Below are positions 1 through 64,000 of a stretch of DNA of 64,000 nucleotides, in pieces; positions within the stretch are counted from its first letter, which is position 1, and each line of letters opens with the position of its first letter. A model generated the notes under the pieces. That model saw nothing but the letters and a program-made list of their open reading frames with translations. It had not been told where the DNA came from and did not search any database. The translations under genes and the position numbers were made by a program. The DNA comes from Tistrella mobilis (GTDB lineage: Bacteria; Pseudomonadota; Alphaproteobacteria; Tistrellales; Tistrellaceae): NCBI RefSeq assembly GCF_041468085.1, contig NZ_CP121017.1, positions 62,001 through 126,000 of the forward strand, written 5' to 3'.

Positions 1-839
1 CCGGAGGGTCGCAGGGTCAGCACCAGCGCCAGGATCGCAAAGGCGATCAGATCCTGATAATCGGTGGCGAGATAGGTGCCACCCAGGCTTTCGGCGAGGG
101 CGAGGCCATAGCCGCAGATGATCGCCCCGGCCACACTGCCCATGCCGCCGATCACCACGATCACGAAGGCCTTGAGGCCGACGACCAGACCCATCGAGGG
201 TGAGATCAGGTTGATGGGCGCGATCAGCGCCGCCGCCGCGGCTGCCAGGCCGGCAGAGAGCGCGAAGGTGATCATCGAGATCCGCTCAGGATCGATACCG
301 ACCAGCTGCGCCCCGACCCGGTCCTGGGAAACCGCTTCGATCGCGGCGCCGAGTGCGGTGCGCTTCAGGAACAGGAAAAGCACCGCCATCAGCCCCATGC
401 CGGCGATGATCAGGATCAGCTTCTGCTCCGTCACCGTGGTGCCCCAGAGGTCGACGACTGCGCCGTAAGGCGACGGCAGTCGACGGAAATCCGCCCCCCA
501 GACCAGCTGTGCGAAGGCTTCCAGGAACAGCATCAGCCCAACGGCCGCGATCATCATATTCACGTGCGGTGCGTGGCGAAGCGGCCTGAAGGCCAGCCGT
601 TCGACCAGAATGCCGACCACGGCGAGAGCCGCCACCGCCAGCGCCATGCCGATCCAGTAGTGCAGGTCGAGCCCGGTGACGGCGGCAAAGGTGACATAGG
701 CGCCCAGCATGTAGAGATGCCCGTGGGCGAAATTCGGGATCTCCATCGTTCCGTAGATCAGTGTCACGCCAAGGGCCACAAGGCTGTAGACACTGCCCAA
801 GACCAGACCATTCATGACCTGTTGGGCAAACAGCTCCAT
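1..839 (-). CDS. LivH-type branched-chain/HAAT ABC transporter permease, partial
   Basis: Inner-membrane permease of a HAAT (Liv-type) importer. The reading frame is open from ATG at 839 to the left edge, so about 279 N-terminal residues are present and the C-terminus is missing. The start MELFAQQVMNGLVLGSVYSL and the following IYG motif are typical of LivH, as are the many hydrophobic helices and the late segment GLKAFVIVVIGGMGSVAGA, which matches the EAA-like coupling loop of the family. ATG 839 is preferred over ATG 848 because GGGAGG lies about 9 bases upstream of it and only 1 base before the other. The rest of the transporter must lie to the left. This is a second HAAT system, separate from the one at 20.8-29.2 kb. 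Substrate unknown. Confidence 0.9.
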   Translation of the reverse strand, partial: MELFAQQVMNGLVLGSVYSLVALGVTLIYGTMEIPNFAHGHLYMLGAYVTFAAVTGLDLHYWIGMALAVAALAVVGILVERLAFRPLRHAPHVNMMIAAVGLMLFLEAFAQLVWGADFRRLPSPYGAVVDLWGTTVTEQKLILIIAGMGLMAVLFLFLKRTALGAAIEAVSQDRVGAQLVGIDPERISMITFALSAGLAAAAAALIAPINLISPSMGLVVGLKAFVIVVIGGMGSVAGAIICGYGLALAESLGGTYLATDYQDLIAFAILALVLTLRPS

Positions 840-961
840 CGCGCGCATCCCTCCCAGGGTGTGCCCGGCCGGGCGTCGGGTGGTGGCGGCTGCGTGGCGC
901 GCGCACGTCTTCCCGGCCCTCCGGTGGCCGGTCGCGAAACACGCCGGCCATTTGTCCCGGA

Positions 962-991
962 AGCTTAGCGACGTATTTTCATCTCGGTCAA
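962..991 (-). promoter_or_regulatory. Putative sigma-70 promoter for the LivH-type permease gene
   Basis: Reading leftwards, TTGACC (986-991) is followed after 18 bases by TAAGCT (962-967). It lies about 120 bases upstream of the permease start in the most AT-rich stretch between the two genes. The -35 is good and the -10 is weak. The same TTGACC-N18 pattern occurs at the other HAAT operon (29409-29438). Confidence 0.4.
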
Positions 992-1017
992 ACGTCTAAT
1001 TGAAATAGATGTCCATC

Positions 1018-1079
1018 GCGAAATTCTGCATTGCACAATAATTTCGCCTTCGGTGATCAGAACGGCGCAGAATTGCGCC
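1018..1079. repeat. Nested inverted repeats upstream of the LivH-type gene
   Basis: GCGAAATT (1018-1025) and AATTTCGC (1040-1047) form a perfect 8-bp inverted repeat with a 14-base spacer. GGCGCA (1064-1069) and TGCGCC (1074-1079) form a second one with a GAAT loop. AATTCTGC (1022-1029) is also repeated inverted as GCAGAATT (1067-1074), linking the two. The region lies between the end of the leftward HNH gene (1124) and the leftward permease promoter, so it could hold regulator sites, or a weak terminator for the upstream operon. No T-run follows. Confidence 0.4.
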
Positions 1080-1123
1080 ATTCGTGGGCGGACATGCAGC
1101 GCAATATGTCTCGGAGATGAATG

Positions 1124-1429
1124 TCAGCGGCGGCGCCGGCTGCGACCATGGCGGCCCGGCAGTTCAGGCCAGTCGACCAGCTCCGGCGGCCGCTTCGCGA
1201 TCCAGCGCAGGAAGCCCTGCATTTCGGGCGCGGCCCGCAGCGCCTCGGCGGTGTTCAGCTCGCGGGCGAGGCGCTTCTCGTCGAACAGGCGGTGGATCAT
1301 GCGATGACAGATCCGGTGCAGCACGGCCTGATCGTGCCCGCCTGCCGATACCGGCACCCAGTGGTGCCGGTCGACCGCTGCCGCCAGCGTCGGCAGCGGT
1401 CGGCGGCAGATGGGGCAGATCGCACTCAG
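1124..1429 (-). CDS. Small HNH endonuclease-family protein, probable CTG start
   Basis: About 101 residues. It carries a CPIC zinc-knuckle-like pair near the start, then VDRHHWVPVSAGG and LHRICHRMIHRLF, the layout of small HNH proteins (H-H, then C-H and I-H), ending in a basic GRSRRRR tail. The conserved CPIC part lies upstream of the first usable standard start (GTG at 1357). No ATG, GTG or TTG occurs in frame between them or near the preceding gene. CTG at 1427-1429 overlaps the TGA of the permease gene as CTGA, like the common ATGA coupling, so I take it as the likely start. It is the last gene of the amino-acid transporter operon. Function unknown; such proteins are often annotated as HNH nucleases without evidence of a target. 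Confidence 0.65.
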   Translation of the reverse strand: MSAICPICRRPLPTLAAAVDRHHWVPVSAGGHDQAVLHRICHRMIHRLFDEKRLARELNTAEALRAAPEMQGFLRWIAKRPPELVDWPELPGRHGRSRRRR

Positions 1430-2112
1430 CGCCGTGCCATATGGCGGTTGAGCCGGGCCTCTACACGCGCAAAGACGCGGGTCAGCAGCAGGGTGATGAC
1501 GAGATAGATCACGCCTGCGGCCACGAACAGCTCAGTGACGGCGAAGGTCCGGGAGATCAGGGTGCGGGTGACGCCCATCAGATCGAGGATGGTGATGGTG
1601 CTGGCGAGCGCGCTCGCCTTGATCATCAGGATCACCTCGTTGCCGTAGGCCGGGAAGCCGTAGCGGATCGCGATCGGCAGGATGATCCGGCGGAAGGTGA
1701 GCGCCCGGCTCATGCCCAGCGCCTGGGCCGCCTCGATCTGACCGCGCGGCACGGCCTGGATGGCACCGCGCAGGATCTCGGCGGTATAGCCGCTGGTATT
1801 GAGCGCGAAGGCGATGATCGCACACCAATACGGCTCACGCAGGATCGGCCACAGGAAGCTGCTGCGGATCGCCGGAAACTGTGACAGGCCGTAATAGATC
1901 AGGAACAGCTGCACCAGCAGTGGCGTACCGCGGAAGAAGAAGATGTAGCCGCGGCCGAACCAGGCGAGCAGCGGGTTCTGCGAGATGCGCGCCATAGCGA
2001 CCAGCAGGGCGAGAGCCGCCCCGATGATCAATGCCAGGGCGACGAGCTGGAAGGTGGTGGCCAGACCGCCGGCCAGCCGCTCCCAATTGTCGAAGATGAC
2101 TTCCCACCGCAT
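1426..2112 (-). CDS. HisM/ArtM-type amino acid ABC transporter permease
   Basis: 228-residue inner-membrane permease of the polar amino acid (PAAT) family. Several hydrophobic segments are visible, with the family signature FFRGTPLLVQLFLIYYG near residues 79-95 and the EAA loop GQIEAAQALGMSRALTFRRI around 144-163, which contacts the ATPase. It pairs with the neighbouring permease, whose stop is 3 bases upstream of this ATG, to form the membrane heterodimer. The binding protein upstream resembles lysine/arginine/ornithine/histidine receptors, so a basic amino acid is the likely cargo. That is inferred from family membership only. Confidence 0.9.
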   Translation of the reverse strand: MRWEVIFDNWERLAGGLATTFQLVALALIIGAALALLVAMARISQNPLLAWFGRGYIFFFRGTPLLVQLFLIYYGLSQFPAIRSSFLWPILREPYWCAIIAFALNTSGYTAEILRGAIQAVPRGQIEAAQALGMSRALTFRRIILPIAIRYGFPAYGNEVILMIKASALASTITILDLMGVTRTLISRTFAVTELFVAAGVIYLVITLLLTRVFARVEARLNRHMARR

Positions 2113-2115
2113 CGC

Positions 2116-2838
2116 TCAGGCCCTCGCGCCGGTCGCGGGCACACCCGATGCGCGTCGGCCCGTACCGCGGGCCGCCCAGCGTTCCATGCGGGCGATGCCG
2201 ATCTCGGCGATCAGGGTGAAGAACAGATAGATGAGTGCCGCGGCGAAGAAGAAGGTGAAGGGCTCCCGCGTGGCGCCGGCGGCGACATGGGCCTTGCGCA
2301 TCAGCTCGTCGAGCGCCACCACCGACACCAGGGAGGTATCCTTCATCATCACCAGCAGCAGATTGCCGAGGCCCGGCAGGGCCAGCCGCCAGACCTGCGG
2401 CAGAACGATGCGCCGGAAGGTCAGGCGCGGGCTCATGCCCAGCGCCCGGGCGGCTTCGATCTGGCCCTTGGGCAGGGCTGCGAGCGCGCCGCGGAACACC
2501 TCGGTCGCATAGGCGCCATAGGCGAGGCCCAACGCCACCACGCCGGCGACGAAGGGACTGACCGAAACCTGGGTCTCGGCACCGGCAGCAGTGAGGGCAT
2601 TGTTCACGATCACCGGCAGGGCGAAGAAAACGAACAGCACCACCAGCAGCTCCGGAATGCCGCGGATGACGGTGGTGTAGGTCTGGCCGATACCGCGCAG
2701 AACCCGCGACCGGCTGGATTTTGCGAGGGCGCCGGCAAGGCCCAGAACCAGCCCCAGCGCCAGCGAGGGCGGAATCAGGGCGAGGGTGATCGCCGCCCCT
2801 TCGATCAGCAGGCCGCCATAGCCCTTGAAGTCGAACAT
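2116..2838 (-). CDS. HisQ/ArtQ-type amino acid ABC transporter permease
   Basis: 240-residue PAAT permease and partner of the permease immediately downstream. It shows the paired signatures VIRGIPELLVVLFVFF (about residues 57-72) and GQIEAARALGMSPRLTFRRI (about 143-162), and a basic C-terminal tail. It starts at ATG 2838, 140 bases downstream of the binding-protein gene. Two stem-loops occupy that gap and probably lower its expression relative to the binding protein. Confidence 0.9.
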   Translation of the reverse strand: MFDFKGYGGLLIEGAAITLALIPPSLALGLVLGLAGALAKSSRSRVLRGIGQTYTTVIRGIPELLVVLFVFFALPVIVNNALTAAGAETQVSVSPFVAGVVALGLAYGAYATEVFRGALAALPKGQIEAARALGMSPRLTFRRIVLPQVWRLALPGLGNLLLVMMKDTSLVSVVALDELMRKAHVAAGATREPFTFFFAAALIYLFFTLIAEIGIARMERWAARGTGRRASGVPATGARA

Positions 2839-2907
2839 CGAAGCGTGACCGTTCCCAGAAAGCGGTGCATCAGCCCGGCGTCAGGCCGATGCCATCGAAC
2901 CGCGAAA

Positions 2908-2971
2908 GCCGGGACATTTCTGTCCCGGCCATCCGACGGTTCCAGTCGACAGGACCCGGCCATGAGCCGGG
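2908..2971 (-). promoter_or_regulatory. Two stem-loops between binding-protein and permease genes
   Basis: GCCGGGACA (2908-2916) pairs perfectly with TGTCCCGGC (2921-2929). In the transcript the 4-base loop reads GAAA, a GNRA tetraloop. A second hairpin is CCCGGC (2955-2960) with GCCGGG (2966-2971). No T-run follows, so these are more likely mRNA-stabilising or partial-termination elements than full terminators. The position matches the intercistronic hairpins known after binding-protein genes in histidine-type operons, where they give excess receptor over permease. Confidence 0.6.
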
Positions 2972-2978
2972 CAGGCGG

Positions 2979-3752
2979 TCACTCGCCATAGATGTCGAAG
3001 TTGAACCACTTGTCGTTGATCTGCTTGAAGGTACCGTCGGCGCGGATCGCGGCGATCGCGTCGTTGAACTTGTTCACGAGCGCGGCATCGCCCTTGCGGA
3101 CCGCAACACCGATGCCTTCGCCGTACCACTTCGGATCGGCAACCGGCTTGCCCACGAAATGGAAGCCCTGGCCATCGCTGGTCTTCAGCCAGTCACCCAG
3201 AATCGGCTGGTCGGCGAGCGTGAGGTCGGCACGGCCCGACACCATGTCCAGATTGGCCTGGTCCTGGGTGTCGTAGAGACGGATGTCGCTGTCCTTGTAA
3301 TTGTCTTCCAGGTAGGTGACGTGGGTCGTCGACCGCTGGACCGCAATCACCTTACCGGCAAGTGCCTTGGGAGAAGTGTCGTCATAGGTCTTGTCCTTCG
3401 GCGCCACGAACTGACCCGCCGACAGGGCATACTTGCTGGAGAAGTCCACCGACTGCTTGCGATCCTCGGTGATCGACATGGCAGCAATGATGGCATCATA
3501 TTTGTTGGCGAGAAGGCCGGGAATGATGCCGTCCCAATCCTGGGCGACGATCTCGCACTCCGCCTTCATTTTCGCGCAGAGGGCATTGGCGATGTCGACG
3601 TCGAAGCCGTCGAGCTTGCCCTGCTCGTTCACGAAGTTGAACGGGGGATAGGCACCCTCGGTCGCGATGCGGATCTTGTCGGCCGCGGCAGCACTGCCGG
3701 TGGCCAACCCCAGTCCGATGACGGCGGCGCTCAGGATACGGAAAATGCCCAC
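2979..3752 (-). CDS. HisJ/ArgT-type periplasmic amino acid-binding protein
   Basis: 257 residues. A signal peptide (hydrophobic core to about residue 20, ending GSAAAA) is followed by the SBP_bac_3 fold: IRIATEGAYPPFNF, GFDVDIANALC and AAMSITEDRKQSVDFS, all typical of the lysine-arginine-ornithine/histidine receptor family. It delivers ligand to the two permeases downstream. The start is GTG at 3752 with GGGAG a few bases upstream. It is separated from its ATPase gene by a MarR gene, which is unusual for this family. Confidence 0.92.
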   Translation of the reverse strand: MGIFRILSAAVIGLGLATGSAAAADKIRIATEGAYPPFNFVNEQGKLDGFDVDIANALCAKMKAECEIVAQDWDGIIPGLLANKYDAIIAAMSITEDRKQSVDFSSKYALSAGQFVAPKDKTYDDTSPKALAGKVIAVQRSTTHVTYLEDNYKDSDIRLYDTQDQANLDMVSGRADLTLADQPILGDWLKTSDGQGFHFVGKPVADPKWYGEGIGVAVRKGDAALVNKFNDAIAAIRADGTFKQINDKWFNFDIYGE

Positions 3753-3888
3753 GTGTCGATCTCCCTCGACGATACTCGACCCTCCGCCCCGCCCGGGACC
3801 GGCCCTCAGGCACGGTCCACCGGCTCCCCCGAACCGGCGGCCGGACCCCGCGGGCCTGCCGCTGACGGATGCGGTATTGCTAAGGTCT

Positions 3889-3918
3889 AGTAAAGCCGGG
3901 CCGCAGGGGCCGGTTCAA
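3889..3918 (-). promoter_or_regulatory. Putative promoter for the HisJ-type gene
   Basis: Leftward TTGAAC (3913-3918), 18-base spacer, TTTACT (3889-3894), about 140 bases before the GTG start. The GC-rich spacer contains a GGCC/GGCC dyad. It would let the binding protein and permeases be transcribed separately from the MarR gene upstream. Weak evidence from sequence alone. Confidence 0.35.
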
Positions 3919-3949
3919 CGACAAAACGCGGGCAAGGCCTGTGAAACGG

Positions 3950-4471
3950 TCAGGACGCGTGGGCGGCTGACTCATGCTCGTGATGGGCGTGGCCGGCAAC
4001 CCGCAATGCAGGACGGTCGATCTGGCCAAGCCGGGTCGGATCGGCCGCCAGAACCTCCATCACCTGCCGCCAGGCTTCCGCAGCACCGGGGCCAACGGCC
4101 GCGAAGGCCTTGTCGAGATAGCCGGTCTGCAGGGCCGACAGCCGGGCTTCGAGCTTCGCGCCTTCGTCGCTGAGCCGCACATTCAGCATCCGCCGGTTCG
4201 ACGGCACCGGCGTCAGCAGAACCAGCCCCTGATCCAGCAGCTGGCGCATCGGTCGATGCAGGGCCTGACGCGACACCCTGAGCTTGTCGAGCAGGTCGGT
4301 CAGGGTCATGTCGGGGCCGCCATGCCCCACGAAATACAGAATCCGATGGTGCGACCGGTTCAGCCCCCGTTCGGCCAGAATGCGATCAGGTTCCTCGACG
4401 AGAAACCGAAACGCGAAGTGGAACAATTCCAGATCACGATCGTTGCTGCCGCCCTCAGTGCAGGATGCCAT
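3950..4471 (-). CDS. MarR-family transcriptional regulator
   Basis: 173 residues with a winged helix-turn-helix: LNRSHHRILYFVGHGGPDMT, then DLLDKLRVSRQALHRPMRQL (recognition region, about residues 59-78), then a wing with PSNRRMLNVRLSDEGAKL, the standard MarR layout. A His-rich C-terminal tail (GHAHHEHESAAHAS) could bind metal, though this is only suggestive. ATG 4471 has GGAG 8 bases upstream. The gene sits inside a PAAT transporter locus, between the ATPase and the binding protein, so control of that transporter is the simplest reading. A candidate operator centred on AGTTAACT lies in its own promoter. Confidence 0.88.
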   Translation of the reverse strand: MASCTEGGSNDRDLELFHFAFRFLVEEPDRILAERGLNRSHHRILYFVGHGGPDMTLTDLLDKLRVSRQALHRPMRQLLDQGLVLLTPVPSNRRMLNVRLSDEGAKLEARLSALQTGYLDKAFAAVGPGAAEAWRQVMEVLAADPTRLGQIDRPALRVAGHAHHEHESAAHAS

Positions 4472-4568
4472 CAGCTTTGCTCCATGCGCTCGTTATGTTT
4501 CTTGCGCAACTGATTTCGGGCAGATCATGAAGCGACATGCCTGATCAGTCACGACCTGTACACAAGAT

Positions 4569-4598
4569 ATAGCACAAGAGTTAACTATGTGTATCCAA
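4569..4598 (-). promoter_or_regulatory. Promoter and possible operator of the MarR gene
   Basis: Leftward TTGGAT (4593-4598), 18-base spacer, TGCTAT (4569-4574). The spacer contains the perfect palindrome AGTTAACT (4579-4586) inside a longer imperfect dyad. The hexamer CACAAG is repeated 12 bases apart (4561-4566 and 4573-4578) across the -10. The stretch 4490-4605 is strikingly AT-rich for this genome. MarR proteins commonly repress their own promoters through such dyads; binding here is inferred. Confidence 0.45.
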
Positions 4599-4608
4599 CG
4601 CTCCAGAA

Positions 4609-5385
4609 TTATCGCAGTCGGCTTGCAAGAAACTGACGACAACGGTCGTTGACTGGATTTTCAAAGACCTGCTCAGGCGGACCGTCTTCAGCGATGATAC
4701 CCTGATCGAAGAATGCAACCCGCGAAGACACCTCGCGCGCAAAGCCCATCTCGTGCGTGACGATCAACATCGTCCTGCCTTCTTCGGCAAGACTGCGAAT
4801 GACACGCAATACTTCGCCGACCAGCTCAGGATCGAGCGCCGAGGTCGGCTCGTCGAACAACATGACGCGGGGGTCCATGGCCAGCGCCCGGGCAATGGCC
4901 GCCCGCTGCTGCTGACCTCCTGAGAGTTCCGCGGGATAATGTCCGGTCTTGTCGGCGATCCCGACTTTCTCAAGCAGACGGCGGGCGGTATCGGCCGCCT
5001 CGTCACGGGGGCGGCCGAGCACGTGGACCGGTGCCTCGGTCACGTTCTCGAGCACCGTCAGATGGGGCCAGAGATTGAAGCTCTGGAACACCATGCCCAG
5101 CCGGGCACGGATCCTGTCCAGCTGGCGCGGATCGGCCGGCTCCATGCCGCCACCGCGTGCCGGCTTCAGGCGAATCTCCTCGCCATCGACACGGACGACG
5201 CCCTGATCGGGCATCTCCAGCATGTTGATGCACCGCAGGAAGGTGCTCTTGCCTGATCCGCTGCTGCCGATGATCGAGATCACATCGCCTTCGGCCGCCT
5301 GGAGAGAGACCCCCTTCACCACCTCCAGATTACCGAAGCGCTTGTGCAGGCGCTCCACCTCCAGCGCCCAGCGTGTCGTCGTCAT
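4609..5385 (-). CDS. HisP/ArtP-type amino acid ABC transporter ATPase
   Basis: 258 residues. Walker [10 protein letters not shown], the Q-loop in [13 protein letters not shown], the signature [15 protein letters not shown], Walker [15 protein letters not shown] and the switch His in IVTHEMGFA are all intact, and the order and spacing match PAAT ATPases. I take ATG 5385 (preceded by AAGGGGG) rather than the longer open frame up to 5514, whose first 43 residues are unlike the family. It is cytoplasmic, energising the two permeases encoded 2-3 kb downstream. A weak promoter (TTTCCT-N17-CATAAT, -10 at 5470-5475) may separate it from ccmI. Confidence 0.92.
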
Positions 5386-5514
5386 GTGCCCCCTTCGTGG
5401 CCGCCACCGGCCGTTCTGGTTTCGCCGATCTCCGCCGCCCCTACGGACGAAATCTGTCTCTGAGACGGGATTATGACGGGCGGGCAGCCCGGAGGAAACC
5501 GGCAGTGGCATCAA

Positions 5515-6939
5515 TCAGTCGGCGGGTGGCGGCACGTCACTGGTGGTGTCATCGAGCGCGGTGATACGCGCTTCGACCTGAGCGCGTTCCGGCGAGCCCG
5601 CCGGCAGCACGTCGAGCAGGCGGTGCCAAAGGCTGCGGGCCTGATCCAGCTCGCCGTCGCGGGCATGCACTTCGCCACCCAGCCAGAGCGCCATGTCGTG
5701 TTCAGGGGCCAGCGCCAGTGCCCGGTCGCGGGCTGCATGGGCGGCGGTGATGATCCGGGGATCGAGTTCGCCGTCGTCCGGAACCTCGACCCGCGCCTGC
5801 ATCAGCGCGAGTTGCAGGTCCATCACCCGCGGATTGGCTTCGGCGCCGCGGGCAAGGGCTGCGCGCGCCGCCGCCGGATCACCGAGAACGGTGTAGGAGC
5901 GGGCGAGACGCAGCCAGCCCTCCGGATCCTCGGGCGCATTTTCCAGGCGTGACGCCAGCCCCTGAACCATGCCGCGGATCATTTCGGCCTGGGCAGGCGG
6001 CACCGCCATGCCGCCGGGTGCCTCTGCGGCCTCGCCCGGGCTGCGCCAGCTTTCGGGGATGAGGCTTACCACCGGTTTGCCCAGATCGCCGGCGGCGCGA
6101 CGGATCTGGCGTTCCAGCTCCGCCCGCCAGGGGGCGTCGGCGGGGGTGTCTGCGGCAAGCGCCACCCAGCGCTCCAGAGCCTCTGCGATCCGCCCGGCCT
6201 GGGCATCGGCGAGGCCCAGATAATAGCGGGCTGCGGCATTTTCGGGATCGCGGGCGACGGCACGGTCGAACAGCACCCGGGCATGTTCATCCACCTGGCC
6301 GCCGCGGGCGATCACCTCGGCGGCGGCAGCACTCGTCAGCAGGTCGACGTCATCGGGGGCAAGGGCCAGCGCCCTGGCAAAGGCACGGGCGGCCTCGTCA
6401 TGGCGCCCCAGGCTGCTCAGGGCGCGGCCAAGCAGGGTCCAACCGCGAGGATCCTCGCTGTCGGCACCTTCAAGTTTGGTCGCCAGTTCTTCGGCCAGCT
6501 TTGCCAGATCGGCATCGCCCGCCTGGGCGAGCGGCCGTTCTGCCGCCGGATGGTCGGGAAGGCCGGGCTGTCCCAGACGCAGATAGACACCGACCGCGAT
6601 CATCGGTACCAGCAGGATCAGAATCGCAGCCAGGCGATTGGCCCGGCGCCGTTCCTTGCGGCCCGACGGTGCGTGATGGGGTTCCGCCCCGCGGGCGGCA
6701 TCCGCGGCAAGCAGCCGACGCTGGATTTCGAGCCGTGCCGCCGTCGCCTCATCGGCGGTGAGCCGACCCTGAGCCAGTTCGGTATCGACCTCGGCCAGCT
6801 GATGGCGATAGATCGCGATGTCGCCCAGCCGGGCGGCTCCGCGTTCGCGGGCGCGACCTTTCAGAACCGGCAGCAGCAGCACGGTCAGGGCAAGCAGGGT
6901 AACCAGGGCGATGACCGCCCAGAACCAGAGACCGGTCAT
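5515..6939 (-). CDS. ccmI: Cytochrome c biogenesis protein CcmI (TPR, apocytochrome chaperone)
   Basis: 474 residues. Two N-terminal membrane spans (about residues 3-25 and 101-121) flank a cytoplasmic loop with a heptad-like, Leu-rich helix, followed by periplasmic TPR-type helices rich in Ala (DPRGWTLLGRALSSLGRHDEA and EDPEGWLRLARSYTVLGDPA are clear TPR units, the second near residue 340). CcmI presents apocytochrome c to the CcmF/CcmH haem ligation complex. Its ATG overlaps the ccmH stop (ATGA), and it is the last gene of the ccm operon. Confidence 0.93.
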   Translation of the reverse strand: MTGLWFWAVIALVTLLALTVLLLPVLKGRARERGAARLGDIAIYRHQLAEVDTELAQGRLTADEATAARLEIQRRLLAADAARGAEPHHAPSGRKERRRANRLAAILILLVPMIAVGVYLRLGQPGLPDHPAAERPLAQAGDADLAKLAEELATKLEGADSEDPRGWTLLGRALSSLGRHDEAARAFARALALAPDDVDLLTSAAAAEVIARGGQVDEHARVLFDRAVARDPENAAARYYLGLADAQAGRIAEALERWVALAADTPADAPWRAELERQIRRAAGDLGKPVVSLIPESWRSPGEAAEAPGGMAVPPAQAEMIRGMVQGLASRLENAPEDPEGWLRLARSYTVLGDPAAARAALARGAEANPRVMDLQLALMQARVEVPDDGELDPRIITAAHAARDRALALAPEHDMALWLGGEVHARDGELDQARSLWHRLLDVLPAGSPERAQVEARITALDDTTSDVPPPAD

Positions 6940-7682
6940 TTCTGGGGGCGTCCGTCCTTGGGCGGCGTGTCGGCTTCGTCAGACCCGGAAGCATCGGGCG
7001 CGGCGCCCCCTGCTTCGGTCGCATCGGTGGACGGTGTCGTATCCGCCGGTGCGGCACCTGTGGGCGCGGTCTTGTCCGGTGCCGGGTCGAAGATCTCGTC
7101 CGTGCCCGCACGTGCATTGCCCGTCTCGTCGAGCAGCCGGGCCAGACGCCAGGCCTCCTCATCGTCGAGCGGACGGGCAAACCCGTCTTCGGCGGCACGG
7201 GCGGTATAGGCGCGGCGCTGACGGCGGATGAAGCCGATCGCGATTGCGGCGCCGACCAGCAGCGCCACCGCCGGGGCAGCCCAGAGCAGATAGGTGGTCG
7301 ACTTGACCGGCGGCCGCATCAGAATCCAGTCGCCATAGCGGTCGACCATGAAGGTCAGGATGTCGTCGCGGCTGCGGCCGGCCGCCACCTGCTCGCGCAC
7401 CACCTGCCGCAGGTCGCGGGCCAGTTCGGCATTGCTGTCTTCGATCGACTGATTCTGGCAGACCAGGCAGCGCAGTTCCTTCGAGATCTCGCGCGCCCGG
7501 CGCTCTTCGGCCGGATCGGCCAGCGGAATCTCGGGCTGGGCGAGCGGTCCGGGAGCGACACTGCCGGGGGCCGGCATTTCCTGCGGTGCACGCTGTGCCG
7601 GGGCGTCGGTCTGCTGGGCCAGTGCCTGCAGGGCGGAGACCGCCAGCAGGGCGGCGATCGCGAGGCAAGCGGCGCGGGTCAT
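6936..7682 (-). CDS. ccmH: Cytochrome c maturation thiol-disulfide protein CcmH
   Basis: 248 residues. A signal peptide (first about 22) is followed by a Pro/Ala-rich linker and the CcmH core with the redox motif LRCLVCQNQS (C72 and C75). A single membrane span lies near residues 130-150, and an extended acidic, Ala/Thr-rich cytoplasmic tail of about 90 residues follows. It keeps apocytochrome CXXCH thiols reduced for haem attachment. ATG 7682 overlaps the ccmG stop (ATGA), which fixes the start; the frame is open further upstream but that part is antisense to ccmG. The tail is longer than in most homologues. Confidence 0.93.
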   Translation of the reverse strand: MTRAACLAIAALLAVSALQALAQQTDAPAQRAPQEMPAPGSVAPGPLAQPEIPLADPAEERRAREISKELRCLVCQNQSIEDSNAELARDLRQVVREQVAAGRSRDDILTFMVDRYGDWILMRPPVKSTTYLLWAAPAVALLVGAAIAIGFIRRQRRAYTARAAEDGFARPLDDEEAWRLARLLDETGNARAGTDEIFDPAPDKTAPTGAAPADTTPSTDATEAGGAAPDASGSDEADTPPKDGRPQK

Positions 7683-8215
7683 TCGGCCGCCTCCTTCAGC
7701 AGCGGACGGATCCGGTCCTCCAGTGCCTCTTCGGTCAGCACGCCGATATGCTGTGCCAGGATGTGGCCCTGGCCGTCGACCACGAAGGTCTCCGGCACGC
7801 CCGAAATGCCGAACTCGATGCCGGTGCGGCCCTCGACGTCGGCGCCGATGCGGGCATAAGGATCGCCATGGCGGTCCAGCCAGCGACGGGCATCCTCGGG
7901 GCGATCCTTGTAGTTGATACCGACGATCCGGACACCCTCTTCCCGGGCCATCTTCATCAACAGGGGGTGTTCGGCCAGGCAGGGCACGCACCAGGATGCG
8001 AAGAAGTTGACCAGAACCGGCCGGCCATCAGCCAGATCGGCCGCCGCAAGCCCCTGTTCCCGCCCCTCGATCGGCCCGAGCGCAAAGGCGGGGACCGGCT
8101 TGTCGATCCGACCCGACGGTACGGCCCGCGGGTCGAGGTCAAGCCCGGTCAGAAACACCGCGGCCAGTGCCAGGAACACCAGCACCGGCAGGACGTAGAT
8201 CAGACGCTTCAGCAT
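7679..8215 (-). CDS. ccmG: Thioredoxin-like CcmG/DsbE
   Basis: 178 residues from ATG 8215. An in-frame GTG at 8227 would add four residues and cannot be excluded. An N-terminal anchor (KRLIYVLPVLVFLALAAVFL) is followed by a periplasmic thioredoxin fold with FFASWCVPCLAEHP (C76 and C79) and the cis-Pro region GISGVPETFVVDGQG. It reduces CcmH and apocytochrome c. It lies 12 bases after ccmF and overlaps ccmH by 4 bases. Confidence 0.93.
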   Translation of the reverse strand: MLKRLIYVLPVLVFLALAAVFLTGLDLDPRAVPSGRIDKPVPAFALGPIEGREQGLAAADLADGRPVLVNFFASWCVPCLAEHPLLMKMAREEGVRIVGINYKDRPEDARRWLDRHGDPYARIGADVEGRTGIEFGISGVPETFVVDGQGHILAQHIGVLTEEALEDRIRPLLKEAAE

Positions 8216-8227
8216 CGACGCGGCCAC

Positions 8228-10243
8228 TCACTCGGCAGGGGCGGGGGGCAGGGAGCCGGTGGTCTGCGGGGTCCGGGCGCGGCGCGGCGCCCCGACCCTG
8301 AGGCGCCGGTCGCTCAGCGATATCATGCCGCCAAGGGCCATGACCAGTGCACCGCCCCAGATCCAGGGCGTCAGCGGGTTGTGGTAGAGCCGGAAGCTCC
8401 ATTTGCCGTCGACCGGCTCGGCGCCGGCCAGGGCCACATAGACGTCGGCGATGGCGTTGGTCCGGATGGCGGCCTCGGTGGTGGTGGTGCCCTGGGCCGG
8501 ATAGAAGCGGATCTCCGGGCTGAGCTTCGCCACCGCCCGTGCGCCGGGCCCGTCGCCCGACATCAGACGCAGATCACCCATGGTGCTGCGGTAATTGGGG
8601 CCCGGCTGCTGGGTGACGCCACGGAACTCGACCACCCGGCCGCCGATCTCGGCGCGTTCGCCGGGTGCTAGGGTGACGGTCTTCTCTGCCTGCCAGATCG
8701 AGGCGCCGGTGATGCCCAGCACCAGAATGCCGACACCGAGATGGGCGACCGCCGTGCCCCAGGCGGCGCGCGGCAGATTGCGGGCACGGCGCCAGGCGGT
8801 GCCGGCACCCTTCGCGATCTGGATGCGCTCTGCGACATCGGCCAGGCTGGCGGCCACCAGCCAGACACCGAGCATCAGGCCGAGCGCGCCGAGTGCACCA
8901 TCGACCGAGATGCCCCCGACGAAAAAGCCGGCCGCCGCGGCGAGCAGGGCCGCGACCATGGCGAAGCGCAGCCGCTGGAGCACGGCCCCCAGATCGCCGC
9001 GCTTCCAGGCGAGCGACGGGCCCATGCCGGCCACGATCAGCAGCGGCACGGCCAGCGGCACCACGGTGGCATCGAAGAAGGGCGGCCCCACGGTCACCTT
9101 GGCGCCGGCGAAGGCGTCGAGGAACAGCGGATAGAGGGTGCCGATCAGCACGGTCGCAGCCAGAGCCGACAGCAGCAGATTGTTTACCACCAGCCCGCTT
9201 TCACGGCTGACCGGAGCGAACAGCCCGCCCGGTTTCAGCGCCGGCGCCCGCCAGGCATAGAGGGTGAGGCCGCCGCCCACCACCACGCACATGAAGCCCA
9301 GCACGAACACGCCGCGGGTCGGATCGGTCGCGAAGGCATGGACCGAGGTGATGACGCCCGAGCGCACCAGGAAGGTGCCGAGCAGGCTGAGCGAGAAGGT
9401 CAGGATTGCGAGCAGGATGGTCCAGGACTTCAGCGTGTCGCGCTTCTCGACCACGATCGCGGAATGCAGAAGGGCGGTGCCGGCCAGCCAGGGCATCAGC
9501 GAAGCATTCTCCACCGGATCCCAGAACCACCAGCCACCCCAGCCGAGTTCGTAGTAGGCCCACCACGAGCCGAGCGCGATGCCGACGGTGAGGAACACCC
9601 AGGCTGCCAGCGTCCAGGGCCGGACCCAGCGCGCCCAGGCGGCATCGACCTTGCCTTCGATCAGGGCAGCGATCGCAAAGGCGAAGGCGATCGAGAAGCC
9701 GACATAGCCGAGATAGAGGAAGGGCGGATGGAAGGCGAGACCTGGGTCCTGGAGCAGCGGGTTGAGGTCGCGCCCCTCGGCCGGCGGCGGCATCAGCCGG
9801 TCGAAGGGGTTGGAGGTCAGCAGCATGAACAGCAGGAAGCCGATCGCGATCATGCCCTGAACCGCAAGCACCCGTGCGCGGAGCGAGGGCGGCAGGTTGC
9901 GGCCGAACAGGGCCACGGCGCCGCCGTAAAGCGCCAGGATCGTGGCCCAGAGCAGCAGCGAGCCTTCGTGATTGCCCCAGACGCCGGTGATCTTGTAGAG
10001 CAACGGCTTGGCGGTGTGGGAATTTGCCGCGACCAGCAGCACCGAGAAATCGCTTTGGATGAAGGCGATGGTGAGTGCCGCAAAGGCGCCCAGAATCGAC
10101 AGCATCTGGGCCATGGCGGCGCCGCGGCCGGCGGCCATCAGTGCCGCATCGCCCCGGGCGGCCCCGATCAGCGGCACCACCGCCTGGACGATGGCCATGG
10201 CGAGCGCCAGGACCAGGAGGTAGTGGCCGAGTTCGGCGATCAT
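8228..10243 (-). CDS. ccmF: Haem lyase subunit CcmF
   Basis: 671-residue polytopic membrane protein, the usual length for CcmF. The tryptophan-rich WWD motif WGGWWFWDPVENASLMPW lies at about residues 235-252. The NHEGSLLLW motif (about 91-99) and several conserved His in or near membrane segments are present. CcmF takes haem from holo-CcmE and joins it to apocytochrome c in the periplasm. Its ATG shares one base with the ccmE stop. Confidence 0.95.
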   Translation of the reverse strand: MIAELGHYLLVLALAMAIVQAVVPLIGAARGDAALMAAGRGAAMAQMLSILGAFAALTIAFIQSDFSVLLVAANSHTAKPLLYKITGVWGNHEGSLLLWATILALYGGAVALFGRNLPPSLRARVLAVQGMIAIGFLLFMLLTSNPFDRLMPPPAEGRDLNPLLQDPGLAFHPPFLYLGYVGFSIAFAFAIAALIEGKVDAAWARWVRPWTLAAWVFLTVGIALGSWWAYYELGWGGWWFWDPVENASLMPWLAGTALLHSAIVVEKRDTLKSWTILLAILTFSLSLLGTFLVRSGVITSVHAFATDPTRGVFVLGFMCVVVGGGLTLYAWRAPALKPGGLFAPVSRESGLVVNNLLLSALAATVLIGTLYPLFLDAFAGAKVTVGPPFFDATVVPLAVPLLIVAGMGPSLAWKRGDLGAVLQRLRFAMVAALLAAAAGFFVGGISVDGALGALGLMLGVWLVAASLADVAERIQIAKGAGTAWRRARNLPRAAWGTAVAHLGVGILVLGITGASIWQAEKTVTLAPGERAEIGGRVVEFRGVTQQPGPNYRSTMGDLRLMSGDGPGARAVAKLSPEIRFYPAQGTTTTEAAIRTNAIADVYVALAGAEPVDGKWSFRLYHNPLTPWIWGGALVMALGGMISLSDRRLRVGAPRRARTPQTTGSLPPAPAE

Positions 10244-10803
10244 CAGCTGGGATCCCCGCTGCCGGTCTTCAGAAGCTTCTGGTGGCTGCCCTCGGGCGTG
10301 CCCTCGCCATGCCAGGTGCCCGCACGTTTCATGGCGTCGACCACTTCGGGCGGCATATAGGTCTCGTCATGCTTGGCCAGAACCTGTTCGGCGGTCACGG
10401 TGCCGTCGGGTTCCAGCCGGCCTTCGGCGACGATGCCCTGGCCCTCGCGGAACAGATCGGGCAGCAGGCCGTCATAGCGGATGACCAGGGTCTGGGCACC
10501 GTCGGAGACGGTGAAGGCGACATTGGTGCCGGGGCCGCGGATCACGCTGCCGGCCTCGACCAGGCCGCCGACCCGAAGCCGGGTGCCGGGTTCCACCTGC
10601 TTTGCCTCAATGTCGCTGGGGCTGTAGAAGAACAGCAGATTGTCGCGGAAGGCGCCCAGCACCAGGGCGACGGCGACGGCGACCAGCAGCAGGATACCGC
10701 CCAGCGCATACATTCGCCGACGCTTGCGGCTGAAGCGCCGGGGGGCAGGCGTACGGGCGGCGGTGCCGCGTCCGGCGGCGGAAGCTTCAGGCGCGGGCGG
10801 CAT
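10243..10803 (-). CDS. ccmE: Haem chaperone CcmE
   Basis: 186 residues from ATG 10803. It has a basic N-terminus (RRFSRKRRR), one membrane anchor (about residues 32-50) and the OB-fold periplasmic domain. The covalent haem-binding motif is VLAKHDETYMPPE, with H145 as the attachment residue and Y149 as axial ligand by homology. The start overlaps the end of ccmD by 17 bases. A longer open frame exists to 11004 but is out-of-frame ccmD. The first 20 residues are rich in Ala, Pro and Thr and look unconserved. Confidence 0.93.
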   Translation of the reverse strand: MPPAPEASAAGRGTAARTPAPRRFSRKRRRMYALGGILLLVAVAVALVLGAFRDNLLFFYSPSDIEAKQVEPGTRLRVGGLVEAGSVIRGPGTNVAFTVSDGAQTLVIRYDGLLPDLFREGQGIVAEGRLEPDGTVTAEQVLAKHDETYMPPEVVDAMKRAGTWHGEGTPEGSHQKLLKTGSGDPS

Positions 10804-11050
10804 CGTCGGCGGCTCCGTCGGTGCGGGCGGCGGTGCCCGGTGTGGAAGAGGCGGGACGGCGGCGGCGTGCGCGCCGGTCCAGCCCCAGCGCCTCGAGCCG
10901 GGCCAGGCGGGCCTCGGCACGACGCAGCGCCGCGCGGGCCTGCAGCCACAATCCTGCCAGCACCACGAAGGCGAAGCCGAAGGAGGGCCACACATAGGCG
11001 GCATAGCCGCCCATCGCCAGGAAGGTTTCGAGGTCGTTCACCGCCGTCAT
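10787..11050 (-). CDS. ccmD: Haem exporter small subunit CcmD
   Basis: 87 residues from ATG 11050. One membrane span (YVWPSFGFAFVVLAGLWL, about residues 20-37) is followed by a charged helix with repeated Arg/Ala/Glu, the usual CcmD pattern. CcmD helps release holo-CcmE from the CcmABC complex. Most CcmD proteins have 45-65 residues. The extra 25 or so here are a basic then Ala/Asp-rich tail, encoded partly by sequence just before and overlapping ccmE. The 154 bases between ccmC and ccmD hold no gene and no clear promoter. Confidence 0.85.
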   Translation of the reverse strand: MTAVNDLETFLAMGGYAAYVWPSFGFAFVVLAGLWLQARAALRRAEARLARLEALGLDRRARRRRPASSTPGTAARTDGAADDAARA

Positions 11051-11204
11051 GTCCTCAACAATGATCGTCGTCCGGCGGGTCCGGCGCGATCTTGCGCAAC
11101 AGATAGTGTCAGGCCGGGGCCCGCGTCCAGTGCCGCGGCAGGCTTGCGCCGCTATGTCGCGGAAGTTGCGTGACAAAAATCCGCGGAGCCGCAGCGTGTT
11201 CCGA

Positions 11205-11933
11205 TCACTCGGCGCGGCCGAGGGCCGCCTGCATCTCCAGGCTGCGCGCCCGCCGCTCCAGAAGTTCCGTCCGCGCGCGCAGGCAGACGATCGCCACGAA
11301 GATCAGCGTGAAGCCCAGCGCCATCGCCAGCAGCGGCCAGAGCATGGAGGGGTGGATGGAGGGGGCATCGAGCTTCGAGATCGTTGCCGGCTGGTGCAGC
11401 GTGTTCCACCAGTCGACCGAAAACTTGATGATCGGCAGGTTGACCACACCCACCACCGCCAGGATGGCGGCCGCCTTGGCGCCGCGTTCGGGCGCATCGA
11501 AGGCGTCGCGGAGCACCATGTAGCCAAGATAGAGGAAGAACAGCAGCAGCACCGAAGTCAGCCGCGCATCCCACACCCACCAGGTGCCCCACATCGGCTG
11601 GCCCCAGAGCGAGCCGGTGACGAGCGCGATGGCGGTGAAGGCGGCCCCCGCCGGCGCGATCGCCTTGGCGGTGACGTCGGCCACGCCGTGACGCCAGATC
11701 AGATAGACCGCGCTTGAGACCGCGAGTCCGGCATAGGAGAACATCGCCATCCAGGCCGCGGGCACATGGACATACATGATCCGGAAGCTTTCGCCCTGCT
11801 GATAGTCGGGCGGCGCCACGAACAGGCCGAGATAGAGCCCGACCAGGATCAGGGCCAGCCCCGCCAGCGCCGCCGGGCGGCGGACGCGGTCGACGATGCG
11901 GCCGTAGAGGGTGGGATTGGCGTAGCGATGCAT
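11205..11933 (-). CDS. ccmC: Haem exporter permease CcmC
   Basis: 242 residues from ATG 11933, which matches homologue N-termini (MHRYANPTLYGRIVDRVRRP); the longer frame upstream is not conserved-looking. Six membrane spans are predicted by eye, with the WWD motif WGTWWVWDARL at about residues 115-125 and a conserved VHVPAAW segment before it. CcmC loads haem onto CcmE. It lies 163 bases downstream of ccmB, a gap that is unusually wide for this operon and has no terminator. Confidence 0.93.
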   Translation of the reverse strand: MHRYANPTLYGRIVDRVRRPAALAGLALILVGLYLGLFVAPPDYQQGESFRIMYVHVPAAWMAMFSYAGLAVSSAVYLIWRHGVADVTAKAIAPAGAAFTAIALVTGSLWGQPMWGTWWVWDARLTSVLLLFFLYLGYMVLRDAFDAPERGAKAAAILAVVGVVNLPIIKFSVDWWNTLHQPATISKLDAPSIHPSMLWPLLAMALGFTLIFVAIVCLRARTELLERRARSLEMQAALGRAE

Positions 11934-12096
11934 CGCGGACGGGACCCCGCCGGCTGAAGGAACAGATGGAACACAGGTTCCGGAACCCGGATCCGCGAGG
12001 AGGTGCACGCCTGGCGGCCGGGCGTCAAGCCTTGCTGCGCCTGCGCGACCATCGGACGCGGATCCGGGTCGCCCAAGTGTCGCGCGCAGGCCGCGA

Positions 12097-12771
12097 TCAG
12101 TCCAGCCCTGCGCGCAATCCGGCGGCCGCGGCCAGCGGTGCCAGGGCGAGAGCCAGCACGGAACCTGCGGCAAGCAGCATCAGATGCGGCCCCATGGGCA
12201 GACCGTTCGCCGCCGCTTCGACTGCGCCGACCCCGAAGATCAGCACCGGGACATAGAGCGGCAGCAGCAGCAGCGGCATCAGTGCCGCGCCCCGACGGGC
12301 CCCCAGGGTGAGCGCGGCACCGATGGCGCCGATCAGCGACAAGGCGGGCGTGCCGAGGGCGAGCGACGCCATCAGTGCGGGGACGAGGCGCAGCTCCGCC
12401 TGCAGCATGATTGCGACCAGCGGTGCCATCAGGATCAGCGGCAGGCCCGTGGTCAGCCAGTGGGCCGTCGTCTTGGCCAGCACCACCACGGCGAGTGGCG
12501 CGGGCGAGAGGGCCAGACCTTCGAGCGCCCCGTCATTGCGGTCGGCATCGAACAGCCGGTCGAGCGAGAGCAGCACGGCGAGGAGCGCCGATGCCCAGAC
12601 CACGCCCGAGGCGATCCGCGCCAGCACCTGCGGGCCCGGGCCCACGCCCAGCGGGAAGAGGGTGGCCGCCACCACGAAGAAAGCGAGGACTGCGACGACA
12701 TCGCCGGACCGGCCGGCGGTGCGGGCCAGGTCGCGGACGAGGATTGCTGTGAAGGTGCCGGCGAGGCTCAT
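12097..12771 (-). CDS. ccmB: Haem exporter permease CcmB
   Basis: 224 residues with about six hydrophobic spans and the typical CcmB opening (TAILVRDLARTAGRSGDVV). It forms the CcmAB(C) ABC-type complex whose ATPase activity frees holo-CcmE. Its ATG overlaps the ccmA stop as ATGA. Confidence 0.92.
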   Translation of the reverse strand: MSLAGTFTAILVRDLARTAGRSGDVVAVLAFFVVAATLFPLGVGPGPQVLARIASGVVWASALLAVLLSLDRLFDADRNDGALEGLALSPAPLAVVVLAKTTAHWLTTGLPLILMAPLVAIMLQAELRLVPALMASLALGTPALSLIGAIGAALTLGARRGAALMPLLLLPLYVPVLIFGVGAVEAAANGLPMGPHLMLLAAGSVLALALAPLAAAAGLRAGLD

Positions 12772-13430
12772 GGCGCCGCCTCCTCGATGTCGAGCGGCAC
12801 GACCCGGTCATCCAGGCCGAGCGCCAGATGCGTGGCGGTGACGACCATGCCTCCCTGGTCCAGGTGGTCGCCGATCAGCCGGGCGACCAGTGCCTGGCCG
12901 TCCCGGTCGAGCGCCGTGGTGGGTTCATCGAGCACCCAGAGCGGCCGATGGGCGAGCAGCAGTCGGGAGAGGGCGAGACGCCGGCGCTGGCCGGCCGAGA
13001 GTACCCGCACCGGCAGTTCCGCCAGATGCGGAATGTCGAGGGCATCGAGAGCGGCTTCCACCCGTGCCACCCGCTCGGCCCGCGGCACGCCGAGGATCGC
13101 CGCCCAGTGCCCGAGATCGGCGCCGGCGGCGAGTTCGGCGGCGATACCGTCGCGATGGCCCAGATAGTGCAGTCGTTCCCGCCAGGGCAGGTCGTGTTCG
13201 TCGCGGTCGATCCCGTTCCAGAGCACCTGTCCCGCATCGGCGCGCACGAAACCGGCCAGGATGCGCAACAGGGTCGATTTACCGGCGCCATTGCGGCCGG
13301 TGACGACCAGCGCATGGCCGGCATCCAGTTCGGCATCCAGGCCGAGGAAGATCGGCCGGTCGCCGCGGAAGCATGCCAGCTCTTGCAGCGTCAGCCGGTC
13401 TGGGGTCTGATCCAGCGGGTCCGTGGTCAC
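12768..13430 (-). CDS. ccmA: Haem exporter ATPase CcmA
   Basis: 220 residues. Walker A GRNGAGKST, signature LSAGQRRRLALSRLL, Walker B WVLDEPTTALD and switch His in VTATHLAL are present. The start is GTG at 13430, with GAGG six bases upstream. It is the first gene of the leftward ccm operon. The 154 bases to the next gene are the divergent promoter region shared with the LysE-type gene. Confidence 0.93.
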   Translation of the reverse strand: MTTDPLDQTPDRLTLQELACFRGDRPIFLGLDAELDAGHALVVTGRNGAGKSTLLRILAGFVRADAGQVLWNGIDRDEHDLPWRERLHYLGHRDGIAAELAAGADLGHWAAILGVPRAERVARVEAALDALDIPHLAELPVRVLSAGQRRRLALSRLLLAHRPLWVLDEPTTALDRDGQALVARLIGDHLDQGGMVVTATHLALGLDDRVVPLDIEEAAP

Positions 13431-13561
13431 GCGATCCTCATGAAACGGCCTCGGTTGACGGCTTCCGGGCTTGCCTTCGGGGCGTCACAATGCATAGACC
13501 AAAGGGCGCTTTGCGGAAAGGCCGGGATCCGATCCAGATGGTGAAGACGACAGGAGGACAG

Positions 13562-13588
13562 ATGGCGGAGCGGACGATCGGCGCATGA
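13562..13588 (+). CDS. 8-codon upstream ORF (MAERTIGA) coupled to the LysE-type gene
   Basis: A perfect AGGAGG (13552-13557) sits 4 bases before ATG 13562. The ORF MAERTIGA ends in TGA at 13586-13588, overlapping the next ATG (13585) as ATGA. The exporter gene has no comparable ribosome site of its own, so its translation is likely coupled to this small ORF. An in-frame ATG at 13538 would extend it to 16 codons but has no good Shine-Dalgarno. Confidence 0.5.
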   Translation: MAERTIGA

Positions 13589-14232
13589 TCCTGTCCAGCT
13601 TCCTCGCGGGCATCGGCATCGGTCTGGTGGTCGCGGCCCCGGTGGGGCCGGCGGCTGTGATGGTGATCGGGCGCAGCCTCGATCGCGGCTGGCGGGTGGG
13701 GTTCGCCACCGGCCTCGGCGTCGTGCTGGCCGATCTGGTCTATGCCGGTATCGCCGTGGCGGGGCTGGGCTGGATCGAGCAGATCTATGCCTTCGAGCGG
13801 CCCTTGCAGCTGTTTGCCGGCCTGCTGCTGCTGATCATGGGTCTGGTGACCGCGACCGGCGCGCTCAGCCGCGACGGCGGCCAGATCACCGCCCTGCCCA
13901 ACCCGACCTATCACGGCCGCAACCGGATCATGGCGGCCTGTTCCGGTTGTATCGCGACCTTCGCGCTGACCATCGTCAACCCGACCGCGGTTGCGGCCTT
14001 TCTTGCCCTGTTCGCGACACTCGGCCGCTTCGCCGAAGACAAGATCCCGCTTCTGGGCGGCATTGCGGCCGGTGGTGCGCTCTGGTGGGCAGGCCTCGCC
14101 TGGGGGGCAGCCCATGCCGGCCGCAAGCTGGCCCCGCGCTGGCCGCTACGGATCAAGCGCGGGGCGGGTGCCGTTCTGGCAGTGATCGGTGCCGGTGTCC
14201 TGATCTATGCCGGGATCGACTACTGGTCCTGA
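13585..14232 (+). CDS. LysE/RhtB-family exporter
   Basis: 215 residues with about six membrane spans and the family N-terminus FLAGIGIGLVVAAPVGPAAV, followed by GRSLDRGWRVGFATGLG, both LysE/RhtB hallmarks. It probably exports an amino acid or a related metabolite; the substrate cannot be read from the sequence. The start is fixed by alignment with the family and by the ATGA overlap with the small ORF upstream. It runs convergent with the GntR gene, 14 bases apart. Confidence 0.88.
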   Translation: MILSSFLAGIGIGLVVAAPVGPAAVMVIGRSLDRGWRVGFATGLGVVLADLVYAGIAVAGLGWIEQIYAFERPLQLFAGLLLLIMGLVTATGALSRDGGQITALPNPTYHGRNRIMAACSGCIATFALTIVNPTAVAAFLALFATLGRFAEDKIPLLGGIAAGGALWWAGLAWGAAHAGRKLAPRWPLRIKRGAGAVLAVIGAGVLIYAGIDYWS

Positions 14233-14246
14233 CCCGGCACAGATTT

Positions 14247-14966
14247 TCAGAAGTAATCCGGATGGCGCTCCATGATTCGGGCAACGGCACTGAGCGTGCC
14301 GGAAAGATGGCCGCGCACCGCCTCTTCGACCCCGGCAACGTTGCCCGCGTCGATCTGATCCAGGATCCGGCCGTGGTAATCCAGAATCCCCTGGGCCTTG
14401 CCGGGATCGACCAGGTTGAGGGCACGAAGCCGGTCGATATGCCCTGAACGTTCGGCGATCATGTACCAGAGATCGGGGTGGCCGACCGCATCATAGAGCG
14501 CCAGATGGAAATGCCGGTCGAGGGTGGAGAACCGCTCGATATCGCCATCGGCGAAGGCCTGGCCCTGCAGATGCAGCAGACGATGGGCATAGGCGGTCAG
14601 TCCGGCAGGCGCCTGATGACGGGCGATGGTCTTTGCGACCTCGATCTCGATCGCGAGCCGCAGGAACTGGGTTTCGCGCGCATGGGCGATATCGATCTTG
14701 GCGACCACCGTCCGTGACTGGGGAAAGATCTCGACCAGCTTCTCCCGCTCCAGCCGCAGGAAGGCGTCCCGCACCGGCGTCTGGCTGACGGCATATTCCT
14801 CGGCAAGCTGGGTACGGGAGAGCAGGGCTCCGGGCTTCAGCTCCAGGTCGATGATCCGGCGCCGGAGAGCGGCATAGATGCCCTGTGATGCCAGCGGTCG
14901 GCGGTCCAGATCGGCCAGGGTGGCGATATCGGTGAAGTCGGGCAGGACGGATCGCCTGGGGGACAT
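14247..14966 (-). CDS. GntR-family (FadR/FCD) regulator
   Basis: 239 residues from ATG 14966, which has GGGAG 10 bases upstream. An in-frame ATG at 15005 (no Shine-Dalgarno) would add 13 residues. The N-terminal winged helix contains GIYAALRRRIIDLELKPG and LSRTQLAEEYAVSQTPVRDA. The C-terminal FCD domain keeps the metal-site pattern (FSTLDRHFHLALYDAVGH, then HIDRLR and RGHLSGTL). FCD regulators usually sense carboxylic or sugar acids. It is divergent from the TRAP/dehydratase operon, which fits a repressor of that operon. Confidence 0.9.
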   Translation of the reverse strand: MSPRRSVLPDFTDIATLADLDRRPLASQGIYAALRRRIIDLELKPGALLSRTQLAEEYAVSQTPVRDAFLRLEREKLVEIFPQSRTVVAKIDIAHARETQFLRLAIEIEVAKTIARHQAPAGLTAYAHRLLHLQGQAFADGDIERFSTLDRHFHLALYDAVGHPDLWYMIAERSGHIDRLRALNLVDPGKAQGILDYHGRILDQIDAGNVAGVEEAVRGHLSGTLSAVARIMERHPDYF

Positions 14967-15026
14967 GGGCGGCGGGCTCCCTGAAGCACTCTCTTCCCGG
15001 ACCATATCAGATGTTGCGTCCGGGCG

Positions 15027-15040
15027 ACTAATATATTAGT
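15027..15040. promoter_or_regulatory. Perfect 14-bp palindrome, probable GntR operator
   Basis: ACTAATATATTAGT is fully self-complementary and lies in the 87-126 bases between the divergent GntR and dctP-type starts. It contains TATATT on both strands and could overlap the -10 element of either gene. FCD-type regulators bind short palindromes of this size. Assignment to this regulator is by position. Confidence 0.6.
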
Positions 15041-15092
15041 GCTTTTATCAACGAGGTGGACAAAACCCTCGATGCCCCAGGGAGGATATGGA

Positions 15093-16115
15093 ATGCGCCC
15101 GACGATCACGGCCCTCGCGGGCCTGGCTGCCTGCGCCGTCGCGATGCCCGCCACGGCCGCGACCTACACCATCCAGACGTCGTTCAATGCCGGTGATTTC
15201 TCGACCCAGTATCTGACCGAACACTGGCTGCCGAAGATCGCCGGAATGACCGGCGGCCGGGTGGAAATCACCCTCACCCCCAATGGTTCGGTGGTGCCGG
15301 CCAAGGAAACGCCCCATGCGGTAGGGTTGGGCGTGATCGACGGTGACTGGACCTCGGTCAACTATTTCTCCGGGCTTGAGCCCGCCTTTGCCATTCTGGG
15401 TGATCTCGTCTCAGGTTATGACACGCCCCAGCAGATGGCCGGCTTCTGCGAGACCGGCCCGGGCGAGGCAGTCTGGCAGAAGGCGCTGGACGAGGTTTCC
15501 GATGGCGAGGCCCATCTGGTCGGTTGCGCCCCCTACAGCCGCGAGGCTTTGCCGGCGCGGGTACCGATCCGCACCTTCGAGGACCTGAAGGGCAAGAAGA
15601 TCCGGGCGCCCGAGGGGTTGGCCTCGGCGGTGTTCCAGGCGGCCGGCGCAAGCCCCGTCTCGATTCCATTCTCGGAAGTCTATGGCGCGCTGGAGAAGGG
15701 CATTGTCGATGCGGCGGATGCCTCGGCCTATGTGAACAATGCCAGCACCGGCCTGAACGACGTCGCGCGCTACCCGCTCTATCCCGGCATCCATTCGATG
15801 CCGTCGATGCAGCTCTCGTTCAACCGGGAGAAATGGGAAAAACTCTCGGAAGCCGACCGCAAGGCGCTGCGCGACTGGTTCTATATGGCGATGGCCGATC
15901 TGACGAGGGTGGTGGCCGAACAGGATGCGGCGCTGGCCGCCAAGGATGCCGCTGCCGGCAAGGTCGAGGTGATCGACTGGGCCCAGGCCGATCGCGACAA
16001 GCTGCGCGATGTCGCCCGCATCGAATGGGAAAAGTTCGCAGCCAAGGGCCCGCTCGCCAAGGAGGCGCTGGACGCCAACCTGGCCTATATGAAGCAGATC
16101 GGCCTGCTGAAGTGA
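15093..16115 (+). CDS. TRAP transporter solute-binding protein (DctP family)
   Basis: 340 residues from ATG 15093, with GGAGG seven bases upstream. A signal peptide ends at ATAA near residue 23. The DctP fold follows: VPAKETPHAVGLGVIDG, then LKGKKIRAPEGLASAVFQAA and FSEVYGALEKGIVDAADAS (the ligand-binding Arg is in KIRAPEG by homology), and SFNREKWEKLSEADRKAL. It captures the substrate in the periplasm. The dehydratase downstream suggests a sugar acid such as an aldonate. Confidence 0.92.
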   Translation: MRPTITALAGLAACAVAMPATAATYTIQTSFNAGDFSTQYLTEHWLPKIAGMTGGRVEITLTPNGSVVPAKETPHAVGLGVIDGDWTSVNYFSGLEPAFAILGDLVSGYDTPQQMAGFCETGPGEAVWQKALDEVSDGEAHLVGCAPYSREALPARVPIRTFEDLKGKKIRAPEGLASAVFQAAGASPVSIPFSEVYGALEKGIVDAADASAYVNNASTGLNDVARYPLYPGIHSMPSMQLSFNREKWEKLSEADRKALRDWFYMAMADLTRVVAEQDAALAAKDAAAGKVEVIDWAQADRDKLRDVARIEWEKFAAKGPLAKEALDANLAYMKQIGLLK

Positions 16116-16194
16116 TCACCGGTCGGCCGCGGCACCGCCCGATACGGAGGCTGCCGTGGCCGGCCTGGGTTCAGTTCCGTCAGCGGGAGGCCCG

Positions 16195-16716
16195 ATGAGA
16201 CGGTTCTTCGCCTGCTGCGCCGCGGCCATGGACCGGGTGAGCGTCTTCACCGGCCAGGCCTGCGCGTCGCTGCTCTTCGCCTGCATCGCCTTCTCGGCCC
16301 TGGAAGTGGTGATGCGCTATGGCTTCGATCATCCGACCAGCTGGTCGATCGAGGTCACCATGGCCCTCTGTGCCACGGCCTGGGTGCTCTCGGTCGGTTA
16401 TGTTACAGAGCGCAACCGCCACATCTCGATCACCATGCTCGAAATCCTGGTCGGCCCGAAGCTCTGGCGCCGCTTCCGCCTGATCCAGATCCTGGTGTCG
16501 ATCGGCGCCGTGACCGGCCTGATCCTGGCGATCTGGAGCCCGGCCATGCGGGTGATCGCGCGGCCGGAATATTCCGGCACGGCACTCAATTCCATTCAGC
16601 CCAGCTACCTGAAGGTCGTGCTGCTGGCGGGGTGCGTGCTCTATGTTGCGCAGCTCTTCGCCAACCTGATCCGCTGGTGCCAGGGGACCGAGAAGGAAGA
16701 CGGCGGTGGGCATTGA
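16195..16716 (+). CDS. TRAP transporter small permease (DctQ family)
   Basis: 173 residues from ATG 16195 (GGGAGG just upstream). GTG 16156, which also has GGAGG, would add 13. Four membrane spans are predicted by eye, with the DctQ signature VMRYGFDHPTSWSIEVTMAL near residues 38-57 and RNRHISITML after it. It pairs with the large permease, which it overlaps by 11 bases. Confidence 0.88.
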   Translation: MRRFFACCAAAMDRVSVFTGQACASLLFACIAFSALEVVMRYGFDHPTSWSIEVTMALCATAWVLSVGYVTERNRHISITMLEILVGPKLWRRFRLIQILVSIGAVTGLILAIWSPAMRVIARPEYSGTALNSIQPSYLKVVLLAGCVLYVAQLFANLIRWCQGTEKEDGGGH

Positions 16717-18022
16717 GATCATCACCATCCTGATCGTCCTGGGGCTGCTGGCTCTGATGGCGATCGGCATCCCGCTCGGCGTCACCACGCTTACGGTGTC
16801 GCTGGTGACGGCGGTGCTCTATTTCGGTGAACGTGCCGGCTTCTTCATCGTTTCGGCCAATGTCACCGAGGTTCTGCACAAATACGAACTGATCGCCGTA
16901 CCGTTCTTCGTGTTCATGGCCAATGTGCTGGAGCGGTCGGGGATCGCGCATACGCTGTTCGAAAGCATGGCGATCCTGGGCGGGCGTTTCCGCGGCTCGG
17001 TCGCGGTGCAGACGACGGTGGTGGCCGTGGTCCTGGCCGCGATGAGCGGCATCATGGGCGGCGAGATCGTAATGCTGGGGCTGATTGCCCTGCCGCAGAT
17101 GCTGCGCCTCGGCTATGACCGCAAGATGTCGATCGGCATCATCTGTGCCGCCGGTGCGCTGGCGACCCTGATCCCGCCTTCGGTGGTGCTGATCGTCTAC
17201 GGGTTGGCCGCCCAGGTCTCGATCACGAAACTGTTCGCGGCTTCGGCTGTGCCGGGGCTGCTGCTCGCCTCTCTGTTCATCGCCTATGTGCTGGTGCGGG
17301 TGCGGCTCAACCCCTCGCTGGCGCCGATCTACGACATCCCCGAGACGGGCCTGCCCTTCGTGCAGCGCCTGCGCTTCCTGAACGGGGCCGTCCTGCCGGC
17401 CGTGCTGATCATGGCGGTGCTGGGGGTGATCTACAGCGGCGTCGCCACAGTGACCGAGGCGGCGGCAATCGGCGCGGTCGGCGCGCTGGTGGTCGCAGCC
17501 GTGCGGGGTGAACTTTCCTGGGCGATGACCCGCGACGCGATGCGGCGAACGGCGCTCACCGTCGGTTCGATCATCTGGCTGGTGCTGGGGGCGGTGTCGC
17601 TGATCGGCATCTACAACCGGATCGGTGGCGGCGACTTCCTGCGCGGCATGCTCACCTCGCTGGACATCGCGCCGATCTGGGTGATCGTGGTGATGATGGC
17701 GATCGTGATGGTGCTGGGCACCTTCCTTGAATGGATCGCCATCCTGTTCATCACCGTGCCGATCTTCGCACCCGTGGTTCAGGATCTGGGCTACGACCCG
17801 GTCTGGTTCGGCGTGCTGTTCGCGATGAACATCCAGATCTACTACCTGTCGCCGCCCTTCGGTCCGGCCTGTTTCTTTCTGAAATCGGTGGCGCCCAAGG
17901 ATGTCGAACTGCAGGAGATCTTCGCCGCGGTGATGCCGTTCATCGCCCTGCAGATCGTCGGCCTGCTGCTGGTGCTGGCCTTCCCCGACATCGCCCTCTG
18001 GCTACCCTCGCTGGTGGAATAA
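16706..18022 (+). CDS. TRAP transporter large permease (DctM family)
   Basis: 438 residues with about 12 hydrophobic spans. Family marks include YELIAVPFFVFMANVLERSG, the GxxxPPS-like ATLIPPSVVLIVYGL, and QIYYLSPPFGPACFFLKS near the C-terminus. It starts at GTG 16706 inside the end of the small-permease gene. As the Na+- or H+-driven channel subunit it transports the ligand handed over by DctP. Confidence 0.92.
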   Translation: MGIEIITILIVLGLLALMAIGIPLGVTTLTVSLVTAVLYFGERAGFFIVSANVTEVLHKYELIAVPFFVFMANVLERSGIAHTLFESMAILGGRFRGSVAVQTTVVAVVLAAMSGIMGGEIVMLGLIALPQMLRLGYDRKMSIGIICAAGALATLIPPSVVLIVYGLAAQVSITKLFAASAVPGLLLASLFIAYVLVRVRLNPSLAPIYDIPETGLPFVQRLRFLNGAVLPAVLIMAVLGVIYSGVATVTEAAAIGAVGALVVAAVRGELSWAMTRDAMRRTALTVGSIIWLVLGAVSLIGIYNRIGGGDFLRGMLTSLDIAPIWVIVVMMAIVMVLGTFLEWIAILFITVPIFAPVVQDLGYDPVWFGVLFAMNIQIYYLSPPFGPACFFLKSVAPKDVELQEIFAAVMPFIALQIVGLLLVLAFPDIALWLPSLVE

Positions 18023-18032
18023 GGAGGCATCG

Positions 18033-18197
18033 ATGCGACCCCACGACCCGATCCAGGATCAGGACGAGGCGGTGACCGCCGCCGCTTTCGCCGCGGAAGA
18101 AGCGGCCGAGGGCTTCGATTTCGGCAACTGGCCCGAAATCATCGGCGCCCTCGCCGCCGGCGCCCTCACCTGGCTGATCTTCGTCTTCACCGGATGA
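18033..18197 (+). CDS. 54-residue single-span membrane protein inside the TRAP/dehydratase operon
   Basis: Not recognised. ATG 18033 has AAGGAGG eight bases upstream, directly after the DctM stop, and the TGA overlaps the dehydratase ATG (ATGA). The N-terminal two thirds are acidic and Ala-rich (DQDEAVTAAAFAAEEAAEGF), then FGNWPEII leads into one hydrophobic segment (GALAAGALTWLIFVF, about residues 38-52) ending Thr-Gly. By charge, the acidic part should face the cytoplasm or, less likely, the periplasm. Strong translation signals and tight packing make it a probable real gene. It may be an extra subunit or stabiliser of the TRAP permease. Confidence 0.7.
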   Translation: MRPHDPIQDQDEAVTAAAFAAEEAAEGFDFGNWPEIIGALAAGALTWLIFVFTG

Positions 18198-19933
18198 CCC
18201 CCATGACCAGAACCTATGACGAGCTGCGTTCGGCGCGCTGGTTCGCGCCCGACAATTTCCGCGGCTTCGGGCACCGCTCCCGAACCCTGCAGATGGGCTA
18301 TGACGAGCAGGACTGGGTGGGCAAGCCGGTGGTGGCGATCCTGAACACCTGGTCCGACATCAATCCCTGCCACCAGCATTTCAGGCAGCGCGTCGACGAC
18401 GTGAAGCGCGGCGTGTTCCAGGCCGGCGGCTTCCCGATTGAGTTGCCGGCGCTGTCGGTCAGCGAGAATTACGTCAAGCCGACGACGATGCTCTATCGCA
18501 ACATGCTGGCGATGGAGACCGAAGAGCTGATCCGCTCTCACCCGGTCGACGGCGTGGTGCTGATGGGCGGCTGCGACAAGACCACCCCGGGTCTGGTGAT
18601 GGGCGCGATCTCGGCCGGGCTGCCGGCGATCTATCTGCCGGCGGGGCCGATGCTGCGCGGCAATTGGGAGGGGCGCACCTTGGGCTCCGGTTCGGATGCC
18701 TTCAAATACTGGGATGAGCGCCGCGCCGGCACCATCACCGAGGCGCAGTGGAAGGGCATGGAGCGGGGCATCGCGCGCTCCTACGGCCATTGCATGACCA
18801 TGGGTACGGCATCGACCATGACGGCGATCGCCGAGGCCCTGGGCCTGACCCTGCCGGGTGCCTCTTCCATCCCGGCGGCTGATTCCAATCACATCCGCAT
18901 GTCGGCGGAGTGCGGGCGGCGGATCGTCGGCATGATCTGGGAGGATCTGACCCCGGCAAAGATCCTGACCGCTGCGGCTTTCGACAATGCGGTGACGGTC
19001 GCCATGGCCACCGGCTGCTCGACCAATGCGGTGGTGCATCTGATCGCCATGGCCCGGCGGGCAGGGGTTGACCTCACCCTCGACGATCTGGACGCCAAAA
19101 GCCGGGTGACCCCGGTGATCGCCAATGTCCGCCCGGCCGGCTCCACCTATCTGATGGAGGATTTCTTCTATGCAGGTGGCCTGCGGGCGCTGATGGCGCG
19201 GCTGGGGGACCGGCTGCACCGCGATTGCCTGACCGTCACCGGCCGCAGGCTGGGCGAGGAGATCGAAGGTGCCGAGGTCTGGAACGACGACGTCATCCGC
19301 ACGGTCGACAATCCGATCTATCACGAGGGCTCGCTCGCCGTCCTGAAGGGCAATCTTGCCCCCGACGGTGCCGTGATCAAGCCGGTCGCCTGCGACCCGA
19401 AATTCCTGGTCCATGAAGGGCCGGCCATGGTCTTCGACAGCTATCCCGAACTGAAGGAGAAGCTGGACGACGAGGACTGGGACATCACGCCCGATGCCGT
19501 GCTGGTGCTACGCAATGCCGGCCCCAAGGGCGGGCCGGGCATGCCCGAATGGGGCATGATCCCGATGCCCAGGGCGCTGCTGAAGCAGGGCTGCCGCGAT
19601 ATGGTGCGGCTGTCGGACGCCCGGATGTCGGGGACGTCGTTCGGTGCCTGCGTGCTGCATGTGGCGCCGGAATCCTATGTCGGCGGGCCGCTCGCTTTGC
19701 TGCGGACCGGCGATATCGTGCGCCTCGACGTGCCCGGCCGCCGGTTGGACATGCTGGTCGAGGATGACGAGATCGCCCGGCGCCGGGCGGCCTGGACTCC
19801 GCCGCCGCCGCGCTTCCATCGCGGCTGGGGCTGGATGTTCACCAATCACATTCAGCAGGCCGATAAGGGTTGCGATTTCGACTATCTGGAAACGTCCTTC
19901 GGGGCGCCCGTCGACGAACCCGTGATCTATTGA
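18194..19933 (+). CDS. IlvD/Edd-family sugar-acid dehydratase
   Basis: 579 residues; M4 at 18203 is an alternative start. The family's three iron-sulfur cysteines are present (C59 in NPCHQHF, C127 in MGGCDKTTPG, C200 in GHCMTMGTAST), as is the catalytic-Ser region MSGTSFGACVLHVAPE. Length and segments such as SENYVKPTTMLYRN and EGRTLGSGSDAFKYWDE resemble aldonate dehydratases (arabinonate, xylonate, galactonate types) more than branched-chain dihydroxyacid dehydratase. Expected reaction: aldonate to 2-keto-3-deoxy sugar acid, in the cytoplasm. The neighbours (TRAP importer, RraA-like protein) support catabolism. Which sugar acid is unknown. Confidence 0.88.
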   Translation: MTPMTRTYDELRSARWFAPDNFRGFGHRSRTLQMGYDEQDWVGKPVVAILNTWSDINPCHQHFRQRVDDVKRGVFQAGGFPIELPALSVSENYVKPTTMLYRNMLAMETEELIRSHPVDGVVLMGGCDKTTPGLVMGAISAGLPAIYLPAGPMLRGNWEGRTLGSGSDAFKYWDERRAGTITEAQWKGMERGIARSYGHCMTMGTASTMTAIAEALGLTLPGASSIPAADSNHIRMSAECGRRIVGMIWEDLTPAKILTAAAFDNAVTVAMATGCSTNAVVHLIAMARRAGVDLTLDDLDAKSRVTPVIANVRPAGSTYLMEDFFYAGGLRALMARLGDRLHRDCLTVTGRRLGEEIEGAEVWNDDVIRTVDNPIYHEGSLAVLKGNLAPDGAVIKPVACDPKFLVHEGPAMVFDSYPELKEKLDDEDWDITPDAVLVLRNAGPKGGPGMPEWGMIPMPRALLKQGCRDMVRLSDARMSGTSFGACVLHVAPESYVGGPLALLRTGDIVRLDVPGRRLDMLVEDDEIARRRAAWTPPPPRFHRGWGWMFTNHIQQADKGCDFDYLETSFGAPVDEPVIY

Positions 19934-19947
19934 AGGCAGGCCGTCAG

Positions 19948-20673
19948 ATGACCGGATATCCGTTGAAGGACGAGACACGCGCGAAGCTTGCCCGTGTCTC
20001 GACCGCTTCGCTCGCGACCGCGCTGTTCAAGCGCGGCCTGCGCAACCAGTTCATTCAGGGAGCATTGCCAGTGGCCTGGAAGGGCCTGACCATGGTCGGC
20101 CCGGCCTTCACGCTCCGCTACATTCCCGCCCGGGAGGATCGCAACCCGATCACGGTCTTCCGCGATCCGGAGCACAGGCAGCGTGTGGCGGTGGAGACCT
20201 GCCCGCCGGGCCATGTGCTGGTGATCGATGCCCGCAAGGATGCGCGCGCCGCATCGGCCGGCTCGATCCTGGTCACCCGGCTCCAGATGCGCGGCTGCGC
20301 CGGCATCGTCACCGATGGCGGTTTCCGGGACGCCGAGGGCATCGGCCGGCTGGATATGCCGGCCTATCATGCCCGTCCCTCGGCACCCACCAACCTGACT
20401 TTGCACGAAGCGATCGAGATCGACGGGCCGATCGCCTGCGGCGACGTCGCGGTCTTCCCCGGCGACGTGCTGGTCGGTGATGCCGATGGGGTGATGGTGA
20501 TCCCGGCCCATCTTGCCGACGAGCTGGCGGAGGAATCCACGGCCATGGAGAGCTACGAGGATTTCGTGCTGGAGCGGGTGAAGGCGGGGGCGGCGATCAT
20601 CGGCCTCTATCCGGCGACGAAACAGGACTCACTCGATGCCTATGAAATCTGGCGGCAGACGACCGGGCGGTGA
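19948..20673 (+). CDS. RraA-like / HMG-aldolase-fold protein
   Basis: 241 residues from ATG 19948. The RraA/MenG fold is shown by MRGCAGIVTDGGFRDAEGI, with the conserved Asp-Gly and Arg-Asp used for metal and substrate in the aldolase relatives, and VFPGDVLVGDADGVMVIPAH. The fold is shared by the RNase E regulator RraA and by 4-hydroxy-4-methyl-2-oxoglutarate/oxaloacetate aldolases. In a dehydratase operon a role on a 2-keto acid is far more likely than RNase regulation. It is 14 bases after the dehydratase. Confidence 0.85.
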   Translation: MTGYPLKDETRAKLARVSTASLATALFKRGLRNQFIQGALPVAWKGLTMVGPAFTLRYIPAREDRNPITVFRDPEHRQRVAVETCPPGHVLVIDARKDARAASAGSILVTRLQMRGCAGIVTDGGFRDAEGIGRLDMPAYHARPSAPTNLTLHEAIEIDGPIACGDVAVFPGDVLVGDADGVMVIPAHLADELAEESTAMESYEDFVLERVKAGAAIIGLYPATKQDSLDAYEIWRQTTGR

Positions 20674-20708
20674 GCCCGGCTGGTGCCCCGGCCCTCATCC
20701 ATTCCCTC

Positions 20709-20744
20709 AAAAAAACGCGGGGCGCGGCCCTGGGCCGGCCCCGC
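20709..20744 (-). terminator. Intrinsic terminator of the HAAT/CoA-ligase operon
   Basis: Leftward, a GC hairpin (arms CGCGGGGC 20716-20723 and GCCCCGCG 20737-20744, with inner pairing of CGGCCC with GGGCCG) is followed by seven T's (A's at 20709-20715 on the plus strand). It lies about 60 bases after the last gene of the leftward operon. The hairpin may also slow rightward transcription from the RraA-like gene. Confidence 0.9.
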
Positions 20745-20802
20745 GAGATGGGCCGCGGGAGGATGGAAAGGAAGGCTCACTCAATTCGGATACGAGCCCG
20801 CT

Positions 20803-22044
20803 TCAATCATAGACGCGGGCATCCTCAATGACTTTGCCGTCACCGGGCAGGGCGCCTGGGGTTACCAGCTCCACCTCGGCGCGCAGATTGGCCGCCGTAC
20901 GGAAAGCATCGGCCAGCCGGCCGGCGAGGCCGGCGGCATCGACTTCGGGCACCTCGCAGCGCAGGACAGCCGTGTCCCGGCCTTCGGGGTTGGTGACCAC
21001 CAGCCGTGCGCGCGAGACGCCGCCCACCGCCTTCAGCGCCTGGGCGACCTGCCCCGGATGGACGAACATGCCGCGGATCTTGGTGGTCTGGTCTGCCCGG
21101 CCCAGCCATCCGCGCAGACGCATTCCCGTGCGGCCGCAAGGGCTGGTGCCGGCCATGAAAGCTGAAAGGTCGCCGGTGGCGAAGCGGATCAGCGGATAGG
21201 TGCCGCTGAAGGTCGTGACGACCACCTCGCCGATCTCGCCCTCCGGGACCGGATCGCCGGTGCCGGGGCGGACGATCTCGACGATCAGATCCTCGTCCAG
21301 AATCATGCCTTCCGAGGCCGGTCCCTCATAGGCGATCTGGCCCAGATCCGCCGTGCCGTAGACCTGGCCCACCGTCACGCCGCGCCGGCCCAGTTCCTGC
21401 CGCAGCGTCTGGGTGAGCGCTTCACCGGTGACCAGGGCCTTGGTGATGGTGACGGCTTGCCCGGCCTCTTCCTGCCGCTCCAGCAGCAGCTTCAGGAAGG
21501 AAGGCATGCCGGTGAAGGCGGTGGGCTTCAGTTGGGCGATGGCCGCCAGCTGTTGCTCGGTATTGCCGCCGCCGGCCGGGATCACCGCGCAGCCGACGGC
21601 CCGGGCGCCGGTGTCGAACATCCAGCCGCCGGGTGTGAAGTGGTAGGCGAGCGTGTTGTGCACCACGTCTCCGGGTCGGAAACCCGCTGCCCAGCAGGCG
21701 CGGGCAAAGCGGAACGGATCCGGCCCCGAGCCCTGGGGATCGTAGATCGGCCCGGGGGACATGAAGAGATGGGCGAGTTCCCCCGGCGCCTCGGCGTTGA
21801 GACCGCCGAAAGGCGGTTCCGCCGCCTGGCGCGAGGTCAGTTCGGACTTGCGCAGCACGGGCAGCGTGGCTAGGGCTGTGCGATCCCGGATTGCGGGGGC
21901 GTCCACCCCGGCCAGCAGCCGGGCCATGGCCGGGGCTTTGGCTTTGGCGAGGGCGATCTGCGCCGGCAGCCGTGCGAACAGTCCCGCCTCCCGCCGCTCG
22001 GGATCCATGGTCTCACGGTCGTCGTAATGGATGCTGTCGGTCAT
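20803..22044 (-). CDS. Phenylacetate-CoA ligase-like AMP-forming ligase
   Basis: 413 residues of the PaaK branch of the adenylate-forming enzymes: YHFTPGGWMFDTGARAVG, KPTAFTGMPSFLKLLLE, VYGTADLGQIAYE (adenylate-binding A5-like motif), YPLIRFATGDLSAFM and GRADQTTKIRGMFVHPGQV (hinge and C-terminal domain). It should convert an aromatic or other carboxylic acid to its CoA thioester with ATP. It is the last gene of the HAAT operon, so the substrate is probably what the transporter brings in. Confidence 0.85.
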   Translation of the reverse strand: MTDSIHYDDRETMDPERREAGLFARLPAQIALAKAKAPAMARLLAGVDAPAIRDRTALATLPVLRKSELTSRQAAEPPFGGLNAEAPGELAHLFMSPGPIYDPQGSGPDPFRFARACWAAGFRPGDVVHNTLAYHFTPGGWMFDTGARAVGCAVIPAGGGNTEQQLAAIAQLKPTAFTGMPSFLKLLLERQEEAGQAVTITKALVTGEALTQTLRQELGRRGVTVGQVYGTADLGQIAYEGPASEGMILDEDLIVEIVRPGTGDPVPEGEIGEVVVTTFSGTYPLIRFATGDLSAFMAGTSPCGRTGMRLRGWLGRADQTTKIRGMFVHPGQVAQALKAVGGVSRARLVVTNPEGRDTAVLRCEVPEVDAAGLAGRLADAFRTAANLRAEVELVTPGALPGDGKVIEDARVYD

Positions 22045-22112
22045 CGTCCTGTACCGGATGCGGGGGCGGCGGGCGCCCGTCGGTGTCTGGTTGCGGGAGA
22101 GGTGGCCGGCGA

Positions 22113-22970
22113 TCAGAGCCAGCGCTTGCGGCGCTTGAACGACTTGATCGATTTGAACGACTTGCGTTCACCGCCACCGGTGCCGAGATAGAATTCCTTC
22201 ACGTCCTCGTTGCCCATCAAATCGTCGCGGCTGCCGTCGAGCACGATCTTGCCGTTCTCCATGATGTAGCCGTAGGAAGCGTGCTTGAGGGCCTGACGGG
22301 CATTCTGCTCGACCAGCAGAATGGTCATGCCCTGCTCTTCATTGATCTGTTTGATGATCGAGAAGACTTCTTTCACAAGCAGTGGCGACAGACCCATGGA
22401 CGGCTCATCCATCAGGATCAGCTTGGGGCGTGCCATCATCGCGCGGCCGATCGCCAGCATCTGTTGCTCGCCGCCCGAAAGATAACCGGAAAGCCCGGTC
22501 CGCTCCTTGAGGCGTGGGAAGTAGTGATAGACCATTTCGATATCGGCCTTTACCCCGCTGTCACGGCGGGTATAGGCCCCCAGGCGCAGATTTTCGGCGA
22601 CGGTCATGTCTTCGACCACACGCCGGCCCTCCATTACCTGGAACAGGCCGCGCTTGACGATTTCCTGGGGCTCAAGTCCGCTGATCTTCTCGCCCATGAA
22701 GGTAACGTCACCACGGGTGATCTCGCCATCCTCGCTCTTGAGCAGACCTGATATGGCCTTCAGCGTGGTCGATTTGCCGGCGCCGTTGGCGCCGAGCAGG
22801 GTCACGATCTGGCCCTGGGGCACGTTCAGGCTCACGCCGTGCAGCACCAGGATCACGTCGTTGTAGACGACCTCGATGTTGTTGACGGTCAGGATCGGCT
22901 CGGCTTCCGCAGCGGGGCGGGTGCCGGTGCCGGGCCGGGGGCCGGATGTGGCGGTCTGGGTCATCGACAT
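22113..22970 (-). CDS. LivF-type HAAT transporter ATPase
   Basis: 285 residues. Walker A GANGAGKST, signature LSGGEQQMLAIGRAM, Walker B LILMDEPSMGLSP and switch His region LVEQNARQALKHA are intact, the LivF set. An N-terminal extension of about 25 residues (Pro/Thr/Gly-rich) and a C-terminal basic tail (RKSFKSIKSFKRRKRWL) are added. That basic tail is characteristic of the HAAT subgroup linked to acyl-CoA ligases rather than to leucine uptake (impression from the family, not searched). ATG 22970 or ATG 22964 may be used. Confidence 0.9.
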   Translation of the reverse strand: MSMTQTATSGPRPGTGTRPAAEAEPILTVNNIEVVYNDVILVLHGVSLNVPQGQIVTLLGANGAGKSTTLKAISGLLKSEDGEITRGDVTFMGEKISGLEPQEIVKRGLFQVMEGRRVVEDMTVAENLRLGAYTRRDSGVKADIEMVYHYFPRLKERTGLSGYLSGGEQQMLAIGRAMMARPKLILMDEPSMGLSPLLVKEVFSIIKQINEEQGMTILLVEQNARQALKHASYGYIMENGKIVLDGSRDDLMGNEDVKEFYLGTGGGERKSFKSIKSFKRRKRWL

Positions 22971-23058
22971 GCGAGGTCTCGTGCAGGAAAGAGTGGTCGG
23001 GTCGGGAAGAGGGGAGGACCCGTCCGCCGCGGCGACGCGGCAGACAGGTCCCGTCGGA

Positions 23059-24291
23059 TCACCAGCCCAGCCACTCGGGACGGCGGTCGATCCGGGTTTC
23101 GGCCAGGCGGTTCATGGCGAACTTCCCGTCCTTCACCTCACCCTGATAGACATACATGTCGATCGTCCCGCGATGGTCCTCGGGCGTCCAGGTGGAGGGG
23201 AAGCACACGCCTTCCAGGCCGGCTGGCACCCAGTCGGTCTTCTGGTACATGCCCTGCTTGATGTTCGGCCCGGTGACGCCGCCATTCTTGTCGGCCCACT
23301 CCATGGCCTCCTTCATATAGAAGGCGGTGCAGACGCCGCGGACATAGTGGACCGCGCGATAGCCGTCACCGCCGGCGATCTCGTGCACCAGTTTCATGCC
23401 CGGGGCATCATCCTGCCAGGTGGCGGAGCCCACCACCCAGACCACGCCGTTGGCGGCCGAACCGGCGGCTTCGGCGGCGCTCTCGTCGAAGCCCCAGATA
23501 TTGGCCATGAACTGGGCGTCGACGCCGACGGTCTCGCAGCTCTTCAGCAGCGAGATGTTGGAGCCGGCAGTGTTGCCCAGATAGGCATAGTTGGCGCCGG
23601 ATTCCTTCAGCGTCAGGCACTGCGCCTTGAAGTCGGCCGGAGCCAGCGAGTACTGGATCGCCGGCAGGATGTCGAAGCCCAACTCCTTGGCGTATTCCTC
23701 ACCCGCCTTGCGGGCGGCATTCGGATACGGGTGATTGTCACCCATATGAACGTATTTGGGCTTGCCTTCCTTGCCCTGCTTCTTCCAGTCCTCAGCCGCC
23801 CACTGCAGCATGCCGCGCAGCGCATCGGAATAGGACACGTTGTAGAAGAAGTTGTAGGGGGCCGGTGCCTTGACGACATTGGACTTGCCGGTCGGATCGG
23901 TCAGATGGGCGGAGTAGGAGCCCGAAAAATAGGGCATCTCGTCCTTGGCCAGGAAGCCGACCAGAGCTTCGGTATCCGCAGTACCCCAGCCGGCGATTGC
24001 GACCGCACCGAATTCCGACACCCAGCGCTTGTAGGCGGCGATGGCACGCGGCGCCTGATAGGAATAGTCGACGGTATCGAGGGTGATCTTCTTGCCGTTG
24101 ATGCCGCCATGGGCGTTGATCCAGTTGAAGGCGTCGATCTTGCCTTCCGAGAACGGCTTGCTGACCGTCGAGGTCGCACCGGTGTAGTCCACCAGATTGC
24201 CGATCTTGATGTCGTCGGCCGCGATCGCCGCCGAGGCGGTGCCGGCGACCAGGATGGCGGCGAACGCGCCGGTCAGAGTCTTCCTGGACAT
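23059..24291 (-). CDS. HAAT periplasmic substrate-binding protein
   Basis: 410 residues from ATG 24291 (GGGAGAG upstream). A signal peptide ends near ASAAIAA (about residue 24), followed by the type I periplasmic binding fold: IKIGNLVDYTGATSTVSKPF, DAFNWINAHGGINGKKI and QYSLAPADFKAQCLTLKESG. Ligand unknown; the two CoA ligases in the operon point to a carboxylic acid rather than leucine. Three Cys residues in the mature part (in QCLTL, KSCETV and RGVCTAF) and a fourth in GVCFPS could form disulfides. Confidence 0.9.
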   Translation of the reverse strand: MSRKTLTGAFAAILVAGTASAAIAADDIKIGNLVDYTGATSTVSKPFSEGKIDAFNWINAHGGINGKKITLDTVDYSYQAPRAIAAYKRWVSEFGAVAIAGWGTADTEALVGFLAKDEMPYFSGSYSAHLTDPTGKSNVVKAPAPYNFFYNVSYSDALRGMLQWAAEDWKKQGKEGKPKYVHMGDNHPYPNAARKAGEEYAKELGFDILPAIQYSLAPADFKAQCLTLKESGANYAYLGNTAGSNISLLKSCETVGVDAQFMANIWGFDESAAEAAGSAANGVVWVVGSATWQDDAPGMKLVHEIAGGDGYRAVHYVRGVCTAFYMKEAMEWADKNGGVTGPNIKQGMYQKTDWVPAGLEGVCFPSTWTPEDHRGTIDMYVYQGEVKDGKFAMNRLAETRIDRRPEWLGW

Positions 24292-24336
24292 GTGTCTCTC
24301 CCTGAAGAAGCGGAATGCTTCGTTCTTGTCTTCAGT

Positions 24337-24441
24337 CGCAGCCGTTGTCGGCTGCGGATGGGGCGGGCGGGGTGCATGCACGCAGGGCGCGAGATCCGGG
24401 CCCGCCGGGGCCGGGTCCCGTCGCGGCCGGGGCCGCGACGG
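24337..24441 (-). promoter_or_regulatory. Two strong hairpins between LivM-type and binding-protein genes
   Basis: CCGTCGCGGCC (24418-24428) pairs with GGCCGCGACGG (24431-24441), just 8 bases after the permease stop. CGCAGCCG (24337-24344) pairs with CGGCTGCG (24349-24356) nearer the binding-protein start. No T-run follows, so they are not standard terminators. They may protect the 5' end of a processed binding-protein mRNA and so raise its level. Confidence 0.55.
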
Positions 24442-24448
24442 CAACGGG

Positions 24449-25519
24449 TCAGTACGAGAACGGATAGAGTTTCCAGTAGGCCTTGATCTGCCGCCAGCGA
24501 TGGGCGAGCCCGTCGGGTTCGAAGATCAGGAACAGGACGATGACCAGACCGATCGCAGCCTCCTTGAGGAAGGCGACATTGGTCATGAACGAGGCGCCGA
24601 TCAGTCCGGCACCGTTCATGGCCGACACGACACCTTCCAGAACCTCGGGCAACAGCACCATGAAAGCGGTGCCCATCAGTGTGCCCATCACCGAGCCGAG
24701 GCCGCCGATGATGATCATGCCCAGGAACTGGATCGACAGCAGGATGGTGAAGCTTTCGACCGAGACGAAGCCCAGATAGTGGCCGTAGAGCGCGCCCGCG
24801 ATGCCGGCATAGAACGAGCTGACACCGAAGGACATGAGCCGGTACTTGGTGAGGTTGACGCCCATCACCTCGGCCGAGAGGTAGTGGTCGCGCACCGCCA
24901 CGAAGGCCCGGCCATCGCGGGAGCGCAGCATGTTGGTGGCCAGCAGGAAGCAGATCACCATGAAGACGAGCGCCACGTAGTAGAAGTTGTGCTCGCCATA
25001 GGCTTCCCAGCCGAACAGCGAGAAGGACTGGGCGAGTGCACCCGCCGAACCGCCGGTGAAGAAGTCCGCCCGCGAGAAGAAATCCTGCAGGATGAACTGC
25101 GAAGCCAGCGTCGCGATCGCGAGATAGAGACCTTTGATCCGCGCTGCCGGGATGCCGACGATCAGGCCGACCGCCGTGGTCATGAGCCCGGCGAGCGGGA
25201 TGGCGAGCACCACCGGTACACCATAGGTGTTGTTGAGGAAGGCAGACGAGAAGGCGCCGAAGCCGAAGAAGGCGGCATGGCCGAGCGAGATCTGGCCCGT
25301 GAAGCCGACCAGGATGTTCAGGCCGAGGGCGGCGATGCCGTAGATGGCGATCGTGATCGCCAGATTCATATGGTACTGGCTGGCGATCAGCGGAAAGAGT
25401 GCTGCGAGGATCAGCCCCAGGATCGCGAAGTTCCGCGACCACTTTGTCGGGAAGATCGTGGTGTCCTTGGCGTAGGAGGTCCGGTAGTCGCCGCAGGGGC
25501 GGAGGGACATGCTGCTCAT
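24449..25519 (-). CDS. LivM-type HAAT transporter permease
   Basis: 356 residues with about ten hydrophobic spans. Signatures: GLNILVGFTGQISLGHAAFF, GIPAARIKGLYLAIATLAS, RDHYLSAEVMGVNLTKYRLM (EAA-like loop) and IIIGGLGSVMGTLMGTAF. It is one of two membrane subunits of the importer. The N-terminal about 30 residues (CGDYRTSYAKDTTIFPTK) are a cytoplasmic extension typical of the acyl-CoA-ligase-linked HAAT subgroup. Confidence 0.9.
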   Translation of the reverse strand: MSSMSLRPCGDYRTSYAKDTTIFPTKWSRNFAILGLILAALFPLIASQYHMNLAITIAIYGIAALGLNILVGFTGQISLGHAAFFGFGAFSSAFLNNTYGVPVVLAIPLAGLMTTAVGLIVGIPAARIKGLYLAIATLASQFILQDFFSRADFFTGGSAGALAQSFSLFGWEAYGEHNFYYVALVFMVICFLLATNMLRSRDGRAFVAVRDHYLSAEVMGVNLTKYRLMSFGVSSFYAGIAGALYGHYLGFVSVESFTILLSIQFLGMIIIGGLGSVMGTLMGTAFMVLLPEVLEGVVSAMNGAGLIGASFMTNVAFLKEAAIGLVIVLFLIFEPDGLAHRWRQIKAYWKLYPFSY

Positions 25520-25529
25520 GGATCCGGCC

Positions 25530-26423
25530 TCACACGCGCTCGATGTTCTTGGTGCCGAAGAGCCCGTAGGGCTTGATCATCAGGATGATGATCAGGACGT
25601 AGAAGGGTGCGACCGCGTAGAGGTTGCCCACATGCAGGAACTGGCCATCGACATATTCGGCCATGTTTTCGAGCACGCCGATGATCAGACCGCCCACGAC
25701 CGCACCGATGATCGAGTCGAGTCCGCCCAGGATCACCGCCGGGAACACCTTGAAGCCGAAGAGCGACAGGCCGGCCGAGACGCCGTTGACGATGCCGACC
25801 ACCACACCGGCCAGCGCCGAGACCACCGCCGAAATCGCCCAGGAGATGGCGAACATCTGCTTCACCGACACGCCCAGCGACTGGGCGACCTGCTGGTTGA
25901 AGGCGGTGGCCCGCATGGCGAGGCCGATCTTGGAGAACTTGAAGAACCAGGCGAAAAGACCCATCGCGATCAGCGAGATCACCAGGCTCATGACATAGGC
26001 GGTCTGGACCTGCAGCCCCAGAATGGTGACGGAACTGGTCTCGAAGATCGGCGGGAAGGGCTGTACGAACACGCCGAACATCCACTTCATCATCGCCTGG
26101 AAGAAGATCGAGAGACCGATCGTCACCATGATCACCGAGATGATCGGCTCGCCGATCAGTGGTCGCAGGACGACCACCTGAAGCAGGATGCCGAATACCA
26201 CCATGAAGGCGAGGGTAAAGAGGAAGGACCAGAAGAAGGGCAGCTGCAGATCGGTCATGATCCACCAGCACACCCAGGCGCCGATCAGCAGGAATTCGCC
26301 CTGCGCGAAATTGACGATCTGGGAGGCCTTGTAGATCAGCACGAAACTCATCGCGACCACGCCGTAAAGCGTGCCGACGATCAGCCCATTGACCAGAAGT
26401 TGTACGAACAGTGAAGACGTCAT
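25530..26423 (-). CDS. LivH-type HAAT transporter permease
   Basis: 297 residues from ATG 26423. MTSSLFVQLLVNGLIVGTLY, then IYKASQIVNFAQGEFLLIGA, RATAFNQQVAQSLGVSVKQM (coupling loop) and FPAVILGGLDSIIGAVVGGL mark it as LivH. It lies 10 bases upstream of the LivM-type gene and partners with it. The open frame upstream of ATG 26423 is not LivH-like. Confidence 0.9.
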   Translation of the reverse strand: MTSSLFVQLLVNGLIVGTLYGVVAMSFVLIYKASQIVNFAQGEFLLIGAWVCWWIMTDLQLPFFWSFLFTLAFMVVFGILLQVVVLRPLIGEPIISVIMVTIGLSIFFQAMMKWMFGVFVQPFPPIFETSSVTILGLQVQTAYVMSLVISLIAMGLFAWFFKFSKIGLAMRATAFNQQVAQSLGVSVKQMFAISWAISAVVSALAGVVVGIVNGVSAGLSLFGFKVFPAVILGGLDSIIGAVVGGLIIGVLENMAEYVDGQFLHVGNLYAVAPFYVLIIILMIKPYGLFGTKNIERV

Positions 26424-26520
26424 GGCGCGGAAAGCTCCTCGCTTGCGCAGGGCCGGCAGTGCGGCCCCTCCGGGCGGAAACCTGGGGCCGCAGCGGGCCC
26501 GAAACGGCAGGACGGAGCGG

Positions 26521-28449
26521 TCAGCTCGCCTTGCGCAGCGGTACCACTGGTGCCCCCAGGTCGACGATGCGCAGAACCGTCTGGATCCGTGCCTGTTTGC
26601 CGTCCTGGAAGGTGATGGTCGTATCGATGTCGATGTCGTCGCGGCCGTCGTAGATCGCGTCGATGATCCGGCCATAGCGCTCGTTGATGACGTTGCGCCG
26701 CACCTTGCGGGTGCGGGTCAGTTCGCCGTCATCGGCGTCCAGCTCTTTGTAGAGCAGCAGGAAGCGCCGGATGCGCTGGGCCTCGGGCAGGGTCTCGTTC
26801 ACCCGCTCCACTTCCTGACGCAGCAGATCATAGACATCCGCCCGCGCCGAAAGGTCGGTATAGGTGGTGAAGGCGATGCCCCGCTGCTCGGCCCATTTGG
26901 AGACGACCGAATACCGGATGCACAGGATCGCCGAGATGAATGGTTTCTGGTTGCCCAGTACAACGCATTCGCCGATGAAGCTCGAGAATTTGAGCTTGTT
27001 CTCGATGAACTGGGGCGAGAAGCGCACCCGGTTCGCGGTTTCGGCGATGTCCTTGATGCGGTCGATGACGACCAGATGGCCCTTCTTGTCGAAATATCCG
27101 GCATCGCCGGAATACATCCAGCCGTCGCGCAGATCTTCGGTCGTCGCCTTCTCATTCCTGTAGTAGCCGGCCATCAGGCCGTCATGACGGGCGACGATCT
27201 CGCCCACGCCATTTTCGTCGGGCGCGACAATCTTGATTTCCACGCCCGGGAAGGGCTTGCCGACCGTGTTCATGTCGACATCGTCGGCCAGATGCACGGT
27301 ATAGGCGCCGGCGGTTTCTGTCTGGCCATAGATCTGACGCAGTGGCACACCCAGCGCCTGAAAGAACTTGAAGGTGTCGGGACCGAGTGCCGCACCGCCC
27401 GTCGCTGCCGATTTCAGGTTCGAGAAGCCGAGCCGGTCACGCAGTGCCCGCAGCACCACGAAACTGGCGAGTTTCGACCGGCGGCCCTGCTCCAGCGCCT
27501 TCAGCGCCCGCTTCATGCCGAAATCATAGAGCGCATTCTTGAGGGGCGTGCTCTCCATCATCCGGGCGCGAACATCGGCGGCGATCTGCTCCCAGACCCG
27601 CGGTGCCAGCAGCACGAAGCTTGGCCCGATCTCGCGCAGATCAGCCATCATCGTCTCGGGTTCTTCGACGAAATTGACCCGGATCCGGCAGATCAGCGGC
27701 TGAGCCACGGCGTAGATCTGCTCCATGATCCAGGGCATCGGCAGCACGGAGACGTAGTCATCGGTCGGACCTTTGGGGTCGACCATCAGATAGCGCGCGC
27801 AGTGTTCGAGGAAGCGACCGCCCTGCAGCATGGCCATCTTGGGGTTCGACGTCGTGCCGGAGGTGGTGCAGAGGATCGCGACGTCGTCACCCTTGCCGGC
27901 AGCCACTTCCCGCGCATAACGGTCGGGGTCGCGGCTGTGCAGTGCCCGGCCGAGCTCATAGACCTCGGCCAGGTCCTTCAGCCGCGGGTCGTCGTATTTG
28001 CGCATGCCGCGCGGATCGGCATAGACGATGGTGCGCACCGTCGGGATCTCGTCATCGAGTTCCAGCAGCTTGTCGACCTGCTCTTCATCCTCGCACAGCA
28101 CCACATGGGCACCGGCATAGTTGAGCAGATAGGCCACCTCGCTCGACATGGCGTCCTGATAGATCGCGAGACTCATGCCGCCCAGGGCATGGATCGCGAT
28201 CTCGCCATAGAGAGCTTCGGGCCTGTTCTTGGACAGGATCGCCACCACCTCGCCACGGGTGACGCCGAGCGAGATCAGACCGAGCGCCATCTCGCGCACC
28301 CGGTCGTTGTAGTCGGACCAGGTGAACTCGTTCCAGATGCCGAATTCCTTCTCCCGCAGGGCCACCTCGGATCCGTGGGTGGCGGCGTTGTGCGCGAGCA
28401 GCTTCGGCAGCGTGTCGTGGACCGTGAAATCGGGGAATTGCTGGGACAT
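26521..28449 (-). CDS. Long-chain-type acyl-CoA synthetase (AMP-forming)
   Basis: 642 residues; GTG 28452 could precede ATG 28449. It belongs to the larger FAA1/COG1022 group: P-loop ILCTTSGTTSNPKMAML, GQTETAGAYTVH (A5), WMYSGDAGYFDKKGHLVVIDRIKD (A7-A8) and a C-terminal domain with ELTRTRKVRRNVI. It activates a carboxylic acid to acyl-CoA via the acyl-adenylate. Its ATG shares a base with the LivG-type stop, so it is translated with the transporter. Family members accept fatty or aryl-alkanoic acids; the substrate is not readable here. Confidence 0.88.
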   Translation of the reverse strand: MSQQFPDFTVHDTLPKLLAHNAATHGSEVALREKEFGIWNEFTWSDYNDRVREMALGLISLGVTRGEVVAILSKNRPEALYGEIAIHALGGMSLAIYQDAMSSEVAYLLNYAGAHVVLCEDEEQVDKLLELDDEIPTVRTIVYADPRGMRKYDDPRLKDLAEVYELGRALHSRDPDRYAREVAAGKGDDVAILCTTSGTTSNPKMAMLQGGRFLEHCARYLMVDPKGPTDDYVSVLPMPWIMEQIYAVAQPLICRIRVNFVEEPETMMADLREIGPSFVLLAPRVWEQIAADVRARMMESTPLKNALYDFGMKRALKALEQGRRSKLASFVVLRALRDRLGFSNLKSAATGGAALGPDTFKFFQALGVPLRQIYGQTETAGAYTVHLADDVDMNTVGKPFPGVEIKIVAPDENGVGEIVARHDGLMAGYYRNEKATTEDLRDGWMYSGDAGYFDKKGHLVVIDRIKDIAETANRVRFSPQFIENKLKFSSFIGECVVLGNQKPFISAILCIRYSVVSKWAEQRGIAFTTYTDLSARADVYDLLRQEVERVNETLPEAQRIRRFLLLYKELDADDGELTRTRKVRRNVINERYGRIIDAIYDGRDDIDIDTTITFQDGKQARIQTVLRIVDLGAPVVPLRKAS

Positions 28450-29246
28450 CACGCCACCGCCTCTTCGTCGTCATCCTCGCCGAGATAGGCCTTCTTGACG
28501 TGCTCGTCGTTGAGCACGTCCTCGGCCGAGCCTTCGGCAAGCTTGCGCCCGAAATCGAGCACCATGATCCGGTGCGAAATGTCGGCGACCACCCCCATGT
28601 CGTGCTCGATCATGATGATGGTCATGCCCCATTCCTCGGAGAGGTCGATGATGAACCGGGCCATGTCCTCTTTTTCTTCAAGGTTCATGCCCGCCATCGG
28701 CTCGTCGAGCAGCAGCAGCTTGGGTCTGAGGGCGATTGCCCGTGCCAGCTCCACCCGCTTGCGCAGGCCATAAGACAGCTGGCCCGCCGTGGCACGGCGG
28801 ACATGGGCGATCTCGAGGAAATCGATGATGTCTTCCACCGCACGGCGGTGTTCCAGCTCTTCGCGGCGGGCGCCGCCCAGCCAGTAGAGCGAGCCGGTGA
28901 GGATATTGTTCTTCAGCAGGTGATGCCGGCCGACCATGATGTTGTCGAGCACGGACATGTGGCCGAAAAGTGCGAGATTCTGAAAGGTCCGGCCGATGCC
29001 GAGGGCCGCGCGGTGGTTGGGCGACAGCCCGGTCACGTCGCGGCCTTCGAACAGGATGCGGCCCTCGGTGGGCGTGTAGCGGCCCGACACGCAGTTCAGC
29101 ATCGAGGTCTTGCCGGCACCGTTCGGCCCGATGATCGAGAACAGCTCGCCGGGCCGGACGTGGAAGCTGACCTCGGTCAGGGCGCGCACGCCGCCGAATC
29201 GCAACGATACGTCCTTGACCTCCAGGAGCGGGGTCTGTTCGCCCAT
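28449..29246 (-). CDS. LivG-type HAAT transporter ATPase
   Basis: 265 residues from ATG 29246. Walker A GPNGAGKTS, the LivG motif RTFQNLALFGHMSVLDNIMV, LSYGLRKRVELARAIAL (signature), Walker B LLLLDEPMAGMN and switch His in IIMIEHDMGVVAD are present. It is the first gene of the operon LivG, acyl-CoA synthetase, LivH, LivM, binding protein, LivF, PaaK-like ligase. It ends in an acidic tail (GEDDDEEAVA). Confidence 0.9.
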   Translation of the reverse strand: MGEQTPLLEVKDVSLRFGGVRALTEVSFHVRPGELFSIIGPNGAGKTSMLNCVSGRYTPTEGRILFEGRDVTGLSPNHRAALGIGRTFQNLALFGHMSVLDNIMVGRHHLLKNNILTGSLYWLGGARREELEHRRAVEDIIDFLEIAHVRRATAGQLSYGLRKRVELARAIALRPKLLLLDEPMAGMNLEEKEDMARFIIDLSEEWGMTIIMIEHDMGVVADISHRIMVLDFGRKLAEGSAEDVLNDEHVKKAYLGEDDDEEAVA

Positions 29247-29382
29247 GGGCCTCGGGTCTCCCTGTATGGGGCGCGACGGGCAACGGCTCCCGGTGTCCAT
29301 CCATCGGTTCCGCCCGGTCCTCCCCGGCATCCCTGGATGCCAGACCGGTTGCGGAAGCTGCGGCGGCTGCGCCTCGTTCTTT

Positions 29383-29406
29383 GTTTTGTCATGCCGTTTT
29401 GTCATG
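29383..29406. repeat. Tandem 11-bp direct repeats at the HAAT operon promoter
   Basis: GTTTTGTCATG occurs at 29383-29393 and again, identically, at 29396-29406, a 13-bp period. The copies lie immediately downstream of the leftward -10 element (29409-29414), over the expected transcription start. A repressor bound here would block initiation. No regulator gene is adjacent. Confidence 0.6.
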
Positions 29407-29408
29407 AC

Positions 29409-29438
29409 ATTACATCATCACGCTGGCCCGGGGGTCAA
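29409..29438 (-). promoter_or_regulatory. Sigma-70 promoter of the HAAT/CoA-ligase operon
   Basis: Leftward TTGACC (29433-29438), 18-base spacer, TGTAAT (29409-29414); both hexamers differ from consensus by one base. It lies about 165 bases before the LivG-type start, leaving an untranslated leader of about 155 bases. It is the best promoter match in this half of the window. Confidence 0.65.
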
Positions 29439-30079
29439 ATCCCAAGTGGCGCGACGAGTGTCTGTTTGCCAAAGTTACGAAAGCAAACCCAGCAATATTT
29501 CAATAACACCGTTATCATACTGGGGGATGGGGAGCTGTGGCCTTCGTGGTGCAGTGCGGCATAGTCGATGATCTCACACGCGAACTTGAGCTTGCCTGCC
29601 GGTGTCCGCTCCGCCCGGCGTGAGACACGCGGGATGAAGAAGCGGTGCAACGGCCGGAACAAAGGGGGGTGTGATCGCCTCAAGATGCGTCGACGGCAAC
29701 GGTGGCGCCGCGTTGCGGCGGCGGTCCAGTCCACCCCCGACCATCGTGCAATGCGGCGGTTTTCGTGGACTTTCCGGGCGATCCCTGCTATCACGGCGCG
29801 CGAACGCGGCATCGACGCCGCGACGTCCGTTTGCGGTGCACCCGCCCGTGACCCTCGGGGTTCGGGAAAGCCCGCAACAGGATGGCCGCGGCGGACGCCC
29901 GTCTGTCCGCCGTCCGACCCGACCCCTCTCCGATGCCGGTACCGGTCCACCGACCGCCGCCCGCCCCGGCCCGAGGTGACGCGGCCGCCGGCGAGGCGGG
30001 CCCGTCACCCGTCGCCCGAACGCGATGCCCGTCAGTCGATAAGACAAGGCGACAAGGTCCATCGTGAGGAGAGGTCGTC
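29439..30079. other. 640-base gap upstream of acnA, no gene recognised
   Basis: Open frames here on both strands have Arg/Pro-heavy, low-complexity translations typical of non-coding high-GC DNA. The left end (29460-29530) is AT-rich and holds GTTTGC...GCAAAC (spacer 13) and ATAAC-ACC-GTTAT inverted repeats. The acnA or a second leftward promoter may lie there. If acnA is transcribed from this AT-rich patch, its 5' leader would be over 500 bases. Confidence 0.5.
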
Positions 30080-32782
<2,703 letters not shown>

Positions 32783-32805
32783 TCCGGCCTCAGCGCGCAG
32801 CTCCT

Positions 32806-32846
32806 CACACGCCCCGGCGCTTCTGGCGCCGGGGCGTGTGTCGTTT
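32806..32846 (+). terminator. Terminator after acnA
   Basis: CACACGCCCCGGCGC (32806-32820) pairs perfectly over 15 bp with 32826-32840 around a TTCTG loop, then TCGTTTC. The stem is very strong; the T-run is short. Confidence 0.8.
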
Positions 32847-33013
32847 CAGCGATAATTCCCGCCCCTGGCGGGCCGCGGGTGGCATGGTCGGGCGCCGCGT
32901 GGTTTACTGACCCTGTGTCATCTCACCGGATCTCCGCGCTTCACCGGCGCGCCGGTGCCGCCCTTTTCCGCCAGACAGGACGGCCGGAGGTTCACGGCCG
33001 GAATTTTCATCCG

Positions 33014-34591
33014 ATGAGCACGGTTCTCGCCTCAGTCGCCGCGGTGCTGCTCAGCATCGCCATCGCCCAGCTGGGCAACGGCATGCTCTCTTCGCTGGTG
33101 GGCCTCCGGCTTGCCGTCGAAGGGGTCAGCACGATCGCCATCGGCCTGGTCGGTGCAGCCCATTTCGTGGGCTGGATCATCGGTGCCGCCACGGCCCAGC
33201 GGGTGATCGTGCGGGTCGGGCATATCCGGGCCTTTTCGGCCTTTGCGGCGATCGGCTCGGTGGCGATCCTGTCGCTCGGCTTCTTTCTGGATCTGGTCGG
33301 CTGGGCACTGCTGCGTGTCGTTACCGGCTATTGCATGGCAGCGCTGTTCATGACCGCGGAAAGCTGGCTCAACTCGGCCAGCACCAACCAGACCCGCGGC
33401 AAGGTGCTCTCGGCCTATATCATCTCGCTCAACCTGGCACTCGCCGGCGGTCAGTTCCTGCTGACGCTGGAAGACGTGCGGATGCCGCTGCTCTATGCGC
33501 TCGCCGCCATGGCGCTGTCGCTGGCGCTGGTGCCGTTGGCCCTGACCCGCAGCCTGACGCCCGAGATCCATGCGGCGCCCCGGCTGGGGCTTCTCTCGCT
33601 CTGGCGGGTCTCTCCCCTCGGCCTTGCCGCGGTGGTGTCCAGCGGGCTGATCATCGGCAGTATCCAGGGTGGTATGGGGGCCGTGTTCGCGCGCGGCATC
33701 GGTCTGGACACGGCCGGCGTCTCGGCTTTCGTCGCCACGGTCTTTCTGGGCGGGCTTTTCCTGCAATGGCCGGTGGGCTGGCTGTCGGACCGCATCGATC
33801 GTCGCCGGGTTCTGGCCGGGGCGGCGATCATGGTGACCATCGGCAGCCTGGTGGTGATGGCCGGTGCCGGGGGCATGCCGCAGGCTGAAACGCCTGCTGA
33901 CGGTGTGCTGGCAGGGTCGGGACTCCTTGCCGGCATCATTCCGGAAGGCACGGCGATCTGGCTGCTGTTCATCGGTGCGGTGATCGTTGGTGGTGCCGGT
34001 TATGCGCTCTATCCCGTTGCCACCGCCCATGTGAACGACCTGGTCGAGCCGGGTCGGATGATTGCCGCCGCCGGCGGGCTGGTGCTGGGCGGCGGGCTCG
34101 GCTCGGCGATCGGCCCGATTATGGCCTCGGGTATCATGAGCCTTGTCGGCCCCTCGGGCCTCTTCGCCTGGGCAGTGCTGGCCGGAGCGGGGTTGGCGGC
34201 CTTCGCCCTCTATCGTGCCCGAATCCGGCCGCAGGTGCCCGCCAGTGCCAAGACGCCGGCCGTGGTCTCGCCCCGCACTACCCCGGCGGTCACGGTGATG
34301 GCGACAGACATCTCGGGCGCCGAGTCGCCGCTTGAAAGCGACGAGGCGATGATGGCTGCCGCAACGGCAGAATCTGCCGTCGAGCCCGTCGTCGTTCCCG
34401 AAGCGGTGGTCCTGCGGAACGGCGATGTTCCCAGGGAAACGACCGACAGGTTTGCCGAATCGGCCCGCAAGGCGATTTCCGACGAGGAAGGAGGGGGCCC
34501 CGACAACGAAAAAAGGGCCACCGACGGATCGGCGGCCCCGGATCGGGATGGTGCGGATGCCTCCGCGCCGAAGGATGATCAGGCCCGGTAA
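33014..34591 (+). CDS. MFS transporter with long cytoplasmic C-terminal tail
   Basis: 525 residues from ATG 33014. About 12 membrane spans run to residue 400 or so, with GWLSDRIDRRRVLAGAA (the MFS loop 2-3 type motif, here between later helices) and GLVGAAHFVGWIIGAATAQR near the start. It resembles the YcaD-like sugar/unknown MFS group. The last about 120 residues are hydrophilic, first Ala/Thr/Val/Pro-rich and then acidic, with no recognised domain. The substrate is unknown. It ends 13 bases inside the convergent htpG gene. Confidence 0.82.
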   Translation: MSTVLASVAAVLLSIAIAQLGNGMLSSLVGLRLAVEGVSTIAIGLVGAAHFVGWIIGAATAQRVIVRVGHIRAFSAFAAIGSVAILSLGFFLDLVGWALLRVVTGYCMAALFMTAESWLNSASTNQTRGKVLSAYIISLNLALAGGQFLLTLEDVRMPLLYALAAMALSLALVPLALTRSLTPEIHAAPRLGLLSLWRVSPLGLAAVVSSGLIIGSIQGGMGAVFARGIGLDTAGVSAFVATVFLGGLFLQWPVGWLSDRIDRRRVLAGAAIMVTIGSLVVMAGAGGMPQAETPADGVLAGSGLLAGIIPEGTAIWLLFIGAVIVGGAGYALYPVATAHVNDLVEPGRMIAAAGGLVLGGGLGSAIGPIMASGIMSLVGPSGLFAWAVLAGAGLAAFALYRARIRPQVPASAKTPAVVSPRTTPAVTVMATDISGAESPLESDEAMMAAATAESAVEPVVVPEAVVLRNGDVPRETTDRFAESARKAISDEEGGGPDNEKRATDGSAAPDRDGADASAPKDDQAR

Positions 34592-36525
34592 GCCCGGGTC
34601 ATCAGCTGGGCCAGCCTGCGGGCAAAGGCGGCGGGATCGGCTGGTGCCTCGCCTTCGGCCAGCCGCGCCTGATCGAGCAACAGCTCGGCCGGCTCGGCAA
34701 GAGCGGCGGCGCGGGCGGCCGCATCCTCGCCGGCCTCGGCCGCCAGACCCTTCAGGGCCTTCAGCAGGGCATGGTCGGGGTTGATCTCAAGGATCGGCGC
34801 CCGCACCGGGCCACCGCGTCCCGAACGCGCCAGCAGACGCTCCAGCGCCGGATCCGGCCCGTCGCTGCCGGCGGCCAGGCAGGCCGGGCTGTCGACCAGC
34901 CGGGCCGAGGGCCGCACCGCCCGCACCCGGTCACCCAGCGCCCGCCCGATCAGATCGGCGAGAGCGGCACCGTCGATGCCGGCCTCACCTTCGGCGGCCT
35001 CGTCCTTGGTCTCGGGCGCCGCCTTGCCGTCTGCATCCACCTTGGGGAAGGCCGCGAGTTCGTCGTCGGCGACGCGGCCCACGGCGCGGATCGGCTTGCC
35101 GTCGAAATCGGGCGCGATCATGGTCCAGAAGCCGTCGATCGGGTCGCCGAGCAGCAGCACCTCCAGCCCGCGGGCCTTGAAGCCTTCAAGCTGCGGGCTG
35201 ACCCGCGCCGCATCGACACTGTCGCCCACCATCACATAGATCGCCTTCTGCTCGGGCTTCATGCGGGCGACATAGTCGGCGAGGCTGGTCCAGCCGTCGA
35301 CGGCGGTCGACCGGAAGCGGGCAAGGCCCAGCAGCCGATTCCGGTTCTCGAAGTCCTCGTACAGGCCTTCCTTCACCACGGCGCCGAAGGCGTCCCAGAA
35401 CCTCGCATAGGCCTCGGCATCGGACTTCGCCCGCGACTCGAGTTCGCCCAGCACGCGCTTCACCAGACCCTGACGGATCTTGGTCAGCAGCGGTGTGTTC
35501 TGCAGCATCTCGCGGCTGACGTTCAGCGGCAGGTCGGCGCTGTCGACCACCCCGCGCAGGAAGCGCAGCCAGCCGGGCAGCAGGGCCTCGCAATCGTCGG
35601 TGATGAACATCCGCCGGACATGCAGCCGCAGACGCGGCTTGCGCTCCGGCTCGTAGAGATCGGCCGGCCGCTCGCTCGGGATGAACAGCAGGTTGGTGTA
35701 TTCGATTGTGCCTTCGTTGCGGTTGTGGATCACCGCCCAGGGTTCATCGAAGGCATGGGAAATGTCGCGATAGAAGGCGGTATAGGTCTCGGGCTCGATC
35801 TCCGCCTTGGGCCGGGTCCACAGCGCCTGGGCGGCGTTGATGGTCTCGATACCCTCGTCTTCCTTGCCGCCCTCAGCCCTGCGCGGGTCCAGCCGGATCG
35901 GCAGGGCGAGATGGTCGGACCAGCGCTTGACCACCGCTTTCAGCCGCCAGGGATCGAGGAACTCGGACGCATCCTCCTTGAGGTGCAGGATGACGTCGGT
36001 GCCGACGGTATCGCGGGCGATGGCCTCGATCCGGTAGCCGCCGCGGCCATCCGACGTCCAGCGCCAGCCCTGCGCCTCACCCAGCCTGCGGGTCTCCACC
36101 ACCACCTCGTCGGCGACCATGAAGGCCGAATAGAAGCCGACGCCGAACTGGCCGATCAGGCTGCCGTCCTTCGCCGCGTCGCCCGAGAGCTTCTTTGCGA
36201 ATTCAGCCGTGCCAGAACGGGCGATGGTGCCCAGATTGGCGATCAGCTCGTCGCGGTTCATGCCGACGCCGGTGTCCGAGACGGTGAGGGTCCGGGCGCC
36301 GGCATCCGGCACCAGGGTCACCGCAGCATCACCGGCCCCTTCCGCCAGAGCCTCGTCGGTCTGCGCCAGGAATCGGCGCTTGTCGCAGGCATCTGCGGCA
36401 TTGGCGATCAGCTCGCGCAGGAAGACTTCGCGCTCGCTGTAGAGGGCATGGGCGACGATGTCGAGGATGCGGCCGACATCGGCATCGAACACGCGGGTCT
36501 CTTCAGTGTCGAGGGCTTCAGCCAT
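34579..36525 (-). CDS. htpG: Hsp90-family chaperone HtpG
   Basis: 648 residues from ATG 36525. The GHKL ATP site is clear: ELIANAADACDKRR, SDTGVGMNRDELIANLGTIA and GQFGVGFYSAFMVADEV. The middle domain follows with NRNEGTIEYTNLLFIPSERP and LPLNVSREMLQNTPLL. The insert with GGGKEDEG-like charge seen in many homologues is short. It is cytoplasmic, ATP-driven protein folding. Possible heat-shock or vegetative promoter at 36633-36661. Confidence 0.96.
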   Translation of the reverse strand: MAEALDTEETRVFDADVGRILDIVAHALYSEREVFLRELIANAADACDKRRFLAQTDEALAEGAGDAAVTLVPDAGARTLTVSDTGVGMNRDELIANLGTIARSGTAEFAKKLSGDAAKDGSLIGQFGVGFYSAFMVADEVVVETRRLGEAQGWRWTSDGRGGYRIEAIARDTVGTDVILHLKEDASEFLDPWRLKAVVKRWSDHLALPIRLDPRRAEGGKEDEGIETINAAQALWTRPKAEIEPETYTAFYRDISHAFDEPWAVIHNRNEGTIEYTNLLFIPSERPADLYEPERKPRLRLHVRRMFITDDCEALLPGWLRFLRGVVDSADLPLNVSREMLQNTPLLTKIRQGLVKRVLGELESRAKSDAEAYARFWDAFGAVVKEGLYEDFENRNRLLGLARFRSTAVDGWTSLADYVARMKPEQKAIYVMVGDSVDAARVSPQLEGFKARGLEVLLLGDPIDGFWTMIAPDFDGKPIRAVGRVADDELAAFPKVDADGKAAPETKDEAAEGEAGIDGAALADLIGRALGDRVRAVRPSARLVDSPACLAAGSDGPDPALERLLARSGRGGPVRAPILEINPDHALLKALKGLAAEAGEDAAARAAALAEPAELLLDQARLAEGEAPADPAAFARRLAQLMTRAYRA

Positions 36526-36632
36526 GGGATCAGGTCCGTTCGGCAGGGCAATGATGAAAGGGTGAAGGCCGGCCGGTATGCGCGGCCGGCCATGAGCGGT
36601 CAGGCATGCACGGGTGGCGCGAAAGCCTGCCC

Positions 36633-36661
36633 GATATATGTGCGGTCTGTCACGGATCAAG
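36633..36661 (-). promoter_or_regulatory. Putative htpG promoter (sigma-70 or sigma-32)
   Basis: Leftward TTGATC (36655-36660), 16-base spacer, TATATC (36633-36638) fits sigma-70. Read as CTTGAT-N15-CATATAT it also resembles alphaproteobacterial sigma-32 promoters. It lies about 110 bases before htpG; rpoH is encoded 5 kb away. Confidence 0.45.
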
Positions 36662-36770
36662 GGCGTGGCCACACCCTCCCGGTCATGGAACGGCTTGCGT
36701 CATCCCGCTGTCTTCATTCCGTCGCAGATCCGCACTTGAACCGGAAGCGCAGCCGTACGATTCTTTTCCT

Positions 36771-39413
36771 ATGACGATTGCGCCCGAAGGGTCGGCACGG
36801 CTGCGCGCGGTGCTGGGCCCCACCAATACGGGGAAGACCCATCTTGCCGTGGAGCGGATGCTGGCGCATCGCACGGGCATGATGGGTTTCCCCCTGCGCC
36901 TTCTGGCCCGCGAGGTCTATGACCGGGTGGCTCGGGCAAAAGGGGCTGACAAGGTCGCGCTGATCACCGGCGAGGAAAAGATCGTGCCTCCGGAGGCGCG
37001 CTATTTCCTGTGCACGGTGGAGAGCATGCCGCTGGATCTGGGCGTGGAATTCCTCTGCGTCGACGAGATCCAGCTCGCGGCCGACCCGGATCGTGGCCAT
37101 ATTTTCACCGACCGTCTGCTCCATGCCCGCGGCTTCGCCGAGACCATGTTTCTGGGGGCGGAGACGATCGCGCCGCTGATGCGCCGTCTGCTGCCAGGCA
37201 TCGAGATCGACAGCCGGCCGCGCATGTCGAAACTGGTCTATACCGGCGCCAAGAGTCTGACCCGCCTGCCACCACGGACCGCAATTGTCGCCTTCTCGGC
37301 TGCCGACGTCTATGCCATCGCCGAGATCATGCGCCGTCAGCGGGGCGGTGCGGCGGTGGTGATGGGCGCGCTGAGCCCCCGCACTCGCAATGCCCAGGTC
37401 GAGATGTACCAGGAGGGCGAGGTCGATTTCCTGGTGGCGACCGATGCGATCGGCATGGGGCTCAATCTGGATGTCGACCATGTCTGTTTTGCGGCCACCC
37501 GCAAATTCGACGGCCGCGACCTCCGGCCGCTGACGGCGCAGGAACTGGCCCAGATCGCCGGCCGGGCCGGCCGCCATCTGCGCAATGGCAGCTTCGGCAC
37601 CACCGCCGAGATCGGCGGGCTGTCGCCCGATCTGGTCGAGGCGATCGAGGATCACGATTTTCAGCCGCTGCGCCGGCTGTTCTGGCGGTCGCGTGAGCTT
37701 GATTTCCGCAGTGTCGATGCCCTGCTGCGCAGTCTGGAGGTCCAGCCGCATCTGGATGCGCTGGCCCCCGCCCCGCCGGCGGAAGATCATCTGGCGCTTG
37801 CCCATATGGCGCGCCAGCCGGAGCTGATGGCCCGTGCCTGCGGCTATGAGGCCGTCAAGCTGCTCTGGGAGGTCTGTCGCGTCCCGGATTTTCATGCGGC
37901 GGTAGGGGCAGCCCATGTCGGCCTGCTGCGCCGGCTGTTCCTCCATCTGACCCAACCCGAGCGGGAGGGGCGGCTGCCTGGGGCCTGGGTTGGCGAGAAT
38001 CTGGCCCGGCTCGATCGGGTCGATGGCGATCTCGACCGGTTGACCGAGCGGCTGGCACGGATCCGCACCTGGAGCTATGTCGCCAACCGCCCCGGCTGGC
38101 TGGCGGATCCGGGTGAATTCCAGCTGCAGGCCCGGCGGATCGAGGACCGGCTGTCGGATGCGCTCCATGATCGGTTGACCCAGCGCTTCGTCGATCGCGA
38201 CATGGCCCGTGCCAGCCGCCAGGCCGAAGCCTGGCGGGCGGTGGAGCCGGTGGTTGCCCATGACGGCGCGGTGGAGCTCGACGGCCGCGAGGTGGGCCGG
38301 CTCGACGGTTTCGATTTCCGGCCGACGGGAGAGGCGGCGGGGCTGCTTGAGATCCGCCCCGTGCGGGACCGGGTGCGCAAGGCCATCCGGCGCTTCCTGG
38401 AGGCGCGCTTCGCCCGGCTGGCGGCCCGCGATGATCTGAGCCCGGTGGTGGCGCTGGTCGAAGAGCCGGAGGACGCCCCTGTCGTCACCGTGGAAGGTGC
38501 GGTGCTCGGCAGACTGGGCGCTGAGCCCGATGGTCGGCCGAAGTTGGTGTTGCCCCATCGCGACCATCTTCCGACGGAGGCCACGGCCGATCTGGTCCGC
38601 CGGGTTGAGACGGTCCTGGCCGCCCGTGCCGCCGAGGCCGACGAGCCACTGATGCGGCTGGAGACGGCGGCCCTCAAGGGCGCGGCGCGCGGCATCGCCT
38701 TCCGGCTGGTCGAAGGCGGCGGCGTCGCGCCGGCGGAGGCGGCAGCCGATCTGGTTGCCGGTCTCGACGCCGACCAGCGCCAGCGCCTTGCCCGGTTCGG
38801 CGTCCGGCTCGGCCGGCGCTGGCTGTATCTCAAGCCGCTGTTCGAACCGGCGCGGATCCGGATGCGGCGGCCGTTTCTGGCGGCGCGATACGGCAGCCCT
38901 CTGCCCGAGGCGGCCGATGGGGTGCGAACCTCGCTTTCTCTGCCCGACGCAACAGGCGCCGTCCGCGCTCTGGCCGGGGCGGGATATCTTGCAGCCGGCC
39001 CACGGGCGGTGCGGGTCGATATGATCGAGCGGCTGGATGCCGGCATCCGGGCCGGCCTGCGTGACGCGCGTGACGGGTTTCCGGTCGAGCCCGGCCTTCT
39101 GGCACCGCTCGGCTGCCCTCAGGCAGAAGCGCCTGCCCTGCTGGCCGCTCTGGGCCATCAGGTCCGGCTGGCCGAGGATGGACGGATGACGGTACTGCCG
39201 GCACGTGGCGAGCGCGCGCGCAAGCCGCATCGCAGCCGCAAGCCGGCCCGGCCTGCCGCGGCCCCGGCTCCAGCTGTCGACCCCGGCAATCCCTTCGCCA
39301 AGCTCGGTGCCCTGGTTCAGGGTGCCGGATCTCCGGCCGCATCCGCGCGGGAGCGCGGCGGGCGGCCATCGTCTCAAGGCTCCGCACGTATCCGCAGAGG
39401 TGCCAGCCGATGA
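36771..39413 (+). CDS. Suv3-type DEAD-like RNA helicase
   Basis: 880 residues from ATG 36771. It matches the mitochondrial Suv3-like superfamily 2 group of Alphaproteobacteria: motif I GPTNTGKTHLA (about residues 16-26), motif II VDEIQLAADPDRGH (DEIQ instead of DEAD), motif V ATDAIGMGLNLDVDHVCFA and motif VI QIAGRAGRHLRNGSFGTT. The C-terminal half is Ala/Arg-rich and ends in a basic, Pro-rich tail (RKPHRSRKPARPAAAP). It probably unwinds RNA in degradation or ribosome work. It is coupled by ATGA to the S4-domain gene, a conserved pairing. Confidence 0.9.
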   Translation: MTIAPEGSARLRAVLGPTNTGKTHLAVERMLAHRTGMMGFPLRLLAREVYDRVARAKGADKVALITGEEKIVPPEARYFLCTVESMPLDLGVEFLCVDEIQLAADPDRGHIFTDRLLHARGFAETMFLGAETIAPLMRRLLPGIEIDSRPRMSKLVYTGAKSLTRLPPRTAIVAFSAADVYAIAEIMRRQRGGAAVVMGALSPRTRNAQVEMYQEGEVDFLVATDAIGMGLNLDVDHVCFAATRKFDGRDLRPLTAQELAQIAGRAGRHLRNGSFGTTAEIGGLSPDLVEAIEDHDFQPLRRLFWRSRELDFRSVDALLRSLEVQPHLDALAPAPPAEDHLALAHMARQPELMARACGYEAVKLLWEVCRVPDFHAAVGAAHVGLLRRLFLHLTQPEREGRLPGAWVGENLARLDRVDGDLDRLTERLARIRTWSYVANRPGWLADPGEFQLQARRIEDRLSDALHDRLTQRFVDRDMARASRQAEAWRAVEPVVAHDGAVELDGREVGRLDGFDFRPTGEAAGLLEIRPVRDRVRKAIRRFLEARFARLAARDDLSPVVALVEEPEDAPVVTVEGAVLGRLGAEPDGRPKLVLPHRDHLPTEATADLVRRVETVLAARAAEADEPLMRLETAALKGAARGIAFRLVEGGGVAPAEAAADLVAGLDADQRQRLARFGVRLGRRWLYLKPLFEPARIRMRRPFLAARYGSPLPEAADGVRTSLSLPDATGAVRALAGAGYLAAGPRAVRVDMIERLDAGIRAGLRDARDGFPVEPGLLAPLGCPQAEAPALLAALGHQVRLAEDGRMTVLPARGERARKPHRSRKPARPAAAPAPAVDPGNPFAKLGALVQGAGSPAASARERGGRPSSQGSARIRRGASR

Positions 39414-39859
39414 CCCAGAGGCCTGCCACGGACCAGACCGACCATCCCCACCGCAACCGCCTTTCCGACAAGGGTACCGTTGGCCTTGCCACGGCCCTGC
39501 CAACCGATGACGCTGCCGATACGACATGTGTCGAAGCCGGGGGCGTCGAAGCCGGCCGCCAGCGCCTGGACAAATGGCTCTGGTGCGCGCGCTTCTACAA
39601 GTCACGCACTCAGGCGGCCCGGCTTTGTGCCGACGGGCTGATCCGGCTCAACCGGATGCCGGTCACCAAGGCGGCCCAGATGGTGAAACCGGGGGACATC
39701 CTGACCTTCTCTTGGGGCAACCGGATCCGGGTGGTGCAGGTGGCGCGGCTGGCAGAGCGGCGGGGGCCTGCGGACGAGGCGAGGGGGCTGTATACGGATC
39801 TGCGGCCGGTGGCGCCGTCGGCGCCGATGCTTGCCGAAGCTGCGGGCGTACCGGCCTGA
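39410..39859 (+). CDS. S4-domain RNA-binding protein (HslR/Hsp15-like)
   Basis: 149 residues. The first 48 or so look disordered; the S4 fold follows: RLDKWLWCARFYKSRTQAAR, then DGLIRLNRMPVTKAAQMVKP and GDILTF. Hsp15 proteins bind free 50S subunits carrying nascent chains. ATGA overlap with the helicase gene implies joint expression. The long N-terminal extension is unusual for HslR; a later start is possible but no better one is evident. Confidence 0.85.
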   Translation: MTQRPATDQTDHPHRNRLSDKGTVGLATALPTDDAADTTCVEAGGVEAGRQRLDKWLWCARFYKSRTQAARLCADGLIRLNRMPVTKAAQMVKPGDILTFSWGNRIRVVQVARLAERRGPADEARGLYTDLRPVAPSAPMLAEAAGVPA

Positions 39860-39927
39860 AAGGCCATACGGTCGACACGCAATCCGACGGTGATCCGGCA
39901 TGCGACCACATTCGCTGTTGCGGATCG

Positions 39928-39962
39928 GCCGGAAAAATGCTTCCACAAAGGACTTTTCCGGC
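39928..39962. repeat. 9-bp inverted repeat upstream of fdxA
   Basis: GCCGGAAAA (39928-39936) and TTTTCCGGC (39954-39962) are perfectly inverted around a 17-base spacer. It lies midway in the 248 bases between the S4 gene and fdxA. It could be a bidirectional terminator with a large loop or a regulator site. The rest of the gap shows no gene. Confidence 0.4.
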
Positions 39963-40107
39963 GCTGCGGATTGAGTATGGTTGCGTCAGAAGACAGGACC
40001 GCACTGCGATAACGCAAGTGCCGGTTGTAAAATGATGCGCCGTCCGACGACTGCCGCTCCGCATGCCGTCCTACGCCGCCGAACGTGTTCCGAGGAGAGC
40101 AGCAATC

Positions 40108-40446
40108 ATGGCCTACGTGGTCGTCGACAACTGCATCAAGTGCAAGTATCAGGACTGCGTCGAGGTGTGCCCCGTGGATTGTTTCTACGAGGGCGAGAAC
40201 ATGCTGGTGATCCATCCCGACGAGTGCATCGATTGCGGTGTCTGCGAGCCGGAATGCCCCGCTGAGGCGATCAAGCCCGACAGTGACGATGGTCTGGAGC
40301 AGTGGGCCGAGCTGAATCGCAAGTATGCCGAGCTTTGGCCGAACATCAGCCGCAAGGGGGATGCTCCGGCTGATGCCGATGAATGGAACGGCGTTCCCGA
40401 CAAGCTTGCAAATCACTTCAGCGACAAGCCCGGCCAGCAGGGCTGA
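40108..40446 (+). CDS. fdxA: 7Fe-8S ferredoxin FdxA
   Basis: 112 residues from ATG 40108 (GAGGAGAG upstream). Cys spacing matches Azotobacter-type FdI: C9, C17 and C50 for the [3Fe-4S] cluster and C21, C40, C43 and C46 for the [4Fe-4S] cluster, plus free C12 and C25. A C-terminal extension with [14 protein letters not shown] is typical. It is a cytoplasmic one-electron carrier. A terminator follows. Confidence 0.96.
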
Positions 40447-40509
40447 CATCGCAAGTTCTTCCCGGCGCGCGGACACCTTCACCCGTTCAGCCCCGGCCAT
40501 GCGGATCAG

Positions 40510-40552
40510 GCCCCGCGCACATGCGCTCGACGCATGTGCGCGGGGCTTTATC
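40510..40552 (+). terminator. Terminator after fdxA
   Basis: GCCCCGCGCACATGCG (40510-40525) pairs over 16 bp with 40531-40546 around CTCGA, then TTTATCT. Strong stem, moderate T-run. Confidence 0.85.
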
Positions 40553-40899
40553 TCGTAAGCCCGTCATGTTATCTTCATTTTTGCACCAGGATGACGAGTC
40601 CGAGACCCTTGGCGGGTCTCCAGAGCCCGATTGAGGATGGTTCCCTTCAGCGGAGCCGGCAATCGGGCCCCGATCGTCATCGGCAAAATGAGTCCCGCGG
40701 CCCGGAGCGCGAGCCCCCGGCCGTCTCGTCCTCCCGAAGCGGCATCGCCGCGTTGCAGCATGCCCGGGCGCTTACAAGGTTGTGAGCGCCAGGGGTGGTT
40801 TTTCCGCCGACCCTGCCGGGCCGCCTCTGGATGGCTGCGGCGGGAGAGGCTTGCACGGCGGCCCCTGCGGGAGCGGTTCGTCAGAACGGAAGCGGAGCC
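40553..40899. other. Non-coding leader region of carD
   Basis: No protein-like frame on either strand. An AT-rich patch at 40567-40583 may be the promoter. A near-perfect hairpin (GGCGCTTACAA 40767-40777 with TTGTGAGCGCC 40780-40790, one G-U pair) lies about 110 bases before the carD start and could act in its leader RNA. Confidence 0.4.
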
Positions 40900-41397
40900 A
40901 TGGCGAAGAAGAGGTTCGGTACCGGCGACATGGTCGTCTATCCGGCGCACGGCGTCGGCAAGATCGAAGCGGTTGAGGCACAGGAGATCGCGGGCATGCC
41001 GCTCGAACTCTATGTGATCCGCTTCGACGACGATCGGATGACGCTGAAGGTGCCGGTGATCAAGGCTGAGAAGGCCGGCATGCGGGCGCTCTCGACGATG
41101 GTCGAGATGACCACTGCCCTCGACACGCTGAAGGGCCGGGCACGCGTCCGCCGCGCGATGTGGAGCCGCCGCGCTCAGGAATACGAGGCCAAGATCAATT
41201 CGGGCGACCCGACCTCGATCGCGGAAGTGGTCCGCGATCTGCATCGCACCGGCGATCAGGCCGAACAGTCCTACAGCGAGCGTCAGATGTATCAGCTGGC
41301 GCTCGACCGGCTGGCACGCGAATACGCGGCCGTTGAGCAGCTGGACCTGAAGACTGCGGCGATCAAGCTTGAGACGTTGCTCGACGCTGCTGCCTGA
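40900..41397 (+). CDS. carD: CarD-family transcription regulator
   Basis: 165 residues from ATG 40900. The N-terminal RNA polymerase-interacting Tudor-like domain is shown by FGTGDMVVYPAHGVGKIEAV, followed by the helical DNA-contacting domain with WSRRAQEYEAKINSGDP and EVVRDLHR. CarD binds the RNAP beta subunit and stabilises open complexes at many, especially rRNA, promoters. A terminator separates it from rpoH. Confidence 0.93.
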   Translation: MAKKRFGTGDMVVYPAHGVGKIEAVEAQEIAGMPLELYVIRFDDDRMTLKVPVIKAEKAGMRALSTMVEMTTALDTLKGRARVRRAMWSRRAQEYEAKINSGDPTSIAEVVRDLHRTGDQAEQSYSERQMYQLALDRLAREYAAVEQLDLKTAAIKLETLLDAAA

Positions 41398-41428
41398 CGG
41401 TCGTCAGTTCTACGGCGATCTTGTTCTG

Positions 41429-41462
41429 AACCGCCCGGCCTTGATGGCCGGGCGGTTTTTTT
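41429..41462 (+). terminator. Terminator after carD
   Basis: CCGCCCGGCC (41431-41440), loop TTGAT, GGCCGGGCGG (41446-41455), seven T's (41456-41462); the AA at 41429 extends the stem. A textbook intrinsic terminator. Confidence 0.95.
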
Positions 41463-41620
41463 GTGCCGCTCTCCCGGCTGTCGAAAAAAAACGACCGGCC
41501 TGCATCCAAATCGCTTCCGGCCGTGTTTTTCCTGCAGGGGAGGTGATCCGTCGCCTGCCTGACCGCGTAGATCCAGGGCAACAAGGCAAAAGCTCGGCGC
41601 AAGGACGACGGGAGACGGCC

Positions 41621-42520
41621 ATGGCGTACCTCGACACACAGGACTCGCAGACCGCCGACCGGCGGTATATCCGCCAGTCGATGCGTGCTCCCCTGCTTGA
41701 ACGCGAGGAAGAGCTGGCCCTGGCCCGCGCCTGGCGCGAGACGGGCGACGAAGCCGCCCTGCACCGTCTGGTCAGTGCCTATGCCCGCCTTGTGGTCTCC
41801 CTCGCGGCCCGCTTCCGGAACTACGCACTGCCCATGGGCGATCTGGTTCAGGAAGGCAATGTCGGGCTGATGATGGCCGCAAGCCGGTTCGATCCCGATC
41901 GCAATGTCCGCTTCTCGACCTACGCCATGTGGTGGATCCGCGCCGCGATCCAGGACTTCATTCTCCGCAACCACTCGATCGTCCGCACCGGCACCACCGC
42001 AGGCGACAAGTCGTTGTTCTTCAATCTGCGCCGGCTGCGGGCGCGGCTGGGCGAAGGCACCAACGGCCCGATCAGCCATGAAGGCCGGCTGAAGATCGCC
42101 CTGGAGCTGGGGGTCGATGTTGCCGCCGTCGAGGCCATGGAGGGCCGGCTTTCGGCCGCTGATCAGTCGCTCGATGCAGGTGTCGACAGCGAGGGTGGCG
42201 GCGACAGCTGGGTCGATTTTCTGGCCGATGATCGCCCTGGCCCCGAGGAAGTGGTGGTCGAACTGCGCGATGCAGGCACCCGCTCCCGCTGGCTGCGCCG
42301 GGCCTTGCGCGAGCTGAACGACCGCGAACGGGTCATCATTCATGAACGCCGCCTGCGCGAAGACGCCGTCACATTGCAGGAACTGGGCGAGGAACTTGGC
42401 ATCAGCAAGGAGCGCGTCCGCCAGATCGAGCAGCGCGCCATCGAGAAACTCCGCTCGTCGATCACCCGCCAGATGCGCGAGGCAGGCGAGCGTCACCGGA
42501 TCGAGGCAGCGGCCGGCTGA
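41621..42520 (+). CDS. rpoH: Heat-shock sigma factor RpoH (sigma-32)
   Basis: 299 residues from ATG 41621 with GGGAG six bases upstream. Region 2 has MGDLVQEGNVGLMMAASRFD and RFSTYAMWWIRAAIQDFIL. The RpoH box is recognisable in KSLFFNLRRLRARL. Region 4 has TLQELGEELGISKERVRQIE (-35 recognition). Many Alphaproteobacteria carry two or more rpoH genes, so it may not be the only one. Placement next to carD and fdxA looks like a conserved neighbourhood. Confidence 0.94.
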   Translation: MAYLDTQDSQTADRRYIRQSMRAPLLEREEELALARAWRETGDEAALHRLVSAYARLVVSLAARFRNYALPMGDLVQEGNVGLMMAASRFDPDRNVRFSTYAMWWIRAAIQDFILRNHSIVRTGTTAGDKSLFFNLRRLRARLGEGTNGPISHEGRLKIALELGVDVAAVEAMEGRLSAADQSLDAGVDSEGGGDSWVDFLADDRPGPEEVVVELRDAGTRSRWLRRALRELNDRERVIIHERRLREDAVTLQELGEELGISKERVRQIEQRAIEKLRSSITRQMREAGERHRIEAAAG

Positions 42521-42614
42521 CCGGCCCGTCTCTCATCAGGTTCGCGAAGATCCGCCCGTGCAGCCAGTCTGCTGATCTTCGTGGACACTCTGTCGCATGG
42601 CGAACGTCACTTTG

Positions 42615-42639
42615 CCCCGGCTTCGGCCGGGGTTTTTTT
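42615..42639 (+). terminator. Terminator after rpoH
   Basis: CCCCGGC (42615-42621), loop TTCG, GCCGGGG (42626-42632), seven T's (42633-42639). The stable TTCG tetraloop and T-run make this a clear intrinsic terminator about 95 bases after rpoH. Confidence 0.93.
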
Positions 42640-42723
42640 GAGGCGACAGCAGAAATGGTACGCGGTTGTACTCTACGGGGCAGATACATCCCAATGGCGT
42701 CTAAAACCCGATTGGAGGTGTTG

Positions 42724-42750
42724 ATGAAGGCGTCGACCAGGCGGCGATGA
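42724..42750 (+). CDS. 8-codon upstream ORF (MKASTRRR), possible leader peptide
   Basis: GGAGGTG (42714-42720) lies just before ATG 42724. The ORF is MKASTRRR, with Arg codons AGG, CGG and CGA, followed by TGA. It precedes the first thioesterase gene by 54 bases. AGG is rare in this genome and is read by the tRNA-Arg(CCT) encoded at 46.6 kb. Could be chance; the good ribosome site is the main support. Confidence 0.3.
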   Translation: MKASTRRR

Positions 42751-42804
42751 TAGTCTTCAGGCAAGACGACGCGACTTCGACATCCTGGTTGATGGAGACG
42801 AACA

Positions 42805-43239
42805 ATGCACGTCGAGCCTGCCGAAATCCCCTCCGTGCCCGAGGGCTTCGTGCTTCACGACCGCCGCAGCCCGGTCACCGACCCCTGGCGGCCGATCTGG
42901 GCGAAGCGGAGCGATACGGCATTTCATCTGGGGCTGCACCTGGCCGAGGCGCACACCAATTCGCGTGGCCTTGCCCATGGTGGGTTGATCTCGGCGCTTG
43001 CCGACAATGCCATGGGGCTGACCTGCTGGCTGCATCGGCCGGAATCCGGCGGGCTGGTGACGGTCAACCTCTCAGTCGACTTCATGGGGGCCGGGCGCAT
43101 CGGCCAGTGGCTGGAGATCCGGCCCGAGATGATCCGGACCGGCCAGACGCTGGCTTTCGCCCGGGCGCTCATTCTGGCCGATGAAGCGGTCATCGCCCAG
43201 GCCGCGGCCACTTTCCACGTGGCGCCGCCACGCAGCTGA
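42805..43239 (+). CDS. PaaI-like hotdog thioesterase
   Basis: 144 residues. The hotdog signature is HTNSRGLAHGGLISALADNA, with the conserved HGG segment, and a later VTVNLSVDFMGAGRIGQWLE strand pattern. It probably hydrolyses acyl- or aryl-CoA thioesters. It has a second hotdog gene 16 bases downstream, so the two likely form an operon. Only weak ribosome-site sequence (GGAGACGAACA) precedes ATG 42805. Confidence 0.85.
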   Translation: MHVEPAEIPSVPEGFVLHDRRSPVTDPWRPIWAKRSDTAFHLGLHLAEAHTNSRGLAHGGLISALADNAMGLTCWLHRPESGGLVTVNLSVDFMGAGRIGQWLEIRPEMIRTGQTLAFARALILADEAVIAQAAATFHVAPPRS

Positions 43240-43255
43240 GCCCGGAGACATCACC

Positions 43256-43705
43256 ATGTCCGAGACCATCGATACAGGCGCGCGCTTGCGGGCCTTCGTC
43301 CTCTCCATGCCGGCAGCCCGGCTGCTCGGCTTCGACTTTCTGGAGATTGCCCCGGGCCATGTGGTGCTCGACCTGCCCTTCCGGCCGGAACTGGGCGAGC
43401 ATCAGGGGCTGTTCCAGGGCGGCATCCTGGGGGCACTGATCGATTTCGCCGGCGCCTCGGCGAACGCCACTCTGCTCGGCCCCTCCGACGCCCTGATGAC
43501 ACTGGATTACACGGTCAAGCTGCTGCGTCCCGCAAGAGCGGCCGGTCTGCGAGCCACCGGCCGGGTGATCGACGCCGGCGGCCGGATCGGTGTCGCCGCG
43601 GCGGAGCTGTTCCTCCGCGATGCCGACGGGCGGATGGACGAGTCCGGCCCGGTCGCGACCGGTCTTGTCTCCACCCGACGGGTGGATCTCAGACCCGCGT
43701 CCTGA
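43256..43705 (+). CDS. Second PaaI-like hotdog thioesterase
   Basis: 149 residues from ATG 43256 (CGGAG upstream). Hotdog core: LGEHQGLFQGGILGALIDFA and LMTLDYTVKLLRPARAAGLR. The usual HGG is replaced by FQGG, seen in a subset of PaaI/YdiI-like proteins. It may pair with the gene just upstream as a heteromer, or each may form its own tetramer. Its end is 13 bases from the convergent protease gene. Confidence 0.83.
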   Translation: MSETIDTGARLRAFVLSMPAARLLGFDFLEIAPGHVVLDLPFRPELGEHQGLFQGGILGALIDFAGASANATLLGPSDALMTLDYTVKLLRPARAAGLRATGRVIDAGGRIGVAAAELFLRDADGRMDESGPVATGLVSTRRVDLRPAS

Positions 43706-43718
43706 CTTTGCCAGGCTG

Positions 43719-45236
43719 CTACTGGACGACCAGCCGCACCCTGGTGCCGGGCGCCGGGGTCTCGCCGGGCTTCAAACCGTTGAGCAGGCGGAACAGGCCT
43801 TCGGGATCCTCGTTCAATGCCATGTGTTTCACCAGGCTTTCCACCGTATCGCCACTCTTCACCGTGGCGATATCAAGGCGCAGCGGCTTCACCGCCTTGG
43901 CCTCCGCCTCAGTCAATCTGCGGAAACTGTAGGTAAAGCGGCGCAGATCCTCCTGCACCTTCGGCAGCACGTCGACCGGCGTGATCAACTGCACCCGATA
44001 CACCGTATCGGCATCGGCGCGCATGATGATCGGCCTGATCTCCAGCGTCGTGCCGCTGCGGTCCCGCACCCGGGCGACGCCGGTGGCGCCGTCCATACCG
44101 TTGATCGTCACGCGTTCGACGTTCTGGAGGCGCGGCTGGCCTTCGGCGGCGCTGCGGCTCAGCACCTCAGTGAGCGCCATGTTGCGCGGCGCGCGGGCCA
44201 TGTCGAAGACGAAGCGGGCCCCACCGGGGCCGTAGCCGGTGATGTTCTCATCGCTGTTGATGATGGCGTAAGAGGGCGGGGCCTCGAAAGCGAAGCGCAG
44301 CTCGGGATGCTTGAAACTGCGGCCGTTGATCACGCCCTGCGCACGCGACGAGCCATAGACCATACCGTCGATGGCCTCCAGCTGAGGGTCCACCGGCCGC
44401 ACGCCCGTGGCGCCACCTGCCAGCTGGACGGCGCGGGCCACCCGGTCGGGCGTCCGCGGGTGTGATGCCATCAGGTTGAACTGCTCGGCCGGATTGTCCT
44501 GACCGCGCAGCTTCGCTTCATATCCGGAATAGTCGTTCAGTCGCTGCAGGAAGCTCGCCATTGCGCCGGGATCGTAGCCCGCGGCCTGAAGATAGCGGGT
44601 GCCCCGCTCATCGGCCTCGAATTCCTGGTCGCGGCTGTAGGACTGCAGATAAACCTGCGCGCCCATATTGGCGATGTTGGTAACTGTGCTGCTGCCCAGA
44701 ACCGCACCCAGCAGCCCGGCGCCGACCTGGGCGATCATCCCGGTGCTCATGCGCTGTGCCGAATGGCGTGCGGTCACGTGACCGATCTCATGAGCCATCA
44801 CGCCGGCAAGTTCCGCCTCGTCGCGGGCGAGCGCGATCAGGCCGCGGGTGACGTGGACATAGCCGCCGGGCAGGGCAAAGGCGTTCACGATCGGGCTGTC
44901 GATGATGGTGAACGTGAAGGGCTGATCCTTCATTTCGGTCACCGCCATCAGACGGAAGCCGATATCCTCGACATAGCGCTGAAGCTTTTCGTCTTTGTAT
45001 TCGCCGCCGAAGGCCTTCACCAGCTTGGGGTGTTCCTCGGCACCCATGCGGGAGGCCTGCTCGTCGCCGATCAGATTGAAGCCCTGGCTGCTGGCCGGGC
45101 CGCCGGCACAGCCGGCGGCCATCACGCCGATGACCGCGGCGCCGATCAGCCGGCGCAGGCCATGCATCCGACGGGACCGGCGGACGGGGTGCGGATCGCT
45201 GTCGGATGCCGGGGCGATCACGGGTGCTGCGGGCAT
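43719..45236 (-). CDS. M48-family metalloprotease, putative lipoprotein with LysM-like C-terminus
   Basis: 505 residues from ATG 45236; ATG 45167 is an alternative that shortens the N-region but lacks a ribosome site. A lipobox-like VMAAGC (C43) follows the signal core, suggesting lipid anchoring. Zinc motif HEIGH (H149, E150, H153), then third ligand E207 in QEFEADERG; the fold is BepA/YfgC-like. The C-terminal end (KSGDTVESLVKHMALNEDPE) resembles a LysM-like repeat. It is probably a periplasmic protease or chaperone in outer-membrane protein quality control. Confidence 0.88.
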   Translation of the reverse strand: MPAAPVIAPASDSDPHPVRRSRRMHGLRRLIGAAVIGVMAAGCAGGPASSQGFNLIGDEQASRMGAEEHPKLVKAFGGEYKDEKLQRYVEDIGFRLMAVTEMKDQPFTFTIIDSPIVNAFALPGGYVHVTRGLIALARDEAELAGVMAHEIGHVTARHSAQRMSTGMIAQVGAGLLGAVLGSSTVTNIANMGAQVYLQSYSRDQEFEADERGTRYLQAAGYDPGAMASFLQRLNDYSGYEAKLRGQDNPAEQFNLMASHPRTPDRVARAVQLAGGATGVRPVDPQLEAIDGMVYGSSRAQGVINGRSFKHPELRFAFEAPPSYAIINSDENITGYGPGGARFVFDMARAPRNMALTEVLSRSAAEGQPRLQNVERVTINGMDGATGVARVRDRSGTTLEIRPIIMRADADTVYRVQLITPVDVLPKVQEDLRRFTYSFRRLTEAEAKAVKPLRLDIATVKSGDTVESLVKHMALNEDPEGLFRLLNGLKPGETPAPGTRVRLVVQ

Positions 45237-45488
45237 GGGGCTCGGCCTCGTGAAGTATCTGGGGCTGTTGAAAGACAAGGACCGGATCAAAGATGGCGGT
45301 TGAGGTCGGATGAGGCAACCCGTGCAGGCGTGACAAGGCTGCGACACGACACGGTGCCGATCCTTCCGGTGTCACGGCCGCGCTTGCGTGCGCTGCGACG
45401 GATCGGCCACACTTCGGGTGGCGGCGGATCCTGGCCGGTATCGTTGCCGGAACCGCCGGAGGCCGCCGATGCCAGAGGAGACCCATCC

Positions 45489-46508
45489 ATGATGGACGCC
45501 GCACCCCGCGATCTCCATCCGCCCATCGAGCCCGATTCGAGCGGCCGCCTGGATGTGGGCGATGGTCATGTTCTCTTCTGGGAGGCGTGCGGCCGGCCCG
45601 ACGGCGTCCCCGTGGTTTTCCTGCATGGGGGGCCGGGCACCGGTACGGAGCCCGCCCATCGCCGCTTCTTTGATCCGCGGATCTGGCGAGCGGTTCTGTT
45701 CGATCAGCGCGGCTGCGGCCGATCGACACCCCATGCCGAGACCCGCGCCAACACCACTGATCATCTGGTTGAGGATATCGAGCGCCTTCGCCGCCATCTG
45801 GGGATCGATCGCTGGGCGGTCTTCGGCGGGTCCTGGGGGTCGACACTGGCGCTCGCCTATGCGACCACCCATCCGGAGCGGGTGACCGGGCTGATCCTGC
45901 GCGGCATCTTCCTCGGCACCGATGACGAGGTTGCGTGGTTTCTCCACGAGATGGGGCGCTTCTTCCCCGAAGCCCGGGATGTCTTTCTGGGCCATCTGGC
46001 CGAAAGCGCGCGGGGTGATCCGCTGGCCGGCTACCTGCCGCTGCTGATGGACCCGGATCCGCGCATCCACCTGCCGGCGGCACGCGCCTGGTCGGGCTAT
46101 GAGGGGGCCTGTGCGACCCTGAGGCCGGTATCGCAGCTGGCGTCTGGCGCCGCTGCCGCCGCCGGCCGTGCCGACGAAGACCGTGCCATGCTGGCGGTGT
46201 CGCGGCTTGAAGCCCATTACTTTGCCCATCGCTGTTTCCTGGCCGACCGGCCGCTGCTCGACCGGATCGACGCCGATCCGCGGCTCCGGCGACTGCCGGT
46301 GCACATCGTCCAGGGCCGCTACGACGTGATCTGCCCCCCGGCCACCGCCGTTGCCCTGGCCCGCCATCTGGGTCCCTCGGCGATGCTGGAGATGATTGCG
46401 GATGCCGGCCATTCGGCCTTTGAACCCGGCACCCGCCGCGCCCTGGTTGCGGCCGCGGATCGCATGGGCCGGATGTTGCAGGCGGGCCTCCACCCCCGCA
46501 GCTTCTGA
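45489..46508 (+). CDS. pip: Proline iminopeptidase (alpha/beta hydrolase)
   Basis: 339 residues from ATG 45489 (AGAGGAG upstream; ATG 45492 also possible). Oxyanion-hole HGGPGTGT, nucleophile in GGSWGSTLALAYA, acid in GRYDVICPP and His in AGHSAFEPG form the catalytic triad. FDQRGCGRSTPHAE and RANTTDHLVEDIERLRRHL are strongly characteristic of peptidase S33 Pip. It removes N-terminal proline from peptides in the cytoplasm. The 252 bases to the divergent protease show no other gene. Confidence 0.92.
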   Translation: MMDAAPRDLHPPIEPDSSGRLDVGDGHVLFWEACGRPDGVPVVFLHGGPGTGTEPAHRRFFDPRIWRAVLFDQRGCGRSTPHAETRANTTDHLVEDIERLRRHLGIDRWAVFGGSWGSTLALAYATTHPERVTGLILRGIFLGTDDEVAWFLHEMGRFFPEARDVFLGHLAESARGDPLAGYLPLLMDPDPRIHLPAARAWSGYEGACATLRPVSQLASGAAAAAGRADEDRAMLAVSRLEAHYFAHRCFLADRPLLDRIDADPRLRRLPVHIVQGRYDVICPPATAVALARHLGPSAMLEMIADAGHSAFEPGTRRALVAAADRMGRMLQAGLHPRSF

Positions 46509-46624
46509 CCCGTCCGCCGATCACGCGCCACCGCTTGGCCCGACGAGGCTTTCGTGCTACCAAAGGGCAGCCGCCCGTCCCGGCCCGCCGGAGCCCCGCT
46601 CCCGCCTGCCCGGAGGCGCAAGGT

Positions 46625-46701
46625 GTCCCCGTAGCTCAGCAGGATAGAGCACAGGATTCCTAATCCTGGGGTCGCAGGTTCGAATCCTGCCGGGGACGCC
46701 A
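46625..46701 (+). tRNA. tRNA-Arg (anticodon CCT)
   Basis: A 77-base cloverleaf: acceptor GTCCCCG/CGGGGAC, D-arm GCTC/GAGC, anticodon stem CAGGA/TCCTG with loop TTCCTAA (anticodon CCT, reads AGG), T-arm GCAGG-TTCGAAT-CCTGC, and encoded CCA (46699-46701). A weak promoter match (TTGGCC-N17-TACCAA, 46535-46563) lies about 60 bases upstream. tRNA genes are favoured integration sites, and an integrase remnant lies directly downstream. Confidence 0.97.
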
Positions 46702-46851
46702 TATTCCAAGACCTTAGTTTGTTGTACGTCACGGGCTTTACAGTTTTGCCGGGAGGCGTTTTACAGTCGGGGCCTTTCGGGGGCCTGTTGTGCTCCGACC
46801 TTGTTCGGCCGTCGTCCTGCGGATCCCATGCAAATTTGCACGGCGTGGGGC

Positions 46852-47402
46852 TTATTCCATGCCGGCCGGTGCCCCCTCCCGTCGCCTGATTGCCTTCTCC
46901 GCCCGGGCCTTCCGGTCTGCCTGCTCGATATACTTTCGCAGGGCCGCCGTGGAAGACGGCCTTGAAGCCCTCGACCGTCAAGGGCCTGCCCCGTGCCCCG
47001 GTGACGATCATCTCCGATGTCCGGGGCGTTGCGTTCAGGATCTCTTTCAGCCTGCGGTGCACGGGCACCCATATGGGCTCGCCGGTCTTACCCTGCCGGG
47101 CTTCGAGCCGGCCGTCGGCATGGGCCGCCCGGGGCAACGCGACCACGTCACTCTCCCGCATGCCAGTGCAGATCCCGAGGGCCACGGCGGCCCGAAGCCC
47201 GGGTTCAGAGGCGGTGATCATTGCCTCGATCTCTTCCGCGCTCCATGGCCGGTTGCGCACGGGGCGCCGCGCGGTTTCGCGATCTCGGGGGCTGCGGCCG
47301 CCGGATTGATGTCGCAATACCCCCGGGGCTGCCCCCACGAGAAGAGAAGCGAGAGGAACTGCACCACATAGTAGGCGAAGCGCCGCTTGCGGCCCGCATC
47401 GC
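46852..47402 (-). pseudogene. Degenerate tyrosine recombinase (integrase) beside tRNA-Arg
   Basis: Three collinear pieces in different states. RKRRFAYYVVQFLSLLFSWG (starting near 47393) is the end of a core-binding domain. After a frameshift near 47240-47250 the frame continues VRNRPWSAEEIEAM, then ICTGMRESDVVALP (first catalytic Arg) and TVEGFKAVF. The sequence then jumps to the very end of such proteins, ALRKYIEQADRKARAEKAI, stopping at TAA 46852-46854. The His-X-X-Arg and Tyr catalytic parts are missing, so there is an internal deletion as well as loss of the N-terminus. It is a non-functional relic of an element integrated at the tRNA gene. Confidence 0.8.
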
Positions 47403-47590
47403 CGGACTCTGGCCGGCGGATGGATATTGTCTGCTGGTGAACTGGCTGGGGCCGACGGAAGAGGCGTTGCAGGGGGAAGAAGCGGCCCGGCTGTTTCTGG
47501 CTCGGCTGGCGGCCCATGCCGGCCCCCTGGACCACACGAGCGGGGGCGGTACCGGCTATCGGATCGACCTGGCCTGCCTGGCCGGGTGCC
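47401..47590 (+). other. Orphan coding-like segment, possible gene scrap
   Basis: The plus strand here encodes a run of normal protein composition (GLWPADGYCLLVNWLGPTEE, then LFLARLAAHAGPLDH) with GC-rich third positions. The minus frames in the same span look non-coding. Its left end coincides with where the integrase relic stops, and its right end runs into the antisense of the HNH gene. No start, domain or family is recognised. It may be a fragment left by the same rearrangement. Confidence 0.3.
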
Positions 47591-48517
47591 TCAGCCGCGA
47601 AAGATCTCTCTGCGGTGATAGCGCAGAAATTCCGGATGCGGCCGGAGATCCGGGATATCCGGCACCACCAGACGTCGGTCGGGATGGATGATCCGCAGGA
47701 TCGTGTCCGGCACCCGGCCCCGGTCGAGCAGCAGGCTGTGATCCTCGTCCACCGAGACCAGGCCGTGATCGAACATCCAGTGCAGCGTACCGGTGAGAGC
47801 CAGGCCGTTGCGCACCGAATCCGGCCCGTCATCGGCGACCGGCCGGATATGGGCGGCCTCGGCCTCGCACAGTCCGTCGGCATCGACAAGGGCAAGGCCG
47901 GTCATCGCACAGCGCCGGCCATAGGCGCGGTGCACGACATCCGCAAAGGCGCGGTCACGGAAGGGACGGGTGACCAGGCGCTCGATCATCGCGCGGGGCG
48001 GGGTCGGCGCATCCTCGAAAGCGGCCGGTGCCTCGCCGAAGCCGTCGAAGGGTGTGGCCGCCTGCGAGACGATCACCGCTGGGGCGATCAGCCGGCCGAA
48101 GCCGGCGGTGACGATGCGATCGAATTCCGCATCCGACAGATTGCGCACCGCACGGCCGAAAGCGCCTTTGCTGGTGCCGCCATCTTCTCGCGTCAGACCG
48201 CGTTCATAGGTGTCGCCCGGGCCTGCCCGAAACGGGACGGGGTGTTCGAGATCGAGATAGGCGTCGATCCGGGCGTAGAAGTGATCGGGCCGGACCGGGT
48301 CGGGCTCGATCCCGGCCACACGAGCGATGGCGAAATAGGCCTGTCGGCCACCGCGGCTGCCGGGGTCGGCCGAACGTCGGCGGGGTTCGTAATAGACGAT
48401 CCAGTCGCCGAGCGCCGCCTCGACCTGGCGCAGATAGCTGCGCGGGAAATGGTAATAACGCTCAGGCAGGTCGTCATAGCTCGGCGACACTCTGGTCGTG
48501 AACACCGCCTTGACCAT
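47591..48517 (-). CDS. HNH endonuclease-family protein
   Basis: 308 residues from ATG 48517, matching the common start MVKAVFTTRVSPSYDDLPER; an upstream in-frame ATG at 48571 would add 18. The C-terminal HNH domain is GRRCAMTGLALVDADG, then AEAAHIRPV and RNGLALTGTLHWMFDHGLVS (the H/N/H residues). The N-terminal domain (YHFPRSYLRQVEAALGDWIV) is of the type that recognises DNA in related restriction-like proteins. It ends normally at RREIFRG. It could be a modification-dependent nuclease or defence gene; no methylase lies nearby. Confidence 0.82.
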   Translation of the reverse strand: MVKAVFTTRVSPSYDDLPERYYHFPRSYLRQVEAALGDWIVYYEPRRRSADPGSRGGRQAYFAIARVAGIEPDPVRPDHFYARIDAYLDLEHPVPFRAGPGDTYERGLTREDGGTSKGAFGRAVRNLSDAEFDRIVTAGFGRLIAPAVIVSQAATPFDGFGEAPAAFEDAPTPPRAMIERLVTRPFRDRAFADVVHRAYGRRCAMTGLALVDADGLCEAEAAHIRPVADDGPDSVRNGLALTGTLHWMFDHGLVSVDEDHSLLLDRGRVPDTILRIIHPDRRLVVPDIPDLRPHPEFLRYHRREIFRG

Positions 48518-48606
48518 GACCCGCCGGGTTCTCCCTGCCGCATCAACCATTGAAAGTTGTGAATGCGGCAAGGATACAGCAGCAGGTGGCGGTTCGACCA
48601 GGCCCC

Positions 48607-49413
48607 TCAGCCGCCGGCGAAGCGGGCGCGCTCGGTGCGGAAGGCCGCCCCCCGTGCCGATCCGGTGAACTGGTCGACATCGACCAGCGAGGCGGCGCTC
48701 AGGGGGGTGATGGCGCTGGCATTGAGCATGCGCTTGTTCATGCGGAGCGGTGTTGCCGGCTTGGCGGCAAGTTCCGCCGCCATGACCCGGGCAAGATCGA
48801 GGGCCGGAGTCTCCCCGTCGGCGATGCGGTCGACGAGGCCGAGCGGTGCCGCCTGCTCCGCCGTCAGCCGCTCGCCCAGGATCGCCATCCGGCGGGCCGG
48901 CTGCAGGCCGATGGTCGCGACAAGCCGCGGCAGGCAGCCCCAGCCGGGCGTGATGCCGCGGTCGATCTCGGGCAGACCGAAAAGAGCACCGCTGCGTGCC
49001 ACCCGGAAGTCGCAGGACAGCGCCATCACCAGCCCGCCACCCAGGGCATAGCCCTCGACCGCTGCGATCGTGACCGGCGGTGTGGATGTCCAGGCCTCCA
49101 CCGCCTCGCCGCCGGCCCTGGCGACCAGTTCCGCCAGCGCTTCATCGGAGGCTTCGGCAAGCGCGGCGACACCGTCATCCTTGAGATCGAATCCGCCGCA
49201 GAAGGCGGTATCGGATCCGGTGAGAATGGCAACGGCGATATCCGGCCGCCGGGCCAGATGGCGGGCGGCATCCGCCAGATCATGCAGCAGGGCGGGGGAG
49301 AGCGGGTTCACCCGCCGGTCTGGCCGTTGAAAACGCACCGTGGCGACGGCGCCCGCGGTGCTGATGGTGACAGCGGCGGTCGAGGAAACATAGGCGGCAG
49401 GGGCGACGGGCAT
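48607..49413 (-). CDS. Enoyl-CoA hydratase/isomerase-family protein
   Basis: 268 residues from ATG 49413 (GGAGAACCCGCC upstream). Crotonase fold: SDTAFCGGFDLKDDG (first oxyanion segment), VEGYALGGGLVMALSCDFRV (second) and FGLPEIDRGITPGWGCLPRL. The first catalytic Glu of classical hydratases sits in PEIDRGITPGWG (E in LPEID); the second position reads G rather than E, so it may act as an isomerase or hydrolase instead. It is divergent from the TetR gene and may be controlled by it. Confidence 0.85.
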   Translation of the reverse strand: MPVAPAAYVSSTAAVTISTAGAVATVRFQRPDRRVNPLSPALLHDLADAARHLARRPDIAVAILTGSDTAFCGGFDLKDDGVAALAEASDEALAELVARAGGEAVEAWTSTPPVTIAAVEGYALGGGLVMALSCDFRVARSGALFGLPEIDRGITPGWGCLPRLVATIGLQPARRMAILGERLTAEQAAPLGLVDRIADGETPALDLARVMAAELAAKPATPLRMNKRMLNASAITPLSAASLVDVDQFTGSARGAAFRTERARFAGG

Positions 49414-49499
49414 GGCGGGTTCTCCTGGTCCTGTTCTGCACCGGATCCTGCCGCGTCGACAGGCGACAGGCCAGCTTCCATCAATTTGCAGCTTTACTT

Positions 49500-49517
49500 A
49501 CCGACCGATCGGTTGGT
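49500..49517. promoter_or_regulatory. Palindromic TetR-type operator
   Basis: ACCGACCGATCGGTTGGT (49500-49517), with a fully symmetric core ACCGATCGGT (49504-49513), lies 12 bases before the tetR ATG in the 115 bases separating it from the divergent crotonase gene. The site matches the size and look of operators bound by TetR regulators of acyl-CoA metabolism. Autorepression is inferred from position. Confidence 0.7.
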
Positions 49518-49528
49518 TATATGAGCAT

Positions 49529-50230
49529 ATGACATACAGCCCTGCTCTCTCTGCCCCTGCCGAGCCCTCTGTCCTCTCCCGCCGGGAGCGTGGGGAAGAA
49601 ACCCGCGCCCGTCTGATCGAGGCCGCGGAGGCGGCCTTCGCCGAGCACGGGTTTCACGGCATCGGTGTCGCGGCGCTTGCCCGTGCCTGCGGCCTGGGCA
49701 ATGCCGGGCTGCTGCATCACTTCCCGAGCAAGGCGCGCCTGTACGGGGCCGTGCTGGAACGGGTGGCGGCAGAGGCCGACGGCTTGCTGGTGGCGGCACT
49801 TGATGCCGCCGGCGCCGATCCGCGTGATCGTCTGGCCGCCATCATCGCGGTTCAGGCCCGGTGGACGGTCGACCGGCCGGCAGCGGCGCGGCTGGTGCTG
49901 CGGGAACTGCTGGACAATGTCGACCGGGTCGGCCGCGCCCGGCATCTGCCGCTCAAGCCCTATGTCACGCGGATGTGCGACGAGATCGCGGCGGGGCAGG
50001 CGGCGGGGCTTGTGGCGCCCGGGCCGGCGGTGGTGTCGCTGACCCTGCTGCTCGGCGCCTTCGCCTATGGCCTGGCGGTCAGGCCCACTTTTGCCCAGAT
50101 GCGGCCGCAAGATGCCGTACTGGCCGAGGATGCCGGCTTTGTTGCGGCGATCGCTGCCGCGGCCCGGACGGCATTGTTCTCCGGAGGACGCGCCCATGAC
50201 CCCGATCCCTGCCGGGACCCTGCCGGCTGA
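49529..50230 (+). CDS. TetR-family regulator
   Basis: 233 residues from ATG 49529. The helix-turn-helix is clear: TRARLIEAAEAAFAEHGFHG, then VAALARACGLGNAGLLHHFP and SKARLYGAVLERV. The C-terminal ligand domain is helical and Ala-rich. Its last 35 bases overlap the start of the Rieske oxygenase gene, so regulator and enzyme are transcribed together. Confidence 0.88.
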   Translation: MTYSPALSAPAEPSVLSRRERGEETRARLIEAAEAAFAEHGFHGIGVAALARACGLGNAGLLHHFPSKARLYGAVLERVAAEADGLLVAALDAAGADPRDRLAAIIAVQARWTVDRPAAARLVLRELLDNVDRVGRARHLPLKPYVTRMCDEIAAGQAAGLVAPGPAVVSLTLLLGAFAYGLAVRPTFAQMRPQDAVLAEDAGFVAAIAAAARTALFSGGRAHDPDPCRDPAG

Positions 50231-51392
50231 TCCCTCTCCCATGCCCGACATCGCCGACCGGCTGGAGCTGCTGCGCCGTGCCTGCGCCGGTCTTGCGGCC
50301 GGCCGGCCCGAGATGCCGGTGGCCCAGTTTGCAAGTCCGGTCCTGCGCTATGCCGATCCGGCGCGACTGGTGCAGGAACAGCGGCTGATCCGGCGTTTTC
50401 CGCAGGTGGCGGCCGCAGCCGGCGAGATGGGCCAACCCGGCGACTGGATCGCCCGCGACATTTCGGGTGTGCCGGTGCTGCTGGTTCGCGACGAGACGGG
50501 CCGGGTGAACGCCTTCCTCAATGCCTGTCGCCATCGCGGTGTGCGTCTGGCGCCGGACGGCTGTGGTACCGGCCGGCGCAGTTTCACCTGCCCGTATCAC
50601 GCCTGGACCTATGGCGCCGACGGTGCGCTCAAGGCACTGCCCAAGGCTTACGGTTTCCCGGATCTCGACCGTTCCGGACGTGGGCTGGTACGGCTTGCCG
50701 TGACCGAGCGGGCCGGGCTGATCTGGGTAGTGACCGATCCGGCTCTGGCCGATCGGCCGGTCGACCCGCTGCTGTCAGGAGTGGCCGAAGATCTGGAGGC
50801 GCTGGGCTTCGCCAGTCATGTTCCCCATGCCCCGCGCGATCTGCCGCTTGCCTGTGACTGGAAACTGGTGCTCGACGGCTCGTTCGAGGCTTATCACTTC
50901 AAGATCGCCCATCGTGACACGATCGCGCCGATGTTCGCCGACAACCTTCAGGTCATCGACGACTTCGGTCTGAACCGGCGGCTCTATCTGGTGAAGGCAG
51001 GGCTGGACCCGGCAGATCCGCCGGCGCCGGAGATCTTCGTCACCCGCGACTGGGGCAACATCTTCTACTTCGTCTTCCCCAACACACTGATCCTGGTCCA
51101 GCCCGATCATGCCCAGGTGACCCGGGTGGAACCGGCGGCGCCGGGAAAATGTGTGCTGCGAGAGGTGGCCCTGATACCGGCGGCCCCCGATACCGAGAAA
51201 GCGGCCCGCCACTGGGCGCGGAATGTCGAGATCTATCGCGCGGCGCTGGGCGAGGATTATGCGCTGGCGGAGTCGACCTGGTCGACGCTCGCCTCCGGTG
51301 CCAATGACACCCTGCTCTTCGGTGGCTATGAATTCGCCGCCGCCCGCTTTCATGAACAGCTTGAGGCGGAACTGGCGGCGCTCAGGGATTGA
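50196..51392 (+). CDS. Rieske non-haem iron oxygenase, alpha-subunit type
   Basis: 398 residues from ATG 50196 (GGAGG upstream). The Rieske [2Fe-2S] ligands are C111-X-H113 (ACRHRG) and C132-X2-H135 (TCPYHAWTY). The mononuclear iron site is in GSFEAYHFKIAHRD (H234 and H239). It should hydroxylate or demethylate a ring or amine using electrons from a separate reductase. No ferredoxin, reductase or beta subunit lies nearby, so it is probably a single-component oxygenase of the CntA/choline-monooxygenase-like or vanillate type. It converges with the Nudix gene. Confidence 0.87.
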   Translation: MTPIPAGTLPADPSPMPDIADRLELLRRACAGLAAGRPEMPVAQFASPVLRYADPARLVQEQRLIRRFPQVAAAAGEMGQPGDWIARDISGVPVLLVRDETGRVNAFLNACRHRGVRLAPDGCGTGRRSFTCPYHAWTYGADGALKALPKAYGFPDLDRSGRGLVRLAVTERAGLIWVVTDPALADRPVDPLLSGVAEDLEALGFASHVPHAPRDLPLACDWKLVLDGSFEAYHFKIAHRDTIAPMFADNLQVIDDFGLNRRLYLVKAGLDPADPPAPEIFVTRDWGNIFYFVFPNTLILVQPDHAQVTRVEPAAPGKCVLREVALIPAAPDTEKAARHWARNVEIYRAALGEDYALAESTWSTLASGANDTLLFGGYEFAAARFHEQLEAELAALRD

Positions 51393-51846
51393 GGCCGGCC
51401 GCCTTGAGGATGGCCGGGATGTCGGCCGGGTAGACCGGCGCATCGGCATGGATCAGATCGGCCGGATGCCACCAGCGATGGTCCGCCAGCACCCGGCGTT
51501 CCAGTTCGGTCCAGTTGTCCTGGACCAGGATATGACGGCCGGGAAGGCGGATCAGGAAAAAGCGTTCTTCTGCCAGCACGACCTCGCCATCGCTCATCCG
51601 CAGTTCGACCTCGTGTTCGAAGACGGTGGGGCCGGGATGGTCGACCACCAGCCCCACCTCTTCGTACAGCTCGCGCACGGCCGCCTGTTCAAAGCTCTCG
51701 CCCGGCTCCACCCCGCCGCCGGGCGTGGCCCAGCAGCCCTGTCCGGCCGTGGGGCCCGACAGGAAGGTGAAGCGGAAGAGCAGGACCCGCCCGTCGCCGT
51801 CGACGACGAAGAGCCGGGCGGCCGGGCGGCGGCGGTATGCGGACAT
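51382..51846 (-). CDS. Nudix hydrolase
   Basis: 154 residues from ATG 51846. The Nudix box is GGGVEPGESFEQAAVREL followed by YEEVGLV, matching GX5EX7REUXEEXGU with all acidic metal ligands. RLFVVDGDGRVLLFRFTF precedes it. It hydrolyses a nucleoside diphosphate linked to another group; the substrate is not clear. It follows the RidA gene by 8 bases and probably shares its transcript. Confidence 0.9.
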   Translation of the reverse strand: MSAYRRRPAARLFVVDGDGRVLLFRFTFLSGPTAGQGCWATPGGGVEPGESFEQAAVRELYEEVGLVVDHPGPTVFEHEVELRMSDGEVVLAEERFFLIRLPGRHILVQDNWTELERRVLADHRWWHPADLIHADAPVYPADIPAILKAAGLNP

Positions 51847-51854
51847 CGGCCTGA

Positions 51855-52223
51855 TCAGGGCTTCACGGCCGCGGTGACGATCACCTCGACCCGATATTCG
51901 GGAGAGGCCAGCTTCGCCTCGCCGGTGGCGCGGGCAGGGGTATGGCCGGGCACGACCCACTTGTCCCAGACCGAATTCATCTCGGCGAAATCGGCCATGT
52001 CGGCCAGCCAGATGATCGCCTGAAGGATGCGACTGCGGTCGCTGCCGGCCTTCTCCAGCAGGGCGTCGACCTCGGCCAGCGCGTCGGCGGTCTGCTCGGC
52101 GACGCTCTTGCCGGGCGTGCCGACCTGGCCGGCCAGCCAGACCATGCCGTTATAGACGACCGCGTCGCTCATCCGCGGACCGGTGTCGATACGGCGGATA
52201 TCGGGGTTGGTGGCGTCGGTCAT
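51855..52223 (-). CDS. RidA/YjgF-family protein
   Basis: 122 residues from ATG 52223 (AGGAG upstream). Core segments are VVYNGMVWLAGQVGTPGKSV, LLEKAGSDRSRILQAIIWLA and EYRVEVIVTAAV, with the Arg that binds the carboxylate. RidA proteins deaminate reactive enamine/imine intermediates. The segment PGHTPARATGEAKLASPEYR is normal for the family. No pyridoxal enzyme adjoins it here. Confidence 0.9.
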   Translation of the reverse strand: MTDATNPDIRRIDTGPRMSDAVVYNGMVWLAGQVGTPGKSVAEQTADALAEVDALLEKAGSDRSRILQAIIWLADMADFAEMNSVWDKWVVPGHTPARATGEAKLASPEYRVEVIVTAAVKP

Positions 52224-52361
52224 GAGATCGGCTCCTGGAAGTCTCCCGCCTGCGGGGAGAGGCAGTGGAATGACGGGGGCCGGATGGGGGTTCCGCCCGG
52301 CCCGGGATAGGTGTACCAGTGGGGCCGTCCTGCCGCCAAGCTTCCGGAGCCCGCGTCGCCC

Positions 52362-53231
52362 ATGACTCCCACGGAAATCCGCGCCCGCGTGCTCCACCGC
52401 GACCGTCTGGTGGTGATCATCGACAAGCCTGCCGGCCTGCCGGTCCATGCCGGTCCCCGCGGCGGGCCCAATCTTGAGCTGTATCTCGACGCTCTGCGCT
52501 TCGGCTACAAGGAGCAGCCGTCGCTGGCTCATCGCCTGGATCGCGACACCAGCGGCTGCCTGGTGCTGGGCCGCAACCGTCGCGCGCTGGCGCGGCTGGG
52601 CCGGATGTTCCAGGGCGGGCGGGTCGAGAAGGTCTATTGGGCCGTGACCGAAGGCGTACCCGCAGACATGGCAGGTCGGGTGGACGCACCCCTTACCAAG
52701 CACACCCCCGGCCGGGGGTGGAAGATGGTGGTCGATCCCGCAGGGCAGACGGCGGTGACCGACTGGCGGGTGCTGGGCCAGGCCGGTGGACGGGCCTGGA
52801 TCGAATGTCGCCCGCGTACCGGCCGCACCCATCAGATCCGTGTGCATATGGCTCATCTGGGCTGCCCGCTGGTCGGTGATCCGGTCTATGCCGAGGGCGT
52901 CGGCGATGCCTTTGCAGACGAGATGCGCACGAAGCTCGGGCCGATGCTGCTCCATGCCCGGGCGATCACCCTGCCGCTCCATCCCGATCAGCCGCCGGTC
53001 GAGGCGGTGGCACCGGTGCCGGGACATATGCGCCGGGCGCTGGAAGAGGTCGGGATGGATGGCGCCGCCGAGGATGCCTTTGCCCGCCGTCAGCGCGCCG
53101 AGGCGCTGGCGGCTGCTGAGACGGCACCCGTCGACGAAGAGCCGGCAGAGAAGTTGAAGAGCCGCCGGGGCCGGGGCTTCGACGCGCCGCGCGGCCCCGG
53201 GTCTGGCCGCGGCGGTTTCGGCGGCCGCTGA
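52362..53231 (+). CDS. RluA-family pseudouridine synthase
   Basis: 289 residues from ATG 52362. The catalytic Asp is in LAHRLDRDTSGCLVLG, with KPAGLPVHAGPRGG before it and GRTHQIRVHMAHLGCPLVGD after it. No S4 domain precedes the catalytic part, so it resembles the shorter RluA/TruC-like group. A C-terminal tail of about 50 residues is basic and Gly/Arg-rich (KSRRGRGFDAPRGPGSGRGG) and may bind RNA non-specifically. It isomerises uridine in rRNA or tRNA. Confidence 0.9.
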   Translation: MTPTEIRARVLHRDRLVVIIDKPAGLPVHAGPRGGPNLELYLDALRFGYKEQPSLAHRLDRDTSGCLVLGRNRRALARLGRMFQGGRVEKVYWAVTEGVPADMAGRVDAPLTKHTPGRGWKMVVDPAGQTAVTDWRVLGQAGGRAWIECRPRTGRTHQIRVHMAHLGCPLVGDPVYAEGVGDAFADEMRTKLGPMLLHARAITLPLHPDQPPVEAVAPVPGHMRRALEEVGMDGAAEDAFARRQRAEALAAAETAPVDEEPAEKLKSRRGRGFDAPRGPGSGRGGFGGR

Positions 53232-53258
53232 ACGTCTTTTCCTGCCCGGTGTCGTCTT

Positions 53259-54590
53259 CTAGCCGGGTGTGTGGCAGGTCATGCCGGCGCTGCGGCCGCG
53301 CAGGGTGCACAGCCCGATCGATTGCCACCCGGCGGGGCTGCCGGCAAGTTCGATGACGGTGTCGCTCGCCACCACCGCAAGTCCCCGTTCCTTGGCGATG
53401 CTCTCGATCCGCGCCGCCACATTCACCGGATCGCCGAGCACGGTGTAGTCCAGCCGCTCGTCATCGCCGACGGGACCGCAATAGACCGTGCCGGCATGGA
53501 CGGCGACCGCCACGGCCGGATCGGGCAGAGCGGTGCCGATCCCGTCGGCGGCCAGGGCCTCGCGCGCCCAGGCACTGACGTCGGCCGCCACCTCTCCGGC
53601 GGCGGTGAGGGCCGCCGCTGCTCCCGCATCGGGCGCTTCGGGTCCGGTTGCTCCGAACAGGACCAGAATGCCGTCGCCGACGAAGCCTGCGACCAGGCCG
53701 CCATGGGCGGTGACCACCCGGCGCACGCGGGCGCGATAGTCGCCGATCCGCCGGCCCACGGTCTGCGGGTCGAGCTTTTCAGCCAGCATGGTGGAGCCGC
53801 GCAGGTCGACGAAGATCATCGCCAGCCGCCGCCGGCCGCCGAGGCCGGTGGGATCGTCGCCGCTGCGTCCCACATCGGCGGCGATCTCGGCCGGGAGGAA
53901 GCGGCCGAGCCGGCCAGCTCGTGCCGCCTCCTCTACTGCACGGGCCACGATCCTGCCGTTACGGCGGGCGGCAAAGGCAAGCACGCCCCCTGCGAGCGCC
54001 AGCATGACCAGACGGGCAAGATTGGGTGGCATGGCGTGCATGCCGTTGATTTCATTGACCAGGGCGGCAGGATCGGGATCGATGGTGCCGTCGGCCAGCA
54101 TCGGCAGGCCGAGGGCTGCGACCGTCATGGCGGTCGCGATCAGGATGGCGCCCGCCCGCAGGCGGAGCGCCGCAATCGCCAGGATCACCGGGGCGAGCCA
54201 GACGGCGGTCAACATCAGCGTGTAATTGCCGGGCAGCGCCGTCAGCACCAGCCCTGCCAGCACCGAGGCGCAGAGCAGGCCGGCATCGACGGCGGGGAAG
54301 ACCCAGGCCATCCAGCGCCGGTAGCGGCCGCGCCGTGCGAGCAGCACGGCTGCGGCGCCGGCCAGACCGAAGGCGATCAGGGTCGAGAGTGCCACGACGA
54401 GCCGGATGTTGACCGCGCCCGTGAAGATCATGGCGGGCTGGAGGATCAGCAGTGGCCCGACCAGGGAGCAGAGCAGCACGGCGGAGATGGCGACGCGCAG
54501 CCAGCCGCCCAGCCGTTCGGCTGCGCGTTCCGCCGCGTCGATCCCGTCTGAAGGTGGCAGGGCCAAATGTTCAGCCCTGCCGGATGGCAT
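53259..54590 (-). CDS. Membrane-bound class III adenylate/guanylate cyclase
   Basis: 443 residues. Five or six hydrophobic spans lie between residues 30 and 210, then a class III cyclase domain. Metal-binding Asp are D262 (IFVDLRGSTML) and D306 (FVGDGILVLFG). The transition-state Asn/Arg are in DYTVLGDPVNVAARIE (residues 381-396). The Thr in DYT is closer to adenylate- than to guanylate-specific enzymes, but specificity is not certain. Its ATG lies 20 bases inside the end of the HIT gene, so they are coexpressed. It makes cAMP (or cGMP) in response to a membrane or lipid cue. Confidence 0.88.
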   Translation of the reverse strand: MPSGRAEHLALPPSDGIDAAERAAERLGGWLRVAISAVLLCSLVGPLLILQPAMIFTGAVNIRLVVALSTLIAFGLAGAAAVLLARRGRYRRWMAWVFPAVDAGLLCASVLAGLVLTALPGNYTLMLTAVWLAPVILAIAALRLRAGAILIATAMTVAALGLPMLADGTIDPDPAALVNEINGMHAMPPNLARLVMLALAGGVLAFAARRNGRIVARAVEEAARAGRLGRFLPAEIAADVGRSGDDPTGLGGRRRLAMIFVDLRGSTMLAEKLDPQTVGRRIGDYRARVRRVVTAHGGLVAGFVGDGILVLFGATGPEAPDAGAAAALTAAGEVAADVSAWAREALAADGIGTALPDPAVAVAVHAGTVYCGPVGDDERLDYTVLGDPVNVAARIESIAKERGLAVVASDTVIELAGSPAGWQSIGLCTLRGRSAGMTCHTPG

Positions 54591-55017
54591 CGGCCAGACG
54601 CGCGGCGATGCCGGCCAGTTCCGCCGGTTCCGCTCGCGGCATCGGCCGGATGGTGATGTCGGGTTCGGCGATCTGGCGCTTTGAGAGCACGTCGGTCACC
54701 TCGACCATGGGGAAGACATGGGCGTGGGTATGAGCGACGTCGATGCCGGTGAAGGCAAAGGCCACCCGCGGCACCTCCCAGATCCGCTTCATCTCGCGGG
54801 CGAGGCGCTGGCCGACATCGACGATACGCGCCGCGGTGGCCGGTGGAAGATCCTCGAAATACGCATGATGCGCCCGCGGGATGATCAGGGTGTGGCCGGG
54901 CCGGATCGGCTGGATGTCCATGAACGCCATGATCTCGTCGTCCTGATGGACGAGATGGGCGGGCAGGCGGCCATCGGCGATGGCGCAGAACAGGCAGGCG
55001 GTCTGGGTATCGGTCAT
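54571..55017 (-). CDS. HIT-family nucleotide hydrolase
   Basis: 148 residues from ATG 55017. The histidine triad is AHTHAHVFPM; CLFCAIADGRLPA and MDIQPIRPGHTLIIPRAHHA are standard HIT (HinT-like) segments. These enzymes split nucleoside phosphoramidates or acyl-adenylates. It overlaps the cyclase gene downstream by 20 bases. The 112 bases upstream show no other gene. Confidence 0.9.
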   Translation of the reverse strand: MTDTQTACLFCAIADGRLPAHLVHQDDEIMAFMDIQPIRPGHTLIIPRAHHAYFEDLPPATAARIVDVGQRLAREMKRIWEVPRVAFAFTGIDVAHTHAHVFPMVEVTDVLSKRQIAEPDITIRPMPRAEPAELAGIAARLADAIRQG

Positions 55018-55129
55018 CAGGGGGGTCCGTTTGCGGCGTGGGCGATCGTCGCAGGGGGCGACGAGGCCCGCATTGATACGCAACGGACAGTATACTCCGA
55101 CGCGTCCGCTCAGCCGAAGCCTGTGCGTG

Positions 55130-55558
55130 TCACCAGATCCGGCTGGTCACGGTCGCCTGGGCGATGAGGTGCCCGTCGGCGTCCTGAATCTCGACCGAGG
55201 TCACGGTGCCGCTGCGGCTGCGTGACAGCACCCGGGTCCGGGTCTCCAGGTCGCAACCGTCGGCCGGGTGCAGATAGTTGACGACCAGGGTCTGGGTTGC
55301 GCCGCCGCGGGTCGTCGCCGGATCGACGCCCGAAGCGGAGGCGGCGGCGCCGGCGATATCGGCGAGGGTGGCGATGACGCCGCCATGGACGATCCTGTCC
55401 ACAGTGACGTTTGCCATGGCGAATGGCAGGCGCAGCCGCACGTCACCCGGAGCCAGATGCCCGAGTGTGATATCCAGATGCCGGGCAACGGGCGAGGCGA
55501 TCAGCAGAGAGCGAACCAGGGTCTCGATACGCGGGTCAATCTTAGTGGTTTCGGTCAT
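55130..55558 (-). CDS. Third PaaI-like hotdog thioesterase
   Basis: 142 residues from ATG 55558. VDRIVHGGVIATLADIAGAA carries the HGG segment and ATQTLVVNYLHPADGCDLET the following strand. It is expected to hydrolyse acyl- or aryl-CoA. It is divergent from the methyltransferase-like gene, with a 175-base intergenic region that has an AT-rich patch (55655-55682). Confidence 0.85.
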   Translation of the reverse strand: MTETTKIDPRIETLVRSLLIASPVARHLDITLGHLAPGDVRLRLPFAMANVTVDRIVHGGVIATLADIAGAAASASGVDPATTRGGATQTLVVNYLHPADGCDLETRTRVLSRSRSGTVTSVEIQDADGHLIAQATVTSRIW

Positions 55559-55733
55559 GGCGGACGCCCTTCGGAAGGTGTGGGCCTCCATCTGGCCAGC
55601 CCTGCCGCCACCGATCCATGACCCCACAGGTAACGGCACGCGACTCGCGGCGGCGATAATAGATCATAGGTTGTTTTTAATGGAAGCGGTGTCTACTCTC
55701 TGGATCGAGACCACTTGCCGCGACGGGGGATGG

Positions 55734-56600
55734 ATGACGGCGATCGAGATGACGGCCGCAGCTGGGGCAACCGAAACCAGGCGTCCGATAAGCGGTGCGG
55801 CCGTGGGGCTGGATGCGGCCCTGGGCTGGGCGGCCACCCGTGCCCTGGCCGAGGCCATACGGGGCGGGACGTTTGAGCGGCTGGCGGCTGGTCGGGCGGA
55901 TCCGACCGAACTGGCTGCCGCGGTCGGGCTGCCGGTCGATCGCCTGCTGGCTCAGCTTGCGGCGCTTGGTGCCCAGGGCCTGGTGCAGCTTGAAGAGGAT
56001 GGCCGCGTTCAGCTGGCGGACCATGCCGGCGATGTGGCCCGGGCTGCCGCCATGGTGCTGGGCGGCGATGTACCCGCGGCGCCGCCGCGGCTTAGCTGGC
56101 CGATTCTGGATCCGACACTTGGCGCCTGGGCAGCCGCGGCGCTGGCTCCGGCTGGGCGCTGGCTGGTGCTCGGCGGTGACGCCGGTTTCGTCCGGAGCTT
56201 CGGCGACGGGCTCGATCTCAGTCATCTGGCCGAAGACGCGGCAGAGTTCGGTGCCGCCCTGGCCGGTGAGGAGTGGCCCGCAGGGCTCGACGGGGTGCTG
56301 ATCCTGCGCGGGTTGGGACGCAGCGCCAAGACGGCGATCTCGGCGGTGATCGAGGCGGCTGAGGAGGCGCTCCGTCCCGGCGGCTGTTTCGCCTGCCTGG
56401 ATCTGGTGCTCGATGATGACTATGCCGGCCCCCGCCATGCCGGATTGTGGGCGTTCGCCCAAGCCGATCTGGGTGGAGAAGCGCCGCCGCTGACCCTGAA
56501 CTTCCTGGGGCTGCGGCTGGCCGAGCTGTGCTTCGCCCCGCCGATTGCGGCCGAGGCACCGGATGGCGTTCATCGTCTGATCTGGAGTCGCCGCGACTGA
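55734..56600 (+). CDS. Winged-helix plus degenerate methyltransferase-like protein
   Basis: 288 residues from ATG 55734 (GGGGGA just upstream); the frame is open from ATG 55680 without a ribosome site. The N-terminal part (ELAAAVGLPVDRLLAQLAAL, then GLVQLEEDGRVQLADHAGDV) resembles the dimerisation/winged-helix domain of small-molecule O-methyltransferases. The C-terminal Rossmann-like part has WLVLGGDAGFVRSFGDG where the SAM loop should be, and EEALRPGGCFACLDLVLDDD near the position of post-SAM motifs. The SAM loop GXGXG is only partly kept, so activity is doubtful. First gene of a run with a cytochrome c and a PhyH-like gene. Confidence 0.6.
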   Translation: MTAIEMTAAAGATETRRPISGAAVGLDAALGWAATRALAEAIRGGTFERLAAGRADPTELAAAVGLPVDRLLAQLAALGAQGLVQLEEDGRVQLADHAGDVARAAAMVLGGDVPAAPPRLSWPILDPTLGAWAAAALAPAGRWLVLGGDAGFVRSFGDGLDLSHLAEDAAEFGAALAGEEWPAGLDGVLILRGLGRSAKTAISAVIEAAEEALRPGGCFACLDLVLDDDYAGPRHAGLWAFAQADLGGEAPPLTLNFLGLRLAELCFAPPIAAEAPDGVHRLIWSRRD

Positions 56601-56658
56601 TCGACGCCCCGACCACCCCGGCCTTGCCGTCGCTGCACAGGTCGGCGATGCTTTGGTC

Positions 56659-57303
56659 ATGGCCCGCCACGACCACAAGCCCGCGCCCCCCGCTCCAGCC
56701 CGCCTCGCGCGCCATGCGCGGCGGCGGCCGGCGCTCGCCCTCGGCTTCGCCCTGGCGGCAGGGCTTGGCGCTGCGGCCGTCGTGGCGCTGGATGTCGATC
56801 GGCCGCTGCGGCGGCTGCTGGGTCTTGAACATCGTGCAGCCGGCCATGTGGTCCGCAGCTTCCCCGATGCTGCCGGGCCCGATGCGGAGGCACGGGCCGC
56901 CCTTTATGCGGCCCTCGCCGAAATGCCCTCGGAACTCGATGCCGATGATCCCCGGAAGGTACGCGAGGGGGCCGCGATCTATGCCGATGCCTGCGCCTCC
57001 TGCCATGGTGCCGACCTTTCCGGGGCCGCGGACTGGCGAACCCGCCTGCCGTCGGGCCGTCTGCCGGCCCCGCCCCATGATGCGGCAGGCCATACCTGGC
57101 ATCATCCCGACCAGCATCTCTTTGCGCTGACCGCCCTTGGCCCGGGCCCGTTTGCACCGCCGGGGTATGAGAGCGACATGCCTGCTTTCCGCGAGCGGTT
57201 GAGCGACGATCAGATCTGGGCGGTACTCTCTTTCATCAAGAGCCGCTGGCCCGCCGACATTCGTGCGGCCCATGACCGGATTTCGGCAGGCATGGCCCGA
57301 TGA
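56659..57303 (+). CDS. Membrane-anchored monohaem cytochrome c
   Basis: 214 residues from ATG 56659; TTG 56653 is an in-frame alternative. A basic N-terminus and one hydrophobic segment (PALALGFALAAGLGAAAVVA, about residues 24-43) serve as anchor. One haem motif CASCHG (C112, C115, H116), with M174 in ESDMPAF as likely sixth ligand, makes it a class I-type domain. It carries electrons in the periplasm and needs the Ccm system encoded at the left of this window. Its TGA overlaps the next ATG (ATGA). Confidence 0.87.
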   Translation: MARHDHKPAPPAPARLARHARRRPALALGFALAAGLGAAAVVALDVDRPLRRLLGLEHRAAGHVVRSFPDAAGPDAEARAALYAALAEMPSELDADDPRKVREGAAIYADACASCHGADLSGAADWRTRLPSGRLPAPPHDAAGHTWHHPDQHLFALTALGPGPFAPPGYESDMPAFRERLSDDQIWAVLSFIKSRWPADIRAAHDRISAGMAR

Positions 57304-58196
57304 CCACGTCCTGCGCCTTGACCCCATCTTTCATCGACCCTCGCCTTGCCGATCCGGCGGGCTGGCGGCGTCTGGTGCCCTGGCTTGATGTCGAGGGGCA
57401 TGCCACGGTACCACCGGTGCAGCTGAACGATGCCGATCTGGCCCATGTGGCCGACGGGCTGCACGACCATGGCTGGTTCGCGCTGCCGCCGGTGCTACCG
57501 GTCGGGCTGGTCGACGATCTGCGCCGTGGCCTGCTACGCCTGAAGGCAGCCGGATGGCCACCGGTCTTCATTCATGTCTTCGATCAGGCCTGGGCGCTTC
57601 AGGCCGCCCTGGCGCCGCTCGCCGCACATCTGCTGGGGGAGCGGTTCGCAGTGCTGCCGCATCTCTGGGCCTGGGTCGTGCCGCCGGTCGAGGGGGCCCG
57701 CGGCTGGCCCGGGCATCGGGATCTGATCGGACGAAGCGTGTTTCCGGGCGGTATTCACATGACCCTGAGCTTCTGGGTGCCACTGGCCGATGCCGGGCTC
57801 GACAATGGCTGCATGCGGGTCGTGCCGCTTGAGGTGGAGCGCAGCCTGCCGGCGCCGCTCGAGACCCTGATTGCCGAGGGGCGGTTGCCGCGCGAGCCTG
57901 AAGAGATCGGCCTGGCGCTGCCTGCCGCCGCCGGCGCGGTGCTCGGCTGGCGGCAGGACCTCTATCACTGGTCCGGGCGCGCCCGGGCGGGTGCCGTGGC
58001 GCCGCGGATCAGCATCGCGATCGAGATGCAGAACACGGCCTTCGACCCGGTGGCCGAGCCGCTGATCCGGCCGGGGACGCTTCCAGACATGCGCACGCGT
58101 GTGGAGCTGATCCTCCGCGCCATCGGAACCTATGCACGCATGGAGCGCATCCCGGATCGTCTGCCGATTGAAACTCTCGCGCAAGAATTTCAATAG
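57300..58196 (+). CDS. PhyH-like Fe(II)/2-oxoglutarate oxygenase
   Basis: 298 residues. It resembles phytanoyl-CoA dioxygenases: iron ligands H139-X-D141 in WPGHRD and H223 in DLYHWSG, and R236 in PRISIAIEMQ for 2-oxoglutarate. SFWVPLADAGLDNGCMRVVP is typical. It would hydroxylate an organic substrate in the cytoplasm. Coupling by ATGA to a periplasmic cytochrome c is unexpected, since 2OG oxygenases take no electrons from cytochromes. No recognised pathway partner is adjacent. Confidence 0.8.
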   Translation: MTTSCALTPSFIDPRLADPAGWRRLVPWLDVEGHATVPPVQLNDADLAHVADGLHDHGWFALPPVLPVGLVDDLRRGLLRLKAAGWPPVFIHVFDQAWALQAALAPLAAHLLGERFAVLPHLWAWVVPPVEGARGWPGHRDLIGRSVFPGGIHMTLSFWVPLADAGLDNGCMRVVPLEVERSLPAPLETLIAEGRLPREPEEIGLALPAAAGAVLGWRQDLYHWSGRARAGAVAPRISIAIEMQNTAFDPVAEPLIRPGTLPDMRTRVELILRAIGTYARMERIPDRLPIETLAQEFQ

Positions 58197-58324
58197 AAAA
58201 TCGCCGGAGATATGCATGGCGAATTAAACGCAAAAGTTAATTTGAACGCAGATTGATTGCTCTAAAATCGTGTGAACAAATCCATGAAATTCCGCGCAAC
58301 CTCGTTGCGCCAGCACCCTTGCCA

Positions 58325-58352
58325 TTGTGCTTTTGGTGCTGAGGGCTATATT
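58325..58352 (+). promoter_or_regulatory. Sigma-70 promoter of gltA
   Basis: TTGTGC (58325-58330), 16-base spacer, TATATT (58347-58352), leaving a leader of about 65 bases. A second, weaker candidate is TTGAAC (58242-58247)-N15-TAAAAT (58263-58268) in the AT-rich stretch after the PhyH-like gene. GCGCAAC-CTC-GTTGCGC (58294-58310) lies between them. Confidence 0.55.
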
Positions 58353-58379
58353 CAGGCCGACATTATACCCAGTCGACGC

Positions 58380-58401
58380 CTCCGCGCGGTGTCGCGCGGA
58401 G
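58380..58401 (+). promoter_or_regulatory. 9-bp hairpin in the gltA leader
   Basis: CTCCGCGCG (58380-58388), loop GTGT, CGCGCGGAG (58393-58401), ending 6 bases before the AAGGAG ribosome site (58408-58413). It could shield or expose the start region; no ligand or protein is implied by the sequence. Confidence 0.4.
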
Positions 58402-58422
58402 CGGCTCAAGGAGTCTTACCGC

Positions 58423-59736
<1,314 letters not shown>

Positions 59737-59762
59737 TCCAGGCCGCCATCATCCGCCATCTG

Positions 59763-59803
59763 CACCACCCCCCGGAGCGTTGCTTCGGGGGGTGGTGTCG
59801 TTT
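59763..59803 (+). terminator. Terminator after gltA
   Basis: CACCACCCCCCGGAGC (59763-59778) pairs over 16 bp (one G-U) with 59782-59797 around a three-base loop, then TCGTTTC. It lies 26 bases after the gltA stop. Confidence 0.85.
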
Positions 59804-59957
59804 CAGGAAGCCTTGTGTCCTGTGGTTATGCAGGTCGCGTTTTGCGCGTGTGTGGGGTCATGGAATGCGACCGTCGCGCGCCGATGCCTGCGATGCTAAT
59901 CTGTGATGGGGGAGGGCCGTCCATGGAGCCTCCACGAGGCAGGAGGTCGTCCGGCGA

Positions 59958-61583
59958 ATGGATCGACGGATCTGGGGGCTGACATTCGCGATGGCCGCAC
60001 TGGGGCTGGCGCTGATCCAGCTCGTTCGGGTCGAGGGTGAGCGGCGGGATGCGGTCGCAGAGGCCACACGACAGCTGAGCCGTGATGCCGCATCCGCAGA
60101 GATTGCGATCACCGGCCTGCTGCGTGACGCTTCCGCCAGGCTCGATCGCCTGGCCGGGGAACTTACCCCCCTGCTCCACACGGGTGGGGAGGGGCTTCAG
60201 GCCGGCGGGGAGGGGGCGCTCACCGCCCGGCTGCGCACGCGACTGCCGCACGATCTCGGCGGTGCGACCCTGCGTGTAACCGATGGTACCGGCAGGATTC
60301 TGGTTCAACTGGGGGAGGTTCTGCCGCTGGCTCCGTCGAGTCTGCTTGCGGTCACCGTTCACGATCGCACGCTGGCGCTTCCGCCCGATGCCGTGCCAAG
60401 GTTGATGCCGAACGGGTTGTTCATGGCAGCCGACCGGGACCGGGTGGTCCTCAGCCTGCCGATCGCCGGCGAGACGGGCGCTGGACAGGACGGACGCCCC
60501 GAGGGTGTGGTGGTGATGCTGTTGGGCCGGTCCGTCTTCCGGCAGATCACCGACAGTCTGGTCCCCAAGGGAAACACAGCCATCACCCTTGCCGATGCCG
60601 CCGGAGGGCAGATCGTTCTCACCGGAGGAACGCCCGTCACGACCGCTGCCGATCTGGTGGAACGTCCGGTCGACGGCTTCCCGTTGCGACTGATCGCGGC
60701 CCGCACCATCGCCCCGGGCGAGGCCAGTTGGGGATGGCTGGCGGTTAATCTCGGCGGCAGTCTGTTGACCGGCCTGCTGGCCGGAGCGGCGGCGGTTCTG
60801 CTGCTGGCACCGGCACGCCGGCAGAATGCGGCGGATATGCGCCCGGGAGAGGGCGATGCGACGGTGATGCGCGGGTTGGAACTTGCACGGGCGGCTGTCT
60901 GGCAGCATGACGCACGCACCCGTCATGTGAGTGTTCTGCCTGGCCTGCCGGCACTTGGTATCGGCGTCATCGGCACGGCGGATCTGTTCGAACGGGTTGC
61001 GCCTGCAGAGCGACAGGCGCTGCTTGCGGCACTCGCTGATCTGGGGGGCGGGCGCCGCAATACACTCGACATGGTGCTGACGATTCCGCCGCCGGGGACC
61101 GGGACGCCCCGCTATCTGCGGGTCGTGGGCGGGGCGCTGCCGGATGGCGGCCGCTCCACCGGCCTTATCCACGATGTCACTGAAGCCGAGGCGGCGCTCC
61201 GCCGGGCCGGCGACCGGCTGCGGTCGTTGACCGAGATCCAGTCGCTGTCGGGCATCGCGTCCTGGAGCTGGCCGATCGGTGCACCGCGGGTGTGGTGTGC
61301 CGACGAGCTGTTCTCCGCCTTCGGGCTGGACAGCCCGCCCGACGGAGCGATCGACGCGCCGCAGTTTCAGGCCATGGTCCTGGCGGAAGACCGGCCGCGG
61401 GTGCGCGAGGCTTTGCGCCAGGCCCGGCGCGGCACCGTTTCGGCGCTTGATTTCCGCCTGTTACGCATTGACGGCCGGATCGTGCGGATGCATGGGGCCG
61501 CGGCCCCCGGCTTCGATGACGACGGGCAGGTGGTGCGCATCAACGGCGCACTTGCAGTCGATCCGGGGGCCGACCCGGCCTGA
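59958..61583 (+). CDS. Membrane PAS sensor protein without an output domain
   Basis: 541 residues. TM1 (about 7-25), a periplasmic ligand-sensing region of about 230 residues (cache-like: LRVTDGTGRILVQLG, GQIVLTGG), TM2 (about 259-285), then two PAS-like domains (about 305-410 and 430-535; ARAAVWQHDARTRHVSVLPG and GIASWSWPIGAPRVWCADEL). The protein stops after the second PAS: no histidine kinase, GGDEF, EAL or methyl-accepting part follows, and the next gene is dapB-like. It could be an adaptor passing a signal to a partner in trans, or a shortened relic of a larger sensor. Confidence 0.75.
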   Translation: MDRRIWGLTFAMAALGLALIQLVRVEGERRDAVAEATRQLSRDAASAEIAITGLLRDASARLDRLAGELTPLLHTGGEGLQAGGEGALTARLRTRLPHDLGGATLRVTDGTGRILVQLGEVLPLAPSSLLAVTVHDRTLALPPDAVPRLMPNGLFMAADRDRVVLSLPIAGETGAGQDGRPEGVVVMLLGRSVFRQITDSLVPKGNTAITLADAAGGQIVLTGGTPVTTAADLVERPVDGFPLRLIAARTIAPGEASWGWLAVNLGGSLLTGLLAGAAAVLLLAPARRQNAADMRPGEGDATVMRGLELARAAVWQHDARTRHVSVLPGLPALGIGVIGTADLFERVAPAERQALLAALADLGGGRRNTLDMVLTIPPPGTGTPRYLRVVGGALPDGGRSTGLIHDVTEAEAALRRAGDRLRSLTEIQSLSGIASWSWPIGAPRVWCADELFSAFGLDSPPDGAIDAPQFQAMVLAEDRPRVREALRQARRGTVSALDFRLLRIDGRIVRMHGAAAPGFDDDGQVVRINGALAVDPGADPA

Positions 61584-61675
61584 CGCCACGCCCCTGGGCG
61601 CCGGCTTGCATCTGCGGCCCGGACGGGTCAGGCTCGGGTCCCATAGTCTCGCCAGCCGCTGATGGAGATGCCCCC

Positions 61676-62536
61676 ATGACCGTCACCAACCCGATCCGCG
61701 TCTGTGTCGCCGGCGTCACCGGCTGGACCGGTGGCGAGGTCGCCCGCGCGGTCGCCGCCGCCGCCGACCTCGACCTCGCCGGCGGGATTGCCCGATCCGC
61801 CGCCGGCCGCCGGCTGGACGAGCTGGTCCCGGGGGCCCTCCCCGAGGTCGTGATTGCCGCAGATGTGGAGGCGGCGCTTGCAGCAGGCGGGATCGACGTT
61901 CTGGTGGACTACACCCACCCTTCGGCCGTCGCCGCCCATACCGAGGCGGCGCTGGCACGGGGTGTCCATGTGGTGATCGGCACCTCTGGCCTGGATGCGG
62001 CGGCCTATGAGCGGATCGCCGCCTCGGCGAAGGCCGCCGGCCGCGGCGTGGTCGCCAGCGGCAATTTCGCCATCACGGCGGCGCTCGCCACCCGCTTCTC
62101 GCTGATCGCCGCCCGCTATATCCCGCATGTGGAGGTGGTGGAGATCGCAGGCCCCGCCAAGCCGGATGCGCCTTCGGGCACCGCGCGGGAACTGGCCGAG
62201 CGGCTGGGGCGCGTCGCGCGGCCTGAGATGCCCCGGGGCACCGTGCCGGTGGCCCCCGACAAGGTGCTGGGGGATCCGGCGCTGCGTGGTGGCACGATCG
62301 GCGGCGTGCAGGTCCATTCGCTGCGCCTGCCCAGCTATGCCGCGTCGATCGATGCCCATTTCGCCGTCGCCGGTGCGCGGCTGGTGATCTCCCACGATGC
62401 CGGGAAGGATGCCAAAGCCTATGTCGACGGCACCTTGCTCGCCATCCGCAAGGTGTCGGAGGTGACCGGTCTGGTGCGCGGGCTCGACGTCCTGCTCTTC
62501 GGTCCCGATGATGCGGCGGCGGGAGTGCAGGCATGA
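61676..62536 (+). CDS. DapB-like dihydrodipicolinate reductase homologue lacking catalytic His
   Basis: 286 residues from ATG 61676. It has the DapB architecture: N-terminal Rossmann VCVAGVTGWTGGEVARAV, VDYTHPSAVAAHTEAALARG, GNFAITAALAT and KPDAPSGTA. The catalytic pair of E. coli DapB (H159-H160 in the EAHHRHK segment) reads A158-G159 in EIAGPAK; the Lys (K162) is kept. So it keeps cofactor and substrate-binding parts but probably not classical tetrahydrodipicolinate reduction. It overlaps the next gene by ATGA and may supply or reduce a related intermediate for it. Confidence 0.75.
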   Translation: MTVTNPIRVCVAGVTGWTGGEVARAVAAAADLDLAGGIARSAAGRRLDELVPGALPEVVIAADVEAALAAGGIDVLVDYTHPSAVAAHTEAALARGVHVVIGTSGLDAAAYERIAASAKAAGRGVVASGNFAITAALATRFSLIAARYIPHVEVVEIAGPAKPDAPSGTARELAERLGRVARPEMPRGTVPVAPDKVLGDPALRGGTIGGVQVHSLRLPSYAASIDAHFAVAGARLVISHDAGKDAKAYVDGTLLAIRKVSEVTGLVRGLDVLLFGPDDAAAGVQA

Positions 62537-64000
62537 CCGCGAAGACCGAAATCGGCGGAGCGGAACGCAGCATCACGCTCGACCGGACCATCCGGCACGG
62601 CACCTTCATCCTGATCGCCTGCGCCACCCTGTGCTGCCTGGTCCTGGGGGCCGCGGTCGAGGCCGAGATCCTGTGGGCGCTGGTGGTGCTGGTTCCGCTG
62701 GTGGTGCTCGGAATCGTCGATCTCGGCCAGGAGCGGCATGCGATCCGGCGCAACTATCCGGTGGTCGGGCATCTGCGCTGGGCCTTCGAGGCGCTTCGGC
62801 CATATCTGCGCCAGTACATCGTGGAAGACGATCTGGAAGGTCGTCCTTATGACCGTCTGGCCCGCAGCCTGGTCTACGAGCGTGCCAAGGGGGACGAGGA
62901 CGCCCAGCCACTTGGCACCCAGCTCGACGTCTACGCGCCGCGCTACGAGGCGATCGTGCATTCGATCGCTCCCCGGCCGGTGGCGACCGAGCCCTTCCGG
63001 GTGAAGGTGGGCGGGCCACAATGCACAAGGCCCTATCACGCGCAGGTGCTCAACATCTCGGCCATGAGCTTCGGCTCGCTCAGTGCACGCGCGATCGAGG
63101 CGCTGAACCTGGGGGCGGCCCGTGGCGGCTTTTATCACGACACCGGCGAGGGCGGGCTCAGCCCTTATCACCGCATGCATGGCGGCGATCTGGTCTGGGA
63201 GCTGGGATCGGGCTATTTCGGTTGCCGTGACGAGCATGGCCGCTTCGACCCCGACCTCTTTGCCGAGACCGCCCGGCTCGATCAGGTGAAGATGATCGAG
63301 ATCAAGCTGAGCCAGGGCGCCAAGCCCGGCCATGGCGGCATGTTGCCCGGCCCCAAGGTGACGGCCGAGATCGCCGCCACCCGCAAGGTGCCGCAGGGCG
63401 TCGACTGCATCTCGCCGGCCCGGCATTCCGCCTTCGACGACCCGCAAGGCATGATGCGTTTCGTGGCCCGGCTGCGGGAGCTTTCCGGCGGCAAGCCGGT
63501 CGGGATCAAGCTTTGTGTCGGCCAGCCGCACGAGATCTTCGCCATCGTCAAGGCGATGCGCAGCACGGGCATCCTGCTCGACTTCATCGTCGTCGACGGC
63601 GCCGAAGGCGGGACTGGTGCGGCGCCGCGTGAATTCTCGGACCATCTGGGCCTGCCGCTGCGCGAAGGGCTGGTGCTGGTGCGCAATGCCCTGGTGGGTG
63701 CGGCCCTGCACCCGCATGTGCGTATCGGTGCGGCCGGCAAGATGGTCAGCGCCTTCGACATCGCCGCGGCGCTCGCGATCGGTGCCGACTGGTGCAACGC
63801 CGCCCGGGCCTTCATGTTCTCGATCGGCTGCGTACAGTCGGTGAAGTGCCATACGGGGCGCTGCCCGACCGGCGTGGCGACCCAGGATCCCGATCGTCAG
63901 AAGGGGCTGGTGGTGGAAGACAAGGCCGAGCGGGTGCGCCGCTTTCAGTCGCGAACGGTGCATGCCCTGGCGGAACTGGTCGCGGCCGCCGGGCTGGACC
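62533..64000 (+). CDS. FMN/iron-sulfur glutamate synthase-like protein, partial
   Basis: 489 residues to the right edge. Two N-terminal membrane spans (about residues 25-65) precede a GltB alpha-domain-type barrel: ISAMSFGSLSARAIEALNLG, TGEGGLSPYHRMHGGD, KLSQGAKPGHGGMLPGPKV, VVDGAEGGTGAAP and GAAGKMVSAFDIAAALAIGA (FMN barrel). [3Fe-4S] ligands are C433, C439 and C444 in CVQSVKCHTGRCPTG. Proteins of this type lack the glutaminase domain of true glutamate synthase and are of uncertain role. The membrane anchor suggests attachment to the inner membrane. Confidence 0.82.
   Translation, partial: MTAKTEIGGAERSITLDRTIRHGTFILIACATLCCLVLGAAVEAEILWALVVLVPLVVLGIVDLGQERHAIRRNYPVVGHLRWAFEALRPYLRQYIVEDDLEGRPYDRLARSLVYERAKGDEDAQPLGTQLDVYAPRYEAIVHSIAPRPVATEPFRVKVGGPQCTRPYHAQVLNISAMSFGSLSARAIEALNLGAARGGFYHDTGEGGLSPYHRMHGGDLVWELGSGYFGCRDEHGRFDPDLFAETARLDQVKMIEIKLSQGAKPGHGGMLPGPKVTAEIAATRKVPQGVDCISPARHSAFDDPQGMMRFVARLRELSGGKPVGIKLCVGQPHEIFAIVKAMRSTGILLDFIVVDGAEGGTGAAPREFSDHLGLPLREGLVLVRNALVGAALHPHVRIGAAGKMVSAFDIAAALAIGADWCNAARAFMFSIGCVQSVKCHTGRCPTGVATQDPDRQKGLVVEDKAERVRRFQSRTVHALAELVAAAGLD

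Follow-up and report, generated by a model that had tools for sequence, protein, structure and literature searches.

A small acidic membrane protein encoded with one clade of DctP-type TRAP transporters, a candidate accessory subunit

Results

A small gene between a TRAP permease and a dehydratase

The window (the whole stretch of 64,000 nucleotides of Tistrella mobilis DNA that was analysed) carries a set of TRAP transporter genes that opens with dctP, encoding the substrate-binding protein (15093..16115, plus strand; PF03480, 9e-39; nearest solved structure 4pe3, 1.1e-68). On the same strand follow dctQ, the small permease subunit (16195..16716; PF04290, 1e-16), and dctM, the large permease subunit (16706..18022; PF06808, 1.5e-76; TIGR00786, 291.8 bits against a cut-off of 268.45). 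The dctQ start at 16195 was read from the sequence, and the family search was run on the longer open reading frame from 16156. With a DctP-family binding protein and a DctQ alongside DctM, this is a DctP-type TRAP system. Its DctM is 99% identical to that of Tistrella mobilis, the nearest named relative.

Immediately behind dctM lies the gene studied here, which we call S. It extends from ATG to TGA at 18033..18197 on the plus strand and encodes an acidic, single-pass protein of 54 amino acids, proposed below as a fourth component of a TRAP clade. The stop codon of dctM (TAA, 18020-18022) is overlapped by a Shine-Dalgarno sequence, AAGGAGG (18021..18027, plus strand), and ten bases (18023-18032) separate it from the ATG of S. 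At the other end, the stop of S overlaps, in the sequence ATGA (18194-18197), the start of an L-arabinonate-dehydratase-type enzyme of the IlvD/EDD family (18194..19933, plus strand; NF009559, 1103 bits against 882). The remaining neighbours are an RraA-like protein (19948..20673, plus strand; NF006093, 342.9 bits against 208) and a divergent GntR/FCD regulator (14247..15005, minus strand; PF07729, PF00392). Positions 15093-20673 look like an operon for the uptake and breakdown of a sugar acid. A 451-aa open reading frame on the minus strand (18059-19414), antisense to S and the dehydratase, is probably a shadow frame of high-GC coding DNA.

A preliminary description had reported an open reading frame here, between a TRAP permease and a sugar-acid dehydratase. 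Its coordinates, its length of 54 residues and both neighbours were verified, as were the strong AAGGAGG site, the start 10 bases past the dctM stop and the ATGA overlap. The same description spoke of an acidic N-terminal part and one C-terminal span; residues 1-35 are indeed strongly acidic, and hydrophobicity peaks over residues 36-54 (Kyte-Doolittle mean 2.02).

S is a protein-coding gene under purifying selection

In the 11 kb of the window examined, the listing of open reading frames contains 84 of at least 50 aa that overlap this region. Long chance frames abound in GC-rich DNA, so the length of S by itself is no proof of a gene; since frames of this size are common here, its conservation was examined. 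S is present in all three genomes of the genus (including that of the window), and the other two copies are 85-87% identical.

The ratio of nonsynonymous to synonymous change (dN/dS, or w) was pooled over 21 pairs of close relatives from ten groups (25 sequences), which were selected by closeness, with none dropped. It was 0.12 in frame, compared with 1.7 and 3.4 when the frame was shifted by one or two bases, which rules out a chance open reading frame. In the same pairs, differences at the three codon positions numbered 61, 27 and 197. One pair, Aurantimonas/Fulvimarina, was an exception with a neutral ratio (w of 1.08), based on only five changes. S is thus protein-coding and under purifying selection. 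The preliminary description had named a neutral frame in related genomes as grounds for abandoning its reading, and this comparison came out in favour of a gene. On plasmids, two relatives with the short form bear the annotation 'hypothetical protein' (MALG_04920 and RDV64_RS23210).

An acidic tail, a juxtamembrane motif and a single helix

Seventy S proteins (68 same-strand relatives plus L056 and L116) span 39-65 aa, each with one hydrophobic span and with an N-terminal tail whose net charge averages -7.8 (range -12 to -2). In the alignment of 65 long forms, the motif FGNWPE (codons 30-35; 18120..18137, plus strand) stands just before the predicted C-terminal transmembrane helix (residues 36-54; 18138..18194, plus strand), which is supported by hydropathy, by the alignment and by an AlphaFold helix at residues 33-53. 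G31, P34 and G38 are invariant in all 65 sequences, and F30 (61/65), W33 (64/65), E35 (61/65) and W47 (59/65) are also conserved. Within the tail there is a further motif, LTRQDED, which Tistrella carries in altered form. The window protein has all the features that define the family, namely an acidic tail, the FG.WPE motif (here FGNWPE) and a single C-terminal helix.

The AlphaFold model (mean pLDDT 80.3, pTM 0.42) gives this helix with confidence and adds two weaker helices in the tail. A conserved face of the helix was not significant, as 1330 of 5000 shuffles reached the observed moment.

The hydrophobic span ends at most one residue from the C-terminus in 11 of the 12 rows shown. Tail-anchored proteins typically carry their span at the very C-terminus, and we therefore favour an orientation with the N-terminus inside. 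Lysine or arginine is found just before FGNWPE in 44/65 long forms and within the last three residues in 11/65, a distribution that leans towards the same topology but is not proof of it. Altogether we regard the N-in orientation as somewhat more probable than its opposite.

S directly follows dctM in all close relatives

A direct search of genome contigs with the window S protein gave no match. Relatives were found instead through their neighbour, with an alignment of DctM as bait in a scan of one genome per species (84,980 species), from which the best 80 of 250 confirmed loci were kept. Among these 80, the 64 loci whose DctM is at least 75% identical to that of the window all have S behind dctM, in the same orientation.

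The family profile (A4) recovers all 64 of these loci, from which, together with the window, it had been built; two checks are independent of it. One is a listing by motif, which showed 63 of the 64, the S of L100 being read from the DNA. (Rules on motif and start together also caught 63; L056, which their length limit excluded, is visible in the motif listing.) The other, a profile-free rule, asked for a start at most 130 nt past dctM, a length of 35-70 aa, one hydrophobic span and a Shine-Dalgarno sequence. It was positive in 62/64 of these loci and in 0/19 class-survey loci from neighbouring DctM groups (DctM 49-57% identical).

Among the 68 same-strand relatives, S starts 8-19 nt past the dctM stop in 61, and a Shine-Dalgarno match of at least four bases precedes it in 66. 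In three Jiella loci (L050, L051 and L057) the start lies 71-113 nt past dctM, so tight coupling between the two genes is not universal. On plasmids, a tblastn search with the window S gave two weak partial matches (E 0.05 and 0.4), each located downstream of a dctM relative.

S stays with the transporter when the genes are rearranged

The remaining 16 of these 80 loci have a DctM that is 58-64% identical to that of the window. S was found for 15 of them, in four arrangements. In six it again follows dctM (L115, L116, L119, L121, L126, L127). In six others it lies on the opposite strand, beyond the end of dctM (L112, L113, L114, L117, L118, L125), with its near end 43-202 nt from dctM in five of them and about 820 nt away in L112. 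In L122 it precedes dctP, with dctQM divergent, and two loci have it at another place in the assembly (L123, and L124, there at a contig end). No S was seen within the 9.3 kb examined at L120.

The convergent form, EDPNDPMPDRMNIWTT..GY, is encoded on the minus strand and faces dctM in L113, L114, L117, L118, L125 and L112. Two further genomes, G110 (L140) and G037 (L142), have S immediately before dctP, with dctQM in the opposite direction.

Comparison of profiles gave 97.3% for the long against the short form and 96.2% for the short against the convergent form. The long and convergent forms compared directly gave 11.7%, which is weak alone, so their link rests on the short form as an intermediate. 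A short-form profile made without convergent members recovered the convergent S in G287.

S occurs with both split and fused DctQ and DctM. In L119, L121, L126 and L127 it follows a fused QM frame (about 672-713 aa), and in L131 (an Acuticoccus plasmid) it follows the fused gene; QM is also fused in L122, where S stands before dctP. L109 passed the length rule for fusion but was excluded, as its dctQ and dctM are in different reading frames. Across these loci, S stays with the transporter genes when the gene order or the neighbouring enzyme differs.

S occurs with one DctM clade

Of 385 genomes of the class, 11 encode a DctM at least 58% identical to that of the window. The same 11, plus G337, have an S match to the long or short profile at E up to 1e-4, a threshold picked after the match list was known. 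The match in G337 lies inside a 311-aa frame and was counted as spurious. At E 0.1 the short profile matches 69/385 genomes, and beyond the true ones nearly all matches are inside long frames; matches of the window S itself in other class genomes, at E 0.088-0.84, had low scores and were taken as noise.

In each genome this survey scored at most 17-18 first-look candidates for S, and 4 for DctM. The window's own genome yielded one S at E 0.01 and, among 44 first-look candidates, three DctM matches at E 1e-80. The survey and the scan share species (G041/L067, G266/L075, G287/L125, G195/L123) and are not independent.

A quick tree of 67 DctM sequences, drawing on 40 of the 80 loci, was rooted on 19 that lack S. 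A branch with a support of 100 set the other 48 apart; of these, L120 was labelled as having S from its clade, no S having been found at that locus, and L123 and L124 from whole-genome matches. The window DctM falls inside this S-bearing clade. In the sets searched, S is restricted to one DctM clade.

The neighbouring enzyme varies

In most alphaproteobacterial loci S is closely followed by an IlvD/EDD dehydratase. Of the 69 same-strand loci compared (L116 not among them), 56 have this enzyme behind S. Its first possible start is at most 11 nt past S in 54 of the 56, so the enzyme is closely linked there; in the other two the distance is 44 nt (L127) and 243 nt (L075). An ATGA overlap like that in the window is present in 4/56 loci.

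The 13 loci without the dehydratase are L071 (where the sequence continues for 274 nt only), L119 and all 11 from Halomonadaceae. No IlvD/EDD relative was found anywhere in these 11 Halomonadaceae stretches, three of which end 0.4-1.7 kb behind dctM. Among the 16 distant loci, the enzyme follows S in four (L115, L121, L126, L127), and in L116 it is present only upstream of dctP. S is kept where the IlvD/EDD enzyme is absent, and its constant partner is therefore the transporter.

Some Halomonadaceae operons have other enzymes. Behind S, L102, L104 and L110 encode a glucarate-dehydratase-like protein of the enolase type, below the model cut-off; in L107 a glucarate-dehydratase-like gene lies upstream and a further TRAP set follows S, and L102 has a KdgD-type gene upstream. 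These gene neighbourhoods (L102, L104, L107, L110) suggest a substrate of the glucarate or galactarate type.

S matches no curated family

We compared 65 long, 9 short and 5 convergent forms of S with Pfam and NCBIfam. No curated family scored above its cut-off, and neither DctQ nor DctM models were among the matches. The long forms gave chance-level matches to three Pfam families and one NCBIfam family, with one member each, and the short forms gave YqzM at 0.047 (2 members) and one NCBIfam match at 0.09; the convergent forms had no match. Against the PDB, the long-form profile returned two chance-level matches (E 1.4 and 1.6), and the short form none up to E 1.

The KdpF model weakly matched 1 of the 65 long forms (E 0.012). 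Relatedness to KdpF was rejected, given a score below the curated cut-off and the TRAP context of S.

No small fourth TRAP membrane protein appeared among the matches listed in a literature search covering titles and opening lines of abstracts of open-access journal articles. Leads in PMC9006882, PMC12632250, PMC10117765 and PMC8276074 were of no help in placing S.

Discussion

S as a component of the transporter

TRAP transporters are described, in the excerpts of the cited papers, as systems of three subunits in which Q and M are sometimes fused (PMC9971032, PMC10942642, PMC5812351). The S operon has a clear DctP, DctQ and DctM, as do known DctPQM systems (e.g., SiaPQM; structures 7qha/8b01 and 7qe5), but unlike those, as described there, its clade adds a further gene. 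A fourth gene in a TRAP operon is not without parallel: in TeaABCD of Halomonas elongata the additional, modulating gene encodes TeaD, described as a universal stress family protein that binds ATP and not, like S, as a single-pass membrane protein (PMC9006882).

The preliminary description had proposed that S is a fourth, small membrane component of TRAP systems. This proposal is now well supported by the conservation of the gene, its exclusive association with one clade and its persistence through rearrangement, and we consider it very likely that S is a dedicated TRAP component. Taken as a whole, the comparative data make it fairly probable that S is a dedicated accessory subunit of one DctP-type TRAP clade, with an inferred mechanism.

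In the arrangement that we propose, S would be inserted in a tail-anchored-like manner, with the acidic N-terminal tail in the cytoplasm and the helix ending at the periplasmic face. The FGNWPE collar and the helix positions G38, W47 and F50 could then bind the DctQ-DctM scaffold; direct binding to QM seems to us the better bet, with considerable room for doubt. S may aid the assembly, stability or movement of the QM complex, in analogy with KdpF and AcrZ, which serve larger transporters. KdpF, the small subunit of the Kdp potassium pump, is, like S, a tiny one-helix companion of a large membrane transporter. The likeness is one of function: KdpF belongs to another transporter, whereas the long acidic tail and the FGNWPE motif are features of S. 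The earlier idea that S regulates or stabilises the permease is plausible, and we give an even chance to stabilising or modulating QM being its chief job.

Should one clade need a fourth part, studies of its transporters that use just P, Q and M would be incomplete, and the small subunit would then offer a way into the question of what stabilises or gates QM. The clade is found in many Alphaproteobacteria and in Halomonadaceae. It is also worth noting that a gene of 39-65 residues became recognisable through its loyalty to a single transporter clade.

Other explanations

The strongest competitor to an accessory subunit is a regulatory micropeptide, one that would bind DctQM transiently or recruit a protease or insertase, with the acidic tail tuning the activity or turnover of the permease. 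It predicts the same genetics, and the small size of S, its own strong ribosome site and the conservation of its tail beyond mere acidity (LTRQDED, EF..EE) all fit it. The close coupling behind dctM in 61/68 relatives suggests matched synthesis, which is more typical of a subunit, and we consider the micropeptide unlikely, though worth keeping in mind. Much less probable is that S has its own function in the cell and is merely carried in the operon. The copy lying away from dctM in G195/L123 would suit such a role; yet at E up to 1e-4, one spurious frame apart, none of the 385 genomes has S without the DctM clade, and S adjoins TRAP genes in several different arrangements. As improbable, in our judgement, is a role as an anchor that holds the cytoplasmic sugar-acid dehydratase to the permease. 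The preliminary description had offered such a scaffold as an option, and it draws on the position of S between dctM and the dehydratase, on the overlap in the window and on the enzyme standing behind S in 56/69 loci, within 11 nt in 54. That linkage holds and leaves some weight to an enzyme-linked role, but the scaffold itself is less likely: the enzyme was not detected in 11/11 Halomonadaceae stretches (three of which stop 0.4-1.7 kb past dctM), is replaced behind S by a glucarate-dehydratase-like protein in L102, L104 and L110, does not follow S in L119 and lies only upstream of dctP in L116. Moreover, S itself stands before dctP in G110 and G037 and on the other strand in six loci.

Two further possibilities can be given very little weight. 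Fused DctQM permeases have one extra membrane helix, according to the available excerpts (PMC10942642, PMC5812351), and S would likewise add a single helix to the membrane part of the transporter, so it might be that fusion helix in detached form. This is mostly refuted by the presence of S alongside fused QM in L119, L121, L126, L127, L122 and the Acuticoccus plasmid. Least probable of all is that S is a chance frame or serves to couple translation of dctM to that of the dehydratase. High-GC DNA is rich in long chance frames, and the tight spacing to both neighbours would fit coupling, but these are outweighed by the in-frame w of 0.12 against 1.7 and 3.4, by an amino-acid motif kept across Alphaproteobacteria and Halomonadaceae, and by the copies of S before dctP and on the opposite strand.

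A possible transfer of the tail

Returning to S as an accessory subunit, one sub-clade may bear on what its tail does. In L121, L127 and L131 the tail of S is very short (8-9 residues measured in L121 and L127). In the same loci DctQ has a long N-terminal extension (from 3248 in L121, 3269 in L127 and 4254 in L131), with a net charge of -6 in L121 and -9 in L127; in L131 it is acidic by eye. In 12 of 13 long-tail loci examined, the DctQ tail has 0-13 residues and a net charge of 0 to +2. The exception is L064, from a Hoeflea metagenome-assembled genome, in which the dctQ frame (about 3493-4005) looks frameshifted near its start.

DctQ is described, in the portion of the paper available, as having four helices and a cytoplasmic C-terminus (PMC5812351), and its N-terminus should therefore also be cytoplasmic. 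It is tempting to assume that the acidic tail moved from S to the N-terminus of DctQ in this sub-clade, but the pattern represents one evolutionary event and is only suggestive.

A more far-reaching picture, which we put forward as speculative and on balance doubtful, is that of an obligately four-part TRAP clade. There S would be stoichiometric, its helix would complete the QM scaffold, and the acidic tail, handed to the N-terminus of DctQ in the one sub-clade, would take part in the elevator cycle or in the release of substrate or sodium.

One member of this sub-clade, L127, comes from an actinomycete record (Enemella evansiae), and its fused-QM/S operon is close to that of Stappia. Its presence there may reflect transfer or contamination.
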